From an uncultured Clostridia bacterium (GTDB lineage: Bacteria; Bacillota; Peptococcia; Peptococcales; Peptococcaceae), in NCBI GenBank assembly GCA_944391625.1, contig CALXUG010000018.1:1-51333 (forward strand): a stretch of 51,333 nucleotides of DNA, read 5' to 3'. The translations under genes were made by a program, and so were the position numbers. Numbering within the stretch: the first letter of the stretch is position 1; the number at the start of each line of letters is the position of its first letter. The notes under the pieces were generated by a model. It worked only from the letters and a program-made list of their open reading frames with translations. It did not search any database and was not told the origin of the DNA. Positions 1 through 51,333 of the stretch are shown piece after piece.

Positions 1-10
1 TACATGGAAA

Positions 11-40
11 ATCTGACGGGCGGTAATCCTCCCGTCAGAC
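11..40. other. GC-rich hairpin at the window edge
   Basis: CTGACGGG (13-20) pairs with CCCGTCAG (31-38) around a 10-nt loop. Read on the minus strand it is followed by ATTTT, so it could be a weak terminator, but the transcript it would end is unclear. The rest of 1-85 shows nothing recognisable. Confidence 0.4.
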
Positions 41-85
41 CGTTACCCTGTGTAGTCCCTTGTAAACTGTACTTTATACTATAAT

Positions 86-186
86 AAACTACACTTCCGG
101 GAAAATACATGCTACAACAAAAATTGCCGGCAAGAGATTCCTACCGGCAGCATATTATTTCTGATATTTTATTTTTGTTTCAGTCT
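86..186. repeat. Direct repeat copy A (duplicated guaA terminator region)
   Basis: About 101 bp that matches 1942-2043 in the same orientation at roughly 85 percent by eye. It starts AAACTACACTTC and ends TTTTGTTTCAGTCT. Each copy contains the inverted repeat TTGCCGG..CCGGCA, which forms a minus-strand terminator. The two copies bracket the accessory island with the toxin-antitoxin genes and lie downstream of a minus-strand gene in each case. Confidence 0.8.
115..152 (-). terminator. Intrinsic terminator of the toxin-antitoxin operon
   Basis: On the minus strand TGCCGGTAGG and the matching TTGCCGGCA arm form a stem over AATCTC, followed by ATTTTTGTTG. It lies about 95 bp past the toxin stop and is part of direct repeat copy A. 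Confidence 0.7.
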
Positions 187-247
187 GACAGGTTATCAGC
201 AAATCTCTGTTAGTACGGATAAACCAATTGCACCACATCTTACGTAC

Positions 248-523
248 TTATCGAAACAAATCACTGTGTGAACCTGTTCTGGTAAGATATAAAATCAGCT
301 CCTCACCGTCCACTTCATAAATTAGCAACCAATCTGGAGTAATATGGCATTCTCTACAGTTACCATAATTTCCAGTAAGCTGATGATCCCGATTTTTCTC
401 CGGCAGTGGTTCTCCTATCGCCAATTTCTTTATGACATCAGTAAGCAGCAACATATCCAGTCCACGTTTTTTAAGGCGTTTTAAGTCTTTCTGGAATTTT
501 GTAGTTGGCCTGATACTATACAT
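248..523 (-). CDS. Type II toxin, RelE/YafQ family mRNA interferase
   Basis: A 91-aa basic protein with the typical YafQ/RelE layout: an N-terminal F.KDLKRLKKRG helix region, a central loop with LTGNYGNCRECHITPDWLLIYE, and a C-terminal L.LTRTGSHSDLF. Known members are ribosome-dependent RNases blocked by a cognate antitoxin. The YafQ catalytic histidines and the C-terminal His/Phe pair appear to be kept (H in ECHI, SHSDLF). It overlaps the upstream antitoxin by 8 bp, the usual antitoxin-first arrangement. It appears intact in length, so an active module is likely. Confidence 0.93.
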   Translation of the reverse strand: MYSIRPTTKFQKDLKRLKKRGLDMLLLTDVIKKLAIGEPLPEKNRDHQLTGNYGNCRECHITPDWLLIYEVDGEELILYLTRTGSHSDLFR

Positions 524-797
524 CAGAAAGCAGCTCCTCCATCATTTGATCGACATCTGTATAGGTCTTGCCAAGCGCCGGATCTGCTTTCATACGTTTT
601 ACTTCCTCAATGGCTTCCAAAGTTTCTGCCTTCGGTATATCACCGCTAATTTCAAAAGGAATTCTATACTCTCTAACTGCTTTTTTTGCAAAAATATTAA
701 AAGCGGTTGTCATTGTCATTCCCATATCCGCACAAAATGCTTCAAACTGACGCTTCAAATCCGCATCCATACGGATATTAATATTGGTATTCGCCAT
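516..797 (-). CDS. Type II antitoxin, RelB/DinJ family
   Basis: About 93 aa. The N-terminal NINIRMDADLKRQFEAFC segment is a ribbon-helix-helix DNA-binding domain as in DinJ, followed by MTMTTAFNIFAKKAVRE, and the acidic C-terminal part should bind the toxin. ATG at 797 was chosen over GTG at 806: the AAAGG element is only 2 nt from the GTG but 11 nt from the ATG. It heads the operon with the YafQ-like toxin. A near-consensus promoter overlapping a palindrome lies just upstream and is the probable autorepression site. Confidence 0.92.
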   Translation of the reverse strand: MANTNINIRMDADLKRQFEAFCADMGMTMTTAFNIFAKKAVREYRIPFEISGDIPKAETLEAIEEVKRMKADPALGKTYTDVDQMMEELLSDV

Positions 798-819
798 ACG
801 GACCACATCCTTTCATCTT

Positions 820-849
820 CATTGTATGTTTTTTTATTTACAATGTCAA
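820..849 (-). promoter_or_regulatory. Sigma-70 promoter and palindromic operator of the toxin-antitoxin operon
   Basis: On the minus strand TTGACA (849-844), a 17-bp spacer and TACAAT (826-821). The inverted repeat CATTGTA..TACAATG spans from the end of the -35 box to the -10 box, so a bound antitoxin would block RNA polymerase. Box match and spacing are read directly; the operator role is inferred from how DinJ/RelB systems work. Confidence 0.7.
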
Positions 850-1003
850 TATATTTACACCTATCTCAAATATGAATTACAATAGATAGTGAATCTCTAA
901 GCGATACTTGTAACTGAAATATCACCGAACTCGCGGAAGTTTCTCAACCACTTGGTTAGTATGTTCTCATCTTAATTAAAGCAATAACATAAACTCTTTT
1001 TAA

Positions 1004-1495
1004 CTATAATTGCTCAATATACACGATTCGATTCATAACATATTCACTGGACATTTGATATGGTACATAACCAATACGAACTTTTTGACCATTTCCTACA
1101 ATAACTCCACCTTCTACTTTAGGCTTATTGTACGAAAATGTAACCTCAGCACTTGAATATGAAAAAGTGACATCATTTATTTTAAATTCTTCGTACCATC
1201 GAACTGTATCAGGATGACCTTTAAAATTAGTAACCAAACCTTCTACATAATGACAGTTTCCTGTTTCATAAGCATTTTTTAATGTACTATATTCTGTATA
1301 CGAACTACTTATTGTTATCATATTTATTAGTGCAAAAATAGCTAACCCTATTATTAAAAATGTTCCTTTTTCTTTGAGTACTTCTGGTTTTCGTTTTATA
1401 ATAATCATGATAACTACAAAACAGAACAAGCAAGAAAAAAATTCATCTAAAGAAAAATATATAAAACTTGACACATCAAATTTATATAAAACCAT
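1004..1495 (-). CDS. Hypothetical membrane protein
   Basis: 163 aa with no family I recognise. Two hydrophobic segments (about residues 15-33 and 45-63) flank a short KRKPEVLKEKG loop. The C-terminal ~90 residues look like a small beta-rich extracytoplasmic domain (VTNFKGHPDTVRWYEEF onward), somewhat like DUF3592-type proteins, but this is only a resemblance. A strong GGAGGGAG lies 4 nt before the ATG. AT-rich compared with the neighbouring core genes, and it sits inside the repeat-bracketed island, which fits acquisition by transfer. Confidence 0.6.
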   Translation of the reverse strand: MVLYKFDVSSFIYFSLDEFFSCLFCFVVIMIIIKRKPEVLKEKGTFLIIGLAIFALINMITISSSYTEYSTLKNAYETGNCHYVEGLVTNFKGHPDTVRWYEEFKINDVTFSYSSAEVTFSYNKPKVEGGVIVGNGQKVRIGYVPYQMSSEYVMNRIVYIEQL

Positions 1496-1511
1496 CTACT
1501 CCCTCCTCCGC

Positions 1512-1746
1512 CCGAAGAATCTTATTATAGTATAGAAAACCATGTCCACATAATAATGTATATGATTAATTGTTGCACACTGCCGAGTGCTAACAAATAT
1601 AAACCCACGACCCAATCCAGCAAAAATTTTTCAATTTGCTGTACCAGATCCCGTTCTAGTTTACTTTCTATCATTGGTTTATCTTCCGAACAACCAATGA
1701 ATTCAAACACATACGAATCGTGAATAACATCCATCGGCTTTGACAT
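1512..1746 (-). pseudogene. Frameshifted remnant of a DUF1016 (YhcG-type) PD-(D/E)XK nuclease
   Basis: The open frame from 1746 gives residues like the middle of DUF1016 proteins: KPMDVIHDSYVFEFIG, then a L.RDLVQQIEKFLL segment. Near 1615 the frame is lost. Reading one frame over continues the family with GRGFIFVSTRQ and then HYYVDMVFY, which carries nuclease-core residues (the D of the YVDMVFY strand). No N-terminal or C-terminal rest of the gene is present nearby. DUF1016 proteins often sit in restriction-modification or defence clusters, so this is probably a leftover of such an island. Confidence 0.75.
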
Positions 1747-1906
1747 TCTTTTTTGACTGTATATTATTATACTACCATTTTCTCAATCCAAAATCCATAC
1801 TGCACTTTTTAAGCAAAGAACCACCGCATCACCCTCCCCCTCCTCCATTACTATTTAACTCAGTCTTATTACTTCTCAGTATTATTACCTTGTACTTTTT
1901 ACATGT

Positions 1907-1956
1907 CTGGAAGTGTAGTTTTTACACTTCTGAACATGTAAAAACTACACTTCTGG
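1907..1956. repeat. Inverted repeat next to direct repeat B
   Basis: CTGGAAGTGTAGTTTTTA (1907-1924) faces TAAAAACTACACTTCTGG (1939-1956), with a 15-bp perfect core. The right arm is also the start of direct repeat copy B, so it may be a relic of the rearrangement that duplicated the terminator region. The rest of 1747-1906 shows nothing I can name. Confidence 0.55.
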
Positions 1957-2043
1957 AAAAATACGTACCACCATAAAAAATTGCCGGTAAGAGATTCCTA
2001 CCGGCAACATAATCTTTCTGATATTTTATTTTTGTTTCAGTCT
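1942..2043. repeat. Direct repeat copy B (original guaA terminator region)
   Basis: Second copy of the ~101-bp sequence at 86-186, same orientation. It lies directly downstream of guaA and includes the guaA terminator, so it is the more likely original location. The segment 2044-2114 has no gene. Confidence 0.8.
1974..2007 (-). terminator. Intrinsic terminator of guaA
   Basis: On the minus strand TTGCCGGTAGG pairs with the TACCGGCAA arm over AATCTCT and is followed by TTTTTTATGG. It lies about 110 bp after the guaA stop. Confidence 0.75.
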
Positions 2044-2114
2044 TAAGTAGCCTTAACCAAGCTGCAGCAGCCTTTGATTATTGTTCTGTAATAGAATTAC
2101 TTAAGAAAAAACTG

Positions 2115-3656
2115 TTACTCAAACTCAATGGTAGCCGGTGGTTTTCCGGTGCAGTCATACAGCACGCGGTTAACGCCTTTTACTTCATTGACAATGCGGT
2201 TGGTTACTTTTTTCAATACGTCCCAGGGCAGTTCGGCGGCATCTGCTGTCATAAAGTCTGACGTTTCCACTGCCCGCAGAGCGATGGCGTAATCATAGGT
2301 GCGGAAATCGCCCATCACACCTACAGAACGCATATTGGTCAGTGCGGCAAAATATTGTCCGACGCTGCTTTGCAAACCGGCTTTGTCTATTTCTTCCCGA
2401 TAAATGGCATCGGCATCCTGCAGCATTTTGATTTTTTCCTCGGTCACTTCGCCTATGATACGGATGGCTAAACCAGGCCCCGGGAACGGCTGGCGATACA
2501 CCAGATAATCGGGGATTCCCAGCTCTTTTCCGGCTTTGCGCACTTCATCCTTAAATAAGTCCCGCAATGGCTCAATGATTTCTTTAAAATCTACATAATC
2601 AGGCAGACCGCCTACATTATGATGGGATTTAATCACCGCCGACTTACCCAGTCCGCTTTCGATGACATCGGGATAAATGGTTCCCTGTACCAGAAAATCG
2701 ACTGCGCCGATTTTTTTGGCTTCTTCTTCAAATACGCGGATAAATTCCTCGCCGATGATCTTCCGTTTTTCTTCCGGCTCTGTAATACCGGCCAATTTAT
2801 CGTAAAACCGCTGCTGAGCATTTACGCGGATAAAATTTAAATCATAAGGACCATCCGGACCAAATACCGCTTCTACCTCGTCACCTTCCTGTTTCCGCAG
2901 CAAACCGTGGTCTACAAACACACAGGTTAATTGCTTGCCCACAGCTTTGGCCAGCAGTACGGCTGCCACAGAAGAATCTACACCGCCGGACAATGCGCAC
3001 AGCACTTTACCATTGCCTACTTTCTGCTCAATCTGCTCAATTGCAGTTTCCACAAAAGAGTCCATCTTCCAGCTGCCGGAACATCCGCAGATTTGGCGCA
3101 CAAAGTTATACAGCATTTTCATGCCTTCCTGGGTGTGCATGACCTCCGGATGGAACTGGGTGGCATAAATATTCCGATCGGCAGCTTCCATAGCGGCAAC
3201 CGGACAAACAGGCGTATGGGCAGTAATGGTGAACCCTTCCGGCGCCTGCGCAATATAATCGGTGTGGCTCATCCAGCAAATAGTCTTTTCGTTTACACCG
3301 GCAAACAAACCGGCAGATGCATCTACCGTTACTTCTGTGCGTCCATATTCGCTGGTTGGCGCTGTCTCCACTGTTCCGCCCAACAGATGGGCGATCAGCT
3401 GGGAGCCGTAGCAGATTCCCAAAATAGGAATACCCAGTGTAAATATTTCTTTTGCACATTGAGGAGAATCTGCTCCATACACACTGTTGGGACCGCCGGT
3501 AAATATAATCCCTTTTGGATGCATAGCCTCTATTTCATCCAAAGATATGGTGTAGGGATGCACTTCACAATATACATTGCATTCTCTGACCCGTCTGGCA
3601 ATCAACTGGTTATACTGACCGCCAAAGTCTAAAACAATTACCATTTCCTCTTTCAC
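2115..3656 (-). CDS. guaA: GMP synthase (glutamine-hydrolysing)
   Basis: Converts XMP to GMP with ATP and glutamine, the last step of de novo GMP synthesis; cytosolic. The N-terminal ~190 residues are a class I glutamine amidotransferase with the nucleophile in GICYGSQL and the catalytic histidine in TQFHPEV. An ATP pyrophosphatase domain follows with the P-loop [10 protein letters not shown], then the C-terminal dimerisation domain ending in PPATIEFE. The full length is 513 aa, normal for the family. GTG at 3656 was chosen because GGAGG sits 8 nt before it; the in-frame ATG at 3671 contains that GGAGG and has no ribosome site of its own. It follows hpt, another purine gene. Confidence 0.97.
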
Positions 3657-3751
3657 GGAAGATTCCTCCATTGTAAAAATTCAATTTCCCAATCTGCCTG
3701 CTGCAATACGCTCATCACAACTGTTTTACAGCAATTCATTTGGAACAGTTT

Positions 3752-3781
3752 ATTTTACAACATGATTTAAAAATTTGACAA
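3752..3781 (-). promoter_or_regulatory. Probable guaA promoter
   Basis: On the minus strand TTGTCA (3781-3776), 18-bp spacer, TAAAAT (3757-3752). Just downstream AACTGTT and AACAGTT could form a short hairpin in the leader. No purine riboswitch core is visible. Confidence 0.45.
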
Positions 3782-3817
3782 CTATTTTTTTATCATTTTT
3801 GATTTTCTGCAGAATTT

Positions 3818-4354
3818 TTATTTAATCGCATGGGGACTGATGATGCCCACATAAGGCAGATGACGATATTTTTCGTCATAATCTAACCCATAACCGATAA
3901 CAAAGGCATCCGGAATTTCATAACCGACATAATCGGGCTGATGACTGACCACACGGCGAGACGGCTTGTCCAAAAATACGCAGCTTTTTACCGATTTGGC
4001 CTGCCGTTCTTGCATAAGTTCCACCAGTAAGGTCATGGTTAAACCGGTATCAAATACATCATCCACCAGCAGCACATTGCGGCCTGCCACATCTGTTTTT
4101 ACATCTTTGGAGATTTTCACCTGCCCGCTGCTGACTGTGCCGCTGCCATAGCTGGACGCGATGATGGTATCCAGGATAATATCGCCGTTCATTTGCCGGA
4201 TCAAATCGGCAGTAAAGGGCATAGCCCCTGTCAATACCGATACCACTACCAATTCTTCGCCTGCATAGTCCCGGCTGATCTGCGCGCCCAATTGGGCTAC
4301 CCGTGCGGCGATTTGTTTTTCGTTCAATAAAATTTCCTTTACATCTGGATGCAT
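3818..4354 (-). CDS. hpt: Hypoxanthine phosphoribosyltransferase
   Basis: Salvages hypoxanthine (and usually guanine) to IMP/GMP with PRPP. The 178-aa length is typical. VVSVLTGAMPFTADL is the first substrate loop, VLLVDDVFDTGLTM is the PRPP-binding motif with its acidic pair, and the C-terminal PDYVGYEIPDAFVIGYGLDYDEKYRHLPYVG is the conserved family end. GGGAGGAA lies 5 nt before the ATG. It sits 146 bp upstream of guaA on the same strand; a promoter-like sequence in the gap suggests separate or partly separate transcription. Confidence 0.96.
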   Translation of the reverse strand: MHPDVKEILLNEKQIAARVAQLGAQISRDYAGEELVVVSVLTGAMPFTADLIRQMNGDIILDTIIASSYGSGTVSSGQVKISKDVKTDVAGRNVLLVDDVFDTGLTMTLLVELMQERQAKSVKSCVFLDKPSRRVVSHQPDYVGYEIPDAFVIGYGLDYDEKYRHLPYVGIISPHAIK

Positions 4355-4412
4355 CAGGATTCCTCCCTGTTCCTTTTTATGACTGTTTTTCTATGGTTCA
4401 ACAATATCTGAA

Positions 4413-4421
4413 ATTATATCA
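4413..4421 (-). promoter_or_regulatory. Extended -10 element upstream of hpt
   Basis: Minus-strand TGATATAAT has the TGnTATAAT pattern of an extended -10 promoter, about 60 bp before the hpt start. No good -35 box accompanies it. Confidence 0.4.
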
Positions 4422-4471
4422 CACTCCGGCTAAAATACCTAGCAGCAAATGACCCTATCTGTCGGTTCTTA

Positions 4472-4500
4472 TAGACAAGTAAGATTCTATCCGCTACAAT
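4472..4500 (+). promoter_or_regulatory. Sigma-70 promoter for the DUF6472 gene
   Basis: TAGACA, 17-bp spacer, TACAAT, ending 26 bp before the ATG of the small gene at 4527. Confidence 0.55.
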
Positions 4501-4526
4501 AAAAACAAAAAAAGGAGCTAATCTAT

Positions 4527-4715
4527 ATGACCAAAAAACAACCAGCCACCAATTGTGAGCAATGCGAACATTATGTATATGATGACCTGATGGAATATTA
4601 TGTCTGCGAGGTAGACTTGGATCAGGATGAAATGGAGGACTTTCTCAACTATAATACCCACCATTGCCCTTACTACCGCTTTGCCGATGAGTATTATCTG
4701 GCCCATAAACAATAG
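4527..4715 (+). CDS. DUF6472 family small acidic cysteine protein
   Basis: 62 aa, very acidic, with four cysteines in CEQCEHYVYDD, YYVCEVDLDQDEM and HHCPYYRF, ending in DEYYLAHKQ. This is the pattern of the DUF6472 family found in Clostridia; function unknown, with the cysteines suggesting metal binding. AAAGGAG lies about 9 nt before the ATG and a promoter-like sequence precedes it. The reverse-strand frame over the same bases has no such support. Confidence 0.85.
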   Translation: MTKKQPATNCEQCEHYVYDDLMEYYVCEVDLDQDEMEDFLNYNTHHCPYYRFADEYYLAHKQ

Positions 4716-4839
4716 GCCAAGCTGTCATCACTTGGGATATCTGCCCAGCCGTTATCCTCTGCTGAACAGATGTCCCGCCGCAATGCTGCTCCGCCTATGA
4801 CTGCTGCGCATCTGCGCTATCTATCTGCTGCAATATTGA

Positions 4840-5550
4840 TTATGATACCGGCGCTGTAATTTCCGCCACCGGAGTATCCCAGTCAAACACCACTTCCAGC
4901 TTTAATTGTTCTGCCTGATTTTCATGATCGCTGGCAATCACCTCTACCTGCTGCAGCCGGTGCTTTTTATCAATCCAGACAGTGTAATAAAATTCATTCC
5001 AGGCAGATGTCAAAAAGGTATTTTCTCCTGTAGCCCGCACCTGATATTTGCGGCACTTCACATCGCCGACTTTTTCTTTGTCCAGATAAGTTACTTCAGC
5101 GCTGGCATTATACAATAAACAGCCCAGCGGATCTATTTCCTGCAGCAAACGCTCGGTGGCTTCCTCCTCCTGCCCTTTCATTTGCAGCCAGCTGCCGCTG
5201 ACAATATCCTGCCGATAAAAGGTATCGCCAATCTGATACACATCCACCTGGCTGTCTATGATATCTACACTGCCGGATAAATGAATATTCTCACCGTTTT
5301 TTTGCCCTTTTAAATTGCTGACCACCTGTTCCTGCCCATCATGCACACGACTGGTCTGGCTGATATAACTGTACGAAGGCGCTTCTACAGAATACATCAG
5401 CGCTTCTCCCACAATTTGTTCCGGCGGCGTCCGCCATTCCTTCCAAAACTCCATACCTGCTGACACACCGCAAGTGCCAAGGGCCAGCAGCACCAATACC
5501 AACAGAAAATATTTCATCTTTTTACCAAATAAGCTCTGCATCCATTCCAT
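4840..5550 (-). CDS. Membrane-anchored extracytoplasmic protein, LolA/LppX-like fold suspected
   Basis: 236 aa. One N-terminal hydrophobic segment (about residues 13-31, YFLLVLVLLALGTCGVSAG) is a signal anchor or uncleaved signal peptide; there is a cysteine but not a clean lipobox. The rest reads like a beta-rich domain with VDVYQIGDTFYRQD and KCRKYQV..., and a YYTVWIDKKHRLQQVEV segment similar to proteins that measure or carry lipids (LppX, LolA, DUF6612-like). No confident family. GGGGAGG lies 7 nt before the ATG. It stands alone, with no operon partner. Confidence 0.7.
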   Translation of the reverse strand: MEWMQSLFGKKMKYFLLVLVLLALGTCGVSAGMEFWKEWRTPPEQIVGEALMYSVEAPSYSYISQTSRVHDGQEQVVSNLKGQKNGENIHLSGSVDIIDSQVDVYQIGDTFYRQDIVSGSWLQMKGQEEEATERLLQEIDPLGCLLYNASAEVTYLDKEKVGDVKCRKYQVRATGENTFLTSAWNEFYYTVWIDKKHRLQQVEVIASDHENQAEQLKLEVVFDWDTPVAEITAPVS

Positions 5551-5749
5551 AAAACAACCTCCCCGTATTTGACTTTTCTCTATATTTACGAAGAACCAAC
5601 AGATTTTATGTTTTTATTTTTCCTGCTTCTCAATGGATACCGCAAATAAGACACGCAGTCTTGTTTTAACAGACAAGCAAAGCCCTTTTGCTGATTGACC
5701 GTCTTTGTCATAAAATAAAAAATTTTTTGTGAAAATTTACACATTCTTA

Positions 5750-5779
5750 TTGAATTTTTTCATTTTTTGGTATTATAAT
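5750..5779 (+). promoter_or_regulatory. Sigma-70 promoter of the MATE gene
   Basis: TTGAAT, 18-bp spacer, TATAAT, about 40 bp before the chosen start at 5819. Confidence 0.6.
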
Positions 5780-5818
5780 AATTTCCTGTTAAAAAATGAT
5801 ACGTCAGGAGTGATGATA

Positions 5819-7207
5819 ATGGTTCAGGATATGACGGAAGGAAAACCGCTCAAAATGATTTTATCTTTTTCTATTCCGTTATTAATCGGCAATTTATTTC
5901 AACAGTTGTACAACATGGCCGATTCTGTTATTGTTGGCCGAATGGTAGGTATGAATGCATTGGCGGCGCTGGGAGCTACCGGCGCTATCTTTTTTCTGAT
6001 AATTGGTTCGGTTATGGGATTAACCACCGGTTTTTCCATTATTACTGCCCAGCGGTTCGGCGCCGGTGATGAAGAAGGTGTGCGCCGCTCTCTGGCCATG
6101 TCCATTTTACTTTGTATATTCTTTACCGTTCTGCTAACGGCAATCAGCGTTTTGACTGCCCGGCCTCTGCTTTCACTGATGAACACACCGGCAGATATTT
6201 TTGAAGATGCCTGGCTTTATATTGTAATTATCTATGCCGGCTTGGGCGCATCTATGTATTACAATCTGGTGGCCAATGTGCTGCGGGCTTTAGGTGATGG
6301 TAAAACGCCGTTGTACTTTTTAATTTTTTCTTCTATCTTAAACGTGGTGCTGGATATTTATCTGATCAAACAGTTTCACATGGGCGTTGCCGGCGCTGCT
6401 GTTGCAACTGTCATCGCCCAGCTGGTTTCCGCCCTCGGCTGCACCCTTTTTATCAGCCGCAAGTTCCCAATTCTGCATCTGCGCACAGAGCATTTTCGTT
6501 TGGATAAAAAAAATGCCCTGGCTCATCTGCATGTAGGTGTGCCAATGGCAATTCAATTTGCGATCACTGCCATCGGCGTTATGGTGATGCAGGCTGCATT
6601 AAATAATTTTGGTTCTGTGGCCATTGCAGGCTTTACTGCCGCCAATAAGGTAGAAACCTTGGTTACCCAACCATTTGTGGCAATTGGTATCACCATGGCA
6701 ACCTACTGCGGACAAAACCGCGGCGCCCGCAAGATGGATCGCATCCGGCAAGGGGTACGCATTGCGCTGGCAATCGGTTTTTGCGCCACAATTTTTGCTG
6801 CTCTGCTCAATATTTTTGGCGGCCGTTTTTTCACCCAGCTATTTATCACCGATAAAAACGATCTGGAAAATGCGCTGTATTATGCCCAACAGTATTTGAA
6901 TATCATTGCTGTATTTTACGTCACCTTGGCGGTACTGTATGTATTCCGCAACAGCCTGCAAGGGATGGGAGAGGCAGCTGTTCCGGTGTTCGGCGGCTTT
7001 ATGGAGCTGGTAGCCAGAGTGGTGGTATCTATTTTTTTACCGTTAAAACTAGGCTATGTGGGCGTTTGTCTGGCTACGCCCGCCGCCTGGATTGCAGCCG
7101 ATATTCCGCTTTTGCTGCGTTACATTTTTAAAATGAAAAAAGAGGCGCCCATTCACAAAAAAATAAAAGCGCAAGAACGTAATTCCATAAAACAAACAAA
7201 CCAATGA
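5819..7207 (+). CDS. MATE family efflux transporter
   Basis: 462 aa, normal for a MATE (MatE x2) cation-coupled multidrug or metabolite exporter of the NorM/DinF type in the cytoplasmic membrane. The N-terminus MVQDMTEGKPLKMILSFSIP with GNLFQQLYNMADSVIVGRMVG is the family hallmark, and about 12 membrane segments are visible. The start at 5819 has AGGAG 8 nt upstream; the longer frame from 5729 would include the promoter. The substrate cannot be read from sequence. It stands alone, upstream of a ZIP transporter gene. Confidence 0.93.
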   Translation: MVQDMTEGKPLKMILSFSIPLLIGNLFQQLYNMADSVIVGRMVGMNALAALGATGAIFFLIIGSVMGLTTGFSIITAQRFGAGDEEGVRRSLAMSILLCIFFTVLLTAISVLTARPLLSLMNTPADIFEDAWLYIVIIYAGLGASMYYNLVANVLRALGDGKTPLYFLIFSSILNVVLDIYLIKQFHMGVAGAAVATVIAQLVSALGCTLFISRKFPILHLRTEHFRLDKKNALAHLHVGVPMAIQFAITAIGVMVMQAALNNFGSVAIAGFTAANKVETLVTQPFVAIGITMATYCGQNRGARKMDRIRQGVRIALAIGFCATIFAALLNIFGGRFFTQLFITDKNDLENALYYAQQYLNIIAVFYVTLAVLYVFRNSLQGMGEAAVPVFGGFMELVARVVVSIFLPLKLGYVGVCLATPAAWIAADIPLLLRYIFKMKKEAPIHKKIKAQERNSIKQTNQ

Positions 7208-7339
7208 CAAAGCCATGTTTGTATGGCAATCATGTCCACTTCATCCCAGCCGTCCATAATCTATAATTTGTTTTTCAAACGGGCATAATACTGGCATCAT
7301 CAATTTTAACGTCACGAATTTGAGAAAGAAGGGATCGGA

Positions 7340-8122
7340 TTGCATACAAGCTGGCTTTTGGGAATTTCGATTCCTTTTTTGGGCACAATGGCCGGTTCAG
7401 CCTGTGTCTTTTTTCTGCGCCAACAACTGGGCAATCGGCCGCAAAAAATTTTGCTGGGCTTTGCGTCCGGCGTGATGGTGGCTGCCGCTGTCTGGTCGCT
7501 ATTAATACCGGCTTTGGATCTTTCTGCCCACAGCCATACCTTCCCCATTGTGCCAATTGCTGTCGGATTTTCTTTGGGAATTGGGGCGCTGCTGCTATTT
7601 GACACCATCATCCCTCATCTGCATATCGACCATCCAGAACCGGAGGGGCTGGGCAATCAGTTAAACCGCAGCACTATGCTGATTCTGGCGATCATACTGC
7701 ACAATATTCCGGAGGGAATGGCGGTGGGCGCTATCTTTGCCGGACTTATGGCCGACCAGGTTCATATCAGTTTATCGGCAGCCTTTGCCCTTTCTATTGG
7801 TATTGCCATTCAGAATTTCCCTGAGGGTGCTATTATTTCGCTGCCTTTATATCAGGAAGGACGCAGCCGCAATCATGCTTTTTGGCAAGGCACACTGTCC
7901 GGCATTGCCGAGCCGATTGCTGCCCTACTCACCATTTTGCTGTACCATCTGCTTCATCCGCTGCTTCCTTACCTGCTGGCCTTTGCCGCCGGCGCTATGC
8001 TTTACGTGGTAGTGGAGGAATTGATTCCCCAATCAGCCCAAGGAGCCCATTCTAATTTGGGCACTATCGGCTTTGCTGTCGGTTTTCTGCTGATGATGGT
8101 CTTAGATGTTACCCTGGCGTAA
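7340..8122 (+). CDS. ZIP family metal transporter (GufA-like)
   Basis: 260 aa with eight likely membrane segments. The two signature histidine/proline/glutamate motifs of ZIP transporters are present: LHNIPEGMAVG in TM4 and QNFPEGAIIS in TM5, which form the binuclear metal site. A glutamate pair (VVEELIPQ) follows late. Likely imports Zn2+ or another divalent cation. The start is TTG with an AGAAGGGA element upstream. A terminator follows. No metal regulator is next to it. Confidence 0.93.
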   Translation: MHTSWLLGISIPFLGTMAGSACVFFLRQQLGNRPQKILLGFASGVMVAAAVWSLLIPALDLSAHSHTFPIVPIAVGFSLGIGALLLFDTIIPHLHIDHPEPEGLGNQLNRSTMLILAIILHNIPEGMAVGAIFAGLMADQVHISLSAAFALSIGIAIQNFPEGAIISLPLYQEGRSRNHAFWQGTLSGIAEPIAALLTILLYHLLHPLLPYLLAFAAGAMLYVVVEELIPQSAQGAHSNLGTIGFAVGFLLMMVLDVTLA

Positions 8123-8145
8123 CCCTTCGTCATCTCCTATTAAAA

Positions 8146-8192
8146 CAGGCTGTGTTCTCTATAAGATTAGAGCGCACAGCCTGCTTCTTTAC
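8146..8192 (+). terminator. Intrinsic terminator of the ZIP gene
   Basis: CAGGCTGTG (8146-8154) pairs with CACAGCCTG (8175-8183) and is followed by CTTCTTT. Confidence 0.65.
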
Positions 8193-8225
8193 ATATTTAA
8201 TTTTTATTTATCGTTTCGTTTACCG

Positions 8226-8261
8226 ATTGAAGCTTTTATTGAAACTTTCATTGAAACTTTT
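8226..8261. repeat. Three tandem 12-bp units at the radical SAM gene end
   Basis: ATTGAAGCTTTT, ATTGAAACTTTC, ATTGAAACTTTT in a row. The last unit runs into the stop codon of the gene on the minus strand. Confidence 0.7.
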
Positions 8262-10014
8262 ATTTTTCCTGCAAATCGGCAGTCTGCTGCAGCAACGTCA
8301 ACGGTATCATGGTATAGGCAGCATTCTGCAATAAGTCTTTATGATCATAATCAAACAAAATGGCGGTAAAAGCCTCTGCTTCCCCAAACACTTCCAGATG
8401 GGTCTGCCGCGCCGTCACCTTGCTGTCTGTTCCCACATACTGGGGCAGATACTGCGCCACATAATCCGGTGTGCGGTAAAAATCAACAATGGCATGATGC
8501 CACTGTTTCTCGTTGCTGACTGTCAGCCATTGGGGCAATTTTTTGGGCTTTTCATGCAGCGCCAGGTCAAATTTCAGCAGCCATTGAAATTGCACTGCAT
8601 CTACCTGTGCATTTTGCTGCACAAACTGCCACAGGATATCGCACAGACCGATTTTGGACTGATACTGATAGTGGCAGTTGTGTTCAATCCAATATTGGGA
8701 CAGCTGCTCAAAGAAGGCAAAGGGACTGTCATACAATGGCACCAGATAGTCCAGCACATGCAAAAATTTACCACTGTTATAATAGGTTTCCACCATTTCT
8801 TCCACATATTTCAGCCGCAGCGTATCGGTATAGGGCAAGGCGTGGGTAGTCAGCACTTCGTAAGGGGCAGTATCCTGATATACAATGGCAAAGTCCTGCC
8901 GCCGCTGATGAATCATAGAACCTTTCAACACTTTTAAAAAGCCCAGCTGCAATTGCTCCGGCCGCAAAGCATACACATCATTAAAGGAACGGCCAAAGGA
9001 ATCATAATCCTCGTAAGGCAAGCCGGCAATCAAATCCAAATGCTGATGGATATTATCCCCTGCTTTAATTTGTCTGACCACAGCAGACAATTTTTCAAAG
9101 TCCACATTGCGGTTAATTGCGCCGATGGTCTGCGGATTGGTGGACTGCACGCCAATCTCAAACTGAAACAGCCCTTTGCGCACTGTTTTTAAAAAGTCGA
9201 TGGTTTCCTGATCCAGCAAATCTGCTGTGATTTCAAAGTGAAAGTTGGTCACGCCGTTATCGTGGGTATGCAAATACTGCCAGATAGCCATGGCGTGGCT
9301 TTTTTTGCAGTTAAAGGTGCGGTCAATAAATTTTACCTGCCGTACTCGGGCATCCAAAAATTTCTGCAGTTGGGGCAATACTTTTTCCAGCGGTACAAAC
9401 CGCACCCCTTTTTCAATAGAAGACAGACAATAGCCGCAGCTGTACGGGCAGCCTCTCTGGGTTTCATAATAGATAATCTGATTGTGTACATCGCTGAAAT
9501 CTTCTTCATAAGGGAACGGCAGCAACGCCAAATCCAACGGTTGTTGCGCCGGCGTAGACAAAATTGCTCCGTTCTGCCGAATGGTCAGGCCGCAAATATC
9601 TGCCAAAAAAGGTGGCTGATTATGATCCAGATGATCCAGCAGCTGGGTAAATACCAATTCGCCCTCGCCCCGCATAATCAAATCCATGTCCGGGTTTTCC
9701 TGCAGAAATATTTCGCTTTCATAACTGACCTCCGGCCCGCCTGCACCCAGCAGACAATTGGGCAATATTTTTTTGAGCAGCGGACAAAGCTGCTTGATCA
9801 TTTCTACGTTCCAAATATAACAGGAAAATAAAATGACATCCGGCTGCTGCCGAAACAGTTCATCGGCAATAAAGTCTAACCGCTGGTTGATGGTAAATTC
9901 CATGGTGTGCAGCTGATGCCGTTTATCGTTATCTGCAAATCTGGTCAAATAACGCAGCGCCAAGCTGGAATGAATAAATTTGGCGCTCAAAGATGCCAGG
10001 ATAATCTTCTTCAT
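8260..10014 (-). CDS. B12-binding domain radical SAM protein (DUF4080 type)
   Basis: 584 aa. Residues 1-130 look like a cobalamin-binding Rossmann domain (PDVILFSCYIWNVEMI, GAGGPEVSYE). The radical SAM core follows with the cluster motif CPYSCGYCLSS near residue 190, where three cysteines bind the 4Fe-4S cluster, and later FEIGVQSTNPQTIGAINR. The C-terminal ~200 residues match the DUF4080 type of extension. Likely a methyltransferase or other radical modification enzyme acting on an unknown substrate. GAGGTATCACA precedes the ATG. Single-gene unit. Confidence 0.92.
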   Translation of the reverse strand: MKKIILASLSAKFIHSSLALRYLTRFADNDKRHQLHTMEFTINQRLDFIADELFRQQPDVILFSCYIWNVEMIKQLCPLLKKILPNCLLGAGGPEVSYESEIFLQENPDMDLIMRGEGELVFTQLLDHLDHNQPPFLADICGLTIRQNGAILSTPAQQPLDLALLPFPYEEDFSDVHNQIIYYETQRGCPYSCGYCLSSIEKGVRFVPLEKVLPQLQKFLDARVRQVKFIDRTFNCKKSHAMAIWQYLHTHDNGVTNFHFEITADLLDQETIDFLKTVRKGLFQFEIGVQSTNPQTIGAINRNVDFEKLSAVVRQIKAGDNIHQHLDLIAGLPYEDYDSFGRSFNDVYALRPEQLQLGFLKVLKGSMIHQRRQDFAIVYQDTAPYEVLTTHALPYTDTLRLKYVEEMVETYYNSGKFLHVLDYLVPLYDSPFAFFEQLSQYWIEHNCHYQYQSKIGLCDILWQFVQQNAQVDAVQFQWLLKFDLALHEKPKKLPQWLTVSNEKQWHHAIVDFYRTPDYVAQYLPQYVGTDSKVTARQTHLEVFGEAEAFTAILFDYDHKDLLQNAAYTMIPLTLLQQTADLQEK

Positions 10015-10141
10015 TGTGATACCTCATTTAATATGTATTGACGGCTATACAGCCATCGAATCTGTTATGTATTATAGCGTGTTTTGGGCAGAAAAACAAA
10101 TGGATTATCCGTCATTGTCTGTTACCGTTCCACTATAAAAC

Positions 10142-10184
10142 AAGTGCTTAAACCGACCGCATAATGCCGTCAGCTTAAGCACTT
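10142..10184. terminator. Terminator hairpin between the decarboxylase-like and radical SAM genes
   Basis: AAGTGCTTAA (10142-10151) pairs with TTAAGCACTT (10175-10184). The inner part (GACCGCATAATGCCGTC) is itself nearly palindromic. On the minus strand it is followed by GTTTTAT, so it ends the operon that stops at 10290. Confidence 0.65.
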
Positions 10185-10289
10185 CCATCAGCGCCATATG
10201 ATAAAATCATATTATCATCTGAGCATTATCCGTTTTCGCAAAAGTTTATCCAGATAATAAACTACAAATACACACAACCCTGCTTTCAC

Positions 10290-11039
10290 CTAACAGACCA
10301 GATTGATGCAGGTAATTGCATTTAATGCTCTGGGGAAACCGATAAACGGTAGACATTGGGTGATGGCAGCAATCAATATTTCGCGGGTATTACCCACATT
10401 CAGATTAGCCTCGGCATGGGCTTTGGCCTGCGGTTCACAGCCGCCGAGGGAACAGATGGCGCAAAAGGTAATCAGTTCCCGCATTTTCAGATCTAACGTA
10501 CCTCGAGTATAAAAATCCCCAAAACAATGCGCCGATAAATATTCCTGTATATGCTGGAGTTCCTGCGGCGCTGCCGCACGCATTGCATTGATATTCTCCG
10601 CACCAAAAATTTGCTGCTGTACGGCAAGTCCATCCTTTAAACGGGTTTCTTCTGTGACTGTGGCTTGTTGGGGAAGGGGCTGCTCAATTTCGGCTGCCTG
10701 AAAGGCTTTGTTTGCTTCCTCCAGCGCACACAGTACCTTTTCTGATCCGATATACGGCGCACACTGATACAGCGTTTCTTTGATTTCTTCCGGACTTGCG
10801 CCCACATCCAACGCCGACAGCACATATTTGGAAAAGTGCTTGATGGTTTGGCTGGCGGTAAGCGCCGTTAAGGTGAGCAAAGATTTTTGCACCTTTGTCA
10901 AACTATTGCGGGCAAGCACATCACCGCAGATAAACTGCCCGATAATCATTTCAAATTCAGTATCCAGCTCTGCATTGGCAAATCCTGTTCCACGGAAATA
11001 TTCCTGATTATTCTTTATTGCAATTTCTTTTCGACTCAT
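10290..11039 (-). CDS. Carboxymuconolactone decarboxylase family protein, two CMD domains
   Basis: 249 aa made of two AhpD/CMD-like helical domains in tandem (about residues 20-110 and 140-245). CMD proteins include AhpD-type disulfide reductases with CxxC and decarboxylases. The second domain has FCAICSLGGCEPQAKAHAEANLNVG, in which the C..C..H spacing of a CMD redox site is visible; the first lacks a clear CxxC. Last gene of the minus-strand run after the tautomerase. ATG at 11039 was chosen because GGAGGA lies 8 nt before it. Confidence 0.88.
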   Translation of the reverse strand: MSRKEIAIKNNQEYFRGTGFANAELDTEFEMIIGQFICGDVLARNSLTKVQKSLLTLTALTASQTIKHFSKYVLSALDVGASPEEIKETLYQCAPYIGSEKVLCALEEANKAFQAAEIEQPLPQQATVTEETRLKDGLAVQQQIFGAENINAMRAAAPQELQHIQEYLSAHCFGDFYTRGTLDLKMRELITFCAICSLGGCEPQAKAHAEANLNVGNTREILIAAITQCLPFIGFPRALNAITCINLVC

Positions 11040-11052
11040 ACCAGATTCCTCC

Positions 11053-11262
11053 TTATACACCGGGCTTTACAAACATCATTTTATCCGCAAGACTTTCCAT
11101 ATGTTCCTCCCAAGTTTCTTTTGGAACGTCTTCTATGGACACCGATACAAACTTTTTGTCAATTTGCAGTTCCTCGGCAAGAAACTGCTGTACCTTCAGG
11201 GCAATTTCTTTTTTTGCTGTATCATCCCTGCCGGGAATCATGGTAATATCAACGTGAGGCAT
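11053..11262 (-). CDS. Tautomerase family protein (4-oxalocrotonate tautomerase-like)
   Basis: 69 aa, the size of a 4-OT monomer. Begins MPHVDITMIPGRD; Pro2 becomes the N-terminal catalytic proline after methionine removal. The VSVSIEDVPKETW motif is the family beta-strand and loop. Its native substrate is unknown. It lies 13 bp upstream of the CMD gene in what looks like one transcript. GGGGAAAAGAG stands before the ATG. Confidence 0.9.
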   Translation of the reverse strand: MPHVDITMIPGRDDTAKKEIALKVQQFLAEELQIDKKFVSVSIEDVPKETWEEHMESLADKMMFVKPGV

Positions 11263-11390
11263 ATGCTCTTTTCCCCTCTCAAAATTTTAATTGGCAAAAC
11301 ACCCTCCCATTTTAATCAACAGTTGGGTTTTTTACGCGGTTCTTTTCAACAACTATATCATAAACAACAATATAAACAACAATGATTTTG

Positions 11391-12734
11391 CTATATCACT
11401 TTGCATTGTTTCCAGCGACCTTTTCTAAATCGCCGCCAGAAAATCACACCTCTCAGCACCCAGTCCAGACACATGGCATAGGCAATTCCAATAACACCTA
11501 ACTGCAAACCAATCCCAAACAAAAAAGAGAATATCAGCCGCCCGCCAAGGGTTGTGCCCAAAGATACCAGCATGGTAAATTTGACATCACCAGCTGCACG
11601 CAGCCCTTTACCCAAAGGATCTGCAAAGGGAAACGCTACCGCATTGAACAGGTTGTGAATCAACACCAGCAATATCACCAGTTGTTTTGTTTCTGCTGCA
11701 AGGGAATAGGCATGCAGCAAAATCGGCGTTGCCATCGCAATCAGTCCGTTCCACACGATAGAACATAACAGCGTGATTTTTATCAGTTTTCTAAAAAAAT
11801 ATTCTGCTGCAGTTACATCGCCGGCTCCCATACATTGACCAATTACGGTAATGAATACCGGACCCATAGCAACACAAACCAGCGAAGCCATATTCCAAAT
11901 ACTCTGCGCAATACCGTTGGCAGCAATCTGATAGGTTCCAAACAGTGCAACAACACTGCTTAACCCTACCTTTACCAGCTGAAAGATGCCGCTTTCAATG
12001 CCGTTGGGCACTGCAATCCGCAGCATTTGATAAAGCAGCTTGCGGTTCCATGCAAAAATCCAGCGGACACCGTATCGCACAGGATTTTTTGCCGAAAAAC
12101 ACAGCATTGTAATTGCTGCTGCAGAAAATACTCTGGCAACCAGCGATGGATAAGCAACACCAGCCACGCCTGCATGCAGCACAAAGACACCAACAAAATT
12201 GCCTAACACATTGAGTATATTGGCAAGCACAGAAATATACATGGTTGTGCTTGTTTTGCCGAAGCTGCGGTAAAGCGCCGCACCTGCATTGTAAATGGCA
12301 AGCGCCGGATAGGAATACGCGGAAATCCGCAAATAGGTGACACAGGCATCCAGCACATCCGGCTCTACACGCCCGAACATCAGCCGCATCAATGGTTCAT
12401 TGATACAAACAACAATCACCGCCACACCAACGGAAAACAGAACAGAAGAAACCAGAAGCTGACCAGATGCCTTATCGGCCATATTAAAGTCTCGCCTGCC
12501 AATATACTGGCTGATTACCACTGCACCGCCGGAGGCAAGGGCGGTAAACAGATAAATAAAAATGGTATTAAAAGCATTTACCAACGATACTCCCGATACC
12601 GCAGCTTCCCCCACAAAACTAACTGCAAAGATGTCGGCAATGCCCACCAATATGGTAAGCAGCTGTTCCATGAAAAGAGGAATAATTAAATTTTTTAAGG
12701 CTCGATTTGAAAAATAAGACTCTGGCTGATTCAT
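11391..12734 (-). CDS. MATE family efflux transporter
   Basis: 447 aa, about 12 membrane segments, with the start FSNRALKNLIIPLFMEQLLTILVGIADIFAVSFVGEAAVSGVSLVNA typical of a MATE subfamily common in gut Clostridia. It lies 8 bp after the RibD-type reductase gene, so co-translation is likely; its own ribosome site is weak. In this position it may export a metabolite connected with the redox enzymes around it, but the substrate is not visible in the sequence. Confidence 0.92.
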   Translation of the reverse strand: MNQPESYFSNRALKNLIIPLFMEQLLTILVGIADIFAVSFVGEAAVSGVSLVNAFNTIFIYLFTALASGGAVVISQYIGRRDFNMADKASGQLLVSSVLFSVGVAVIVVCINEPLMRLMFGRVEPDVLDACVTYLRISAYSYPALAIYNAGAALYRSFGKTSTTMYISVLANILNVLGNFVGVFVLHAGVAGVAYPSLVARVFSAAAITMLCFSAKNPVRYGVRWIFAWNRKLLYQMLRIAVPNGIESGIFQLVKVGLSSVVALFGTYQIAANGIAQSIWNMASLVCVAMGPVFITVIGQCMGAGDVTAAEYFFRKLIKITLLCSIVWNGLIAMATPILLHAYSLAAETKQLVILLVLIHNLFNAVAFPFADPLGKGLRAAGDVKFTMLVSLGTTLGGRLIFSFLFGIGLQLGVIGIAYAMCLDWVLRGVIFWRRFRKGRWKQCKVI

Positions 12735-12742
12735 AACTTACT

Positions 12743-13465
12743 TTATTTCTTTATGAGATATCGCAGCCACACGCTGCCGCCGTCTTTTACCTCTACACTC
12801 TGCAACTCAAAACCGACCGGCCTATTTTCTGCCAAACCGTTTTTAGCGGCAAAGAGTGCAGGTGTTTTCGCAGAACCATCTGCTGCGGGAGCAATTACTA
12901 AGCTCACTTCGTCACACATACCGGCCTGAATAAAGGACCAGTTGAGTATGCCACCCCCGCCAAGCATCAATGTATCAATATGAAACAATTCTTTCAGTTT
13001 CTTCATCGCGAGCCCATAATCCAACGAATCAACCCCTGCAATAATATAGGAAATACCCAACTTACGTAAAAAGGCTTTATATGCGTTGCCGGCCTTTTGA
13101 GTCAATACCTCCAGTACATGGGCGTGCGTATCAATGTATGTCAGTTCGCAGCTTTTCCAGCCCAACTTACCGGAAGGATCCACTGACACATAATACATAC
13201 CGGCATCCGGATTGGCTATAAAATCCCCATCCGGCACCAAAGCGGCATTTTCATCTAATTCTGGTTTTTCATAGAATGTAAAGTTATCGTCCGTTGTCAC
13301 TCTACCGGATAACCAACCCTGATGCTTATAATATGGCTTTTTACCAAACGCAATGTCATAAAATACATCTCCGGCAATTTCACTTTCTGCCGTTTCCATA
13401 AATGATCCTGCAATTTTACCATCTAAAGAAGTCATCATGTGACAAAAAATATATGGCCTGTTCAT
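12743..13465 (-). CDS. RibD C-terminal type (dihydrofolate reductase fold) NAD(P)H reductase
   Basis: 240 aa. The RibD_C fold is seen in MMTSLDGKIAG at the N-terminus, YIIAGVDSLDYGLAMKKL in the middle and the cofactor loop LMLGGGGILNWSFIQAGMCDEVSLVIAP near residue 175-205. It lacks a deaminase domain, so it is not a full RibD; related free-standing proteins are reductases of unknown substrate. AGGAGGAACAGAAA precedes the ATG. Transcribed with the MATE gene downstream. Confidence 0.88.
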   Translation of the reverse strand: MNRPYIFCHMMTSLDGKIAGSFMETAESEIAGDVFYDIAFGKKPYYKHQGWLSGRVTTDDNFTFYEKPELDENAALVPDGDFIANPDAGMYYVSVDPSGKLGWKSCELTYIDTHAHVLEVLTQKAGNAYKAFLRKLGISYIIAGVDSLDYGLAMKKLKELFHIDTLMLGGGGILNWSFIQAGMCDEVSLVIAPAADGSAKTPALFAAKNGLAENRPVGFELQSVEVKDGGSVWLRYLIKK

Positions 13466-13602
13466 TTTCTGTTCCTCCTGACCTAGTCTTAGTCTTATTT
13501 ATCGATTGCATAAGCCCAAAAATCGTTCAACAAAACCATTTCTCCATTATTTTTTAGTACAAATTATGAAATCAATCTCTGATACAAGCTTATACCGCTT
13601 CT

Positions 13603-14040
13603 TTATTTTAACAGTTGATATTCCGAATCAGATACCGGCTCACACCATTCATTGCCGGTATGCTCACCGGGAAGTTCAAAGGCAATATGGCTAAACCAGG
13701 AATCCGCTTTGGCGCCATGCCAGTGTTTTGTTTCTGCCGGAATGACAACCACCATTCCCGGTGTAAGGCTGACAGCGGCTTTTCCTTCTTCCTGATACCA
13801 GCCTTCGCCTGCTGTACAGATTAAAATCTGTCCGCCGCCCTTCTCCCCATGATGAATGTGCCAGTTGTTACGGCAACCCGGCTCAAACGTTACATTCGCC
13901 AAAAACACTGCGCACTGTTGTGGATCGGTTAAGGGATTCAGAAAAGAATTTCCGATAAAATATTGGGCATAGGCGTCATTCGGCGCACCTGTGCCAAACA
14001 CATTGACTTGTTCAAATGCTTCCTTCTCGTTGTTTTTCAT
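13603..14040 (-). CDS. Cupin domain protein
   Basis: 145 aa single-domain cupin. Metal-binding positions are in NWHIHHGEKGGGQ (two His plus Glu) and the second motif PAETKHWHGAKADSWFSHIAFE. Proteins of this type often occur next to CMD and tautomerase genes in Bacillota, in line with this cluster. GGAGTTGTAAAAC precedes the ATG, and it begins 3 bp after the MerR gene ends. Reaction unknown. Confidence 0.88.
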   Translation of the reverse strand: MKNNEKEAFEQVNVFGTGAPNDAYAQYFIGNSFLNPLTDPQQCAVFLANVTFEPGCRNNWHIHHGEKGGGQILICTAGEGWYQEEGKAAVSLTPGMVVVIPAETKHWHGAKADSWFSHIAFELPGEHTGNEWCEPVSDSEYQLLK

Positions 14041-14043
14041 GTT

Positions 14044-14400
14044 TTACAACTCCTTTTGATTTTTTTGAATTTGGTATCGCAGATAATCCAGATAGGCCGT
14101 TTGTTTTTCCTTGAAATGAATTTGACCAAGGGTCTGCTCCCGTTTTTGATTCAACATCTTTAACCGTTGACTGTCCGCAGCATCGCCTTCTAATAAAAGC
14201 CGCATATAGATTTCAACTTCTTCGGCAGTAAACCCGATATCATGCAGCGTCATAATCATACTAAGCCGCTCCAAATCCTGATCATCATACTGCCATGCGC
14301 CCATAACCTTTTTTACACTGCTGCACAATCCCCAGCGCTCATATGTGCGAAGAATTTCTATGGGAATGTTATAGTTCCGGCTCGCTTCATAAATGTCCAT
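14044..14400 (-). CDS. MerR family transcriptional regulator
   Basis: 118 aa. N-terminal winged helix-turn-helix with YEASRNYNIPIEILRTYERWGL, followed by the MerR dimerisation coiled coil (SQRLKMLNQKREQTLGQIHFKEKQTAYLDYL region). Its effector domain is absent, so it is a short MerR like those that sense stress or drug-like compounds. It heads the minus-strand cluster (cupin, reductase, MATE, tautomerase, CMD) and probably controls it. GGAGAGGAGATAC precedes the ATG. Its promoter must lie in or next to repeat R1. Confidence 0.9.
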   Translation of the reverse strand: MDIYEASRNYNIPIEILRTYERWGLCSSVKKVMGAWQYDDQDLERLSMIMTLHDIGFTAEEVEIYMRLLLEGDAADSQRLKMLNQKREQTLGQIHFKEKQTAYLDYLRYQIQKNQKEL

Positions 14401-14782
14401 GTATCTCCTCTCCTAAGTTTAGATTTCCAACCAGATTTTTCCATTGTTTGGTGTGAAAGATTGTATAATCGGCTATCTTACCTTTGCTAATCTCCTGTCC
14501 AAAGAGTATGCAGTCGGCTGCCTATCTTTGCCTATCCTTCAGTGCGCCGGACACCAACTTGTTTGTTTCTTTCGCTATGGACTGCGTCCAGCTCAATAAA
14601 AACAAACTGCGTTGTTGACCGTCGCAATTCAGAATTTTGGCAAAGGATAGGCCAGCCTTATGTGCACAAGCTAGGGAGATGTTTTATTGCCGTTGTCGAC
14701 ATTGAAGCGGACAGATGCGCAGTCTGTCTTACTGAACTGGACGCAGTCCAAAGTGAAGCAGACCGACAAGCAGATGTCTGTG

Positions 14783-14803
14783 CCCGACGCCTTTCTGGTC
14801 GGG
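14783..14803. repeat. Small hairpin module inside R1
   Basis: CCCGAC..GTCGGG with loop GCCTTTCTG. The same module occurs in R2 at 38509-38529, but in the other arm of the palindrome. Confidence 0.7.
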
Positions 14804-14856
14804 TAGGAGGGCAGGCAACAAACAGTCTCCCAACAATGGAGCATTACAAACAAAAA

Positions 14857-14872
14857 TGTTTCACGTGAAACA
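14857..14872. promoter_or_regulatory. parS centromere site, ParB (Spo0J) binding
   Basis: TGTTTCACGTGAAACA is a perfect 16-bp palindrome identical to the Bacillus-type chromosomal parS consensus. ParB loads here, slides along DNA and recruits SMC condensin; such sites cluster in the origin-proximal part of chromosomes. It stands in a gene-free gap between repeat R1 and the LysR terminator. A degenerate copy occurs in R2. Confidence 0.88.
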
Positions 14873-14951
14873 TAGTTATTAACCAATTTACAGCTAATAC
14901 AATATAGAAATGAAAGAATATCTGCTCTTTTTTAGACTTTCTTTCACGCAA

Positions 14952-14990
14952 AACAATAAAAATAGGTACCCCTTTCGGGATACCTATAGT
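14952..14990 (-). terminator. Intrinsic terminator of the first LysR gene
   Basis: On the minus strand TAGGTATCCCG pairs with GGGTACCTA over a short loop and is followed by TTTTTATTG. It lies ~40 bp after the LysR stop. Confidence 0.8.
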
Positions 14991-15032
14991 TTATAACCAC
15001 TGTGCAGTTATGTCTAATACTTATAGAGAATT

Positions 15033-15908
15033 TCAAGAAATGCTTAACAGGCATTGTTCCATGTGCTTGATAAACGCCTCTATGGCAGCTGAATAGGGCT
15101 GTGCCTTTTTCCACACCAGCACTGTACCGGAGGTGAGCGGCGGAGAGAGCGGCACAAACTTTACACCGTCATACTTACAGTTCAGATTTAAGTTGATAAA
15201 ACTGCCCACACCACTTGCCGCCAAAGCCGCCATATTGTAAGGAAGATTACCGGTGGCCACTATTTCAATCCGGTCTTTGGCGTCCCCAAGCCAGTTGGTA
15301 ATTTCATTTTGAATCAATTCTCGACGGGTAAAAATCAGCGGTTCTTCTACTAAATCCTGGGCGCACACCCACTCCTTTTGGGCAAGCTGCGATGTCTCGC
15401 TCACCAGAACGCCCCATTCTTCCTTAATTGGCAGCCGCATAAAATCGTATTTGCTGATATCCACCGGCTCTAAAAGCAAGCCCAGATCCAAACTGCCTCT
15501 GTCGATTTGCTCTTTAATATTATCCGAATTTCCGCTGTAAAACTCAAACTGTACCAAAGGATTGCTTTGCCGAAACGAAGCAATGGCATCGGCCAATAAT
15601 CGGGTACATCGATACTCCCCACTTCCGATAGAAATAACGCCGCTCAGACTTTCTTCCTGACTGAATTCTCGCTTTGTTTTTTCGGCAAGAGAAAGAATTT
15701 CCTGCGCTCTGCGTTTTAACAACAAGCCGCTATCCGTTAAAATAATATTGTGATTGCTGCGGCGAAACAATTTGACACCCAGTTCTTCCTCAAGCTGTAT
15801 CAGCTGGCGGGAAAGGGTCGGCTGGGTAATATGGAGCAGCTGCGCCGCTTTTGTGATGTTTTCTTCTCTGGCAACCATCAGGAAATAATGTAACACGCGT
15901 AATTCCAT
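15033..15908 (-). CDS. LysR family transcriptional regulator
   Basis: 291 aa. Residues 1-60 form the LysR winged helix (MELRVLHYFLMVAREENITKAAQLLHITQPTLSRQLIQLEEELG); the rest is a periplasmic-binding-like effector domain (VISIGSGEYRCTRLLADAIASFRQ and later). The target is unknown: no divergent gene shares its promoter region, which instead holds terminator hairpins and the tRNA-like gene. ATG at 15908 was chosen, with GGGGG 6 nt upstream; the longer frame from 15944 has no ribosome site. Its 3' end faces repeat R1. Confidence 0.92.
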   Translation of the reverse strand: MELRVLHYFLMVAREENITKAAQLLHITQPTLSRQLIQLEEELGVKLFRRSNHNIILTDSGLLLKRRAQEILSLAEKTKREFSQEESLSGVISIGSGEYRCTRLLADAIASFRQSNPLVQFEFYSGNSDNIKEQIDRGSLDLGLLLEPVDISKYDFMRLPIKEEWGVLVSETSQLAQKEWVCAQDLVEEPLIFTRRELIQNEITNWLGDAKDRIEIVATGNLPYNMAALAASGVGSFINLNLNCKYDGVKFVPLSPPLTSGTVLVWKKAQPYSAAIEAFIKHMEQCLLSIS

Positions 15909-16027
15909 TGCAATCCCCCCACTTTTTGCTTTATAATAGCACAATAAAAGTAATTCTTCAACATATCTTATCAGCTACTATGCTCAATAAGCATACCGTA
16001 CATATTTCGTTGCATAGAACCGGGGCA

Positions 16028-16085
16028 AAAAAATATGGTACATAAAAAAACAACTCTTTCATAATCAGCTGCTTTTTTATGTACC
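16028..16085 (-). terminator. Long-stem hairpin with T-run (second terminator)
   Basis: GGTACATAAAAAA (16037-16049) pairs with TTTTTTATGTACC (16073-16085), 13 bp perfect, and on the minus strand is followed by ATATTTTTTTGC. It stands after the terminator of the tRNA-like gene. Confidence 0.6.
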
Positions 16086-16111
16086 GCATAGCATACAGCA
16101 AAACGCTGCAT

Positions 16112-16139
16112 AAAAAAACGCACCCATAGGAGGTGCGTC
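16112..16139 (-). terminator. Intrinsic terminator directly after the tRNA-like gene
   Basis: Minus-strand GACGCACC, loop TCCTAT, GGGTGCG, then TTTTTTT. It starts only 5 bp after the 3' end of the tRNA-like sequence, so that sequence probably is, or was, transcribed. Confidence 0.8.
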
Positions 16140-16144
16140 ACGAC

Positions 16145-16214
16145 AGAAAAAGACGGGATTCGAACCCATACCTCAGGTGCCACAACCTGTGTGATACCGT
16201 TTCACCACAATTTC
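16145..16214 (-). tRNA. Degenerate tRNA-His (GTG)-like gene
   Basis: The minus strand folds as a cloverleaf with D arm GTGA/TCAC (7-nt loop AACGGTA), anticodon arm CAGGT/ACCTG around TGTGGC, and T arm ATGGG-TTCGAAT-CCCGT. The anticodon read is GTG (His). It departs from a normal tRNA-His: the anticodon loop has 6 bases, the variable loop 4, the acceptor stem GAAATTG/CTTTTTC has T-T mismatches at two pairs, position -1 is A with T at 73 instead of the G-C identity pair, and no CCA is encoded. It is either a pseudogene or an unusual tRNA-His-like RNA; a strong terminator follows. Confidence 0.55.
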
Positions 16215-16449
16215 TTTTCGGATTACGTATATTATAGCAAGTATTTGCCTAGGGGGCAAGCACTTTTAAAAAATTTTTCACTGTACTTTGCAGTTATTGT
16301 ATCTAAAATGATAAAAATATCTAAAATAGTCTGTTTCTTTCACAAAATTATCTTCCTGTTCTTCTTTTTTGAACCTGTAACTTTTGAATCCTGTCCATAT
16401 GACCGTTTTTGTTTGCGCTGCGTTATTCCTTTTCCTTTATCAATTGTTC

Positions 16450-16478
16450 TTGAATATTGGTACAAAATTTCATATAAT
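16450..16478 (+). promoter_or_regulatory. Sigma-70 promoter of ychF
   Basis: TTGAAT, 17-bp spacer, TATAAT, 53 bp before the ATG. The rest of 16215-16449 is AT-rich with no gene. Confidence 0.65.
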
Positions 16479-16531
16479 GAGTAGATAGTATAACAAAAAG
16501 ATATTTTTAGGAAAGAGGAAGGTTCTTAACT

Positions 16532-17623
16532 ATGAAACTAGGTATTGTCGGTTTACCAAATGTAGGTAAAAGTACGTTATTTAATGCTCTGACAAAAGCT
16601 GGCGCAGAATCGGCAAACTATCCGTTCTGCACCATTGATCCGAACGTGGGTGTGGTTTCCGTACCTGACGAACGGATGGCGTTTTTGGCTGATCTGTATA
16701 AAACAGAAAAAATTATTCCTGCTGTCATCGAATTTGTGGATATTGCCGGTCTGGTGCGCGGTGCCAGCAAGGGGGAAGGTCTGGGCAACCAGTTTTTATC
16801 CCATATCCGCGAAGTAGATGCCATCGTGCATGTGGTGCGTTGTTTTGAAGACGGCAATGTGGTGCATGTGGAAGGGTCTGTAGATCCCATCCGCGATATT
16901 GAAACCATCAACCTGGAGTTGATTTTTTCCGATCTGGAAGTTCTGGAACGCCGCTTGTTAAAAGCACAGAAAGGACAAAAAAGCGGAGATAAGGCTCTGA
17001 TTGCCGAAGCCAAATTGTTGGAACGGTTAAAAGCCCATCTGGAAGACGGACAAGTGGCCCGCCGTTTTGTAACCGAAACAGAAGAGGAAGAAAACATTTT
17101 AAAAGACATGAATCTGTTAACCTACAAACCGGTGCTGTACGCTACCAATGTTAAAGAAGACGATTTAGCCACCGGCAATGCCTATGTAGAACAGGTGCAG
17201 AAATTTGCCGCCGAAGAAAACTCCGAGGCTTTCATTGTATGCGCGCAGATTGAACAGGAAATTGCCGAAATGGACGAAGAAGACAAGCTGATGTTTTTAG
17301 AAGACCTGGGAATCAGCCAATCCGGTTTGGACCGTCTGATTGCCGCCAGCTACAAACTGCTGGGCTTAATCAGTTATCTTACCGCCGGTGTGAAAGAAGT
17401 GCGGGCCTGGACCATTACCAAAGGTACAAAAGCACCCGGCGCTGCCGGTAAAATCCACTCCGACTTTGAACGGGGCTTTATCCGCGCAGAAGTCGTATCC
17501 TTTGATGATTTAAAAGCCTGCGGCACTTACAACGCAGCCAAAGAAAAAGGCCTGGTCAGAATCGAAGGGAAAGACTATGTGGTACAGGACGGCGATATTA
17601 TGCTGTTCCGGTTTAATGTATAA
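16532..17623 (+). CDS. ychF: Redox-regulated ATPase YchF (Obg-like P-loop NTPase)
   Basis: 363 aa, usual length. The P-loop GLPNVGKSTLFNALT is at residues 6-20, the switch region with DIAGLVRGASKGEGLGNQFL near 65-85, and the C-terminal TGS/ubiquitin-like domain (TWTITKGTKAPGAAGKIHSDFERGFIRAEV) ends the protein. YchF binds ribosomes and hydrolyses ATP; it influences stress responses. The start has AGAGGAAGG upstream, a promoter precedes it and a strong terminator follows, so it is a single-gene unit on the plus strand. Confidence 0.97.
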   Translation: MKLGIVGLPNVGKSTLFNALTKAGAESANYPFCTIDPNVGVVSVPDERMAFLADLYKTEKIIPAVIEFVDIAGLVRGASKGEGLGNQFLSHIREVDAIVHVVRCFEDGNVVHVEGSVDPIRDIETINLELIFSDLEVLERRLLKAQKGQKSGDKALIAEAKLLERLKAHLEDGQVARRFVTETEEEENILKDMNLLTYKPVLYATNVKEDDLATGNAYVEQVQKFAAEENSEAFIVCAQIEQEIAEMDEEDKLMFLEDLGISQSGLDRLIAASYKLLGLISYLTAGVKEVRAWTITKGTKAPGAAGKIHSDFERGFIRAEVVSFDDLKACGTYNAAKEKGLVRIEGKDYVVQDGDIMLFRFNV

Positions 17624-17648
17624 TTGCAATCCTATCACCATACTGGTT

Positions 17649-17686
17649 AAAAAACGCTTTTCCGACAATGGAAAAGCGTTTTTCTA
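17649..17686 (+). terminator. Intrinsic terminator of ychF
   Basis: AAAACGCTTTTCC, loop GACAAT, GGAAAAGCG, TTTTTC; a long symmetrical stem. The sequence up to 17799 shows nothing else. Confidence 0.85.
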
Positions 17687-17799
17687 TATCTTTTTATACA
17701 CAATATCCATAGGAAAACAGTTCTCTGTCCTGACCATGATGAGAATTCCAGTATCAGCTTCGCTATCGTTGGGCATTAGAAGTTGGTCAAAAATCAATC

Positions 17800-18882
17800 T
17801 CACTCAGATATCTTTTTCTGAATCAGTTCCAGATTTCCCAGCAGCCGTTTGTTATCAGGAGCATATTCCAACGCTTTTTTCACAGCTTTTAATGATTCCT
17901 CATAGCGTCCAGTGCGATACAAAGCAATGGTGCGCAAATCATAGGGCATATTGCCCCATGCCCGTTCTTCGCAAATATAAGTCCGCGGCCGTTCTGTAAT
18001 CTGCAAGGCACAACCGGTAAAGTACAGTACACCGTCCCAATCCTGTTGTTCATACAGCATCCAGGCCAAATCCATATAAGGCTCCCGCAAATAAGGCGCT
18101 TCTGTAATGGCTTTGAGATGCCACCAACGGGCCGCCTGTATATCTCCTTTTTTCTTGTAGGCTTTGGCCATATACCGCATAGATGCTGCACGCTCATCAG
18201 CCCAGGTAGCCGACGGCATTTGCAAATGGCGCTGCAGCGTAGCAATACAAGCATCCCAATTGCCCTGATACATATATTCCCGCCCCAGATAATGCATATT
18301 GCGATCATCGTCAGGATCTTCCAGCACAGATTGTTCCAGCAAAGGCAGATACTGACCTCGAGATTTGCTGTGGTCAGGATAATGGTTCAGCTGGATTCCT
18401 TCCACCATAACCTTGCGGCCCGGTTGATTCTCCCCAACCCATTGCAAAACTTCATGTACTGGATGTGTCCATTGATATCCGTGCCGACTGTGCGCTTTTT
18501 CTATCCAAAACACCACGCCTTCCTGTCCATCTTCACCAAAACTCCAGGTATACCGATACGCTGCTTGTGTTACACCCTGTCCCCATGCTTGTTCTAACAA
18601 ATTGCGCCAGCCGGAAGAAAACACTTCATCCAAATCAGTACAAACGCAAATATCTGCATCAGTGGGCACCAATTCCAACGAACGATTGCGGGCAACATCA
18701 AATCGCCAGGGTGATATTATTTCCTGGGTTACGCTCACACCCTGCTGCTGCAATTTTTGAACAGTATCATCAGTGGAACCGGTATCCAATACAACAATCT
18801 GATCGGCCTCTCTCATAGATGCTGCCCATCGCTCTACAAACTGCGCTTCATTTTTGCAAATGGCATATACTACAACTTTCAT
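17800..18882 (-). CDS. Family 2 glycosyltransferase with C-terminal TPR-like repeats
   Basis: 360 aa. The GT-A core starts MKVVVYAICKNEAQFVERWAASM with LDTGSTDDTV and the metal-binding DxD-like CTDLDEVF near residue 85. Residues ~190-355 form helical repeats of the TPR type (MHYLGREYMYQGNWDACIATL, TIALYRTGRYEESLKAVKKAL). Similar proteins decorate surface proteins. It lies directly downstream of the collagen-like protein gene on the same strand, so it may glycosylate that protein, as in the exosporium systems of Bacilli; this link is inference. AGGAGG precedes the ATG. Confidence 0.9.
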   Translation of the reverse strand: MKVVVYAICKNEAQFVERWAASMREADQIVVLDTGSTDDTVQKLQQQGVSVTQEIISPWRFDVARNRSLELVPTDADICVCTDLDEVFSSGWRNLLEQAWGQGVTQAAYRYTWSFGEDGQEGVVFWIEKAHSRHGYQWTHPVHEVLQWVGENQPGRKVMVEGIQLNHYPDHSKSRGQYLPLLEQSVLEDPDDDRNMHYLGREYMYQGNWDACIATLQRHLQMPSATWADERAASMRYMAKAYKKKGDIQAARWWHLKAITEAPYLREPYMDLAWMLYEQQDWDGVLYFTGCALQITERPRTYICEERAWGNMPYDLRTIALYRTGRYEESLKAVKKALEYAPDNKRLLGNLELIQKKISE

Positions 18883-18944
18883 ATTGGCCTCCTGTTCTCG
18901 CTTGTGTAAAACAAACTTCCATCATTCCAAATCATATGCTCAAC

Positions 18945-18972
18945 AAAAGGAGACGCGCCATGACGTCTCCTT
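18945..18972 (-). terminator. Intrinsic terminator of the collagen-like gene
   Basis: Minus-strand GGAGACG, loop TCATGGCG, CGTCTCC, TTTTG. It sits between the collagen-like gene and the glycosyltransferase, so read-through would be needed for joint expression. Confidence 0.75.
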
Positions 18973-18994
18973 CTCAATGATTTTGATTACCAGA

Positions 18995-19993
18995 TCAGGT
19001 AGCCAATAAACCTGCTGCCCGCATATTGGCCAGCAATTGATTAAACTGGGTTACTACATCGGTAGCATCGGTAGCATCCGCTACTGCCGCTGCCAGCGTT
19101 ACCGCACCTGCCGGACCGGTTGGACCTGCTTCACCGGCTTCACCTCTTGGACCTGTTGGCCCGGTTGGACCTGTCGCCCCTGCTGCTCCCGTAGCGCCTG
19201 TTGGTCCGGTTGGACCAGTTGAACCGGCTGCTCCTGTTGTGCCTGCCGGTCCGGTCGGTCCAGTGGGACCTACTTCACCTCTTGGTCCGGTTGGGCCTGC
19301 TGGACCAGTTGGACCTGTCGGGCCTACTTCGCCACCTTCACCTCTTGGACCAGTTGGGCCTGTCGCTCCTGCTGCTCCTGTTGCACCTGCCGGTCCGGTT
19401 GGACCTGTCGCTCCCGCTGCTCCTGTTGCACCTGCCGGTCCGGTTGGGCCTGTCGCTCCCGCTGCTCCCGTAGCGCCTGCTGGTCCGGTGGGGCCTGTCG
19501 CTCCTGCTGCTCCTGTTGCACCTGTTGGTCCGGTTGGACCTGTCGCTCCTGCTGCTCCTGTTGCACCTGTTGGTCCGGTTGGACCTGTCGGACCAGTTGC
19601 GCCTTGCGGACCGGTTACCGTTACCAGATTAAAATCTGGAGAAGTTCCGGGCGTTCCTGTTGCATTATCCACATTTGTCTGATACAGCGCGCCATTATAA
19701 TAAACCATTGCACCCCTTGGATAAACAGTGCCTGGTACAAATTCTGCCACTGTATCAATACCAGCGCCTGCCGGTCCTGTAGGACCTGTCGGTCCAATGG
19801 GGCCTGCTGCCCCTGCAGCACCTGCCGGTCCGGTTGGACCTACCGCACCTATGGCACCCGGTGCTCCTGCCGGACCCTGCGGCCCTGGTAATCCCATTGG
19901 TCCTGCTGGACCTGTTACACCCTGAGGACCCATTGGCCCCATTGGGCCAGGACAACCGCAATTAGAACCACAACAATTATTTTTCTGAGCCAT
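18995..19993 (-). CDS. Collagen-like triple-helix repeat protein
   Basis: 332 aa. Four cysteines at the N-terminus (residues 7, 8, 12, 14) could crosslink or attach the chain. A first Gly-X-Y stretch runs from about 15 to 78, a ~48-residue globular insert follows (about 79-126; [21 protein letters not shown], like small carbohydrate-binding or phage fibre inserts), then a second, highly repetitive Gly-X-Y stretch to about 295, and a C-terminal helical tail ([20 protein letters not shown]) that may trimerise it. No signal peptide is visible, which suits spore-coat or exosporium type proteins. Pro-Thr-Gly and Ala-Ala-Gly triplets dominate. GGGAGGAGAAAC precedes the ATG. Confidence 0.93.
19356..19580. 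repeat. Five 45-bp tandem units in the collagen-like gene
   Basis: Each unit codes for five Gly-X-Y triplets (15 aa). Units 4 and 5 are virtually identical and the others differ by a few bases, so recent copy-number change is likely. Confidence 0.85.
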
Positions 19994-20453
19994 GTTTCTC
20001 CTCCCGTTTCCATAAAGAATATCCGATCAGGCTGATTTCTGATTATACATCTATCAACACATGCTATCGGTTTCTTTGCCATATTTTGTCCTGTCCCGCT
20101 TCCACCACAAAACTGAGCAAATATACAGCAGACGTAAAATGACAACCTACCTCCTGATCAGATTACTTCATTATATGTAAGCAGGCGCATATTGTTTCTT
20201 TAAAATGTTCAAAAGCTGCACACTTTTCATAAATATTTTTACGGCCAGCCTATTATCTGCTCATCTATCACAGAAAAACACCGATTATCATCAGCCTTTC
20301 TGTATTAATATTGAAAGATACGGCACAAGAAAATCAGACTTTTTTCCCTATATCCATTGCAAGTTACCCCTGCTTTCTTTTATAATAAGAAAGTATGTAT
20401 TGCAGTTTATCGCAGCAGCGATTAGAAGATACAATTTAGGAGGATATTGTATA
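19994..20453. other. Gene-free region upstream of adenosylhomocysteinase and collagen-like genes
   Basis: The start regions of two divergent genes meet here. I see no conserved S-adenosylhomocysteine or SAM riboswitch core and no convincing small gene; an open frame exists from 20205 in line with adenosylhomocysteinase, but it has no ribosome site and low-complexity composition. Confidence 0.5.
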
Positions 20454-21698
20454 ATGGAAAGTCAAATCAGAGATCTGGCCCTGGCGCCAAAAGGACACGA
20501 TAAAATCAACTGGGTAAAAAATCATATGCCCATCTTAAATCAATTGGAAGATGAATTTCGCCGTACCCAACCCTTTGCAGGCAAAAAAGTAGCTATCTGC
20601 CTGCATCTGGAAGCCAAAACTGCTTATCTGGCACTGGTAATTCAGGCCGGCGGCGCTCAGGTATCGGTAGCGGCCAGCAACCCATTGTCCACACAGGATG
20701 ACGTAGTAGCTGCTCTGGTAGACAGCGGCGTAACTGCTTTTGCCTGGCATGGCGCTACCGACGAAGAATATTTTGGACACATTGACGCGCTGATTCATAC
20801 CAAACCGGATTTATTCATTGATGACGGCGGTGATTTAACCTCATTGTTCCACAGCAAATATCCGGAAATGCTGCAAGATATTTTAGGCGGTGCAGAAGAA
20901 ACCACCACCGGCATTATCCGTCTGCGTTCCATGGCCAACGACGGCGCTTTAAAAATCCCGATGATTGCTGTAAACGATGCACTAACCAAATACTTCTTTG
21001 ATAATCGCTACGGTACAGGCCAATCTGCCTGGGATGCCATTATGCGCACCACCAATCTGGTTGTCGCAGGTAAAACGGTAGTGGTAGCCGGCTACGGCTG
21101 GTGCGGCAAAGGCACTGCTATGCGGGCAAAGGGCCTGGGCGCCAAAGTTATTGTAACAGAAGTGGACCCGATCAAAGCCATTGAAGCTATCATGGACGGC
21201 TTCCAGGTAATGAAAATGGTAGATGCTGCACCGCTGGGCGATTATTTTATCACTGTAACCGGCGATAAAAAAGTCATTACCGAAGAACACTTCCAAGTAA
21301 TGAAAAACAAAGCCATTCTGGCTAATGCAGGCCACTTTGATGTAGAAATTGACAAAGAAGCCTTGTTGCGTCTGTCTGTTTCTCACGGACAGACCAAACC
21401 CAATATTGAAGAATTCCACTTTGCCGACGGCCGCAAGGTTTATCTGCTTGGTGAAGGCCGTTTGGTTAATCTGGCAGCAGGCGACGGACATCCGGCAGAA
21501 ATTATGGATCTGACCTTTGCGCTGCAGGCATTGTCTTTGGAATATGTGCTCAACAATCCTGGTTTGGAAAATACGGTACACTCCGTGCCAAAAGAAATTG
21601 ATGAAAGAGTGGCCCGCATCAAACTGCAGGCGCTGCAAATTAGTATTGATACATTATCAGCGGAACAGCAGGAATATTTAAACAGCTGGCAGCTGTAA
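20454..21698 (+). CDS. ahcY: Adenosylhomocysteinase
   Basis: 414 aa, near the usual ~420. Hydrolyses S-adenosylhomocysteine to adenosine and homocysteine, removing the product inhibitor of methyltransferases. Family features: WVKNHMPILNQLEDEF near the start, HGATDEEYFGHI, the substrate region with EETTTGIIRL and MIAVNDALTKYFFDNRYGTGQS, the NAD-binding VVAGYGWCGKGTAMRAKGLGA near residue 210, and ANAGHFDVEID. ATG at 20454 is chosen since GGAGGATATTGTATA is just upstream. DinG follows 18 bp downstream. Confidence 0.95.
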   Translation: MESQIRDLALAPKGHDKINWVKNHMPILNQLEDEFRRTQPFAGKKVAICLHLEAKTAYLALVIQAGGAQVSVAASNPLSTQDDVVAALVDSGVTAFAWHGATDEEYFGHIDALIHTKPDLFIDDGGDLTSLFHSKYPEMLQDILGGAEETTTGIIRLRSMANDGALKIPMIAVNDALTKYFFDNRYGTGQSAWDAIMRTTNLVVAGKTVVVAGYGWCGKGTAMRAKGLGAKVIVTEVDPIKAIEAIMDGFQVMKMVDAAPLGDYFITVTGDKKVITEEHFQVMKNKAILANAGHFDVEIDKEALLRLSVSHGQTKPNIEEFHFADGRKVYLLGEGRLVNLAAGDGHPAEIMDLTFALQALSLEYVLNNPGLENTVHSVPKEIDERVARIKLQALQISIDTLSAEQQEYLNSWQL

Positions 21699-21716
21699 GA
21701 ACTGGAGGGAACTCCT

Positions 21717-24482
21717 TTGCTGAATTTATCCTTTGTTTGTCTGGATACGGAAACCACCGGTCTGGATCAATCAGCAGAAATTATAGAAATCGGTATGGTG
21801 AAAGTGATCAACGGGCAGGTTGCAGATCAGTACAGTCAGCTGATTCAGCCTTATAATCCCATACCGGAAACCATTACCCAACTTACTGGCATTGATAATG
21901 ATATGGTAGCGGATCAGCCCCATTGGCCCCAGGTAGAGCAGGCTATTTTGGATTTTATCGGCGATTTTACGCTGGTGGCTCACAATGTCAGCTTTGACCG
22001 GGGCATGCTGGAGCAGCATCTGGGACGCATTTTACCCAATCCCTGGATTGATACCCATGATGTTGCCAAAATTTTTCTGCCCACGTTAACCAGCTACAAG
22101 CTCATCAGCATTGCCGGTGCGCTGAATATTCATGGGCAGGGCTTTCACCGCGCCCTGCAGGATGCCCATGTAACCGCTCAGGTGCTTTTGCAGCTGACGC
22201 AACAGGCTTGCCAGCTGGACCCGTTTACCATGCAAAAAATTGTCAGTATTTTTAAAGAGGAAGACTGCGGCCTGACTACATTGCTGCAACAAATTCAAAC
22301 GGATATTGTGGCGCATGCTCAGATCGGCAAGGTATATCATAACAGTCAGACGCCGGCACGCACCTATGGCAAACGCCCACTGCTGGATTTTTCACAAACC
22401 AAAAAGTTTTTTGAACCGGATGGGCTGATGGCGCAGGTCAACCCATCTTATCAGCACCGACCGCAGCAGCTGGAAATGCAGAAGGTCATCTCCAATGCCT
22501 TTTTGAATGAAAGCCACGGTATCATCGAAGCCGGTACTGGCACAGGCAAATCCTTTGCCTATTTGCTGCCGGCGCTGCTGTGGGCTTATGAAAACCAGTG
22601 CCGCGTACTAGTATCTACCAATACCATTGCCCTGCAGGAACAGCTATACCACAAAGATATTCCATTTTTGAAGGATTGTCTGGATTTTGATTTTCCTGTA
22701 GCATTGAGCAAAGGGCGCAGCAACTATATCTGTATGCGCCGTTTTGAGCAATATTTAAAACAGGCGCCCACTGTCAGCTGGATGGAAAAAATCTTTATTG
22801 CCCAATTGGTCTACTGGCTCACCACCACCGAGCAGGGCGACAAAGAAACACTCAATCTGAACAAGCTGGAGCATCAATTTTGGGCCAGCATTGCCAGCCA
22901 GACCGAAACCTGCCTGGGCAACCAGTGCGGCATGTTTCGCAGCTGTTTTTACATGAATAACCGCAAGGAATGTGAAAACAGCATGCTCATCATTACCAAC
23001 CATGCCCTGCTGCTGCAAAATCTAAAGCTGGAAAATCAGATTTTGCCCGCCTATGAGCATGTTATCATTGATGAAGCACATAATCTGGAAGAAGAAGCTA
23101 CCCGACAATTCACCGATACGGTAGATTTGGAATTTCTGCACAAAACCAGCCAGCATCTGCTACGTAACAGCAGCGTGGTATCGCGGATTATTTCCAAGGT
23201 GAAAGATTTGCATGAGGAAAGCCAATCTTATGAAGATCTTTTACTGGCGCAGCGTGAATTGAAAAGTGATGTGGCAGATTTAGAAACCCATATCCGCGCA
23301 GCCATTGACTATATCTTTACTGTAAAACAACTGGCGCACAATAACGAGTGGCGTATCACTGCAAAGGAACGAAAAGCCAACTGGTGGCTGGAACTGACGC
23401 CCATATTGGAACGAATTCGGGACTTGATAGCCACCATTTATAATCGGCTTTCCCATATCCGCAACCGGATAGATATGTTTGAAGATCTGGATTTATTGGC
23501 TAAGGAGCTGGTTTTCAATCAAGGCTGGTTTGGAGAACAGCAAAAATTTCTGGATACCTTTTTGCAGGAAAAACGCCAAAACGATATTTACTGGATCGAA
23601 TATACCCGCAGCAGCTGGGGTTCCAACCTGTGCTTATCGGTAGCGCCTATCGACGTGATGCCGCTGCTGAAGGAACGGTTATTTGACAGCAATAAGAGTG
23701 TGATTCTCACCTCGGCGACACTGGCCATTGCCAATCAGCTGAAGTATACGGCGCAGCTGTATTTGCTGGAAGAGGAAGAATATCTCTCTTATATTACACC
23801 GTCACCCTTTAACTATGCAAAGCAATCCTGCATTGCCATTCCTACTGATATTGCCGATTATTCGCAAGTCAGTGAGGAAACCTATTCTGCCATGCTCATT
23901 AGCAGTTTGGAAAGCATTATCCAATCGGTTACCGGCGGGGTATTGGTGCTGTTCACTTCTTATGCCATGCTGAATAAGACCTATTTTGCTTTGAAGCATA
24001 ATCCCAACCTGCAGGACTATAATATTCTGGCCCACGGACAAGACGGCAACCGTACCAGTATTCTGCAAAGTTTGAACAAAACAGAGAACACCATCGTGCT
24101 GGGTGCTAACAGCTTCTGGGAAGGCGTAGATGTAAAAGGGACCGGACTAACCACCCTGATTATCACCAAGCTGCCCTTCCAGCCGCCCACCAAGCCCATC
24201 ACCAGTGCCAAGATGGAATATATTCAAGCCCAGGGCAAAAACAGCTTTTCTGCTTATAGTCTGCCGCAGGCAGTGCTCAAATTTCGGCAGGGCTGCGGCC
24301 GTTTAATCCGTTCTGCTGACGATTGGGGCTCCATTATCATCTTGGATAAACGGCTGCTCAGCAAAGGCTACGGCAAAGAGTTTATCAACTCCCTGCCCAA
24401 GCAACCCATTATCCGTAAACCCTTGGACGAAGTTTGCAGTACACTGCACAACTGGATGCAGCAAAAAGCCAAGGGAAAATAA
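21717..24482 (+). CDS. dinG: DinG-type ATP-dependent helicase with N-terminal DEDDh exonuclease
   Basis: 921 aa. Residues 1-170 are a DnaQ-like 3'-5' exonuclease (LDTETTGLD, HNVSFDRGML, HRALQDAHVTAQ). The XPD-like superfamily 2 helicase follows: Walker A GTGTGKSFAYLLPALL near 271, iron-sulfur cluster cysteines in YICMRRF, CLGNQCGMFRSC and ECENSM, DEAH box near 450, and the late GCGRLIRSADDWGSI motif near 859. This is the exonuclease-DinG fusion common in Bacillota, which acts on DNA damage or R-loops. Starts with TTG 7 nt after GGAGGG, in an operon after ahcY. Confidence 0.95.
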   Translation: MLNLSFVCLDTETTGLDQSAEIIEIGMVKVINGQVADQYSQLIQPYNPIPETITQLTGIDNDMVADQPHWPQVEQAILDFIGDFTLVAHNVSFDRGMLEQHLGRILPNPWIDTHDVAKIFLPTLTSYKLISIAGALNIHGQGFHRALQDAHVTAQVLLQLTQQACQLDPFTMQKIVSIFKEEDCGLTTLLQQIQTDIVAHAQIGKVYHNSQTPARTYGKRPLLDFSQTKKFFEPDGLMAQVNPSYQHRPQQLEMQKVISNAFLNESHGIIEAGTGTGKSFAYLLPALLWAYENQCRVLVSTNTIALQEQLYHKDIPFLKDCLDFDFPVALSKGRSNYICMRRFEQYLKQAPTVSWMEKIFIAQLVYWLTTTEQGDKETLNLNKLEHQFWASIASQTETCLGNQCGMFRSCFYMNNRKECENSMLIITNHALLLQNLKLENQILPAYEHVIIDEAHNLEEEATRQFTDTVDLEFLHKTSQHLLRNSSVVSRIISKVKDLHEESQSYEDLLLAQRELKSDVADLETHIRAAIDYIFTVKQLAHNNEWRITAKERKANWWLELTPILERIRDLIATIYNRLSHIRNRIDMFEDLDLLAKELVFNQGWFGEQQKFLDTFLQEKRQNDIYWIEYTRSSWGSNLCLSVAPIDVMPLLKERLFDSNKSVILTSATLAIANQLKYTAQLYLLEEEEYLSYITPSPFNYAKQSCIAIPTDIADYSQVSEETYSAMLISSLESIIQSVTGGVLVLFTSYAMLNKTYFALKHNPNLQDYNILAHGQDGNRTSILQSLNKTENTIVLGANSFWEGVDVKGTGLTTLIITKLPFQPPTKPITSAKMEYIQAQGKNSFSAYSLPQAVLKFRQGCGRLIRSADDWGSIIILDKRLLSKGYGKEFINSLPKQPIIRKPLDEVCSTLHNWMQQKAKGK

Positions 24483-24562
24483 TCAACATTGCCGCCATAT
24501 GATAGAATTCCTGACAATATAGACATGAAGCATCAGTTTATCATCTAAATTATGCGATTAAA

Positions 24563-24616
24563 AAACACAACAGGCATCTTCCGACTTGAACAAACCGGAA
24601 GATGCCTATTGTGTTT
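24563..24616. terminator. Bidirectional-type terminator after dinG
   Basis: A ~20-bp stem: AACACAA, AGGCATCTTCCG paired with CGGAAGATGCCT, TTGTGTT, with A-rich sequence before and T residues after. Confidence 0.75.
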
Positions 24617-24707
24617 CTATATCATTTTGTACCAAGCAGACCTGCAATGGAGTAGAAAAAGTGGCAACTCTGTGTTATACTGAAATCCATATCATTACAG
24701 AAAGGAC

Positions 24708-25151
24708 GTGGACGCCATCAAACATATCATACAAGATCACTTTACAGCTCCACCGTACAGCCTGCATGATGCACATATCATCGGTATGCAGACGGACGCC
24801 AATACTCTGACCTTATTGTTTGATTACGGCTACCTGGAAACAACGCCGCCCTATGATCAGGTGCAGGGAAACATCCGTATCAGCGGAATCCAGTGGGATT
24901 TCTGCCATATGTATCTATTGGAATATACCGATGTCCTCTGCGGCAATTATGGTCACTTTCAAGGAAAAAAGCTGCCTCTGCAGGAGTTCATCACCACGGC
25001 TGCACAGATAAGCATGCACGTGATAGATGAAACTTACGGTTATCACCAATTAAAACTTAGCGGTTTCCTTTCTGCAGGAACCAGTATGCAGGAGTGTATT
25101 CTTGAAATTTGCTACACCGATCCGTTGTGTTATCTGATAGAAGAAGCATAA
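24708..25151 (+). CDS. Hypothetical protein
   Basis: 147 aa with no family I can name. Acidic, soluble, with a regular alternation of hydrophobic residues suggesting beta-strands (TLTLLFDYGYLETTPP, VQGNIRISGIQWDF) and three cysteines. GTG start directly after AAAGGAC. A terminator at 25167 supports a real gene. It stands alone between dinG and a small membrane protein gene. Confidence 0.7.
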   Translation: MDAIKHIIQDHFTAPPYSLHDAHIIGMQTDANTLTLLFDYGYLETTPPYDQVQGNIRISGIQWDFCHMYLLEYTDVLCGNYGHFQGKKLPLQEFITTAAQISMHVIDETYGYHQLKLSGFLSAGTSMQECILEICYTDPLCYLIEEA

Positions 25152-25166
25152 CAATGCTTTTTATTC

Positions 25167-25195
25167 TGCGGTCATATCTTTGGATATGGCCGTTT
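25167..25195 (+). terminator. Intrinsic terminator of the hypothetical gene
   Basis: CGGTCATATC, loop TTTG, GATATGGCCG, TTTTC. Confidence 0.75.
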
Positions 25196-25283
25196 TCTGC
25201 TTTCTGCTTTATTTTTATATGCTTTTTGAATCATGGCAAAAAATTTCTTTGGCAGCCGCCCCAGGATTACAGTGAATTTAGCC

Positions 25284-25568
25284 TTAAAACGGAAGTATCG
25301 TCCCCACTATCCGCCCAACAAAATACAACATGCCAATATGTGCAGCAAAACAACAAATGAAAAGCACTGCAGAAATGATTTTGTTTTGCGTTATGTGATA
25401 AACATCTTTCCAATACATAACCGTAATCCATATCTCCGATGCAAAAAATAAAATAGAAAGTGGACTACTCTGTAACAACATAGCCATATTGGATAATGCA
25501 TAATTGATAATGATATAATTTACAGACGCAATAAAAATTTCCAAACTATTTTGTATTGCCGTTTTCAT
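25284..25568 (-). CDS. Small hypothetical membrane protein
   Basis: 94 aa with three hydrophobic segments (about 10-33, 37-50 and 62-90). No recognised family. A good GGAGG stands 9 nt before the ATG, which is the main reason to accept it. It lies downstream of the XRE regulator gene on the same strand. Confidence 0.6.
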   Translation of the reverse strand: MKTAIQNSLEIFIASVNYIIINYALSNMAMLLQSSPLSILFFASEIWITVMYWKDVYHITQNKIISAVLFICCFAAHIGMLYFVGRIVGTILPF

Positions 25569-25683
25569 TCTATCTACCTCCTATTTTTTATCGCTTTGAC
25601 AGTTTTATTCTATCCTTTATCATAATATAAATCAACTATCCCAGCCGCTCAATTGGTTCACCACCAACAATTCAACTATTATT

Positions 25684-25878
25684 TTAATCTTCTAAAAAGA
25701 ATATCTCATCTACATGAAGATTTAGTAATTTGGCAATTTTCATTGCAAGTTCAAGCGTAGGATTGTATTTATCATTTTCAATGGCGATAATGGTCTGTCG
25801 GCTCACTCCTAATTGCTTGGCCATATCTTCTTGCCGCAGTCCGGCTTCTTTTCTGAGCTGCTTTACTATATTTTTCAT
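25684..25878 (-). CDS. XRE family transcriptional regulator, minimal HTH
   Basis: 64 aa, essentially only a Cro/C1-type helix-turn-helix: RKEAGLRQEDMAKQLGVSRQTIIAIENDKYNPTLELAMKIAKLL. This YgzD-like type commonly pairs with a small membrane protein. It follows the membrane protein gene at 25885 by 6 bp. Two palindromes in the operon promoter are likely binding sites. Confidence 0.93.
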   Translation of the reverse strand: MKNIVKQLRKEAGLRQEDMAKQLGVSRQTIIAIENDKYNPTLELAMKIAKLLNLHVDEIFFLED

Positions 25879-25884
25879 ATGGCA

Positions 25885-26214
25885 TTACGCTTTCAAAATA
25901 AAGTACGTACCAATTGATAACGTAACCGCAACAATTACAACAGCGGCAATGACCGTTTGCGCCAGTTTATTTGGTTCTTTATATTCTTCATCCCCGGCTA
26001 CCATTTTTTGTTTCAGTGCAATTTGCGAGAACGATTGCACACACACTGTCAAACACAAAATCAAGCAGGGCAATGGCTCATACTTTTCCCCATTGACAAG
26101 CGTTTGATAGCTGTTGAATAAGGTCCATGCGCATAGGGATAGCATAGCTACCTTGTATCCTCGTTCTATTGAACGCAATTGAATGTTTCTGCCCATTTCA
26201 TCTAATTGCTTCAT
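25885..26214 (-). CDS. DUF6773-like membrane protein
   Basis: 109 aa with three to four hydrophobic segments, beginning MKQLDEMGRNIQLRSIERGYKVAMLSL and ending in a TVIAAVVIVAVTLSIGTYFILKA helix. This matches small membrane proteins regularly encoded before an XRE regulator in Bacillota; the function is unknown. GGGGAGG lies 7 nt before the ATG. Confidence 0.8.
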   Translation of the reverse strand: MKQLDEMGRNIQLRSIERGYKVAMLSLCAWTLFNSYQTLVNGEKYEPLPCLILCLTVCVQSFSQIALKQKMVAGDEEYKEPNKLAQTVIAAVVIVAVTLSIGTYFILKA

Positions 26215-26245
26215 AATAATTCCTCCCCAATCTAGTATAAAATCA

Positions 26246-26315
26246 AAATGTTAAAACATCTTTACATTTCGATTATAACATACAGCAGTAAAATGTCAAG
26301 AGATCTTAACATTTT
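26246..26315 (-). promoter_or_regulatory. Promoter with two palindromic operators of the membrane protein/XRE operon
   Basis: On the minus strand TTGACA (26299-26294), 16-bp spacer, TATAAT (26277-26272). Operator-like palindrome 1 is AAAATGT..AGATCT..ACATTTT (26290-26315), over the -35 box. Palindrome 2 is AAATGT..ACATTT (26246-26269), just downstream of the -10. Two similar sites around one promoter suggest cooperative repression by the XRE protein. Confidence 0.65.
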
Positions 26316-26447
26316 AGCATAAAAATTTATTTCTTCCACCAAGACACTTGTAAAACCTACCTATAGTTCAGAGATAAACCAACTTTTCGTTATCCATACT
26401 TGTGAAAAAGAAAAAATCTATATAATGAAAATAGCATTTTATCCAAC

Positions 26448-26487
26448 GCAAAAAGCTGCTTCGCCTTTTGTTTGCGAAACAGCTTTT
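26448..26487 (-). terminator. Intrinsic terminator of the DUF1540 gene
   Basis: Minus-strand AAAAGCTGTTTCGC pairs with GCGAAGCAGCTTTT over a short loop and ends in TTTTTGCG. The rest of 26316-26447 shows nothing recognisable. Confidence 0.75.
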
Positions 26488-26510
26488 GCTAATCAGTTAT
26501 TCTTTATCGC

Positions 26511-26675
26511 TTATTTCAGGGTGAAAGACTGGCAGTCGGTACACTGATCCTGTGTAGGATTTGCTTCGTGGGTGCCGATCTGGATTTCACGCAAAGAGCA
26601 ATAGTTCTGACCTGCTGCGTGATGTCTGCACTGCTGTACAGTACATTTGATGCTCTGATTAATCTGTCCGTTCAT
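26511..26675 (-). CDS. DUF1540 domain small cysteine-rich protein
   Basis: 54 aa, four or five cysteines in KCTVQQCRHHAAGQNYCSL and CTDCQSF, as in DUF1540 proteins of spore-forming Clostridia, which are thought to bind metal. AGGAGG stands 8 nt before the chosen ATG at 26675; the longer frame from 26735 lacks a ribosome site. Confidence 0.9.
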   Translation of the reverse strand: MNGQINQSIKCTVQQCRHHAAGQNYCSLREIQIGTHEANPTQDQCTDCQSFTLK

Positions 26676-26808
26676 AATACTTACCTCCTGAATGAAATAA
26701 ATTAGTGGTACATCCGATAGTATGGACAGCGTCATCTTCTTTTATACGGTTACGATTATTTTTTTCAAAATTTTATACTGGCCAGCTTTTTTCTGCCTGC
26801 ATATTGGC

Positions 26809-27750
26809 TCAAATAAATGCAAACTGCCGCAGCAGCGCAATAAAAATAAACAAGGTAAAACAAGATATGATAGAGGTAATCACCACGATTTGCCCGGCTA
26901 AATGATGGTCGGCATTTTCATTTTGCGCCATAATATAGCCCGACACCGCCGCAGGTGAGGCATACATAGCCAGCAACGATGCCAATGCCTGACCGCGAAA
27001 ACCCAAAGCAATCGCGGGAGGCAAAAATAACAGCGGCACAATCAGCACTTTGCCAATCACAGCTGTGACCAACAGCTTCACACTGGTAGTTTCCAAGTTT
27101 AAGTCTAAATCAGCGCCCAAAATCAATAACGCCAGCGGAATGGTAATACCGGCTAAATCAGATAAAGTTGCATCCAAAAAAGTGGGAAACTGTATGCCGC
27201 ATAACGTGTAGAGCATGCCCAGCACTGTTGCAATAATTAAAGGATTTCGTGCAATACTGCCAAGCATTTTTATCGGATCGTGTTTATTTTGCCCATTAAA
27301 CCGTTCAAATAAATACACCGCCAGCAAATTAAACAACGGCACAATAATGGCAATCAGCATGGTAATGGTGGCAATGGACTCTCCCTGATAGATATTGCTG
27401 ACGATGGGAATTCCCAATATCACATAGTTGCTGCGGTAAATGCCCTGAATCATTACACTCTGCTGCTCAGGGTGCTGCACCGTCCGCGGAATAATCCACA
27501 ACAAAACTGCAAATAACAATAACACAGACACTATGGCATAACTAATCAGATGCCATTCAAAATATTGTCGAAAATCGGTAGCCCGCACATTATTAAACAG
27601 CATCACTGGTAAAAAACATTTAAAGCACAACCGATTTAAATCACCAATCATACGTTTAGGCATCAGTCCGATTTTTTGTAAAAAAGCACCCAGTAAAATG
27701 GTGAGAAAAACCGGCAGCATCACCTGAAAGGATAACAAAATAGATTCCAA
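26809..27750 (-). CDS. AEC family transporter (auxin efflux carrier type)
   Basis: 313 aa with about 10 membrane segments and the family patterns LPVFLTILLGAFLQKIGLMP at the start, RSNYVILGIPIVSNIYQG and SPAAVSGYIMAQNENADHHLAGQIVVITSIISCFTL at the end. Members move organic acids such as malate. TTG at 27750 was chosen: GAGGAG lies 9 nt before it, and the protein then starts in the usual place; the longer frame from 27822 contains a hairpin. Confidence 0.88.
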   Translation of the reverse strand: MESILLSFQVMLPVFLTILLGAFLQKIGLMPKRMIGDLNRLCFKCFLPVMLFNNVRATDFRQYFEWHLISYAIVSVLLLFAVLLWIIPRTVQHPEQQSVMIQGIYRSNYVILGIPIVSNIYQGESIATITMLIAIIVPLFNLLAVYLFERFNGQNKHDPIKMLGSIARNPLIIATVLGMLYTLCGIQFPTFLDATLSDLAGITIPLALLILGADLDLNLETTSVKLLVTAVIGKVLIVPLLFLPPAIALGFRGQALASLLAMYASPAAVSGYIMAQNENADHHLAGQIVVITSIISCFTLFIFIALLRQFAFI

Positions 27751-27805
27751 GTAAATTGACTCCTCTCCACATGTAATCATACTACACATTAACAGGTAAA
27801 CGTAC

Positions 27806-27844
27806 AACAGCAGGAGCTGCACCGTTAACGCAACTCCTGCTGTT
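27806..27844. terminator. Hairpin between ileS and the AEC gene
   Basis: AACAGCAGGAG (27806-27816) pairs with CTCCTGCTGTT (27834-27844). The T-run is better in the plus direction, yet it is the only candidate to end the ileS operon transcript, which reads in the minus direction. Confidence 0.5.
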
Positions 27845-27894
27845 TATTTATAAATATATAGAACTCGTTTATTCCATCACAAAAGCCCTGCTAT

Positions 27895-30675
27895 TTATTC
27901 TGTTCTGGCAGCCATTACAGCAGCGCACTGCGGACACAAACCGTTTTCGTCCAGAGTTTCAAAATGAACCCAGCAGCGTGCGCAGGCAGCACCGGCAGCA
28001 GCAGCAATTACAACACCCAATCCTTTGACATCTTCACTGATATAGGCATCGCTTGGAGCTTCATCCATCGTTTTTACGGTAACCTGAGATACAATAAAGA
28101 TGGTTGCCAATTGGGATTCCATCTGCTGCAGCAATTCTAATGTTTCTCCTTCTGCATAGAGAATAGCCTGTGCATCTAACGCTTTCCCGATCTCTTTGCT
28201 AGCCCGTTTTTCTTCTAATTTTTTGGTTACTTCACTGCGGATATCCAACAGTTTATTCCATTTTTCTTCCAATTCATCATTGATTGCCTCTGGATTTACC
28301 TGTGGCCAACCGGATAATTGAACACTCAGTTCTTTATCTTCTTTGTCCAGATATTTCCACACTTCTTCTGTTGTGAAAGATAAAATCGGTGTCAAAATCT
28401 GCGCTAAGGAAACACAGATTTCATACAACGCTGTCTGGCAGGAACGGCGTTCTTTGCTGTTGGCCATATCACAGTATAACCGATTCTTCACAATATCCAT
28501 ATAAATGGCGCTGAGGTCTACATTACAGAAATTATGCACTGCGTGATATACCACATGGAATTCACAATCTTCATAACCCTTGTTCACTTTTTCCAGCAGC
28601 TTGTGCAATTTCATAATAATCCACTGATCCAACTCTTCCATATCCTGCAGCGCAATGGCATCTGTTTTATAATTGAAATCAGCGATATTGCCCAGTAAAT
28701 AACGGAATGTATTGCGGATTTTGCGATATGCCTCGCTGACCTGTTTTAAAATCCCCTGAGATACTGCAATATCATTACGATAATCGGCAGAAGCAACCCA
28801 CAAGCGCAAAATATCAGCGCCCATATCATTGATTACTTTCAGCGGATCTACCCCATTGCCCAGAGATTTACTCATTTTGCGGCCTTCCTCGTCAACCAGG
28901 AAACCGTGAGTCAATACCGATTTATATGGCGCAACGCCATCAACTGCTACAGAAGTCAGCAAAGAGGAGTTGAACCAACCGCGATGCTGGTCACTGCCTT
29001 CCAGATATAAATCAGCCGGTGTGGACAATTCTGGACGAATCTTCAGAACCCCTTTATGGCTGGAGCCAGAGTCAAACCAAACATCCATAATATCTGTTTC
29101 TTTACGGAAATGTGTTCCACCACATTTTGGGCAAACCAGACCTTCAGGAATCAATTCTTCCACATCTTTAGCAAACCAAATATCAGAGCCATGTTCCCGA
29201 ATCAATTCTTGCACCCGTTCAATGGTGGCATCATTGACAATGGGCTCATTACAATCGGTACAATAGAAAATCGGGATTGGCACACCCCAGGTTCTCTGCC
29301 GGGAAATGCACCAGTCGCCGCGGTCAGCAACCATGTTATAAATCCGATCATGTCCCCAGGATGGGAAGAATTTAACTTTATCAATTTCATCCAACGCTTT
29401 TTGACGGAATCCATCTACAGAAGCAAACCATTGCTCTGTTGCCCGGAACAACGTTGGCTGTTTACATCTCCAGCAGTGAGGATATTGATGCTTGATAAAT
29501 TTTAATTTTAACAGATATCCGTTGTCGTCCAACCACTGACAAATTGCTTTGTTGGCGTCATCAGTAGTCAATCCTGCAAACTGTCCTGCTTCTTTGGTCA
29601 ATTTTCCATAATTGTCAACAGGAGAAATAATATCCAGATTATACTTCTGTGCTACTACAAAGTCTTCCATACCATGACCAGGTGCAGTGTGTACGCAGCC
29701 ACTACCAGCTTCCAGGGTAACATGTTCACCCAGAATTACAACCGAATCCCGATCCAAAAATGGATGGCGGCACAGCATACCTTCCAGCTGCTGCCCTTTC
29801 CACTGGCCCACTACCTGATAGTCTTCCGGCAGACCGCAATCATTGATAACGTTAGCCAGCATTTCTTTGGCGATTAAATATTTTTCATCACCAAACTGCA
29901 CCAGCTGATAGTCAAATTCAGGATGAATCGAGATTGCCATATTGCCCGGCAACGTCCATGGTGTGGTGGTCCAGATAACAACATAAACATGTTCCAAATC
30001 AAAATTGCCTTTGGAATCTTTCACCGGGAATTTTACATAAATAGACGGAGATTTTTTCTCTGCATATTCAATCTCTGCTTCTGCTAAAGCAGTTTCACAA
30101 TCAGGACACCAGTGTACCGGTTTCAGACCTTTATAAATATAACCTTTTTTGGCCATATCACCAAATACACCAATTTGCTCCGCTTCAAATTTAGGGTCTA
30201 ATGTAACGTAAGGATGTTCCCAGTCCCCACGCACACCCAAGCGACGAAACTGTTTTTTCTGGTTTTCTACTGCATCCAGCGCAAAATTAGCGCAAGCCTG
30301 CCGAAAAGCCACCTTATCCACACCATGATGGTCCAGTCCCAGCGCTTTAATCGCTTTTAACTCAATAGGAAGTCCATGGGTGTCCCAACCAGGCACATAA
30401 GGCGCGTCAAATCCTGTCATACTTCTATGTTTAATAATAATATCTTTCAATACTTTATTTAAAGCATGTCCCAAATGGATATCCCCATTGGCATAAGGAG
30501 GGCCGTCATGCAAAATGAATTTGGGATGTCCTGCATTTTTTTCTGCAACTTTATGATAAATGTCGTTGCTGTCCCAAAATTCCAACATTTCCGGTTCTTT
30601 TTTCGGCAGATTCCCACGCATCGGGAACTCTGTCACGGGCAGATTCAAAGTTTTACTGTAATCTACTTTTTCCAC
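27895..30675 (-). CDS. ileS: Isoleucyl-tRNA synthetase
   Basis: 926 aa, normal for bacterial class Ia IleRS. ATP-binding HIGH motif in [16 protein letters not shown] near residue 57-72, KMSKS motif in [12 protein letters not shown] near 600, an editing (CP1) domain between them, and a C-terminal zinc finger with C..C in CARCW and CPQC. Charges tRNA-Ile and edits valine. GTG at 30675 was chosen because GAGGTG lies 9 nt before it; ATG at 30687 lacks spacing. There is no T-box leader in the 75-bp gap to divIVA, so it seems to be expressed with the division operon. Confidence 0.97.
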
Positions 30676-30762
30676 GTTACCATTCACCTCAAAATAATAT
30701 ATACTATACTTTTTATTAATAAATACCGCGTGTATAAACAGTTATCGGCATTTCTACAACCA

Positions 30763-31386
30763 TTATTTCAAATTCGCTGTTTCCATAATTTCTTTCAGCT
30801 TCACGTTAATTTTTGTTTCTTCATTTTCGGACAAAGCTATATCTGTTAAATCTGTCTTTGTTTCTGCTGCCAGATGTTCTTTTGCTTTATTTTCCTGCTT
30901 TTCTTCCTGACTCAAATAGCTGGCCATCTGCGAAGTAGAAATCCCTACTTCTTCCTGATCCAACATCTGAATCTGATTTTGAAAATATTCTTTCAATGTT
31001 TCTTTGGCATCATGATACCGGCTGGCCAAAGTGGTATAATCATTCAAAACTTTATTATATTTTTCCTCTGTACTACCAATGATTTTCTGAGCTTCTTCTT
31101 CTGCCTGGGCAATAATTTCCGCTGCTCTGCCTTCTGCATCCTGCTTTAGCTGATCGGCAAAACGCTGCGCAGATACCAAAGCATTATTCAGCGAAATTTC
31201 TTTTTCCCGATAGTTGTTCATATTTTCACTGTAATTGCTGAGCTGTGTTTTCAGCATATCAATTTCCCGCTGCATTTTTTCATAGTCGACGATAATTTCA
31301 TCCAGAAATTCGTCCACTTCTTCTGCATCGTATCCTCGCATAGATTTTTTAAATTCTTTATTGTGGATGTCCATCGGTTTCAGCAT
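30763..31386 (-). CDS. divIVA: DivIVA domain cell-division protein
   Basis: 207 aa. N-terminal [38 protein letters not shown] is the DivIVA membrane-curvature domain, followed by long coiled coil ([14 protein letters not shown]..., [28 protein letters not shown]). It marks negatively curved membrane at the septum and poles. ATG at 31386 chosen: AAAGGAG lies 8 nt upstream. It is between ylmH and ileS as in the classic Bacillota order. Confidence 0.95.
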
Positions 31387-31417
31387 AGGATAAGCTCCTT
31401 TCAATTCCAATTCTTGA

Positions 31418-32182
31418 TTAAAGATATTTCAAGATGCACAACTTCAATTTTCCTTTTCGAGTTTCACCAGATAGTTGTCCAATGCGCAACCGACCTTTTC
31501 CCCGACAGGAAATTATGTCACCCTGCTGACAAATATAGTCATTTTTTTCTATTTCACTATGGTTTACTTTTACTTTACCACTCTGAATCAATTCCATGGC
31601 TTTTGTACGAGATAGTCCCAATCCATTGGCCAACACAGTGTCCAAACGCATAGAAGCAACCATAATATGTAGTTCTTTTATATTTTGCACCGGTGGTTGA
31701 AAATCATCTAACGATAATTCGGTTACTGTCATAGGCACATGTTTTACCCGCAATTCATTTTGCAGCAAATAATCTGCAATTTCCTGCTGTACAAACAAAT
31801 CAAAGCCTGTTTCATGCACCAGCAAATCACCAAACTTTTCACGGCGCAAGCCCAACCCCATAACAGCACCCAAAAAATCACGATGGGTCACGGAAACAAA
31901 ATCCAAACGTCCCTGAAAACGAAACAGACAAATGCCTGCCGATATACAGGATGGTTCTGCATATTCAGGAAACAAAACCAATCGTTTTCGCTCTGCTTCC
32001 GCATAACCGCCACAAAATAAATAACGCAAAAATTTTCTGGAACGCAAAAACTCCTCTGCTACAATCTGTAACCGTGGTTCCAGAAAATCTGTTACACTCT
32101 CCTGATAACGCTGCTCCACCCGCTCCAGACCATCTTCCAGCCTGCTGAGAAATTGTTTTTCTTCTGTCGAAAGCGTCAGCAT
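31418..32182 (-). CDS. ylmH: YlmH-type S4 domain RNA-binding protein
   Basis: 254 aa. The C-terminal S4 domain ([30 protein letters not shown], near residues 175-205) binds RNA, and the N-terminal half matches YlmH. In B. subtilis YlmH is a ribosome-quality-control factor that handles obstructed 50S subunits. GGAGGATGGC lies 3 nt before the ATG. Located between yggT and divIVA. Confidence 0.94.
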
Positions 32183-32197
32183 GCCATCCTCCTTCGC

Positions 32198-32461
32198 CTA
32201 AAACAATACATGAAGCACCGCAACCAACACCTGATAAGCCAATTGGATAACTACCAGAGCAACCATTGGTGTAAAATCTAAGGGATAACGCAAAGCGTCA
32301 GGCATAAATCTGCCGCACAAATTTAAAACAGGATCGGTAATTTCGTATATATACCGCAAAATCGAATTGTATGGATTGTGTGGTATAAAAGATAGTAGAC
32401 AACGTATCAGAATCAGAAAATTCAATACGCCTACCGCTGTCCGCAAAAATAAATAAATCAT
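32198..32461 (-). CDS. yggT: YggT family membrane protein
   Basis: 87 aa with two hydrophobic segments (near 5-25 and 60-85), with RCLLSFIPHNPYNSILRYIYEITDPVLNLCGRFMP between. YggT/YlmG proteins influence division and envelope integrity. Its ATG overlaps the proC stop by 4 bp, so they are translationally coupled. Confidence 0.93.
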   Translation of the reverse strand: MIYLFLRTAVGVLNFLILIRCLLSFIPHNPYNSILRYIYEITDPVLNLCGRFMPDALRYPLDFTPMVALVVIQLAYQVLVAVLHVLF

Positions 32462-33273
32462 TCTTTTTCACCAAGCTCCTTTGAACGAAGATATGCTTGC
32501 TGCACTGCCTCTATCATAGCACTGCGCACGCCTTTTTCCTCCATCACCTTTAAAGCACGGATGGTAGTACCGCCCGGACTGGTTACCTGATCTTTTAAAA
32601 CACCGGGATGCTCTCCCGTTTCTAACAACATCATAGCAGAACCTGCCATAGTCTGCGCTGCCAACTGGTATGCCGTCGCCCGCGGCAACCCCGTCAAAAC
32701 TGCACCATCAGCCAGAGCTTCCAAAATTTGATACATATACGCCGGACCGCTGCCGCTGACCGCGCCTACAGCATCAATATATGCTTCTTCTATTAAAATA
32801 GTCTTACCAACACTATTAAACATATCCAAAACAATCTGTTTCTGTTCTTCTGTTGCCAATGCGCCTGCTGCAACACCCGTCATACCCCAGCCAATTTTGG
32901 CCGGTGTATTGGGCATCACACGAAAAATAGCCGTCTCGCCCAACTGCTGGCTCAATGCCGCAATAGAAATTCCTGCCATAATAGAAATAATTGTCTGGGA
33001 AGACTGCGGTTTTTTACGCAGCTGACTGCACATCAAAGAAAACTGCTGTGGTTTTACCGCAATTACAATATGCTGCGCCTGTTCCACTACCTGATCATTG
33101 CTGGCAGCTGCATGAATGCCCAATGTCTGCTGTAATCTCTGTAATTTCTCCTGACTGCGGTTAGACATAATAATATCATCACCTTGACACAGCCCCCGCT
33201 GTATCATACCGGCAGCAATGGTTTCTGCCATAGCGCCGGCACCAATAAACCCAAAGCGATATGCGCCGGTCAT
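32458..33273 (-). CDS. proC: Pyrroline-5-carboxylate reductase
   Basis: 271 aa, usual length. N-terminal NAD(P)-binding FIGAGAMAETIAAGMIQRG, central FRVMPNTPAKIGWGMT, and the C-terminal dimerisation domain with AVSGSGPAYMYQILEALADGAVLTGLPR and LKDQVTSPGGTTIRALKVME. Makes proline from P5C. It overlaps sepF by 1 bp and yggT by 4 bp; its presence inside the ylm cluster is common in this group. Confidence 0.96.
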   Translation of the reverse strand: MTGAYRFGFIGAGAMAETIAAGMIQRGLCQGDDIIMSNRSQEKLQRLQQTLGIHAAASNDQVVEQAQHIVIAVKPQQFSLMCSQLRKKPQSSQTIISIMAGISIAALSQQLGETAIFRVMPNTPAKIGWGMTGVAAGALATEEQKQIVLDMFNSVGKTILIEEAYIDAVGAVSGSGPAYMYQILEALADGAVLTGLPRATAYQLAAQTMAGSAMMLLETGEHPGVLKDQVTSPGGTTIRALKVMEEKGVRSAMIEAVQQAYLRSKELGEKE

Positions 33274-33797
33274 TAGAAATCACCCCTGCGATTATATTGG
33301 GTAATCCAGGCGAAAATTTCTTCGTCTGTTGTTTCCATATCATGCTTTAATTCGCTGGCAATGTCAATATTCTGCGGAGCAGCCAAAATAATTCCCTGGC
33401 TTACTTTTTGAATAGTGCCGTCAATGGCATAAACAACCCCGCCGATAAAATCAATAATCTTTGCTGCAATATCAGTATCGCAGGATTCAATATTAATCAC
33501 AACTGCTTTTCGGTCTAACAAATTATCAGCAATCCCCTGCGATTCTTCAAACCGAACCGGTTCAACCAGCACAACTCGTGCATTGTCCCCTTCCTGCTGC
33601 GGGTTTGCAAATTCTCTGTTTGGATTTGTAAAAGAAACCACATTATTAATACGCGGCATTGGCTTTGGCTCCGATTTCACCGGCATAGCGGTTACTTTTG
33701 GAGTTTGCTGCGGCGCTTTTTCCACTGGTGTTTCTTCTTCATATTCTTCTCTTTCCACAAAACCCAACACATCTACTACCTTATCAAGAAATCCCAT
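33273..33797 (-). CDS. sepF: Cell division protein SepF
   Basis: 174 aa. N-terminal amphipathic GFLDKVVDVLGF membrane-binding helix, a flexible middle, and a C-terminal SepF fold (RVVLVEPVRFEESQGIADNLLDRKAVVIN..., DFIGGVVYAIDGTIQKVSQGIILAAPQNIDI). Anchors FtsZ to the membrane at the septum. ATG at 33797 is chosen, 8 nt after AGGAG; the ATG at 33803 would be directly on the ribosome site. Confidence 0.96.
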   Translation of the reverse strand: MGFLDKVVDVLGFVEREEYEEETPVEKAPQQTPKVTAMPVKSEPKPMPRINNVVSFTNPNREFANPQQEGDNARVVLVEPVRFEESQGIADNLLDRKAVVINIESCDTDIAAKIIDFIGGVVYAIDGTIQKVSQGIILAAPQNIDIASELKHDMETTDEEIFAWITQYNRRGDF

Positions 33798-33812
33798 TTT
33801 CATCTCTCCTTA

Positions 33813-34490
33813 TTAAGCAAACATGCTTCTGCCAACACGAACCATATTGGCGCCCTCTTCTACTGCCACCTGATAATCGTGGCTCATACCCATAGACAAA
33901 ATATTCATTTCAATATTTGGAATCTTTCTGGCTTTTATTTCTTCAAATAGTTGATACATTTTGCGGAAAATTGGCCGCACCTGCTCTGTATCTTCAAAAA
34001 ACGGTGCGATATTCATCAGCCCTACCACATGGATACCGGGCATCGTGCTGACCATCTCCAAAAAAGGAATCACTTCTTCTTCTGCCAAACCAAACTTACT
34101 TTCTTCATCTGCAATATTGACCTGCACCAAACAATCCATCGGATGCCCCAGCGCCTGCATACGACGGTCAATTTCTTTTGCCAACGATTCGCTTTCCAAA
34201 GAATGCACCAGCGCCACCTTATCCGCAATATATTTCACCTTATTACTTTGCAGATGACCAATCACATGCCAAGTTGCACCAGGCGCGATTACATCATATT
34301 TATCCATCAATTCCTGTACGCGGTTTTCTCCTAAAATTGTCTGACCGGCAGCCAATACCTGATTAATTTCTTCCGGCGTTCTATTTTTGGTTACTGCCAC
34401 CAATGTAACCGCCTGCTCTGGATGCGGACTCTTTTTTCGAGCAGCCTCCACATTTTGTCTGATTTCTGCAATATTTTCTGCAATGGTCAT
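33813..34490 (-). CDS. yggS: YggS family pyridoxal-phosphate homeostasis protein
   Basis: 225 aa. The PLP lysine is in LVAVTKNRTPEEINQ; also GENRVQELMDKY, WHVIGHLQSNKVKYI, LMNIAPF and LSMGMSHDYQVAVEEGANMVRVGRSMF. PLPBP proteins balance free PLP and affect amino-acid pools. ATG at 34490 is preferred over TTG at 34496 due to spacing. Upstream of sepF in the division cluster. Confidence 0.96.
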   Translation of the reverse strand: MTIAENIAEIRQNVEAARKKSPHPEQAVTLVAVTKNRTPEEINQVLAAGQTILGENRVQELMDKYDVIAPGATWHVIGHLQSNKVKYIADKVALVHSLESESLAKEIDRRMQALGHPMDCLVQVNIADEESKFGLAEEEVIPFLEMVSTMPGIHVVGLMNIAPFFEDTEQVRPIFRKMYQLFEEIKARKIPNIEMNILSMGMSHDYQVAVEEGANMVRVGRSMFA

Positions 34491-34505
34491 TTCCAATCAT
34501 CCCTT

Positions 34506-35456
34506 TTAAAACTTAATATTTTCTCCTTCACGCACCAAATGCGGAGTCGTTACAACAATATCACCACTTTTCAGACCATCATCATCTTCTTCAGTCTGTT
34601 CAATGGCAATCAAACCCAAGTCCGGCCAAGCTTGTCCCGGCGTTACAGGTTTCCAGAATACAAACCCTTTTCGCAAATAATACACACCGGTTTCTCCCTG
34701 TCTTTCTACCAAAGCCTCCTCCGGTATTGCCAGTGCAGTTACACGGTCATAAGGAAGCTCAATTTTATAAATTCTCTGCTGAAAGACAGTTTCCTTCACA
34801 TTTTCTACCTTTAATTTCAAATAGCGATTACCATCTGCGGCATCGGCAATTTCCTGTATCGTCGCCGAAATTTCGTAATCAATATCAACCAACCGCACCG
34901 GTATTCTTTTATCAATCTCCAGCGTATTGGTATACGAGGTACGAGGTACAGTCAAATACAGATAAATATCATCAAAAATATCAATTACCTTGGCATATAC
35001 GGCACCAGCCACAGCATCCGAACCTGTTGTTTCCTGGTCTTTTTCCTGTTGTTCTGCATAGCGTGTTTCCAAATTGGTGCTGCACACCGCGGACAAATCG
35101 GTGTTGCCTTCCAGCCCATCAATCTCATAAGATACCCTGCCGGACGCATTGGTATAAGCAATTGCGCCATTTACGTTAAACACCGCATTTCCCTTCCTTA
35201 CCCGCATCCCTTCTGCTACGGTACGTTCCACAGCACCATCCGCAGGCGCAGGAATGGTATACTCATTACCACTGATTAACCCATATCCGCTGTCTGTGTG
35301 TTCCAGAACCGTTGTCTGAACTTCTTCCGTTTTTACCAAACTACTGACAATCTGATTCATGGAAAGCATCGCCAAAAACCAAACTACTATGATCAGCAGA
35401 AGAATCTTTACAATATTTTCTTTTGGATATCGTTTTCTTCTTTTTGCTTTTGCCAT
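34506..35456 (-). CDS. HlyD-like membrane-fusion/adaptor protein
   Basis: 316 aa, with a single membrane anchor near residues 15-38 (IVKILLLIIVVWFLAMLSM) and an extracytoplasmic portion with a split lipoyl/HlyD_D23-type beta domain (SGNEYTIPAPADGAVERTVAEGMRVRKGNAVF). Similar proteins stand at the head of the yggS-sepF cluster in Peptococcaceae-type genomes. The partner transporter is not adjacent, and a role in envelope biology is only inferred. GCAGGAG precedes the ATG. Confidence 0.85.
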   Translation of the reverse strand: MAKAKRRKRYPKENIVKILLLIIVVWFLAMLSMNQIVSSLVKTEEVQTTVLEHTDSGYGLISGNEYTIPAPADGAVERTVAEGMRVRKGNAVFNVNGAIAYTNASGRVSYEIDGLEGNTDLSAVCSTNLETRYAEQQEKDQETTGSDAVAGAVYAKVIDIFDDIYLYLTVPRTSYTNTLEIDKRIPVRLVDIDYEISATIQEIADAADGNRYLKLKVENVKETVFQQRIYKIELPYDRVTALAIPEEALVERQGETGVYYLRKGFVFWKPVTPGQAWPDLGLIAIEQTEEDDDGLKSGDIVVTTPHLVREGENIKF

Positions 35457-35622
35457 TTTTTTCTCCTGCCTTTAAACTTATCGTTTATTATACAACATTT
35501 TTATGTCAATGAACACCTCTAAACTAGAACTTTTTCTCAATTTGAAAAAATTTCTATGGTATTTTTTTACTGCAAACAATAAATTCTACAAATTATTATT
35601 CCTTTCAACAAATTTCCGGACA

Positions 35623-35657
35623 ATAAAAAATCAGCAGCAGAATCTAAATTCCACTGC
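35623..35657 (-). terminator. Intrinsic terminator of the antiporter gene
   Basis: Minus-strand GCAGTGGAAT, loop TTAG, ATTCTGCTGC (two G-T pairs), followed by TGATTTTTTATTG. The rest of 35457-35684 shows no gene. Confidence 0.6.
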
Positions 35658-35684
35658 CGATCATACGTTTCAAACCATAACGCA

Positions 35685-37994
35685 TTACAGCAATTCTTTT
35701 TTCACCAAATGCTGTCCCATTTTTTGAGATCCCAATACCCATAACAGATCATCGGCATTTAATAAAAAGTTGGGACTTAAATTTAAAATAGGTAACATGC
35801 CCCGTTCAATTCCAATCAAATATGCGCTCCAATTGGATTTGATCCCCGAATCACGAATACTGCAACCAGCCAACGAGGAACCTTTTTTTACTGTAACCGC
35901 ATAAGCAAATAGCTGCTGTTCTTCCAGCCACTGGTCCTGGTTGGTAATAAACTGATGCAGCGTAATGGTGTCTTCTTCACTTTCCAGCAGCAAATTTTTT
36001 TGCTGATTCATCAGAGCAAAATTATCCAACGCTTTACCCGGCCCTAAAATATATAGCCGGTCACCCGGCAAAATCTGCTCATCGCCTTCAGGAATATTGA
36101 TATGTTTTCTGCCTCGAATAATTTTTATCACATTCACCTGCATCAGCTTACCCCATTGTAAATCCCGCAACTCCTTATCAGCTGCAGCACTGTCTGCTGT
36201 GCAGACATAAGAAGCCACTTGCAGCTGCTCATCCAGCCAACTATGTGTCTTTTGATTTTTTGGCGTGTTTTTTTGCAGCTCCTGTAATTTTTTTTCATTA
36301 AAGTTAATCAAAAAACGAGCTTCCATTTCCAAATAACGGCCAATCAACCAGTCAGAACGGGACAATGCCAAAATTGTCGGCACCGCAATTAACAGCATCA
36401 ACCATCCTGGAATGTGCAGCATCAAAAGCATCGGACGAATTACCAGCAGCACTGTAACAGCGGTGCGCAGCCCAACCAGCAGCATAAGCGGTAAATGGTT
36501 GGCAAAACTTTTTAACCAGAGTGCTGTAAAATACCGTTTACGGAAAATCATCATCGGCGGCAGCAAAGGCGCCATAATGAAATAAATAGCAATGCACGTC
36601 AATACCGCAGCCAGCGTGGCATTAGGCAAAGCATCGGTCAATGCCGGCAATAATAACAAGCGGCCAATTTCACTGATACCCAGCAACAATATGCCATAAA
36701 TCAAAAAGGTTGTGAAATACCCTTTCAAAAACAGCCGCCAGTCCGGATCTTGTGTTTCTTTGCCGGACGCTGCTTTTTCATCCTGATAACGATTGATATT
36801 ATTGAGCCATTTTTGCGGCAGCACTTTTTTCAGCAGGTTTTCAACCGTATCCGCACTGCGAATCAAATAGGGAGTCGTAAAGGTTGTCACTACCGAAACA
36901 GCAACAATAACCGGATATAGAAAATCACTGGTTACCCCCAGACCAATACCCAAATTGGCAATGATAAAAGAGAACTCACCAATTTGGGTCTGGCTCATAG
37001 CGCCGTATAATGATGTACGTAAATTTTCACCAGATGCAAGCATACCGCCGGCAAGCAAAAGGGCTTTCCCAATAATAGTGGCAACCGTTAAAATCACAAT
37101 CGGCACAAGATATTCTATCAGCATGGAGGGCACTACCATCAAACCAACTGATACAAAAAATACTGCGCCAAACAGATCTTTACACGGATTCACCAGATGT
37201 TCAATTTTTTCACCATGAACCGTACCGGCTAAAATAGAGCCCGCCATAAATGCGCCAAGAGCGGAAGAAAATCCTATGGCATCAGCCAGCCACACCATAC
37301 CAAAACAAATACCCAAAGAAGTCACCAATAACGTTTCATCGGTCATTAAATTCTGTGTTTTCTGCAAAAAAGAAGGAATCAAATAGATTCCAAAAACCAA
37401 CCACAAAATCAAATACAGCATCAGCTTCCCGATGGTGGATACCAGTTCCATACCGCTGATTCCCTGGCTGACCGAAATCGTAGATAATACTACCATCAGA
37501 AAAATGGCTACAATATCCTCAATTACCAAAATGCCAATGGTCAACCCTGTAAAGGGCTGGTCTTTCAAACCCATATCCTCAATGGCCTTGATGGTAATCA
37601 TGGTGGAAGACATGGACAGCATACCTCCCAAGAAGACGCTGTTCATAACACTCCAGCCCAATGCAATCCCAATACCATACCCCAAAGCCATCATACCGGC
37701 AATTTGGATTAATGCAGACACAATCGCTGCAGTGCCAACCTCCGCCAGCTTATGCAGGTTAAACTCCAGCCCCAAACTGAACATCAGGAAAATGACGCCA
37801 ATTTCTGCCCACAAATTGATGTTGTTCATATCACCAATGGTCGGCACAAAACTAACAACAGGGCCAATCAAAAAACCTGCCAAAATATAACCGATTACCA
37901 GCGGCTGATTGATCTTTTTACACAACAGGGTTGTAATACCTGCCACTACCAAAAGCAGTGCCAAGTCCGAGATCAACGTTGCCAAATGTCCCAT
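35685..37994 (-). CDS. CPA2 cation/proton antiporter with C-terminal RCK_C domains
   Basis: 769 aa. Residues 1-385 are a Na+/H+ exchanger-type domain of about 12 membrane segments (GFLIGPVVSFVPTIGDMN, FSLGLEFNLHKLAEVG, SSTMITIKAIEDMG). Residues ~410-545 hold more hydrophobic segments. The C-terminal ~200 residues contain two RCK_C/TrkA_C-like domains (near 600-660, INIPEGDEQILPGDRLYILG, and near 690-760). No RCK_N nucleotide-binding fold is seen, unlike KefB/KefC. Likely K+ or Na+ homeostasis. AAAGGTG precedes the ATG. Confidence 0.9.
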   Translation of the reverse strand: MGHLATLISDLALLLVVAGITTLLCKKINQPLVIGYILAGFLIGPVVSFVPTIGDMNNINLWAEIGVIFLMFSLGLEFNLHKLAEVGTAAIVSALIQIAGMMALGYGIGIALGWSVMNSVFLGGMLSMSSTMITIKAIEDMGLKDQPFTGLTIGILVIEDIVAIFLMVVLSTISVSQGISGMELVSTIGKLMLYLILWLVFGIYLIPSFLQKTQNLMTDETLLVTSLGICFGMVWLADAIGFSSALGAFMAGSILAGTVHGEKIEHLVNPCKDLFGAVFFVSVGLMVVPSMLIEYLVPIVILTVATIIGKALLLAGGMLASGENLRTSLYGAMSQTQIGEFSFIIANLGIGLGVTSDFLYPVIVAVSVVTTFTTPYLIRSADTVENLLKKVLPQKWLNNINRYQDEKAASGKETQDPDWRLFLKGYFTTFLIYGILLLGISEIGRLLLLPALTDALPNATLAAVLTCIAIYFIMAPLLPPMMIFRKRYFTALWLKSFANHLPLMLLVGLRTAVTVLLVIRPMLLMLHIPGWLMLLIAVPTILALSRSDWLIGRYLEMEARFLINFNEKKLQELQKNTPKNQKTHSWLDEQLQVASYVCTADSAAADKELRDLQWGKLMQVNVIKIIRGRKHINIPEGDEQILPGDRLYILGPGKALDNFALMNQQKNLLLESEEDTITLHQFITNQDQWLEEQQLFAYAVTVKKGSSLAGCSIRDSGIKSNWSAYLIGIERGMLPILNLSPNFLLNADDLLWVLGSQKMGQHLVKKELL

Positions 37995-38100
37995 ATTATC
38001 ACCTTTCTCTCAGAAATTCTTTGTACGTTATATTCTTTATAAAATGTTCCAAATCCTGTTTTAATGTTACAAATTTCACAACTCCGTTTTTATGCTGCAT

Positions 38101-38132
38101 CGTTAGGAGACTGTTTGTTGCCAGCCCTTCTG
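38101..38132. repeat. Partial third fragment of the dispersed repeat end
   Basis: GTTAGGAGACTGTTTGTTGCC resembles the repeat-edge sequence GTTGGGAGACTGTTTGTTGCC of R1 and GTCGGGAGATTGTTTGTTGCC of R2, but the rest of the element does not follow. Confidence 0.55.
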
Positions 38133-38176
38133 TCATGGATAAAAACTTGCTGTTTGTTAAATTTGGTTAATAAGTG

Positions 38177-38192
38177 TGTTTAGTGTGAAACA
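38177..38192. promoter_or_regulatory. Degenerate parS-like site in R2
   Basis: TGTTTAGTGTGAAACA matches 13 of 16 bases of the consensus; three changes lie in the left half near the centre. Flanks (AAATTTGGTTAATAA) match those of the perfect parS near R1, so the sites are homologous. Probably weak or inactive for ParB. Confidence 0.6.
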
Positions 38193-38508
38193 CTTATGTC
38201 AGCCGCAAATCGACTAACACAAATAGGTAATGAAAGAATGTCGGGAGATTGTTTGTTGCCTGCCCTCCTTCAGTGGACATCCGCTTGTCGGTCTGCTTCA
38301 CTTTGGACTGCGTCCAGTTCAGCTAGACAGACTGCGCATCTGTCCGCTTCAATGTCGACAACGGCAACAAAACATCTCCCTTATTTGTGCACAAAAGGCT
38401 GCCTATCCTTTGCCAAAATTCTGAAAAGCGGCGGTCAGCAACGCAGCTTGTTTTCATTGAGCTGGACGTAGTCCATAGCGAAAGAAACAAACAAGTTGGT
38501 GTCCGCTG

Positions 38509-38529
38509 CCCGACGCTTTTCTGGTCGGG
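38509..38529. repeat. Small hairpin module inside R2
   Basis: CCCGAC..GTCGGG with loop GCTTTTCTG; the counterpart of 14783-14803 but inserted in the opposite arm relative to the palindrome. Confidence 0.7.
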
Positions 38530-38592
38530 TAAACTGAAGGATGGGCAAAGGTAGGATAGCCGGCCACGTAATCTTTCACACAAAACAATGGA

Positions 38593-38624
38593 CAAAAAAT
38601 GCCGAATGATTGTATTCGGCATTT
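38593..38624 (-). terminator. Intrinsic terminator of the second LysR gene
   Basis: Minus-strand AAAATGCCGAATACAATC pairs with ATTCGGCATTTT, then TTTTGTCC; immediately after the LysR stop. Confidence 0.85.
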
Positions 38625-38633
38625 TCAAAGTAT

Positions 38634-39584
38634 TCAGCTAAGTTTTCCTTGTTGCTTTTTCTGTAATTGCTGATAAAACCGCTCCAACTCTTCCAAAAAA
38701 TATTTTTCAACAACAGTAAATTTTCGTTTCTTTGGAGTAACCAGCACATGCATCATGGTGAGCTGTACATCCGTTAATCCGACCCGATGAATCAAGCCCG
38801 CTGTCACATAAGGATCTTCTTCCCCCGCAAAAGAGCTGGCCATAACAGCCACACCCAAATCAGCGGCAATTGCCTGTTTTACACTGTCTTTATCCTGAAA
38901 AGAAATGATACTGTTCGGACAAATTTCGTCTTCACCAAGAATCATGCAGTTATCTTCGTAGCTATGTTCCTGCAGCAGAATCCAAGGATAGGCATAAGCC
39001 TCTTCCACTTCTACTTCTGTTTCCTGAGAAAGTGGACAGTCCTTACTGGTGTAAAGCATAAAGTTTTCCGTCAGCAGCTGCTGGGCTTCAAAATTGCGCA
39101 CACCAAGGCTGTTTTGCAAATTTTTTAATTTGTCCACACCGACAAAAGAAGTCACACTGATGGTGGAAACACCGGCCAGCAAAGAAGTAATGCTTTTATC
39201 CGGAAAGGTTTCTTTTACATGCACGTTGATGCCGGGATAAGCCCGTTTGCAGGCAATAATCACCTGCGGCATAATGGTACTGCAAATAGCCGGCGATGCA
39301 TCTACATATACATCCCCGCTGATATAGTCGGAAACCTCATTGGTATTGCGGATATGCTGCACCTCATTTAAAATAATGTCAATGGAACCCATTACTTTCT
39401 CGCCATCTTCTGTCAATTCCACACCCTGATTGGAACGGCGAAAAACCTTATAGCCTACTTCTTCTTCAAAATTATGAATCGCATTGCTAATTGTCGGCTG
39501 GGTCAGATACAACTGCTTTGCCGCCTTAGAGATTGACCGACATTGAGAAACTTCTTTGATATAGCGAAACTGTTCTAAATTCAT
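38634..39584 (-). CDS. LysR family transcriptional regulator
   Basis: 316 aa. The LysR helix-turn-helix is at residues 1-60 (MNLEQFRYIKEVSQCRSISKAAKQLYLTQPTISNAIHNFEEEVG), and the rest is the effector-binding domain. No target next to it can be read off: the antiporter is downstream behind R2, and upstream there is 270 bp with no divergent gene. GAGGTGCGTGT precedes the ATG. Confidence 0.92.
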   Translation of the reverse strand: MNLEQFRYIKEVSQCRSISKAAKQLYLTQPTISNAIHNFEEEVGYKVFRRSNQGVELTEDGEKVMGSIDIILNEVQHIRNTNEVSDYISGDVYVDASPAICSTIMPQVIIACKRAYPGINVHVKETFPDKSITSLLAGVSTISVTSFVGVDKLKNLQNSLGVRNFEAQQLLTENFMLYTSKDCPLSQETEVEVEEAYAYPWILLQEHSYEDNCMILGEDEICPNSIISFQDKDSVKQAIAADLGVAVMASSFAGEEDPYVTAGLIHRVGLTDVQLTMMHVLVTPKKRKFTVVEKYFLEELERFYQQLQKKQQGKLS

Positions 39585-39750
39585 ACACGCACCTCATCTC
39601 GTTTCAATAGACACCATTGTCATTGTGTCGCAACTAGTTTCTACCCCTATGGAAAATACCTGTAGAAAAGGCTTTACAGCAAATTGTTTTTATTTTCACA
39701 TTTTAAGTATAGCATAACTTTAAAAAGAATGATAGTTATTTAAACGAAAG

Positions 39751-39786
39751 CAAACAACCGTCGCAAAAGCAGCAACGGTTGTTTAC
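39751..39786 (-). terminator. Intrinsic terminator of the pgsA/pgpA operon
   Basis: Minus-strand AAACAACCGT pairs with ACGGTTGTTT over TGCTGCTTTTGCG, followed by GCTTTCGTTT. The rest of 39585-39858 shows nothing else. Confidence 0.65.
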
Positions 39787-39858
39787 AAAGTATCATATTT
39801 TATTGTCTTCTCAATTTATGATTTTAGCCTTTACATGAAATTTCACATAATTTCGACT

Positions 39859-40302
39859 TTAAAAAAAGAAAAACATCACAATAGCCAAAATAATCCGCCC
39901 AATGATACCGGCCAAGACATCATCAGCCATAATACCCAATCCTCCGGGCAAATCCTGTATTTTTCCAATGGGTCCAATTTTACTGATATCCAATAAACGG
40001 AACAGCAAAAAAGCCACCGGAGCCAAAATCAGCGGTACATTCCACATGGTAATCCACATGCCAATCCACTCATCAAATACAATCTCCGGCGCATCATGTA
40101 CGCCCAGTTGTTTTTCACCGCTGTCGCAAATGTAAATACCCAACAGTCCGGCTGCAATGATAAACCACAAAGGAATACCACCGCCCCAATAACTCCATGC
40201 CATGCCAATGAATAACGCTGCCAGAGAACCCCAGGTGCCCGGCGCCGGATGCAGCAAACCAGACCCGCAGCCGCGGGATAAAAATAATACAAATTGGTTC
40301 AT
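39859..40302 (-). CDS. pgpA: Phosphatidylglycerophosphatase A family protein
   Basis: 147 aa, with three to four hydrophobic segments and the family signature FLSRGCGSGLLHPAPGTWGSL, then DEWIGMW and LPGGLGIMADDVLAGI, carrying the conserved acidic residues. Removes phosphate from PGP to give phosphatidylglycerol. It follows pgsA, which makes PGP, by 4 bp. Confidence 0.94.
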   Translation of the reverse strand: MNQFVLFLSRGCGSGLLHPAPGTWGSLAALFIGMAWSYWGGGIPLWFIIAAGLLGIYICDSGEKQLGVHDAPEIVFDEWIGMWITMWNVPLILAPVAFLLFRLLDISKIGPIGKIQDLPGGLGIMADDVLAGIIGRIILAIVMFFFF

Positions 40303-40306
40303 GTTC

Positions 40307-40846
40307 TCAACTCCATGTAATCTGTTTGTTCAATTTGACTACATAATCGATCCCCGAATACACAGTCAAAGCCAAAGCTGCATACATCAAAATCAAACCC
40401 AGGTCAATGCCGCATAAAGCCATAATCTGCGGTTTCAGCATCAGCAGCATCAATGCAAACATCTGGCATACTGTTTTTATTTTACCCCAAGATCCTGCCG
40501 CAATGACAATATTTTCAGAAGCAGCAACGGAACGCAGACCGGTAATGGCATACTCACGGAATAAAATGATCACTACAATCCAGGCAGCCAAATCTCCCAG
40601 CTGCACCAGACAAACCATAGCAGCAGCTGTCAGTATCTTATCAGCCAACGGATCCATCAGCTTTCCAAAATTGGTAATCAAATTATATTTTCGGGCAATC
40701 TGTCCATCTAACATATCTGTCAAAGAAGCCAGCGCAAAAATTACCGTCGCCACAATGCGGGAACCATCCGTATTCATCATCAACGCAATCATAAACAGCG
40801 GCACCATACATACCCGAGCCACTGTCAGTTTATTTGGCAGATTCAT
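40307..40846 (-). CDS. pgsA: CDP-diacylglycerol-glycerol-3-phosphate 3-phosphatidyltransferase
   Basis: 179 aa. Membrane enzyme making phosphatidylglycerophosphate. The CDP-alcohol phosphotransferase motif is read as SLTDMLDGQIARKYNLITNFGKLMDPLADKIL, with its aspartates. It overlaps rimO by 4 bp (ATGA). AGGAGAG precedes the ATG. Confidence 0.96.
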   Translation of the reverse strand: MNLPNKLTVARVCMVPLFMIALMMNTDGSRIVATVIFALASLTDMLDGQIARKYNLITNFGKLMDPLADKILTAAAMVCLVQLGDLAAWIVVIILFREYAITGLRSVAASENIVIAAGSWGKIKTVCQMFALMLLMLKPQIMALCGIDLGLILMYAALALTVYSGIDYVVKLNKQITWS

Positions 40847-42183
40847 TGTACAATCTCTCCTATAAAGTCATATTCGTCCAGCCCTGTCAGTTGCACAGTC
40901 AGATAATCCCCGGGCTGCCAGCCATGGTCCTCCGCTTCATAAACCAAAATCCACGGATCCACATCCGGCGCTTCCCCCTGACTGCGGCACAGCAATAATC
41001 CCGGAACATCAGGGCTCAATTCATCAATTTTCACCAGGCGCTGCTGCCCAATAAGCTGCTCATGTTTCCGATACATGGTGTCATACTGCAATTCCATTAA
41101 ATTTTCTGCCCGTTTTTCTTTTTCATCTTCCTCTAAATGCCCTTCCATCAGATCAGCAGGCGTTCCTTCTTCGCGGGAATAAGGGAATGCACCAACACAA
41201 TCCAGCTGCATTTCTTCTAAAAATTGCAGTAAATTCTGATACTGCGCTTCGGTTTCTCCCGGAAATCCTACAATAAACGTAGAGCGCAGTGTAATTCCCG
41301 GCACTTTCTGCCGCAGCTTTTCGATCAGTGTTTTAATTTCTGCCACTGTAATTTTCCGATTCATCCGTTTTAAAATTTCATCATCGGCATGCTGCAAAGG
41401 GATATCAAGATATTTGCAAATTTTTTCTTCCTGACCAATATAGTCAATCAGAGCATCGTCAAAATTGTTGGGATACGCATACAACAACCGAATCCAACGC
41501 ACCGTCGGAATAGCCGCCAATTCTTTCAATAAATCAACCAGTGCAAATCGCCCATACAAATCTTTACCGTAATAACTGGTATCCTGCGCCACCAAAATCA
41601 ACTCGGTCACACCCTGCTCAGCCAATTCTACAGCCTCTTGTTTAATCTGCTCAATGGTTTTGCTGCGATATGGCCCCTGCATCTCCGGAATTACACAGTA
41701 GGTACAATGATTATCGCAGCCTTCAGAAATCCGCAGATAAGCATAATGCTTCGGCGTTGTCAAAATGCGCGGCGGTTTTGCCAATTTATTTTCTTCCGTC
41801 CAGTGGGTATGCACATAAATTTCCTGCTGCGCCTGATGGGCTTTGATAATAGAAACAATCTGCTGATAATCATTGGTGCCCACAAAAATATCCACTTCCG
41901 GCAATTCCTCTGCCAGCTCTTTGGCATATTTCTGCACCAGACAACCCACTGCCACCAAAAGCTTGCAGGCGCCGTACTGTTTCCATTGTGCCATTTCCAA
42001 AATGGCATTGATAGATTCTTCCTTTGCAGCATTGACAAATCCGCATGTATTAATAATGATAATTTCAGCCTCGTCGTACTGTTCTGTCAACTGATAGCCC
42101 TGCTGCTGAAATAATCCCATCATGGTTTCACTATGCACCAGGTTTTTGGCACAACCCAACGATAAAACGCTTACTTTTTGCAA
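40843..42183 (-). CDS. rimO: Ribosomal protein uS12 methylthiotransferase RimO
   Basis: 446 aa. UPF0004 domain with the three cluster cysteines in SLGCAKN, NTCGFVN and VGCLVQK; radical SAM motif CDNHCTYCVIPEMQGPYRS near residue 150-170; C-terminal TRAM domain (residues ~375-446). Adds a methylthio group to an aspartate of S12. TTG at 42183 was chosen with AAGAAGG 7 nt before it; the longer frame from 42276 runs through the rodZ terminator. Confidence 0.95.
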   Translation of the reverse strand: MQKVSVLSLGCAKNLVHSETMMGLFQQQGYQLTEQYDEAEIIIINTCGFVNAAKEESINAILEMAQWKQYGACKLLVAVGCLVQKYAKELAEELPEVDIFVGTNDYQQIVSIIKAHQAQQEIYVHTHWTEENKLAKPPRILTTPKHYAYLRISEGCDNHCTYCVIPEMQGPYRSKTIEQIKQEAVELAEQGVTELILVAQDTSYYGKDLYGRFALVDLLKELAAIPTVRWIRLLYAYPNNFDDALIDYIGQEEKICKYLDIPLQHADDEILKRMNRKITVAEIKTLIEKLRQKVPGITLRSTFIVGFPGETEAQYQNLLQFLEEMQLDCVGAFPYSREEGTPADLMEGHLEEDEKEKRAENLMELQYDTMYRKHEQLIGQQRLVKIDELSPDVPGLLLCRSQGEAPDVDPWILVYEAEDHGWQPGDYLTVQLTGLDEYDFIGEIVQ

Positions 42184-42254
42184 AATATAACCTTCTTTCT
42201 TAGTCATGTTTATTTTCGTCTTCCAACATCTGATAACTGTTAAAAATATAAACG

Positions 42255-42308
42255 AAAAACAGGGGCTTGCCTTCATCGGACCATACCAATGAGGGCATAC
42301 GCCCCTGT
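42255..42308 (-). terminator. Intrinsic terminator between rodZ and rimO
   Basis: Minus-strand CAGGGGC..GCC..CTCAT pairs with ATGAAGGC..GCCCCTG and is followed by TTTTTCG. It partly separates rodZ from the rimO-pgsA-pgpA unit. Confidence 0.75.
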
Positions 42309-42344
42309 ATTATTTTACCACGCCATAAGGATTCCTACAACAAT

Positions 42345-43208
42345 TTACTGACCGGTTGTCACATAATCCTCCAGCTTAAATTCTTTTCGGACAACCTGCC
42401 CCTGGGTTCCTAACGTACCCAAATCCTGACCATTGATCGTAACCTTTACCACACCGGCATTGCCCAAATTTAACTGGATACTCTGCGCAGCCTGAATATC
42501 CTGCGTTTGTCCTTCCGACATGGTGGTTTCTGTAGTCTGACCATCAGCCACAATTTGCATCCAGCACTGATCTGCCTTATCAGCATTCACATCCAAAACT
42601 TCCAGTTTCATTTCCAAACCGGTATAAACCGGCTCCGGCGGTGCAACTGGCTCCGGCTCAGTCTGCGGTTCACCCTCGGCAGGATTTTGTTCCGCTTCAT
42701 TGTTTTGTACATCTTCCTGCTTTACAGTATCCTGCGGCACCTCTTCCTGCTGACTTTTGGTATAAAACCACTGTAATGCCAGCAATAAGATAATGGCAAC
42801 CACACTCAAAATAATAATCAACGAACTTTTCTTACTCAACGGTTTTTCTTCAAAACTGGCTGCCGGCGTTTTTTTGCCCGTACTGCGCTTTTTGGGCTGG
42901 GCCGCCTTTCGGCTCAGCCGAGTCTGCCGTTCCTTTTCTTGCTCTGTTTCCACATGAGTAGGCACCGGCGGCGCTTCTACTTTTTTCTGCATAATGGCCA
43001 AAACTTCCGGCTGATCTTTGATACCCAGATATTTTAAATAAGTGGTCACAAATCCTCTGGCATAAATCTCGCCAGGCAGCAGCTGAAATTCTTCATGCTC
43101 AATAGCCTCTAAATATTTAAGACGAATTTTGGTCGCTTCTGAAACTTCCTGTAGCGTAATCCCCTTCGTTTCTCTTGTCTTTTTTAAAATGTCCCCGATT
43201 CCCTGCAA
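42345..43208 (-). CDS. rodZ: RodZ-type cytoskeletal helix-turn-helix membrane protein
   Basis: 287 aa. N-terminal HTH_25 domain (ILKKTRETKGITLQEVSEATKIRLKYLEAIEHEEFQLLPGEIYARGFVTTYLKYLGI), a basic linker, one membrane segment near 133-150 (LIIILSVVAIILLLALQWFY), a Pro/Glu-rich linker and a C-terminal DUF4115 beta domain. Links MreB to the envelope. TTG at 43208 was selected, 8 nt after GGAGG; the longer start GTG lies inside the ribosome site. Confidence 0.93.
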   Translation of the reverse strand: MQGIGDILKKTRETKGITLQEVSEATKIRLKYLEAIEHEEFQLLPGEIYARGFVTTYLKYLGIKDQPEVLAIMQKKVEAPPVPTHVETEQEKERQTRLSRKAAQPKKRSTGKKTPAASFEEKPLSKKSSLIIILSVVAIILLLALQWFYTKSQQEEVPQDTVKQEDVQNNEAEQNPAEGEPQTEPEPVAPPEPVYTGLEMKLEVLDVNADKADQCWMQIVADGQTTETTMSEGQTQDIQAAQSIQLNLGNAGVVKVTINGQDLGTLGTQGQVVRKEFKLEDYVTTGQ

Positions 43209-43610
43209 GTGTATCACCTCCAGATAACTCTTATTTTCATTTCGTTTCTAATATACCACATCCGGCAGAATCTCCGCAAGCACATTGCAAAATGTTAAAC
43301 ATTTTGTAATTATTTCCACAATCATTGCCCGATTTTACCTATAGATGCTGATATACTAGCATCTCCATACCAATAGTAACACACATAACCGTTATATAGA
43401 TATATCGTTATGAGTATAACCATTCTGATTGAATTTATCAACAATTTTTCAATACAACGATACACCTGCATCCAATCTGTACTGATAAAATTTGAGTTTG
43501 ATATATCGCCTATCTGTAATATCAAAAACAACCCACATATAGTTCTCCTAACAGAAAAAGCCCCGGCTATCCACGATAACCGGAGCTTTTCCTGTTCCTG
43601 CTTCTTATAC
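43209..43610. other. AT-rich gap between rodZ and rubredoxin
   Basis: A frame of 102 codons on the minus strand exists at 43322-43630, but it overlaps the rubredoxin terminator and end, has no ribosome site and no family resemblance. I see no other feature. Confidence 0.5.
43554..43592 (-). terminator. Intrinsic terminator of the rubredoxin gene
   Basis: Minus-strand AAAAGCTCCGGTTATC pairs with GATAGCCGGGGCTTTT and is followed by TTTCTG. Confidence 0.85.
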
Positions 43611-43766
43611 TTAGTGTTTATAAAATTCACTTTTTCCTAAACCGCACAATGGGCAAACCCAATCTTCCGGCAGGTCTGCAAAGGCTGTGCCCGGAGCAAT
43701 ACCCGCTTCGTCGTCACCATCAGCCGGATCATAGATATATCCGCATGGGCATTCATACTTATCCAT
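43611..43766 (-). CDS. Rubredoxin
   Basis: 51 aa, shorter than most listed frames. Begins [19 protein letters not shown] and has [12 protein letters not shown] at the end; EDWVCP and the aromatic core are as in rubredoxins. The first iron-binding pair is spaced C-P-C (one residue between) instead of the common CxxC. The iron site is otherwise standard. AGGAGGGATTTGG precedes the ATG. It follows the flavodiiron protein gene by 109 bp and likely feeds it electrons. Confidence 0.92.
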
Positions 43767-43875
43767 CCAAATCCCTCCTATGATTATTATGTTACTATCT
43801 TACCAATTCTTACAAAAAATTAAACATAAAAATCAGCAACTGACACAATATTTTTTACTCTTTCTCTGCCAATCT

Positions 43876-45075
43876 TTACATAGAAGCTACAATTGCATCA
43901 GCCAGCGCATCCAAATCTCCCAGCTGGTCCTCTTTTACTCTGGATTTGAACGTAACCATGTTTTCCAGAATATTCATATTCTTCATACCTTCTAGAATTT
44001 CTTTCATCTGTTTGCCGGCATTTGGTCCCCAGGAACCATTCTGAATCAACGCAACGGTACGATTAGACAAATTATGCGCTTTCAATTCATGTAATAAATG
44101 CTCCATGGTAGAGAAGATACCGTTGTTATAAGTAGAGCTGGCAAATACCAGATGGCTGCAGCGGAATGCATCTGCCAGAATATAGGAAGAATGGGTTGCA
44201 GAGGTATCGTACATCACAATATTTTTTACGCCCCGTTCTGCCAGTTTATTTGCCAAAATTTCAGCAGCGTTAGCGGTTCCGCCATAAATGGTGCCGTAAG
44301 CAATCATCACTGCTTGATCCTCTGGTTCATAGGTGCTCCATTTTTGATATTTGTCCAGGAAATAACCAAAATCGCTGCGGATGATTGGACCATGCAGCGG
44401 GCAGATCAGCTGAATATCCAGTCCGGCAGCTTTTCCCAACAGCGCCTGCACCTGACTGCCGTATTTCCCTACAATATTGGTATAGTACCGTCTGGCATCG
44501 TCCAGCCAATCACGGTCAAAATTAACATCATCATTGAACAGATTGCCGTTTAATGCGCCCCAGGTTCCGAATGCATCGGCGGAGAACAGAATTTTATCGG
44601 TGGTATCATAGGTTACCATAGCCTCTGGCCAATGCACCATCGGCGCCATCACAAATGTAAAGACATGCTTGCCGGAGCTGAAGGTATCCCCTTCTTTGAT
44701 TACCAGAATACGGTCTGTCACATCTACCGAAAAGAACTGCTGAATAAAGCCAACTGTTTTGGCATTGCAGATTACCTGCATATCCGGATATACTTCCAGC
44801 AGTCTGCCCAGATTGGCACAGTGGTCCGGCTCCATATGATTAACAATGATATAATCTAAGGTACGTCCGCCCAGCGCATAGGCTACATTTTCAAAAAACA
44901 GTTCCGATACAGCAGCATCGGCGGTATCCAGCAAAACAGTTTTTTCATCTAAGACCAGATAAGAATTGTAGGATACTCCTCTTGGAATCGGATAATGGTT
45001 TTCAAACAAAGCCAGCCGTCTATCGTTGCCGCCTACATAAATCAAATCTTCCTGAATTTTTCTTATATTATGCAT
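43876..45075 (-). CDS. Flavodiiron protein (FprA type)
   Basis: 399 aa. N-terminal metallo-beta-lactamase-like diiron domain with HMEPDHCANLGRL and the later VHWPEAMVTYDTTDKILFSADAFG, and a C-terminal flavodoxin domain (IAYGTIYGGTANAAEILANKL, residues ~258-399). Reduces O2 or NO, protecting anaerobes. The rubredoxin downstream is the usual electron donor. AAGGAGATATGATAT precedes the ATG. Confidence 0.95.
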   Translation of the reverse strand: MHNIRKIQEDLIYVGGNDRRLALFENHYPIPRGVSYNSYLVLDEKTVLLDTADAAVSELFFENVAYALGGRTLDYIIVNHMEPDHCANLGRLLEVYPDMQVICNAKTVGFIQQFFSVDVTDRILVIKEGDTFSSGKHVFTFVMAPMVHWPEAMVTYDTTDKILFSADAFGTWGALNGNLFNDDVNFDRDWLDDARRYYTNIVGKYGSQVQALLGKAAGLDIQLICPLHGPIIRSDFGYFLDKYQKWSTYEPEDQAVMIAYGTIYGGTANAAEILANKLAERGVKNIVMYDTSATHSSYILADAFRCSHLVFASSTYNNGIFSTMEHLLHELKAHNLSNRTVALIQNGSWGPNAGKQMKEILEGMKNMNILENMVTFKSRVKEDQLGDLDALADAIVASM

Positions 45076-45158
45076 ATATCATATCTCCTTGTATAATATT
45101 TTCTGGATAATATATACCCGAAATAAATTTGGTTTAATCCAAAATATACTAACAATTT

Positions 45159-46070
45159 TTATACATCTTGAAACTTTAACGTGCAAGTCATCAAATTGCT
45201 GCCGCATTTGGTATTGGGAAACAGTTCCTGCGCTGCCGGCAAATGTTCTTCCGGATCAATCATCGCCGGACTGTAATGGGTGAGCCATAGTTGTCCCACC
45301 TGCGCATCGGCAGCCATTTTTGCAGCTTCGGCATAAACCATATGGCCTTTTTCGGCAGCGCCCGGCTGTTTTTGGATATCCCCGTACAATCCCTCTGCCA
45401 CAAACAGGTCGCTGTTCTGCGCCAGGGCAACCAGTTCCCGGCTTGGTCTGCAATCGGTGGCATAGGTAATCTTTAAGCCGCGGCGAGGATCGCCCAATAC
45501 CTGCTCCGGATAATAGCGTTGCTCACCATCTGTCACCGTTTCCCCTCGCTGTAAAGCAGCCCAGTATTGCAAGGGAATGTTCTGTGCCTTTGCCCGGACA
45601 GCATCAAATTTTCCGGCCCGCGGCAAGGATAAGCTATAGGATACACAAGGAATGCGATGCTCCACCGGCACTGCCTGCACCTGCAGCGCACCTGCCTGAA
45701 ACTGATACCCACACTCCGTTATATCATGACAGATAATAGAAAAGGGCAGCTGCGGGCAAACCACCAGCAAGCCGTCCAAAATCCGCTGCAAACCGGGATT
45801 GCCCCAAATATGCACCGGCTCTGTACGCCCATTATTGCCCATTGTCATAAAAAGACCGGGCAGTCCCACTACATGATCACCGTGAAAATGGGTGATTAAA
45901 ATATGGTCTATCTGTTTTACACTCCAGCCGCACAGATGCAAGGCCACCTGTGTACTTTCACCGCAGTCAATCAAAATGCTTTTTCCTGCATGGCGAACCA
46001 AAAGTGATGTCAAAAACCGTTTTGGCAGCGGCAGCATACCGCCGCAGCCCAATAAGCAAACATCCAGCAT
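45159..46070 (-). CDS. rnz: Ribonuclease Z
   Basis: 303 aa metallo-beta-lactamase tRNA 3' processing enzyme. The histidine motif is in LITHFHGDHVVGLPGL, with TYATDCRPSRELV and LTHYS (conserved late His) downstream. Removes 3' trailers of tRNA precursors without CCA, which fits a genome where the one tRNA-like gene has no encoded CCA. Its ATG overlaps the coaX stop. GGGTGGTGCCTG precedes the start. Confidence 0.94.
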   Translation of the reverse strand: MLDVCLLGCGGMLPLPKRFLTSLLVRHAGKSILIDCGESTQVALHLCGWSVKQIDHILITHFHGDHVVGLPGLFMTMGNNGRTEPVHIWGNPGLQRILDGLLVVCPQLPFSIICHDITECGYQFQAGALQVQAVPVEHRIPCVSYSLSLPRAGKFDAVRAKAQNIPLQYWAALQRGETVTDGEQRYYPEQVLGDPRRGLKITYATDCRPSRELVALAQNSDLFVAEGLYGDIQKQPGAAEKGHMVYAEAAKMAADAQVGQLWLTHYSPAMIDPEEHLPAAQELFPNTKCGSNLMTCTLKFQDV

Positions 46071-46876
46071 CAGGCACCACCCTTATCTTCTTTATTACGC
46101 AGCTTTCTATTTTTTTCATACAAAATGCGCAAGCCCTGTAAAGTCAGCATCTGATCCACTGTTTGAATGGTTTCCGAATTAGCAGTTATCAGCTCCGCCA
46201 ATCCGCCGGTAGCAATCACATGAATGTCGGTCAGCGGCATATCCAGTTCATTGGCGATCCGCCGCACCATACCGTCTACCAATCCGCAATATCCGTACAG
46301 CAAACCCGATTGAATGGCATTGATGGTATTGCGTCCAATTACACGATCAGGCACAATCATCTCCACCTTGGGCAGCTGCGCCGTTTTTTCAATTAAAGCA
46401 TTGAGAGAGATGCCAACGCCTGGAGCAATGGCCCCTCCCAAATATTCACCTTTTTCATTGACCACACAAAAAGTAGTCGCTGTGCCAAAATCCAGAATAA
46501 TCAACGGTGCGCCATACAGTTCAATAGCGGCGACAGCATTTACGATCCTGTCTGCGCCCACCTCTTTTGGATTTTCATAACGAATGGGCATCCCTGTTTT
46601 CAGACCATTGCCCACAATCATAGGAGCAATATGGAAATACCGCTCACAGGTCAGTTTAAAAATATCAGTCAGATTGGGCACCACAGAAGAAATGATAATA
46701 TCCTTCACATCCGACCGATTCAAGTTGCTGCACTGAAACAACTGCTCCAGCAGCAATCCATATTCATCATAAGTTTTCAATCTGTCGCTGGCAATGCGCC
46801 AGTCAGCCTGCAAAGTATTTTTTTCAAATACACCAATTACAATATTGCTGTTTCCAATATCCACTGTTAATAACAA
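46070..46876 (-). CDS. coaX: Type III pantothenate kinase
   Basis: 268 aa. First step of coenzyme A synthesis. The ASKHA fold is visible: LLTVDIGNSNIVIGVFEKN at the start, then PKEVGADRIVNAVAAIELYGAPLIILDFGTATTFCV, GGAIAPGV and the ATGGLAELI region. TTG at 46876 is chosen, after AAAGGATGATGAGAG; this start leaves a 7-bp gap to the preceding gene, whereas the longer frame would overlap it. The preceding gene is a PanT-like pantothenate ECF component, which fits. Confidence 0.95.
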   Translation of the reverse strand: MLLTVDIGNSNIVIGVFEKNTLQADWRIASDRLKTYDEYGLLLEQLFQCSNLNRSDVKDIIISSVVPNLTDIFKLTCERYFHIAPMIVGNGLKTGMPIRYENPKEVGADRIVNAVAAIELYGAPLIILDFGTATTFCVVNEKGEYLGGAIAPGVGISLNALIEKTAQLPKVEMIVPDRVIGRNTINAIQSGLLYGYCGLVDGMVRRIANELDMPLTDIHVIATGGLAELITANSETIQTVDQMLTLQGLRILYEKNRKLRNKEDKGGA

Positions 46877-46883
46877 ACTCTCA

Positions 46884-47426
46884 TCATCCTTTATGCGCGA
46901 ACGCTCTCTCCAGAACAAGAATCAGCACAACTGCCAATATCAATTCAAACGGCATTTGCGTTACCATTACAGTGGCCGATGCCGCCCATGGCAGATAACC
47001 AATCAGGCTGGCCAGTCCCAGATAGCCTATGGTATTGGTCAGTGTGCCTACCACTGCTGCCGCCGCTGCCCCCATGCGGGTCCGTCGGAATAACGCATAA
47101 GTGTAGTAGGCAGTTACACCGATTAAAATGCGGGGCAAAATGCGTACAATAGGATCCGCCGGAATGGCTCCCACCGGTGTCATAAAGCTGTACAGCCCAA
47201 AAATAAAGCCCGTAAAAGCGCCAACCACCGGCCCCTCCAAAATAGCGGCCAATATAACCGGCACATGCATAATAGTTGCCCGACCGGCCAGTGACGGCAT
47301 AGGGATCATACCCAATCCGGTAACACTGAGCACAATGGATATGGCGCCCAACATACCGGCCACTGCCATCTTTCTGGTAGAAATTCTTTGTCCTCTTGCA
47401 TTGCGTGTCGCTGTTTTTTCTTGCAT
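46884..47426 (-). CDS. ECF transporter S component, probably pantothenate-specific (PanT-like)
   Basis: 180 aa, six membrane segments. The pattern RKMAVAGMLGAISIVLSVTGLGMIP, ATIMHVPVILAAILEGPVVGAFTGFIFGLYSF and IPADPIVRILPRILIGV is that of ECF S components. Substrate specificity is inferred from the tight coupling with coaX, the pantothenate kinase; the shared ECF module genes are not in this window. GAGGTGAATGGT precedes ATG at 47426. Confidence 0.88.
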   Translation of the reverse strand: MQEKTATRNARGQRISTRKMAVAGMLGAISIVLSVTGLGMIPMPSLAGRATIMHVPVILAAILEGPVVGAFTGFIFGLYSFMTPVGAIPADPIVRILPRILIGVTAYYTYALFRRTRMGAAAAAVVGTLTNTIGYLGLASLIGYLPWAASATVMVTQMPFELILAVVLILVLERAFAHKG

Positions 47427-47469
47427 ACCATTCACCTCATTTGATTTTTGCGGTAAAGCCAAATGAAGC

Positions 47470-47504
47470 AAAGAAAAAAGCTGCCAGAGCGCAGTCTGAC
47501 AGCT
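47470..47504 (-). terminator. Terminator-like hairpin ahead of the ECF/coaX unit
   Basis: Minus-strand AGCTGTCAGA and TCTGGCAGCT form a stem with loop CTGCGC, then TTTTTTCTTTG. It either ends the punA-vanY transcript or acts as an attenuator for the ECF gene. The leader at 47505-47619 has paired-looking G/C-rich blocks, but I do not recognise a known riboswitch in it. Confidence 0.65.
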
Positions 47505-47619
47505 ATCATCATTCTTTCCTGTCATCCATCCCGGTCCTCGTCAGATCCAGGTGGCTCCCCTTGTTTATATGATAAAAAATTTAGTTCTACAGGGCTCCAG
47601 GCTCCCGTGAACAGTTTTA

Positions 47620-48531
47620 TTATACCGCTGTCGGCGGCTGATGGTCAATATACTTTACAATATATTCTTCCAGACAGGTTATATTGGCATCCCGCATGGC
47701 TCTGGCCACATCGATCCCTACATAGGTGATATGCCACGGTTCATATTTATAGCCTGTCAGCGGCACAATGTCCTGCTGATAACGCACAATAAACCCATAT
47801 TGATAGCAATTTTCACTCACCCAGGCGCTCTCCGGTGTGCGGATAAAGTCATTTAAAGAACCAAAGGAACCGCACAGATCAATGGCTCGTCCTGTCTGGT
47901 GCTCACTGTGCCCCGGTCTTGCGCTGTAGGTATCCACAACAGCCACATTACCGCCCTCCTGTTTGATGTATCCATGATATAAACGGTTCTGCAACTCATA
48001 AGAACGGTATGCAGAAGCTGCATAAAGAGATAAGCCCGCCTTTCGTGCATCAGCGCTCATAGCCCTGTAAGCAGCGCAGGTATCTTTGGTAGCCAGTTTA
48101 CCGGAAGGCAGCTTTTCCAAATCAGCAGGTACATAATCTGCCGGCAGCTGATAATATTTATTCACCAGCAAAGGCAGAGCAGTTGTATCGGCAACTATTT
48201 GTATATTGCTGTAAAAATCCCCGTCTAAGCCGGAATTGACCTGCCATACCACTGCATCGGCATCCAAATCAGGATTGGCTGCCTGATAAGCCTCATATCG
48301 CTCCTGCTTATCTTCTTCATAAAAATACAATGCTGCATAGGGATTTTCCGGCTCCGGTTCAAAAATTGCCGGAATGGCGTCATTGTTCAGCGGCGCTGGC
48401 AATTGCACCGGACTGAGCAGATTGAGTCCGGCCAGAATACCGGCTGCCACTGCAGTAACCGCTGCTGCCAGCACAAGCAAATTGCTGTAGCCCGTTCTGG
48501 TCAGACTGCGCAGTTTCCATGAAGCATCCAT
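47620..48531 (-). CDS. D-alanyl-D-alanine carboxypeptidase, VanY/M15 type
   Basis: 303 aa. One N-terminal membrane segment (near 18-35) places the enzyme outside the membrane. The zinc-peptidase motif is SARPGHSEHQTGRAIDLCGSFGS (His, Asp) with the later EPWHITYVG (His). Trims peptidoglycan stem peptides. Follows punA by 16 bp; the two share a transcript. GAGGAATGGTTAGCG precedes the ATG. Confidence 0.93.
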   Translation of the reverse strand: MDASWKLRSLTRTGYSNLLVLAAAVTAVAAGILAGLNLLSPVQLPAPLNNDAIPAIFEPEPENPYAALYFYEEDKQERYEAYQAANPDLDADAVVWQVNSGLDGDFYSNIQIVADTTALPLLVNKYYQLPADYVPADLEKLPSGKLATKDTCAAYRAMSADARKAGLSLYAASAYRSYELQNRLYHGYIKQEGGNVAVVDTYSARPGHSEHQTGRAIDLCGSFGSLNDFIRTPESAWVSENCYQYGFIVRYQQDIVPLTGYKYEPWHITYVGIDVARAMRDANITCLEEYIVKYIDHQPPTAV

Positions 48532-48547
48532 CGCTAACCATTCCTCT

Positions 48548-49369
48548 CTATATTTTTTCTACGATTCGTGTCATCAATGCCCGAAACGCAGCCCCGGATT
48601 TTGCCCCGGTTTCCAGCACTTCTTCTTCTGTTAAAGGCTGATCCAACACACCGGCTGCCATATTGGTAATGCAGGATATACCCATTACCCGCAATCCGCA
48701 ATGATTGGCCACAATCACTTCAGGCACAGTAGACATGCCTACTGCGCTGGCGCCCCACAGCCGAAACATGCGGATTTCTGCCGGTGTTTCATAGCTTGGC
48801 CCTGTGGTTGCCACATAAACACCCTGCTGCAATGATTGCCCCAACTCTGCAGCAGCTTCCAGAGCAATATTGCGCAAAGCAGGATGATAGGCATAGCTCA
48901 TATCGCAAAACCGCACGCCGAAATCTGCTTCATTGGGACCCATCAATGGATTTCTCCCTAAAAAATTAATATGATCGGTTATCAGCATCAAATCACCGGG
49001 ATGATATTCCAGATTGATACCGCCTGCCGCATTGGACAGCAACAGATTTTCTACCCCTAACCGCGCCATTACCCGCACAGGATAAGTGATTTCCTCCATG
49101 CTGTAGCCTTCATAATAATGCAGTCTGCCCTGCATACAAACAACCGGCACGCCGCCCAGCAATCCAAACAGCAAACGTCCTGCATGACCGGGCGCTGTAC
49201 TGGATTTCCAGTGAGGCAGATCCTCATAAGGAATTTCACACACCTGCTCTAAGGCATCCCCCAGCTGACCAAGGCCGGAACCCAACACAATGGCTGTCTT
49301 TGGCCGATAGGCAGTTTTCATATGAATATATGCAACGGTTTCCTCTACTTGTTTTGTTAATTGGCTCAT
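48548..49369 (-). CDS. punA: Purine-nucleoside phosphorylase
   Basis: 273 aa, trimeric PNP family. Phosphate-binding GSGLGQLGDALEQ near 30, MQGRLHYYEGYSMEEITYPVRVM, NAAGGINLEYHPGDLMLITDHINF, and TTGPSYETPAEIRMFRLWGASAVGMSTVPEVIVANHCGLRVMGISCITNMAAG. Splits purine nucleosides for salvage, in line with hpt and guaA elsewhere in the window. AGGAGGAAATT precedes the ATG. Confidence 0.96.
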   Translation of the reverse strand: MSQLTKQVEETVAYIHMKTAYRPKTAIVLGSGLGQLGDALEQVCEIPYEDLPHWKSSTAPGHAGRLLFGLLGGVPVVCMQGRLHYYEGYSMEEITYPVRVMARLGVENLLLSNAAGGINLEYHPGDLMLITDHINFLGRNPLMGPNEADFGVRFCDMSYAYHPALRNIALEAAAELGQSLQQGVYVATTGPSYETPAEIRMFRLWGASAVGMSTVPEVIVANHCGLRVMGISCITNMAAGVLDQPLTEEEVLETGAKSGAAFRALMTRIVEKI

Positions 49370-49784
49370 AATTTCCTCCTGTTTCTCGCTTGCAGTCTTA
49401 TTTCTTCCTTAACTCTTTGCATCAGCAACTGCCCTGCAAATTTTTCTCCGTTTATTTTACCATACAATCTGCTGTTGCCAGCAGCTATTTTTGTAAAATC
49501 AGATATTTTTTCTGTATCCATAGATCCTGTTCCCATATCCTTCAATCTATTTCAAGACACATCCGGCTACTTCCTTCCCCCATAAAAAATATTGCCATGA
49601 AAATTCCGTTCCTTCATTGATTCTAACCCCAAATACCGATATACTAGAAATGAACTGTGATGACCGTTTATCTGTGTTATCTTTGAGGTGGACTTTCTGC
49701 AAAGAGATTGCCCTCCCGGCAATTTTGACAACAGCTATTATAACTAACGTGAAGGTATGACCATGCAAGAAAAGAGGCTTTACT
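49370..49784. other. Divergent intergenic region between punA and the CLC gene
   Basis: No gene, no clear promoter pair and no fluoride riboswitch core seen. Some frames read open on both strands without ribosome sites. Confidence 0.5.
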
Positions 49785-51071
49785 ATGTTCTGGAATCCTG
49801 ATTGGACTACAATGAAGAAAAAATTGAAATTTCAGTTGCAATATAGCTATTTATATGTCCTGTGGTTTTTACGCTGGTTGGTTTTCGGCGCTCTCACCGG
49901 CATTGTCTGCGGTTTGATCGGCGCAGCCTTTCGTTTTGGTATCGACTGGGTTACTGCTGCCCGTCAGGCCAATGACTGGCTGATTTTTTTGCTGCCCTTT
50001 GCGGGCTTGCTGATTGTATTTGCTTATCATCGGGCAGGACTGCGGCAGGACCCCGGCACCAATCTGGTTTTAGCATCCATCCAATCCAAACAGCATATCC
50101 CCATTCGTATGGCGCCGTTGATTTTTTTTGGAACGCTCCTCACCCATTTGTGCGGCGGTTCTTCCGGCCGAGAGGGAGCGGCGCTGCAAATCGGCGGCAG
50201 TGTAGGCGAAGCGCTGGGCAGATTATTTGGTCTGCGTGACACGGATATTAATATTATTGTGATCTGCGGCATGAGCGCCGTATTCGCTTCTCTGTTCGGC
50301 ACGCCCATTGCAGCAACGGTATTCAGCATGGAAGTTATCAGTGTGGGGGTTATTCACTATAGCGCCTTTGTTCCCTGCATTGTTTCGGCATCGCTGGCTT
50401 ACGGCATCACACAAAAATGCGGGATTATCAATGCAGGGTATCCGCAGCCTTATATCCCGGAGTTATCTCTTTTTATTTTTTTAAAGGTAATTTTGCTGGC
50501 TGTCCTCTGCGGTTTGGTCAGTATTTTGTTTTGCGTGGTTCTGCATCAATCAGGACACATCTACAAAAAGCTGATTGCCAACGATTATCTGCGCATTTTT
50601 GTCGGCGGCTGTATTGTTGTTGCTCTGACCATGCTGCTGGGCACCCGCGCCTACAACGGGCAAGGGGCAGATATCATCCATCTGGCCCTTACCGGTGACT
50701 GTCCGCCGTTTGCCTTTTTGTTAAAAATTTTATTTACAGCTCTGACTTTAGGCGCAGGCTTTAAGGGCGGCGAAATTGTACCGGCATTGTTTGTCGGCGC
50801 TACATTTGGCAACGCTGTCGCACCTGTATTAGGATTAGATCCGGCCTTTGGCGCTGCCATCGGTATGATCGCTTTATTCTGCAGTGTGGTCAACTGCCCG
50901 TTGGCATCCATTCTGCTTAGCGTTGAATTATTTGGTCATCAAGCCATTTTGTTATTCTGCATTGCCTGTGCGGTCAGCTATGTGTTCTCCGGTTATTACG
51001 GATTATACAGCAGTCAGAAAATTATGTATGATAAACTGCATCCACAATATATCAACACCCGTTCTCACTAA
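49785..51071 (+). CDS. CLC family anion channel/antiporter, possibly fluoride type
   Basis: 428 aa with about 12 membrane helices. Family motifs include GGSSGREGAALQIGGSVG, the GREG-type second motif, and GAGFKGGEIVPALFVGATFGNA near 325. The first selectivity motif seems altered relative to GSGIP. GGSxGREG with these features occurs in bacterial CLC-F and related proteins, so either Cl- or F- transport is possible. No fluoride riboswitch was seen upstream. Ribosome site AAGAGG is 7 nt before the ATG. Confidence 0.9.
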   Translation: MFWNPDWTTMKKKLKFQLQYSYLYVLWFLRWLVFGALTGIVCGLIGAAFRFGIDWVTAARQANDWLIFLLPFAGLLIVFAYHRAGLRQDPGTNLVLASIQSKQHIPIRMAPLIFFGTLLTHLCGGSSGREGAALQIGGSVGEALGRLFGLRDTDINIIVICGMSAVFASLFGTPIAATVFSMEVISVGVIHYSAFVPCIVSASLAYGITQKCGIINAGYPQPYIPELSLFIFLKVILLAVLCGLVSILFCVVLHQSGHIYKKLIANDYLRIFVGGCIVVALTMLLGTRAYNGQGADIIHLALTGDCPPFAFLLKILFTALTLGAGFKGGEIVPALFVGATFGNAVAPVLGLDPAFGAAIGMIALFCSVVNCPLASILLSVELFGHQAILLFCIACAVSYVFSGYYGLYSSQKIMYDKLHPQYINTRSH

Positions 51072-51333
51072 CAGCTGCAAAGCAATGGTCATACAGTTGG
51101 CTGTAACATTGACGTTGAACCCTCGATCACCGGTTTCTATCTGTCAGCAATGACGAAAGCGCCAGCAACAAAACAATCGGCTATCAAAAAATCGGCAATG
51201 ATTCGTCAACAAGACATAAAAAAAGATATTTATCAGAAAGTACAAAAAGAGAAATAATGAATATTTATTCAATTTTCACATTTAGAAAACAGCATTAATC
51301 TCAGCAATAAAAAATAGGTATAGCCTGTAGACG
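51072..51333. other. Right window edge, no confident gene
   Basis: A 35-codon lysine-rich frame runs 51150-51257 without a ribosome site; I do not call it. The last bases are AT-rich and unassigned. Confidence 0.4.

Follow-up and report, generated by a model that had tools for sequence, protein, structure and literature searches.

The window examined here, a 51,333-nucleotide stretch of a genome (2.97 Mb in 74 contigs) from a genus of Peptococcaceae documented in gut MAGs, contains two elements, R1 and R2. These are probably members of a family of mosaic repeats, intergenic and restricted to the genus, whose spread seeded parS, the ParB (Spo0J) loading site, all round the chromosome. On our best reading, R is a mosaic repeat of BIME/MITE-like character that acquired and dispersed parS, giving a 'many-centromere' chromosome. 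The features of both elements are collected in Table 1.

Table 1. Coordinates of the R1 and R2 elements, their component parts and other features of the window.
Feature	Position	Strand	Remarks
R1 element, terminus to terminus	14441-14957	+	core matches ~40 other copies; earlier bounds 14436-14895
R1 left terminal inverted repeat	14443-14460	+	ATTGTTTCGTGTGAAAGA, 1 mismatch; also parS-like, 4 mismatches (TGTTTGGTGTGAAAGA)
R1 hairpin I	14513-14651	+	153 bits, covariance model R1
R1/R2 inverted arms	14548-14652/38401-38505		93% identity, ungapped 105-bp block adjoining the 126-bp block
R1 internal inverted repeat	14550-14599/14729-14778		76%
R1/R2 inverted arms	14653-14778/38276-38401		94% identity, ungapped 126-bp block
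R1 hairpin II	14679-14834	-	59 bits, E 1e-9 on opposite strand; homologous to hairpin I; arms AGGGAGATGTTTTRTTGCC / GGCAACAAACAGTCTCCC nearly invariant
Small hairpin module	14781-14805	+	TGCCCGACGCCTTTCTGGTCGGGTA; separate short repeat, also in congeners
Perfect parS in R1	14857-14872		TGTTTCACGTGAAACA, exact match to consensus
R1 right terminal inverted repeat	14940-14957	-	ATTGTTTCGTGTGAAAGA, 2 mismatches
R2 element	38090-38591	-	opposite orientation to R1; right boundary approximate
Second partial parS unit, R2 right end	38087-38131
R2 decayed parS	38177-38192	-	TGTTTCACACTAAACA, 3 mismatches
R2 hairpin II	38240-38375	+	65 bits
R2 hairpin I	38402-38564	-	141.5 bits
R2 left terminal inverted repeat	38572-38589	-	1 mismatch
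Direct repeat, 68 bp	119-186 and 1976-2043		94% identity, 1857 bp apart
ORF, 332 aa	18995-19993	-	9-bp (three-residue) repeats, collagen-like Gly-X-Y kind
Rfam pan motif RF01749	47522-47611	-	43.9 bits; upstream of same-strand ORF 46884-47525

R1 and R2 had been described in the original prediction as related, mutually inverted copies, and the alignment bears this out (~93% identity over ~230 bp). BLASTN of R1 against the genome returned 82 pieces, with ~40 strong separate copies, so that the pair is not unique noise, and a covariance model of the R1 hairpin gave at least 130 matches, ~50 of which were strong. The R copies of the genome, about 50 in number, are intergenic and show no orientation bias relative to genes; among the copies with checked flanks, 12 had the same orientation as both neighbours and 9 the opposite one, while 7 lay between divergent and 6 between convergent neighbours. 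The end of R1 previously placed at 14895 falls short, as the element runs on to ~14957, the site of the inverted copy of the left terminus. Each copy had further been taken for a large imperfect palindrome; the inverted symmetry is real, but the actual structure consists of two homologous hairpins of ~140 nt in inverted orientation, and R2 behaves like R1 in this respect. That the hairpins are homologous and inverted follows from the left-hairpin model finding the right hairpin on the opposite strand, and the palindromic appearance of the copies is due to this arrangement.

The hairpin covariance model was built from the left hairpin (32 copies, 41 pairs), and the check for RNA covariation revealed strong compensatory change in the helices: 97.6% of cells are standard pairs, changes on both sides occur in 19 of the 41 pairs, and pairing falls to 30–49% in a control in which the partner strand was slid by 1–3 columns. 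The helix changes group into about five stem block variants, so that independent events are few. The TGCCCGACGCCTTTCTGGTCGGGTA module, which sits at either hairpin depending on the copy, has 25-bp identical matches in genomes G005 and G009 and near-identical matches in G001. The best-preserved copies are bounded by inverted termini of ~17 bp (ATTGTTTCGTGTGAAAGA), exact at both ends of a copy on contig C6 (77973-77990/78422-78439); these termini are similar to one half of an extended parS site, and a terminus scan of the genome listed mostly R copies and parS (unpaired matches inspected in part). Flanks read by eye showed no consistent or convincing target-site duplication. No mobilising enzyme for R was found in the genome, in which the Y1 (RAYT) transposase family (PF01797) had no match though controls were positive. 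In Rfam 15, R had no match above the gathering score and a permissive threshold gave chance matches only; searches of R1 against plasmids and phages, and of the core patterns against viral contigs, gave no match.

A 16-bp palindrome in R1, overlooked in the earlier reading, is an exact ParB/Spo0J parS, the consensus for which is identical to TGTTTCACGTGAAACA (PMC7383237). The genome contains 69 exact parS sites (reversed-pattern control, 0), and allowing 1–2 mismatches added only 7 more, with a single match to the reversed pattern at up to two mismatches. The normal cluster, within 8 kb around parA-parB on contig C27, accounts for 11 of the 69; the other 58 are spread over 40 further contigs, 43 of them with an R-type hairpin no more than 300 bp away and 15 with no hairpin in that distance. 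Altogether, 41 of the 74 contigs carry parS at 59 separate loci, and these contigs represent 2.24 Mb (75% of the assembly) and include 17 of the 18 longest. The parS module of R has one to three perfect sites, and this right-hand module is sometimes tandem with a period of ~116 bp (C1:46934/47050, C4:48026/48141 and C16:19109/19226).

With the assembly in 74 contigs, map positions were derived indirectly, from local gene order compared with G037, a complete outgroup genome belonging to this class. The GC skew of G037 switches at ~2.66 Mb, which is also the location of its two parS sites, and at ~0.9 Mb. The window's contig is placed at ~0.77 of the ori-ter distance in G037 by six collinear matches. 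Most placements of contigs C1 and C2 fall close to the terminus (medians 0.84 and 0.90), and there is a single parS locus per contig over 370 kb, which hints, with few genes behind the placement, at a lower parS density in this region. Known parS sites lie near the origin, with 20–23 per genome the largest number quoted (PMC7333895), whereas 58 of the 69 sites detected here lie outside the parAB cluster. Inside the origin cluster itself there is an R-type hairpin pair (L068, C27:30592-30923) with a perfect parS on both sides, which looks as if it had been inserted at, or had duplicated, parS; the gene adjoining this copy was not clearly orthologous in an empty-site comparison.

Conservation of parS was assessed in 29 units recognised by the right flank alone, one of which (L039) is probably misaligned. 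The site was exact in 25 of these units, against 2 and 11 for the adjacent 16-mers to the left and right, and mean identities were 96% for parS, 84% for the left 16 bases and 88% for the right. Given these figures, parS appears to be under purifying selection while the repeat around it drifts. Conservation of the hairpin arms equals that of parS, which is thus not the sole constrained part.

Named relatives of the ParB protein come from UBA7185 and from Peptococcaceae MAGs of the gut of goat, water buffalo and cattle. In a census of 38 genomes across the class, exact parS numbered 3–33 per genome in seven congeners and 0–2 in every other genus, and the covariance model detected related hairpins in each of the seven congeners but not in five further genera of the family, the weakest matches being possibly due to chance. 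Hairpins and scattered parS are therefore both characteristic of the genus, and it is in the studied species that their combination within a single repeat is most fully developed. Congener parS sites are mostly solo, often flanked as TTGCAAA-parS-TTTGCAA, and include dispersed ones; a recognisable hairpin lies near only a few of them. Few dispersed sites are shared with G003 and G005, and those mostly in the origin region. Since roughly one in four aligned copies and most congener hairpins are without the parS module, parS is not needed for the existence of the repeat. The congeners also possess very stable intergenic hairpins of 140–180 nt (L301-L319), with varied stems and a skeleton common to all.

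ParA, ParB, Noc and SMC are intact in the genome: ParB (C27, 301 aa) is encoded beside ParA, inside the 11-site parS cluster, a full-length SMC (1187 aa, 1093 bits) is present, and a Noc homologue on C38 scored 328 bits against a curated cut-off of 315. Read against the residues assigned as switching binding from parS to NBS (PMC7383237), ParB, with GKSR and ...SVG at positions 173/201 (R173 and G201 in the numbering of that paper), is predicted to have parS-type specificity, and Noc, with the set Q173, K179 and R201 (H184), NBS-type specificity. No exact copy of the canonical NBS core ATTTCCCGGGAAAT exists in the genome; when up to two mismatches were allowed, NBS-like sites numbered 37, compared with 6 in the control. 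Four Noc-site-like palindromes (1–2 mismatches from ATTTCCCGGGAAAT) occur within 250 bp on contig C42 (1912-2162), which shares synteny with the region around the origin in G005.

Several known systems share part of this organisation. BIME/REP elements of Enterobacteria are multi-copy intergenic mosaics of inverted palindromic units (~35–40 nt) with protein-binding sites, a description that also suits R, but the units of R are of ~140 nt and carry parS, and its genome is without the Y1/RAYT transposase. MITEs are short non-coding multi-copy elements with inverted termini; R is likewise short, non-coding and multi-copy with ~17-bp inverted termini, but differs in that neither a clear target-site duplication nor a parent transposon was found, and in containing parS units of ~116 bp in tandem. 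The parS of R has the 16-bp consensus of chromosomal parS, and ParA and ParB are encoded inside the 11-site cluster, whereas chromosomal parS elsewhere forms origin clusters and the 69 sites on 41 contigs described here are mostly carried by a repeat. As with the NBS of Bacillus subtilis, these are scattered sites for a protein of the ParB family, but they differ in sequence (R bears parS, not NBS) and are mostly repeat-borne.

The main rival to a host-maintained role is selfish spread with parS as passenger or target. R would then be a MITE- or BIME-like repeat without benefit to the host, its termini derived from, or inserting at, parS; the probability of this is appreciable, if well short of likely, and the same may be said of its corollary, that perfect copies of parS are signs of a recent insertion or of self-recognition. 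The likeness of the termini to half of an extended parS, the perfect sites flanking the hairpin pair in the origin cluster and the copies without parS all agree with it, but parS stays exact while the bases next to it in those copies have drifted by ~13–16%, and neither the 15 dispersed parS without a hairpin within 300 bp nor the dispersed solo parS of congeners fit. A non-autonomous mobile element was among the candidates first put forward, and it gains from the multi-copy, intergenic and randomly oriented nature of R and its inverted termini; neither a clear target-site duplication nor a mobilising enzyme was found.

It seems improbable that the dispersed sites serve Noc, the ParB paralogue of nucleoid occlusion, in place of the Noc sites usually scattered round Firmicute chromosomes. 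Noc is present, ATTTCCCGGGAAAT lacks an exact copy, the dispersal resembles that of Noc sites, and two large near-terminus contigs have one parS locus each; however, the residues of Noc are of NBS type while ParB keeps R173 and G201, and NBS-like sites exceed the control. A structured non-coding RNA family in many copies, another of the original candidates, is in our view doubtful at best: the covariation of hairpin I and the very stable congener hairpins are in keeping with it, but cruciform or single-strand DNA repeats would be equally expected to maintain hairpins, R is a mosaic of two inverted homologous ones, and, given no gene-orientation bias and no Rfam match, nothing specifically favours an RNA function. 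The G-U versus A-C asymmetry of the helices did not discriminate between RNA and DNA. Open frames of 108 and 101 aa overlap R1 and R2, but it is hardly credible that the copies are an ordinary protein gene or alike by chance. The ORFs are without protein-family matches and one segment varies in length by 1–2 bases among copies, in agreement with the original non-coding call; the coding or chance reading was rejected on the single-base length variation and the ~50 intergenic copies.

The third candidate, a chromosomal architectural element, finds support in the centromere-like parS sites carried by R. In the explanation preferred here, a repeat of two inverted homologous ~140-nt hairpins, with short inverted termini resembling half a parS, would in the studied species also have come to bear the module of one to three perfect parS, and parS would have been seeded round the chromosome because the repeat carrying this module spread. 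ParB would nucleate at the dispersed sites, spread as a clamp and recruit SMC, and the cell may keep these sites for help in organising or segregating its chromosome. From a conserved perfect parS and a ParB in the same genome it is a short step to suppose that ParB loads there. We propose tentatively, with slightly less than even confidence, that a one-centromere chromosome has come to bear dozens of sites for ParB loading, extending from the origin almost to the terminus, which are maintained by selection and used for segregation or SMC loading in a lineage whose ParABS, SMC and Noc are standard. Pseudomonas and Caulobacter tolerate extra parS far from the origin poorly (PMC7333895, PMC5815017), and distant strong parS sites lead to SMC collisions in Bacillus subtilis (PMC8357415); this cost of ectopic parS in model bacteria counts against the explanation by dispersed parS. 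The same holds for the copies and congener hairpins that have no parS module, the equal conservation of the hairpin arms, the failure to find a target-site duplication or a mobilising enzyme, and the indirect map positions. Searching the literature, with most subscription papers outside the coverage, for parS in connection with MITEs returned nothing relevant.

Bacteria examined to date have parS only in the neighbourhood of the origin (PMC7333895, PMC5815017). A genus with tens of genome-wide perfect parS sites and an ordinary ParB and SMC would be a natural test of why parS clusters, in which it could also be asked how collisions are avoided when SMC is loaded at many sites, and whether the layout of centromeres is open to remodelling by mobile repeats.

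Follow-up and report, generated by a model that had tools for sequence, protein, structure and literature searches.

ParB binds parS sites, which concentrate near oriC; ParB dimers load there as CTP clamps, slide over a few kbp and can recruit SMC. Known parS sets comprise 1-23 sites near oriC (PMC7333895), and B. subtilis has eight spread over 0.75 Mb (PMC8357415). Ectopic parS sites are usually harmful, and costly outside of permissive zones (PMC5815017, PMC8357415). parS is regarded as origin-confined because of the damage that ParB/SMC loading at ectopic sites does to segregation, and what causes the clustering is a question raised in reviews (PMC7333895; PMC8357415; PMC5815017). Residues at four positions (173, 179, 184 and 201) separate the readers of parS from the readers of NBS (Jalal et al. 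2020; PMC7383237). In SGI1, parS-like sites hijack the IncC ParABS system (PMC10954446); a literature search for parS on repeats or MITEs returned nothing else of relevance.

The window analysed here, the whole 51,333-nucleotide stretch of DNA, corresponds to contig C18 in an assembly of 2.97 Mb and 74 contigs from an uncultured gut-dwelling Clostridia bacterium of the Peptococcaceae. The genome resembles Bacillus-type ParABS systems in having an identical 16-bp palindrome, a ParB with R173 and G201, and a parA-parB pair with a local parS cluster, but departs from them in having perfect copies on 41 contigs, 69 in total. Noc and its NBS sites provide a precedent for a ParB paralogue that reads 16-bp palindromes at dispersed positions, and a noc gene is present here, although the dispersed sequence is parS and the Noc protein keeps NBS-type residues. 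The repeat that carries many of the copies is, like MITEs and BOX-like mosaic repeats, short, non-coding, modular, intergenic, lineage-specific and numerous; unlike these, it ends in a perfect host centromere site. SGI1 is similar in being a mobile element with parS copies recognised by the ParB of another replicon, whereas here the parS is that of the host chromosome itself, present in tens of copies along the chromosome and on a repeat without genes. Judged from sequence, the window parS probably belongs to a genus-wide dispersed set of ParB loading sites, multiplied in this genome by a lineage-specific repeat.

The window site and the repeat that carries it

The sole perfect parS in the window, TGTTTCACGTGAAACA, matches the 16-bp consensus without mismatches and lies in an intergenic gap, both as described in the first-pass annotation. 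A MerR-type gene borders this gap on one side and a LysR-type gene on the other (Table 1). Matches with three or fewer mismatches number three in the window, compared to 0.28 expected from shuffles. A 108-aa open reading frame overlapping parS (14542-14868) sits within the repeat and is unsupported as a gene.

Table 1. Features of the parS region and of the second repeat copy in the window
Feature	Position	Strand	Basis or context
Perfect 16-bp parS palindrome, near end of repeat	14857-14872	.	Motif search
Mosaic MITE-like repeat, composed of parS, the R arm, the GGGAGACTGTTTGTTGCCTGCCC block and other modules up to the far end	14445-14872	-	Copy spans 14445-14888 with L arm
L arm, AATTGGTTAATAACTA on the minus strand	14873-14888	-	Genome consensus ATTTGGTTAATAACKA
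Far end of repeat, degenerate parS look-alike TGTTTGGTGTGAAAGA	14445-14460	+
Second window copy, with its L arm at 38161-38176, a degenerate near end (TGTTTAGTGTGAAACA) at 38177-38192 and its far end at 38572-38587	38161-38587	+
MerR-type gene	14044-14400	-	Flanks parS gap
LysR-type gene	15033-15944	-	Flanks parS gap

Several other minus-strand features of the window were noted. A tRNA-like gene at 16144-16215 (47 bits as a tRNA in Rfam), read as tRNA-?(His|Pro), may have an anticodon loop of 8 bases (gtgg); this unusual loop is also present upstream of ychF in four genus sisters. An Rfam pan motif (RF01749; 47522-47611) lies near a type III pantothenate kinase gene (46070-46918), and a 332-aa open reading frame with collagen triple-helix repeats (18995-19993) adjoins a glycosyltransferase/TPR protein.

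About 56 of the 69 perfect parS sites in the genome adjoin a mosaic MITE-like repeat of roughly 400-450 bp, a short non-coding interspersed sequence with parS at one end and a degenerate parS look-alike at the other. In the usual layout of the dispersed copies, ATTTGGTTAATAACKA (the L arm) is followed by parS, ATTTTGTTTGCAATGC (the R arm), the GGGAGACTGTTTGTTGCCTGCCC block, further modules and the look-alike end. The reverse complement of the look-alike, TGTTTCGTGTGAAAGA, agrees with TGTTTCACGTGAAACA at 13 of 16 positions, and the L arm, which lies outside the parS terminus, is itself repeated, adjoining parS at about 52 of the 69 sites. The far end has two to six mismatches to parS and is perfect only inside the cluster on contig C27 (see below). 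The perfect core has been lost from the second copy in the window, and some copies elsewhere are in tandem with a spacing of 115-117 bp.

Junctions were classed by script, with a few origin-cluster sites that had been misread as R arms corrected by eye. L-parS-R predominates (40 sites), with parS between the L arm and unique sequence at eight sites and between the L arm and another repeat at four; the remainder are R-parS-unique (three), other repeat-unique (one), or unique on both sides (about 13). Neither L-parS-L nor R-parS-R occurs among the 69 sites classed, and L-parS-R thus acts as a unit. parS and the look-alike are nonetheless swapped at some junctions, the L arm lying beside the look-alike at L010 and L142, and a repeat arm beside it at L039, L044 and L052.

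The parS core is strikingly well kept in the copies linked to the L arm. A search with the L arm only found 33 places, of which 30 have a perfect parS, one has a single mismatch and two are of the look-alike type. Among 23 alignable copies the core diverges by 0.3% per position compared to 9.7% over the next 48 positions, and the 16-mer is intact in 22 of the 23, compared to one to three for neighbouring 16-mers. Conservation is not confined to parS, and we count it against our reading that a later block, TGTTTGTTGCCTGCCC, is kept in 18 of the 23. The repeat copies as a whole do not all retain parS, since an unselected sample, drawn by means of the repeat body, includes just two perfect near ends among six copies, and this too counts against our reading. 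The block GGGAGACTGTTTGTTGCCTGCCC, for example at 14808-14830 in the window, is conserved almost as well as parS.

These features could also be explained if the 16-mer were the terminal repeat of a selfish MITE that had converged on parS or captured it, in which case the sequence would be retained because transposition requires it, ParB would bind it only incidentally and the host would do no more than tolerate it. The pairing of parS with a 13/16 look-alike at the two ends, the swapping of these ends at junctions and the association of most sites with the repeat all favour this, as does the lack of repeat modules in 301 kb from relatives, among them sister species. We nevertheless regard it as rather unlikely: the persistence of the far end at two to six mismatches suggests that the repeat has no need of a perfect parS, and sister species hold 17-33 perfect copies, with no repeat in the flanks read in two of them (G005 and G008). 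Viral contigs were also searched, and contain neither the repeat block nor L-parS.

Number and dispersal of parS sites

The 69 perfect parS copies lie in 2.97 Mb of sequence, in which a reversed-pattern control has none; allowing two mismatches raises the number to 76, compared to one for the control. Contigs with a perfect copy together make up 75% of the assembly, the contigs being unordered. Eleven copies are on C27, two on C38, and the remaining 56 on 39 further contigs. The dispersed groups are positioned in a manner consistent with a uniform distribution (chi-square P = 0.84, with the lengths of some site-free contigs interpolated). An apparent avoidance of the terminus, with two groups on the three big contigs C1, C2 and C5 compared to 8.9 expected, was dropped as biased, because contigs break at repeats and long contigs are therefore biased against them.

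Given this approximately uniform spread over 41 contigs, a single parS copy is uninformative as to its distance from oriC, and the proposal in the first-pass annotation that the window is probably origin-proximal is not supported. The whole-genome scan that it suggested finds many perfect copies, and its concern that the genome might lack parB falls away, as parB is present. Random spacing without origin enrichment, which it named as contrary evidence, is borne out in part: about 56 copies are scattered, but an origin-type cluster exists. That the window site is itself part of a centromere cluster near oriC is highly improbable. The perfect motif and the presence of parB would agree with such a location, as would some shared sites on the parAB contig of G008; however, it is C27 that holds the dense cluster, copies are present on contigs making up three quarters of the assembly, and the G008 ychF-tRNA neighbourhood that matches the window is on its contig C3 rather than on the 127-kb parAB contig. 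The GC skew moreover has one sign across the whole window, and the origin is therefore not within it.

The mostly intergenic location of the sites could reflect an ordinary transcription factor operator that resembles parS. We consider this explanation almost negligible, as the identical 16-mer with similar arms is found both in the parAB cluster and at the dispersed sites, the neighbouring genes are unrelated to one another, and many sites are positioned after the end of a gene. Several dispersed copies (L051, L055, L158, L176 and L184) are located directly after terminator-like hairpins at gene ends.

The parAB cluster, ParB and Noc

Contig C27 contains 11 parS sites within 8 kb around parA (of the Soj type) and parB, and this group is an origin-type cluster. 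The two sites on C38 accompany noc, which is in its usual place after mnmE-mnmG-rsmG. As noc and parB are 15-20 kb apart on one contig in both G008 and G009, C27 and C38 are probably neighbours. Repeat copies are also present within the C27 cluster (L020 10592-10908 and 13110), and have the perfect far-end parS that elsewhere is always degenerate; one of them has a perfect parS at both ends. A third ParB_N protein (L018 / L061; C7:81808-82032), a 513-aa open frame, is in an unrelated context.

The genome encodes a putative cognate reader for these sites, with ParA present and a ParB that has R173, S179, T184 and G201; Noc has Q173, K179, H184 and R201. By the code of Jalal et al., ParB is predicted to be a parS reader and Noc an NBS reader. 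This bears on whether the dispersed sites could serve Noc instead of ParB, taking the place of NBS, which would fit with the presence of noc, with the dispersed nature of classical Noc sites, and with the single occurrence of the exact NBS core TTTCCCGGGAAA in the genome. Such a role is improbable, given that Q173, K179 and R201 are the NBS-reading set. Furthermore, NBS sites with one or no mismatch number six here and 0-12 in relatives, both parS-rich and parS-poor (control, 0), so NBS has not been lost in the parS-rich genomes and replacement by parS is disfavoured. The window site also differs from an NBS core of the ATTTCCCGGGAAAT type, having G and A in place of half-site A1 and C6.

Sister species and the spread of the sites

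The closest named relatives by ParB (77-81% identical) are Peptococcaceae bacterium RGIG1748, RGIG7294, UBA7185 and RGIG420, all of which are rumen and gut metagenome assemblies. Members of the genus have 33, 30, 17, 11, 10, 8 and 3 perfect parS sites, several of the assemblies being incomplete and those with 33, 30 and 17 fairly complete; other Peptococcaceae genera have 0-2, and in none of 397 further genomes from the phylum does the number exceed seven. The dispersed sites of G005 and G008 have unique flanks and form an extended palindrome with outward arms WTTKCAAA, in which the second arm position is T in 97% of the 116 arms. parS is mostly intergenic in the sister species, and in G008 only two of 24 sites lie inside open reading frames of at least 150 aa, which cover 70% of bases; this threshold was chosen as the repeats hold spurious open reading frames at 90 aa and above.

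At four loci, including one upstream of valS, parS is beside the same flanking gene in both this genome and a sister species, with repeat arms adjoining it only in this genome. These shared loci suggest ancestral parS positions, although they are few and may in part be due to chance. The dispersal of parS thus seems to be older than the repeat, which would have multiplied or reshaped the sites here. An empty orthologous site for the window copy was not found, the relatives being without the LysR-MerR neighbourhood and matching only at ychF and the tRNA.

The reading of the window site as one of a genus-wide ParB loading set accommodates what is observed, namely the identity of the sequence, its copy number and dispersal, the cognate residues of ParB, core conservation in L-linked copies and presence in sister species; the published harm of ectopic parS counts against it. 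We propose that a repeat with a terminal parS multiplied such sites around the chromosome of this species, perhaps through transposition, insertion into parS or recombination there. The chromosome would then possess, in addition to an origin-type centromere cluster next to parAB, about 56 secondary ParB loading sites. At each of these, ParB dimers would load as CTP clamps, slide a few kb and potentially recruit SMC, and the sites may benefit the cell rather than being tolerated as part of a selfish repeat.

Such a set of dispersed parS sites is surprising because ectopic copies are costly and origin clustering is the norm. More tentatively, and again from sequence evidence, a mobile repeat with the host's own chromosomal parS as its terminus might, as a form of 'mobile centromere', have distributed ParB loading sites by the dozen, all of them functional, in a lineage already tolerant of dispersed parS; ParB/SMC loading in the genus would then extend over the whole chromosome instead of being restricted to the origin. 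The contrast between 17-69 perfect and dispersed parS sites in one genus and 0-2 in other members of the family provides a natural test of origin confinement, and a repeat ending in parS offers a route by which centromere sites may multiply.
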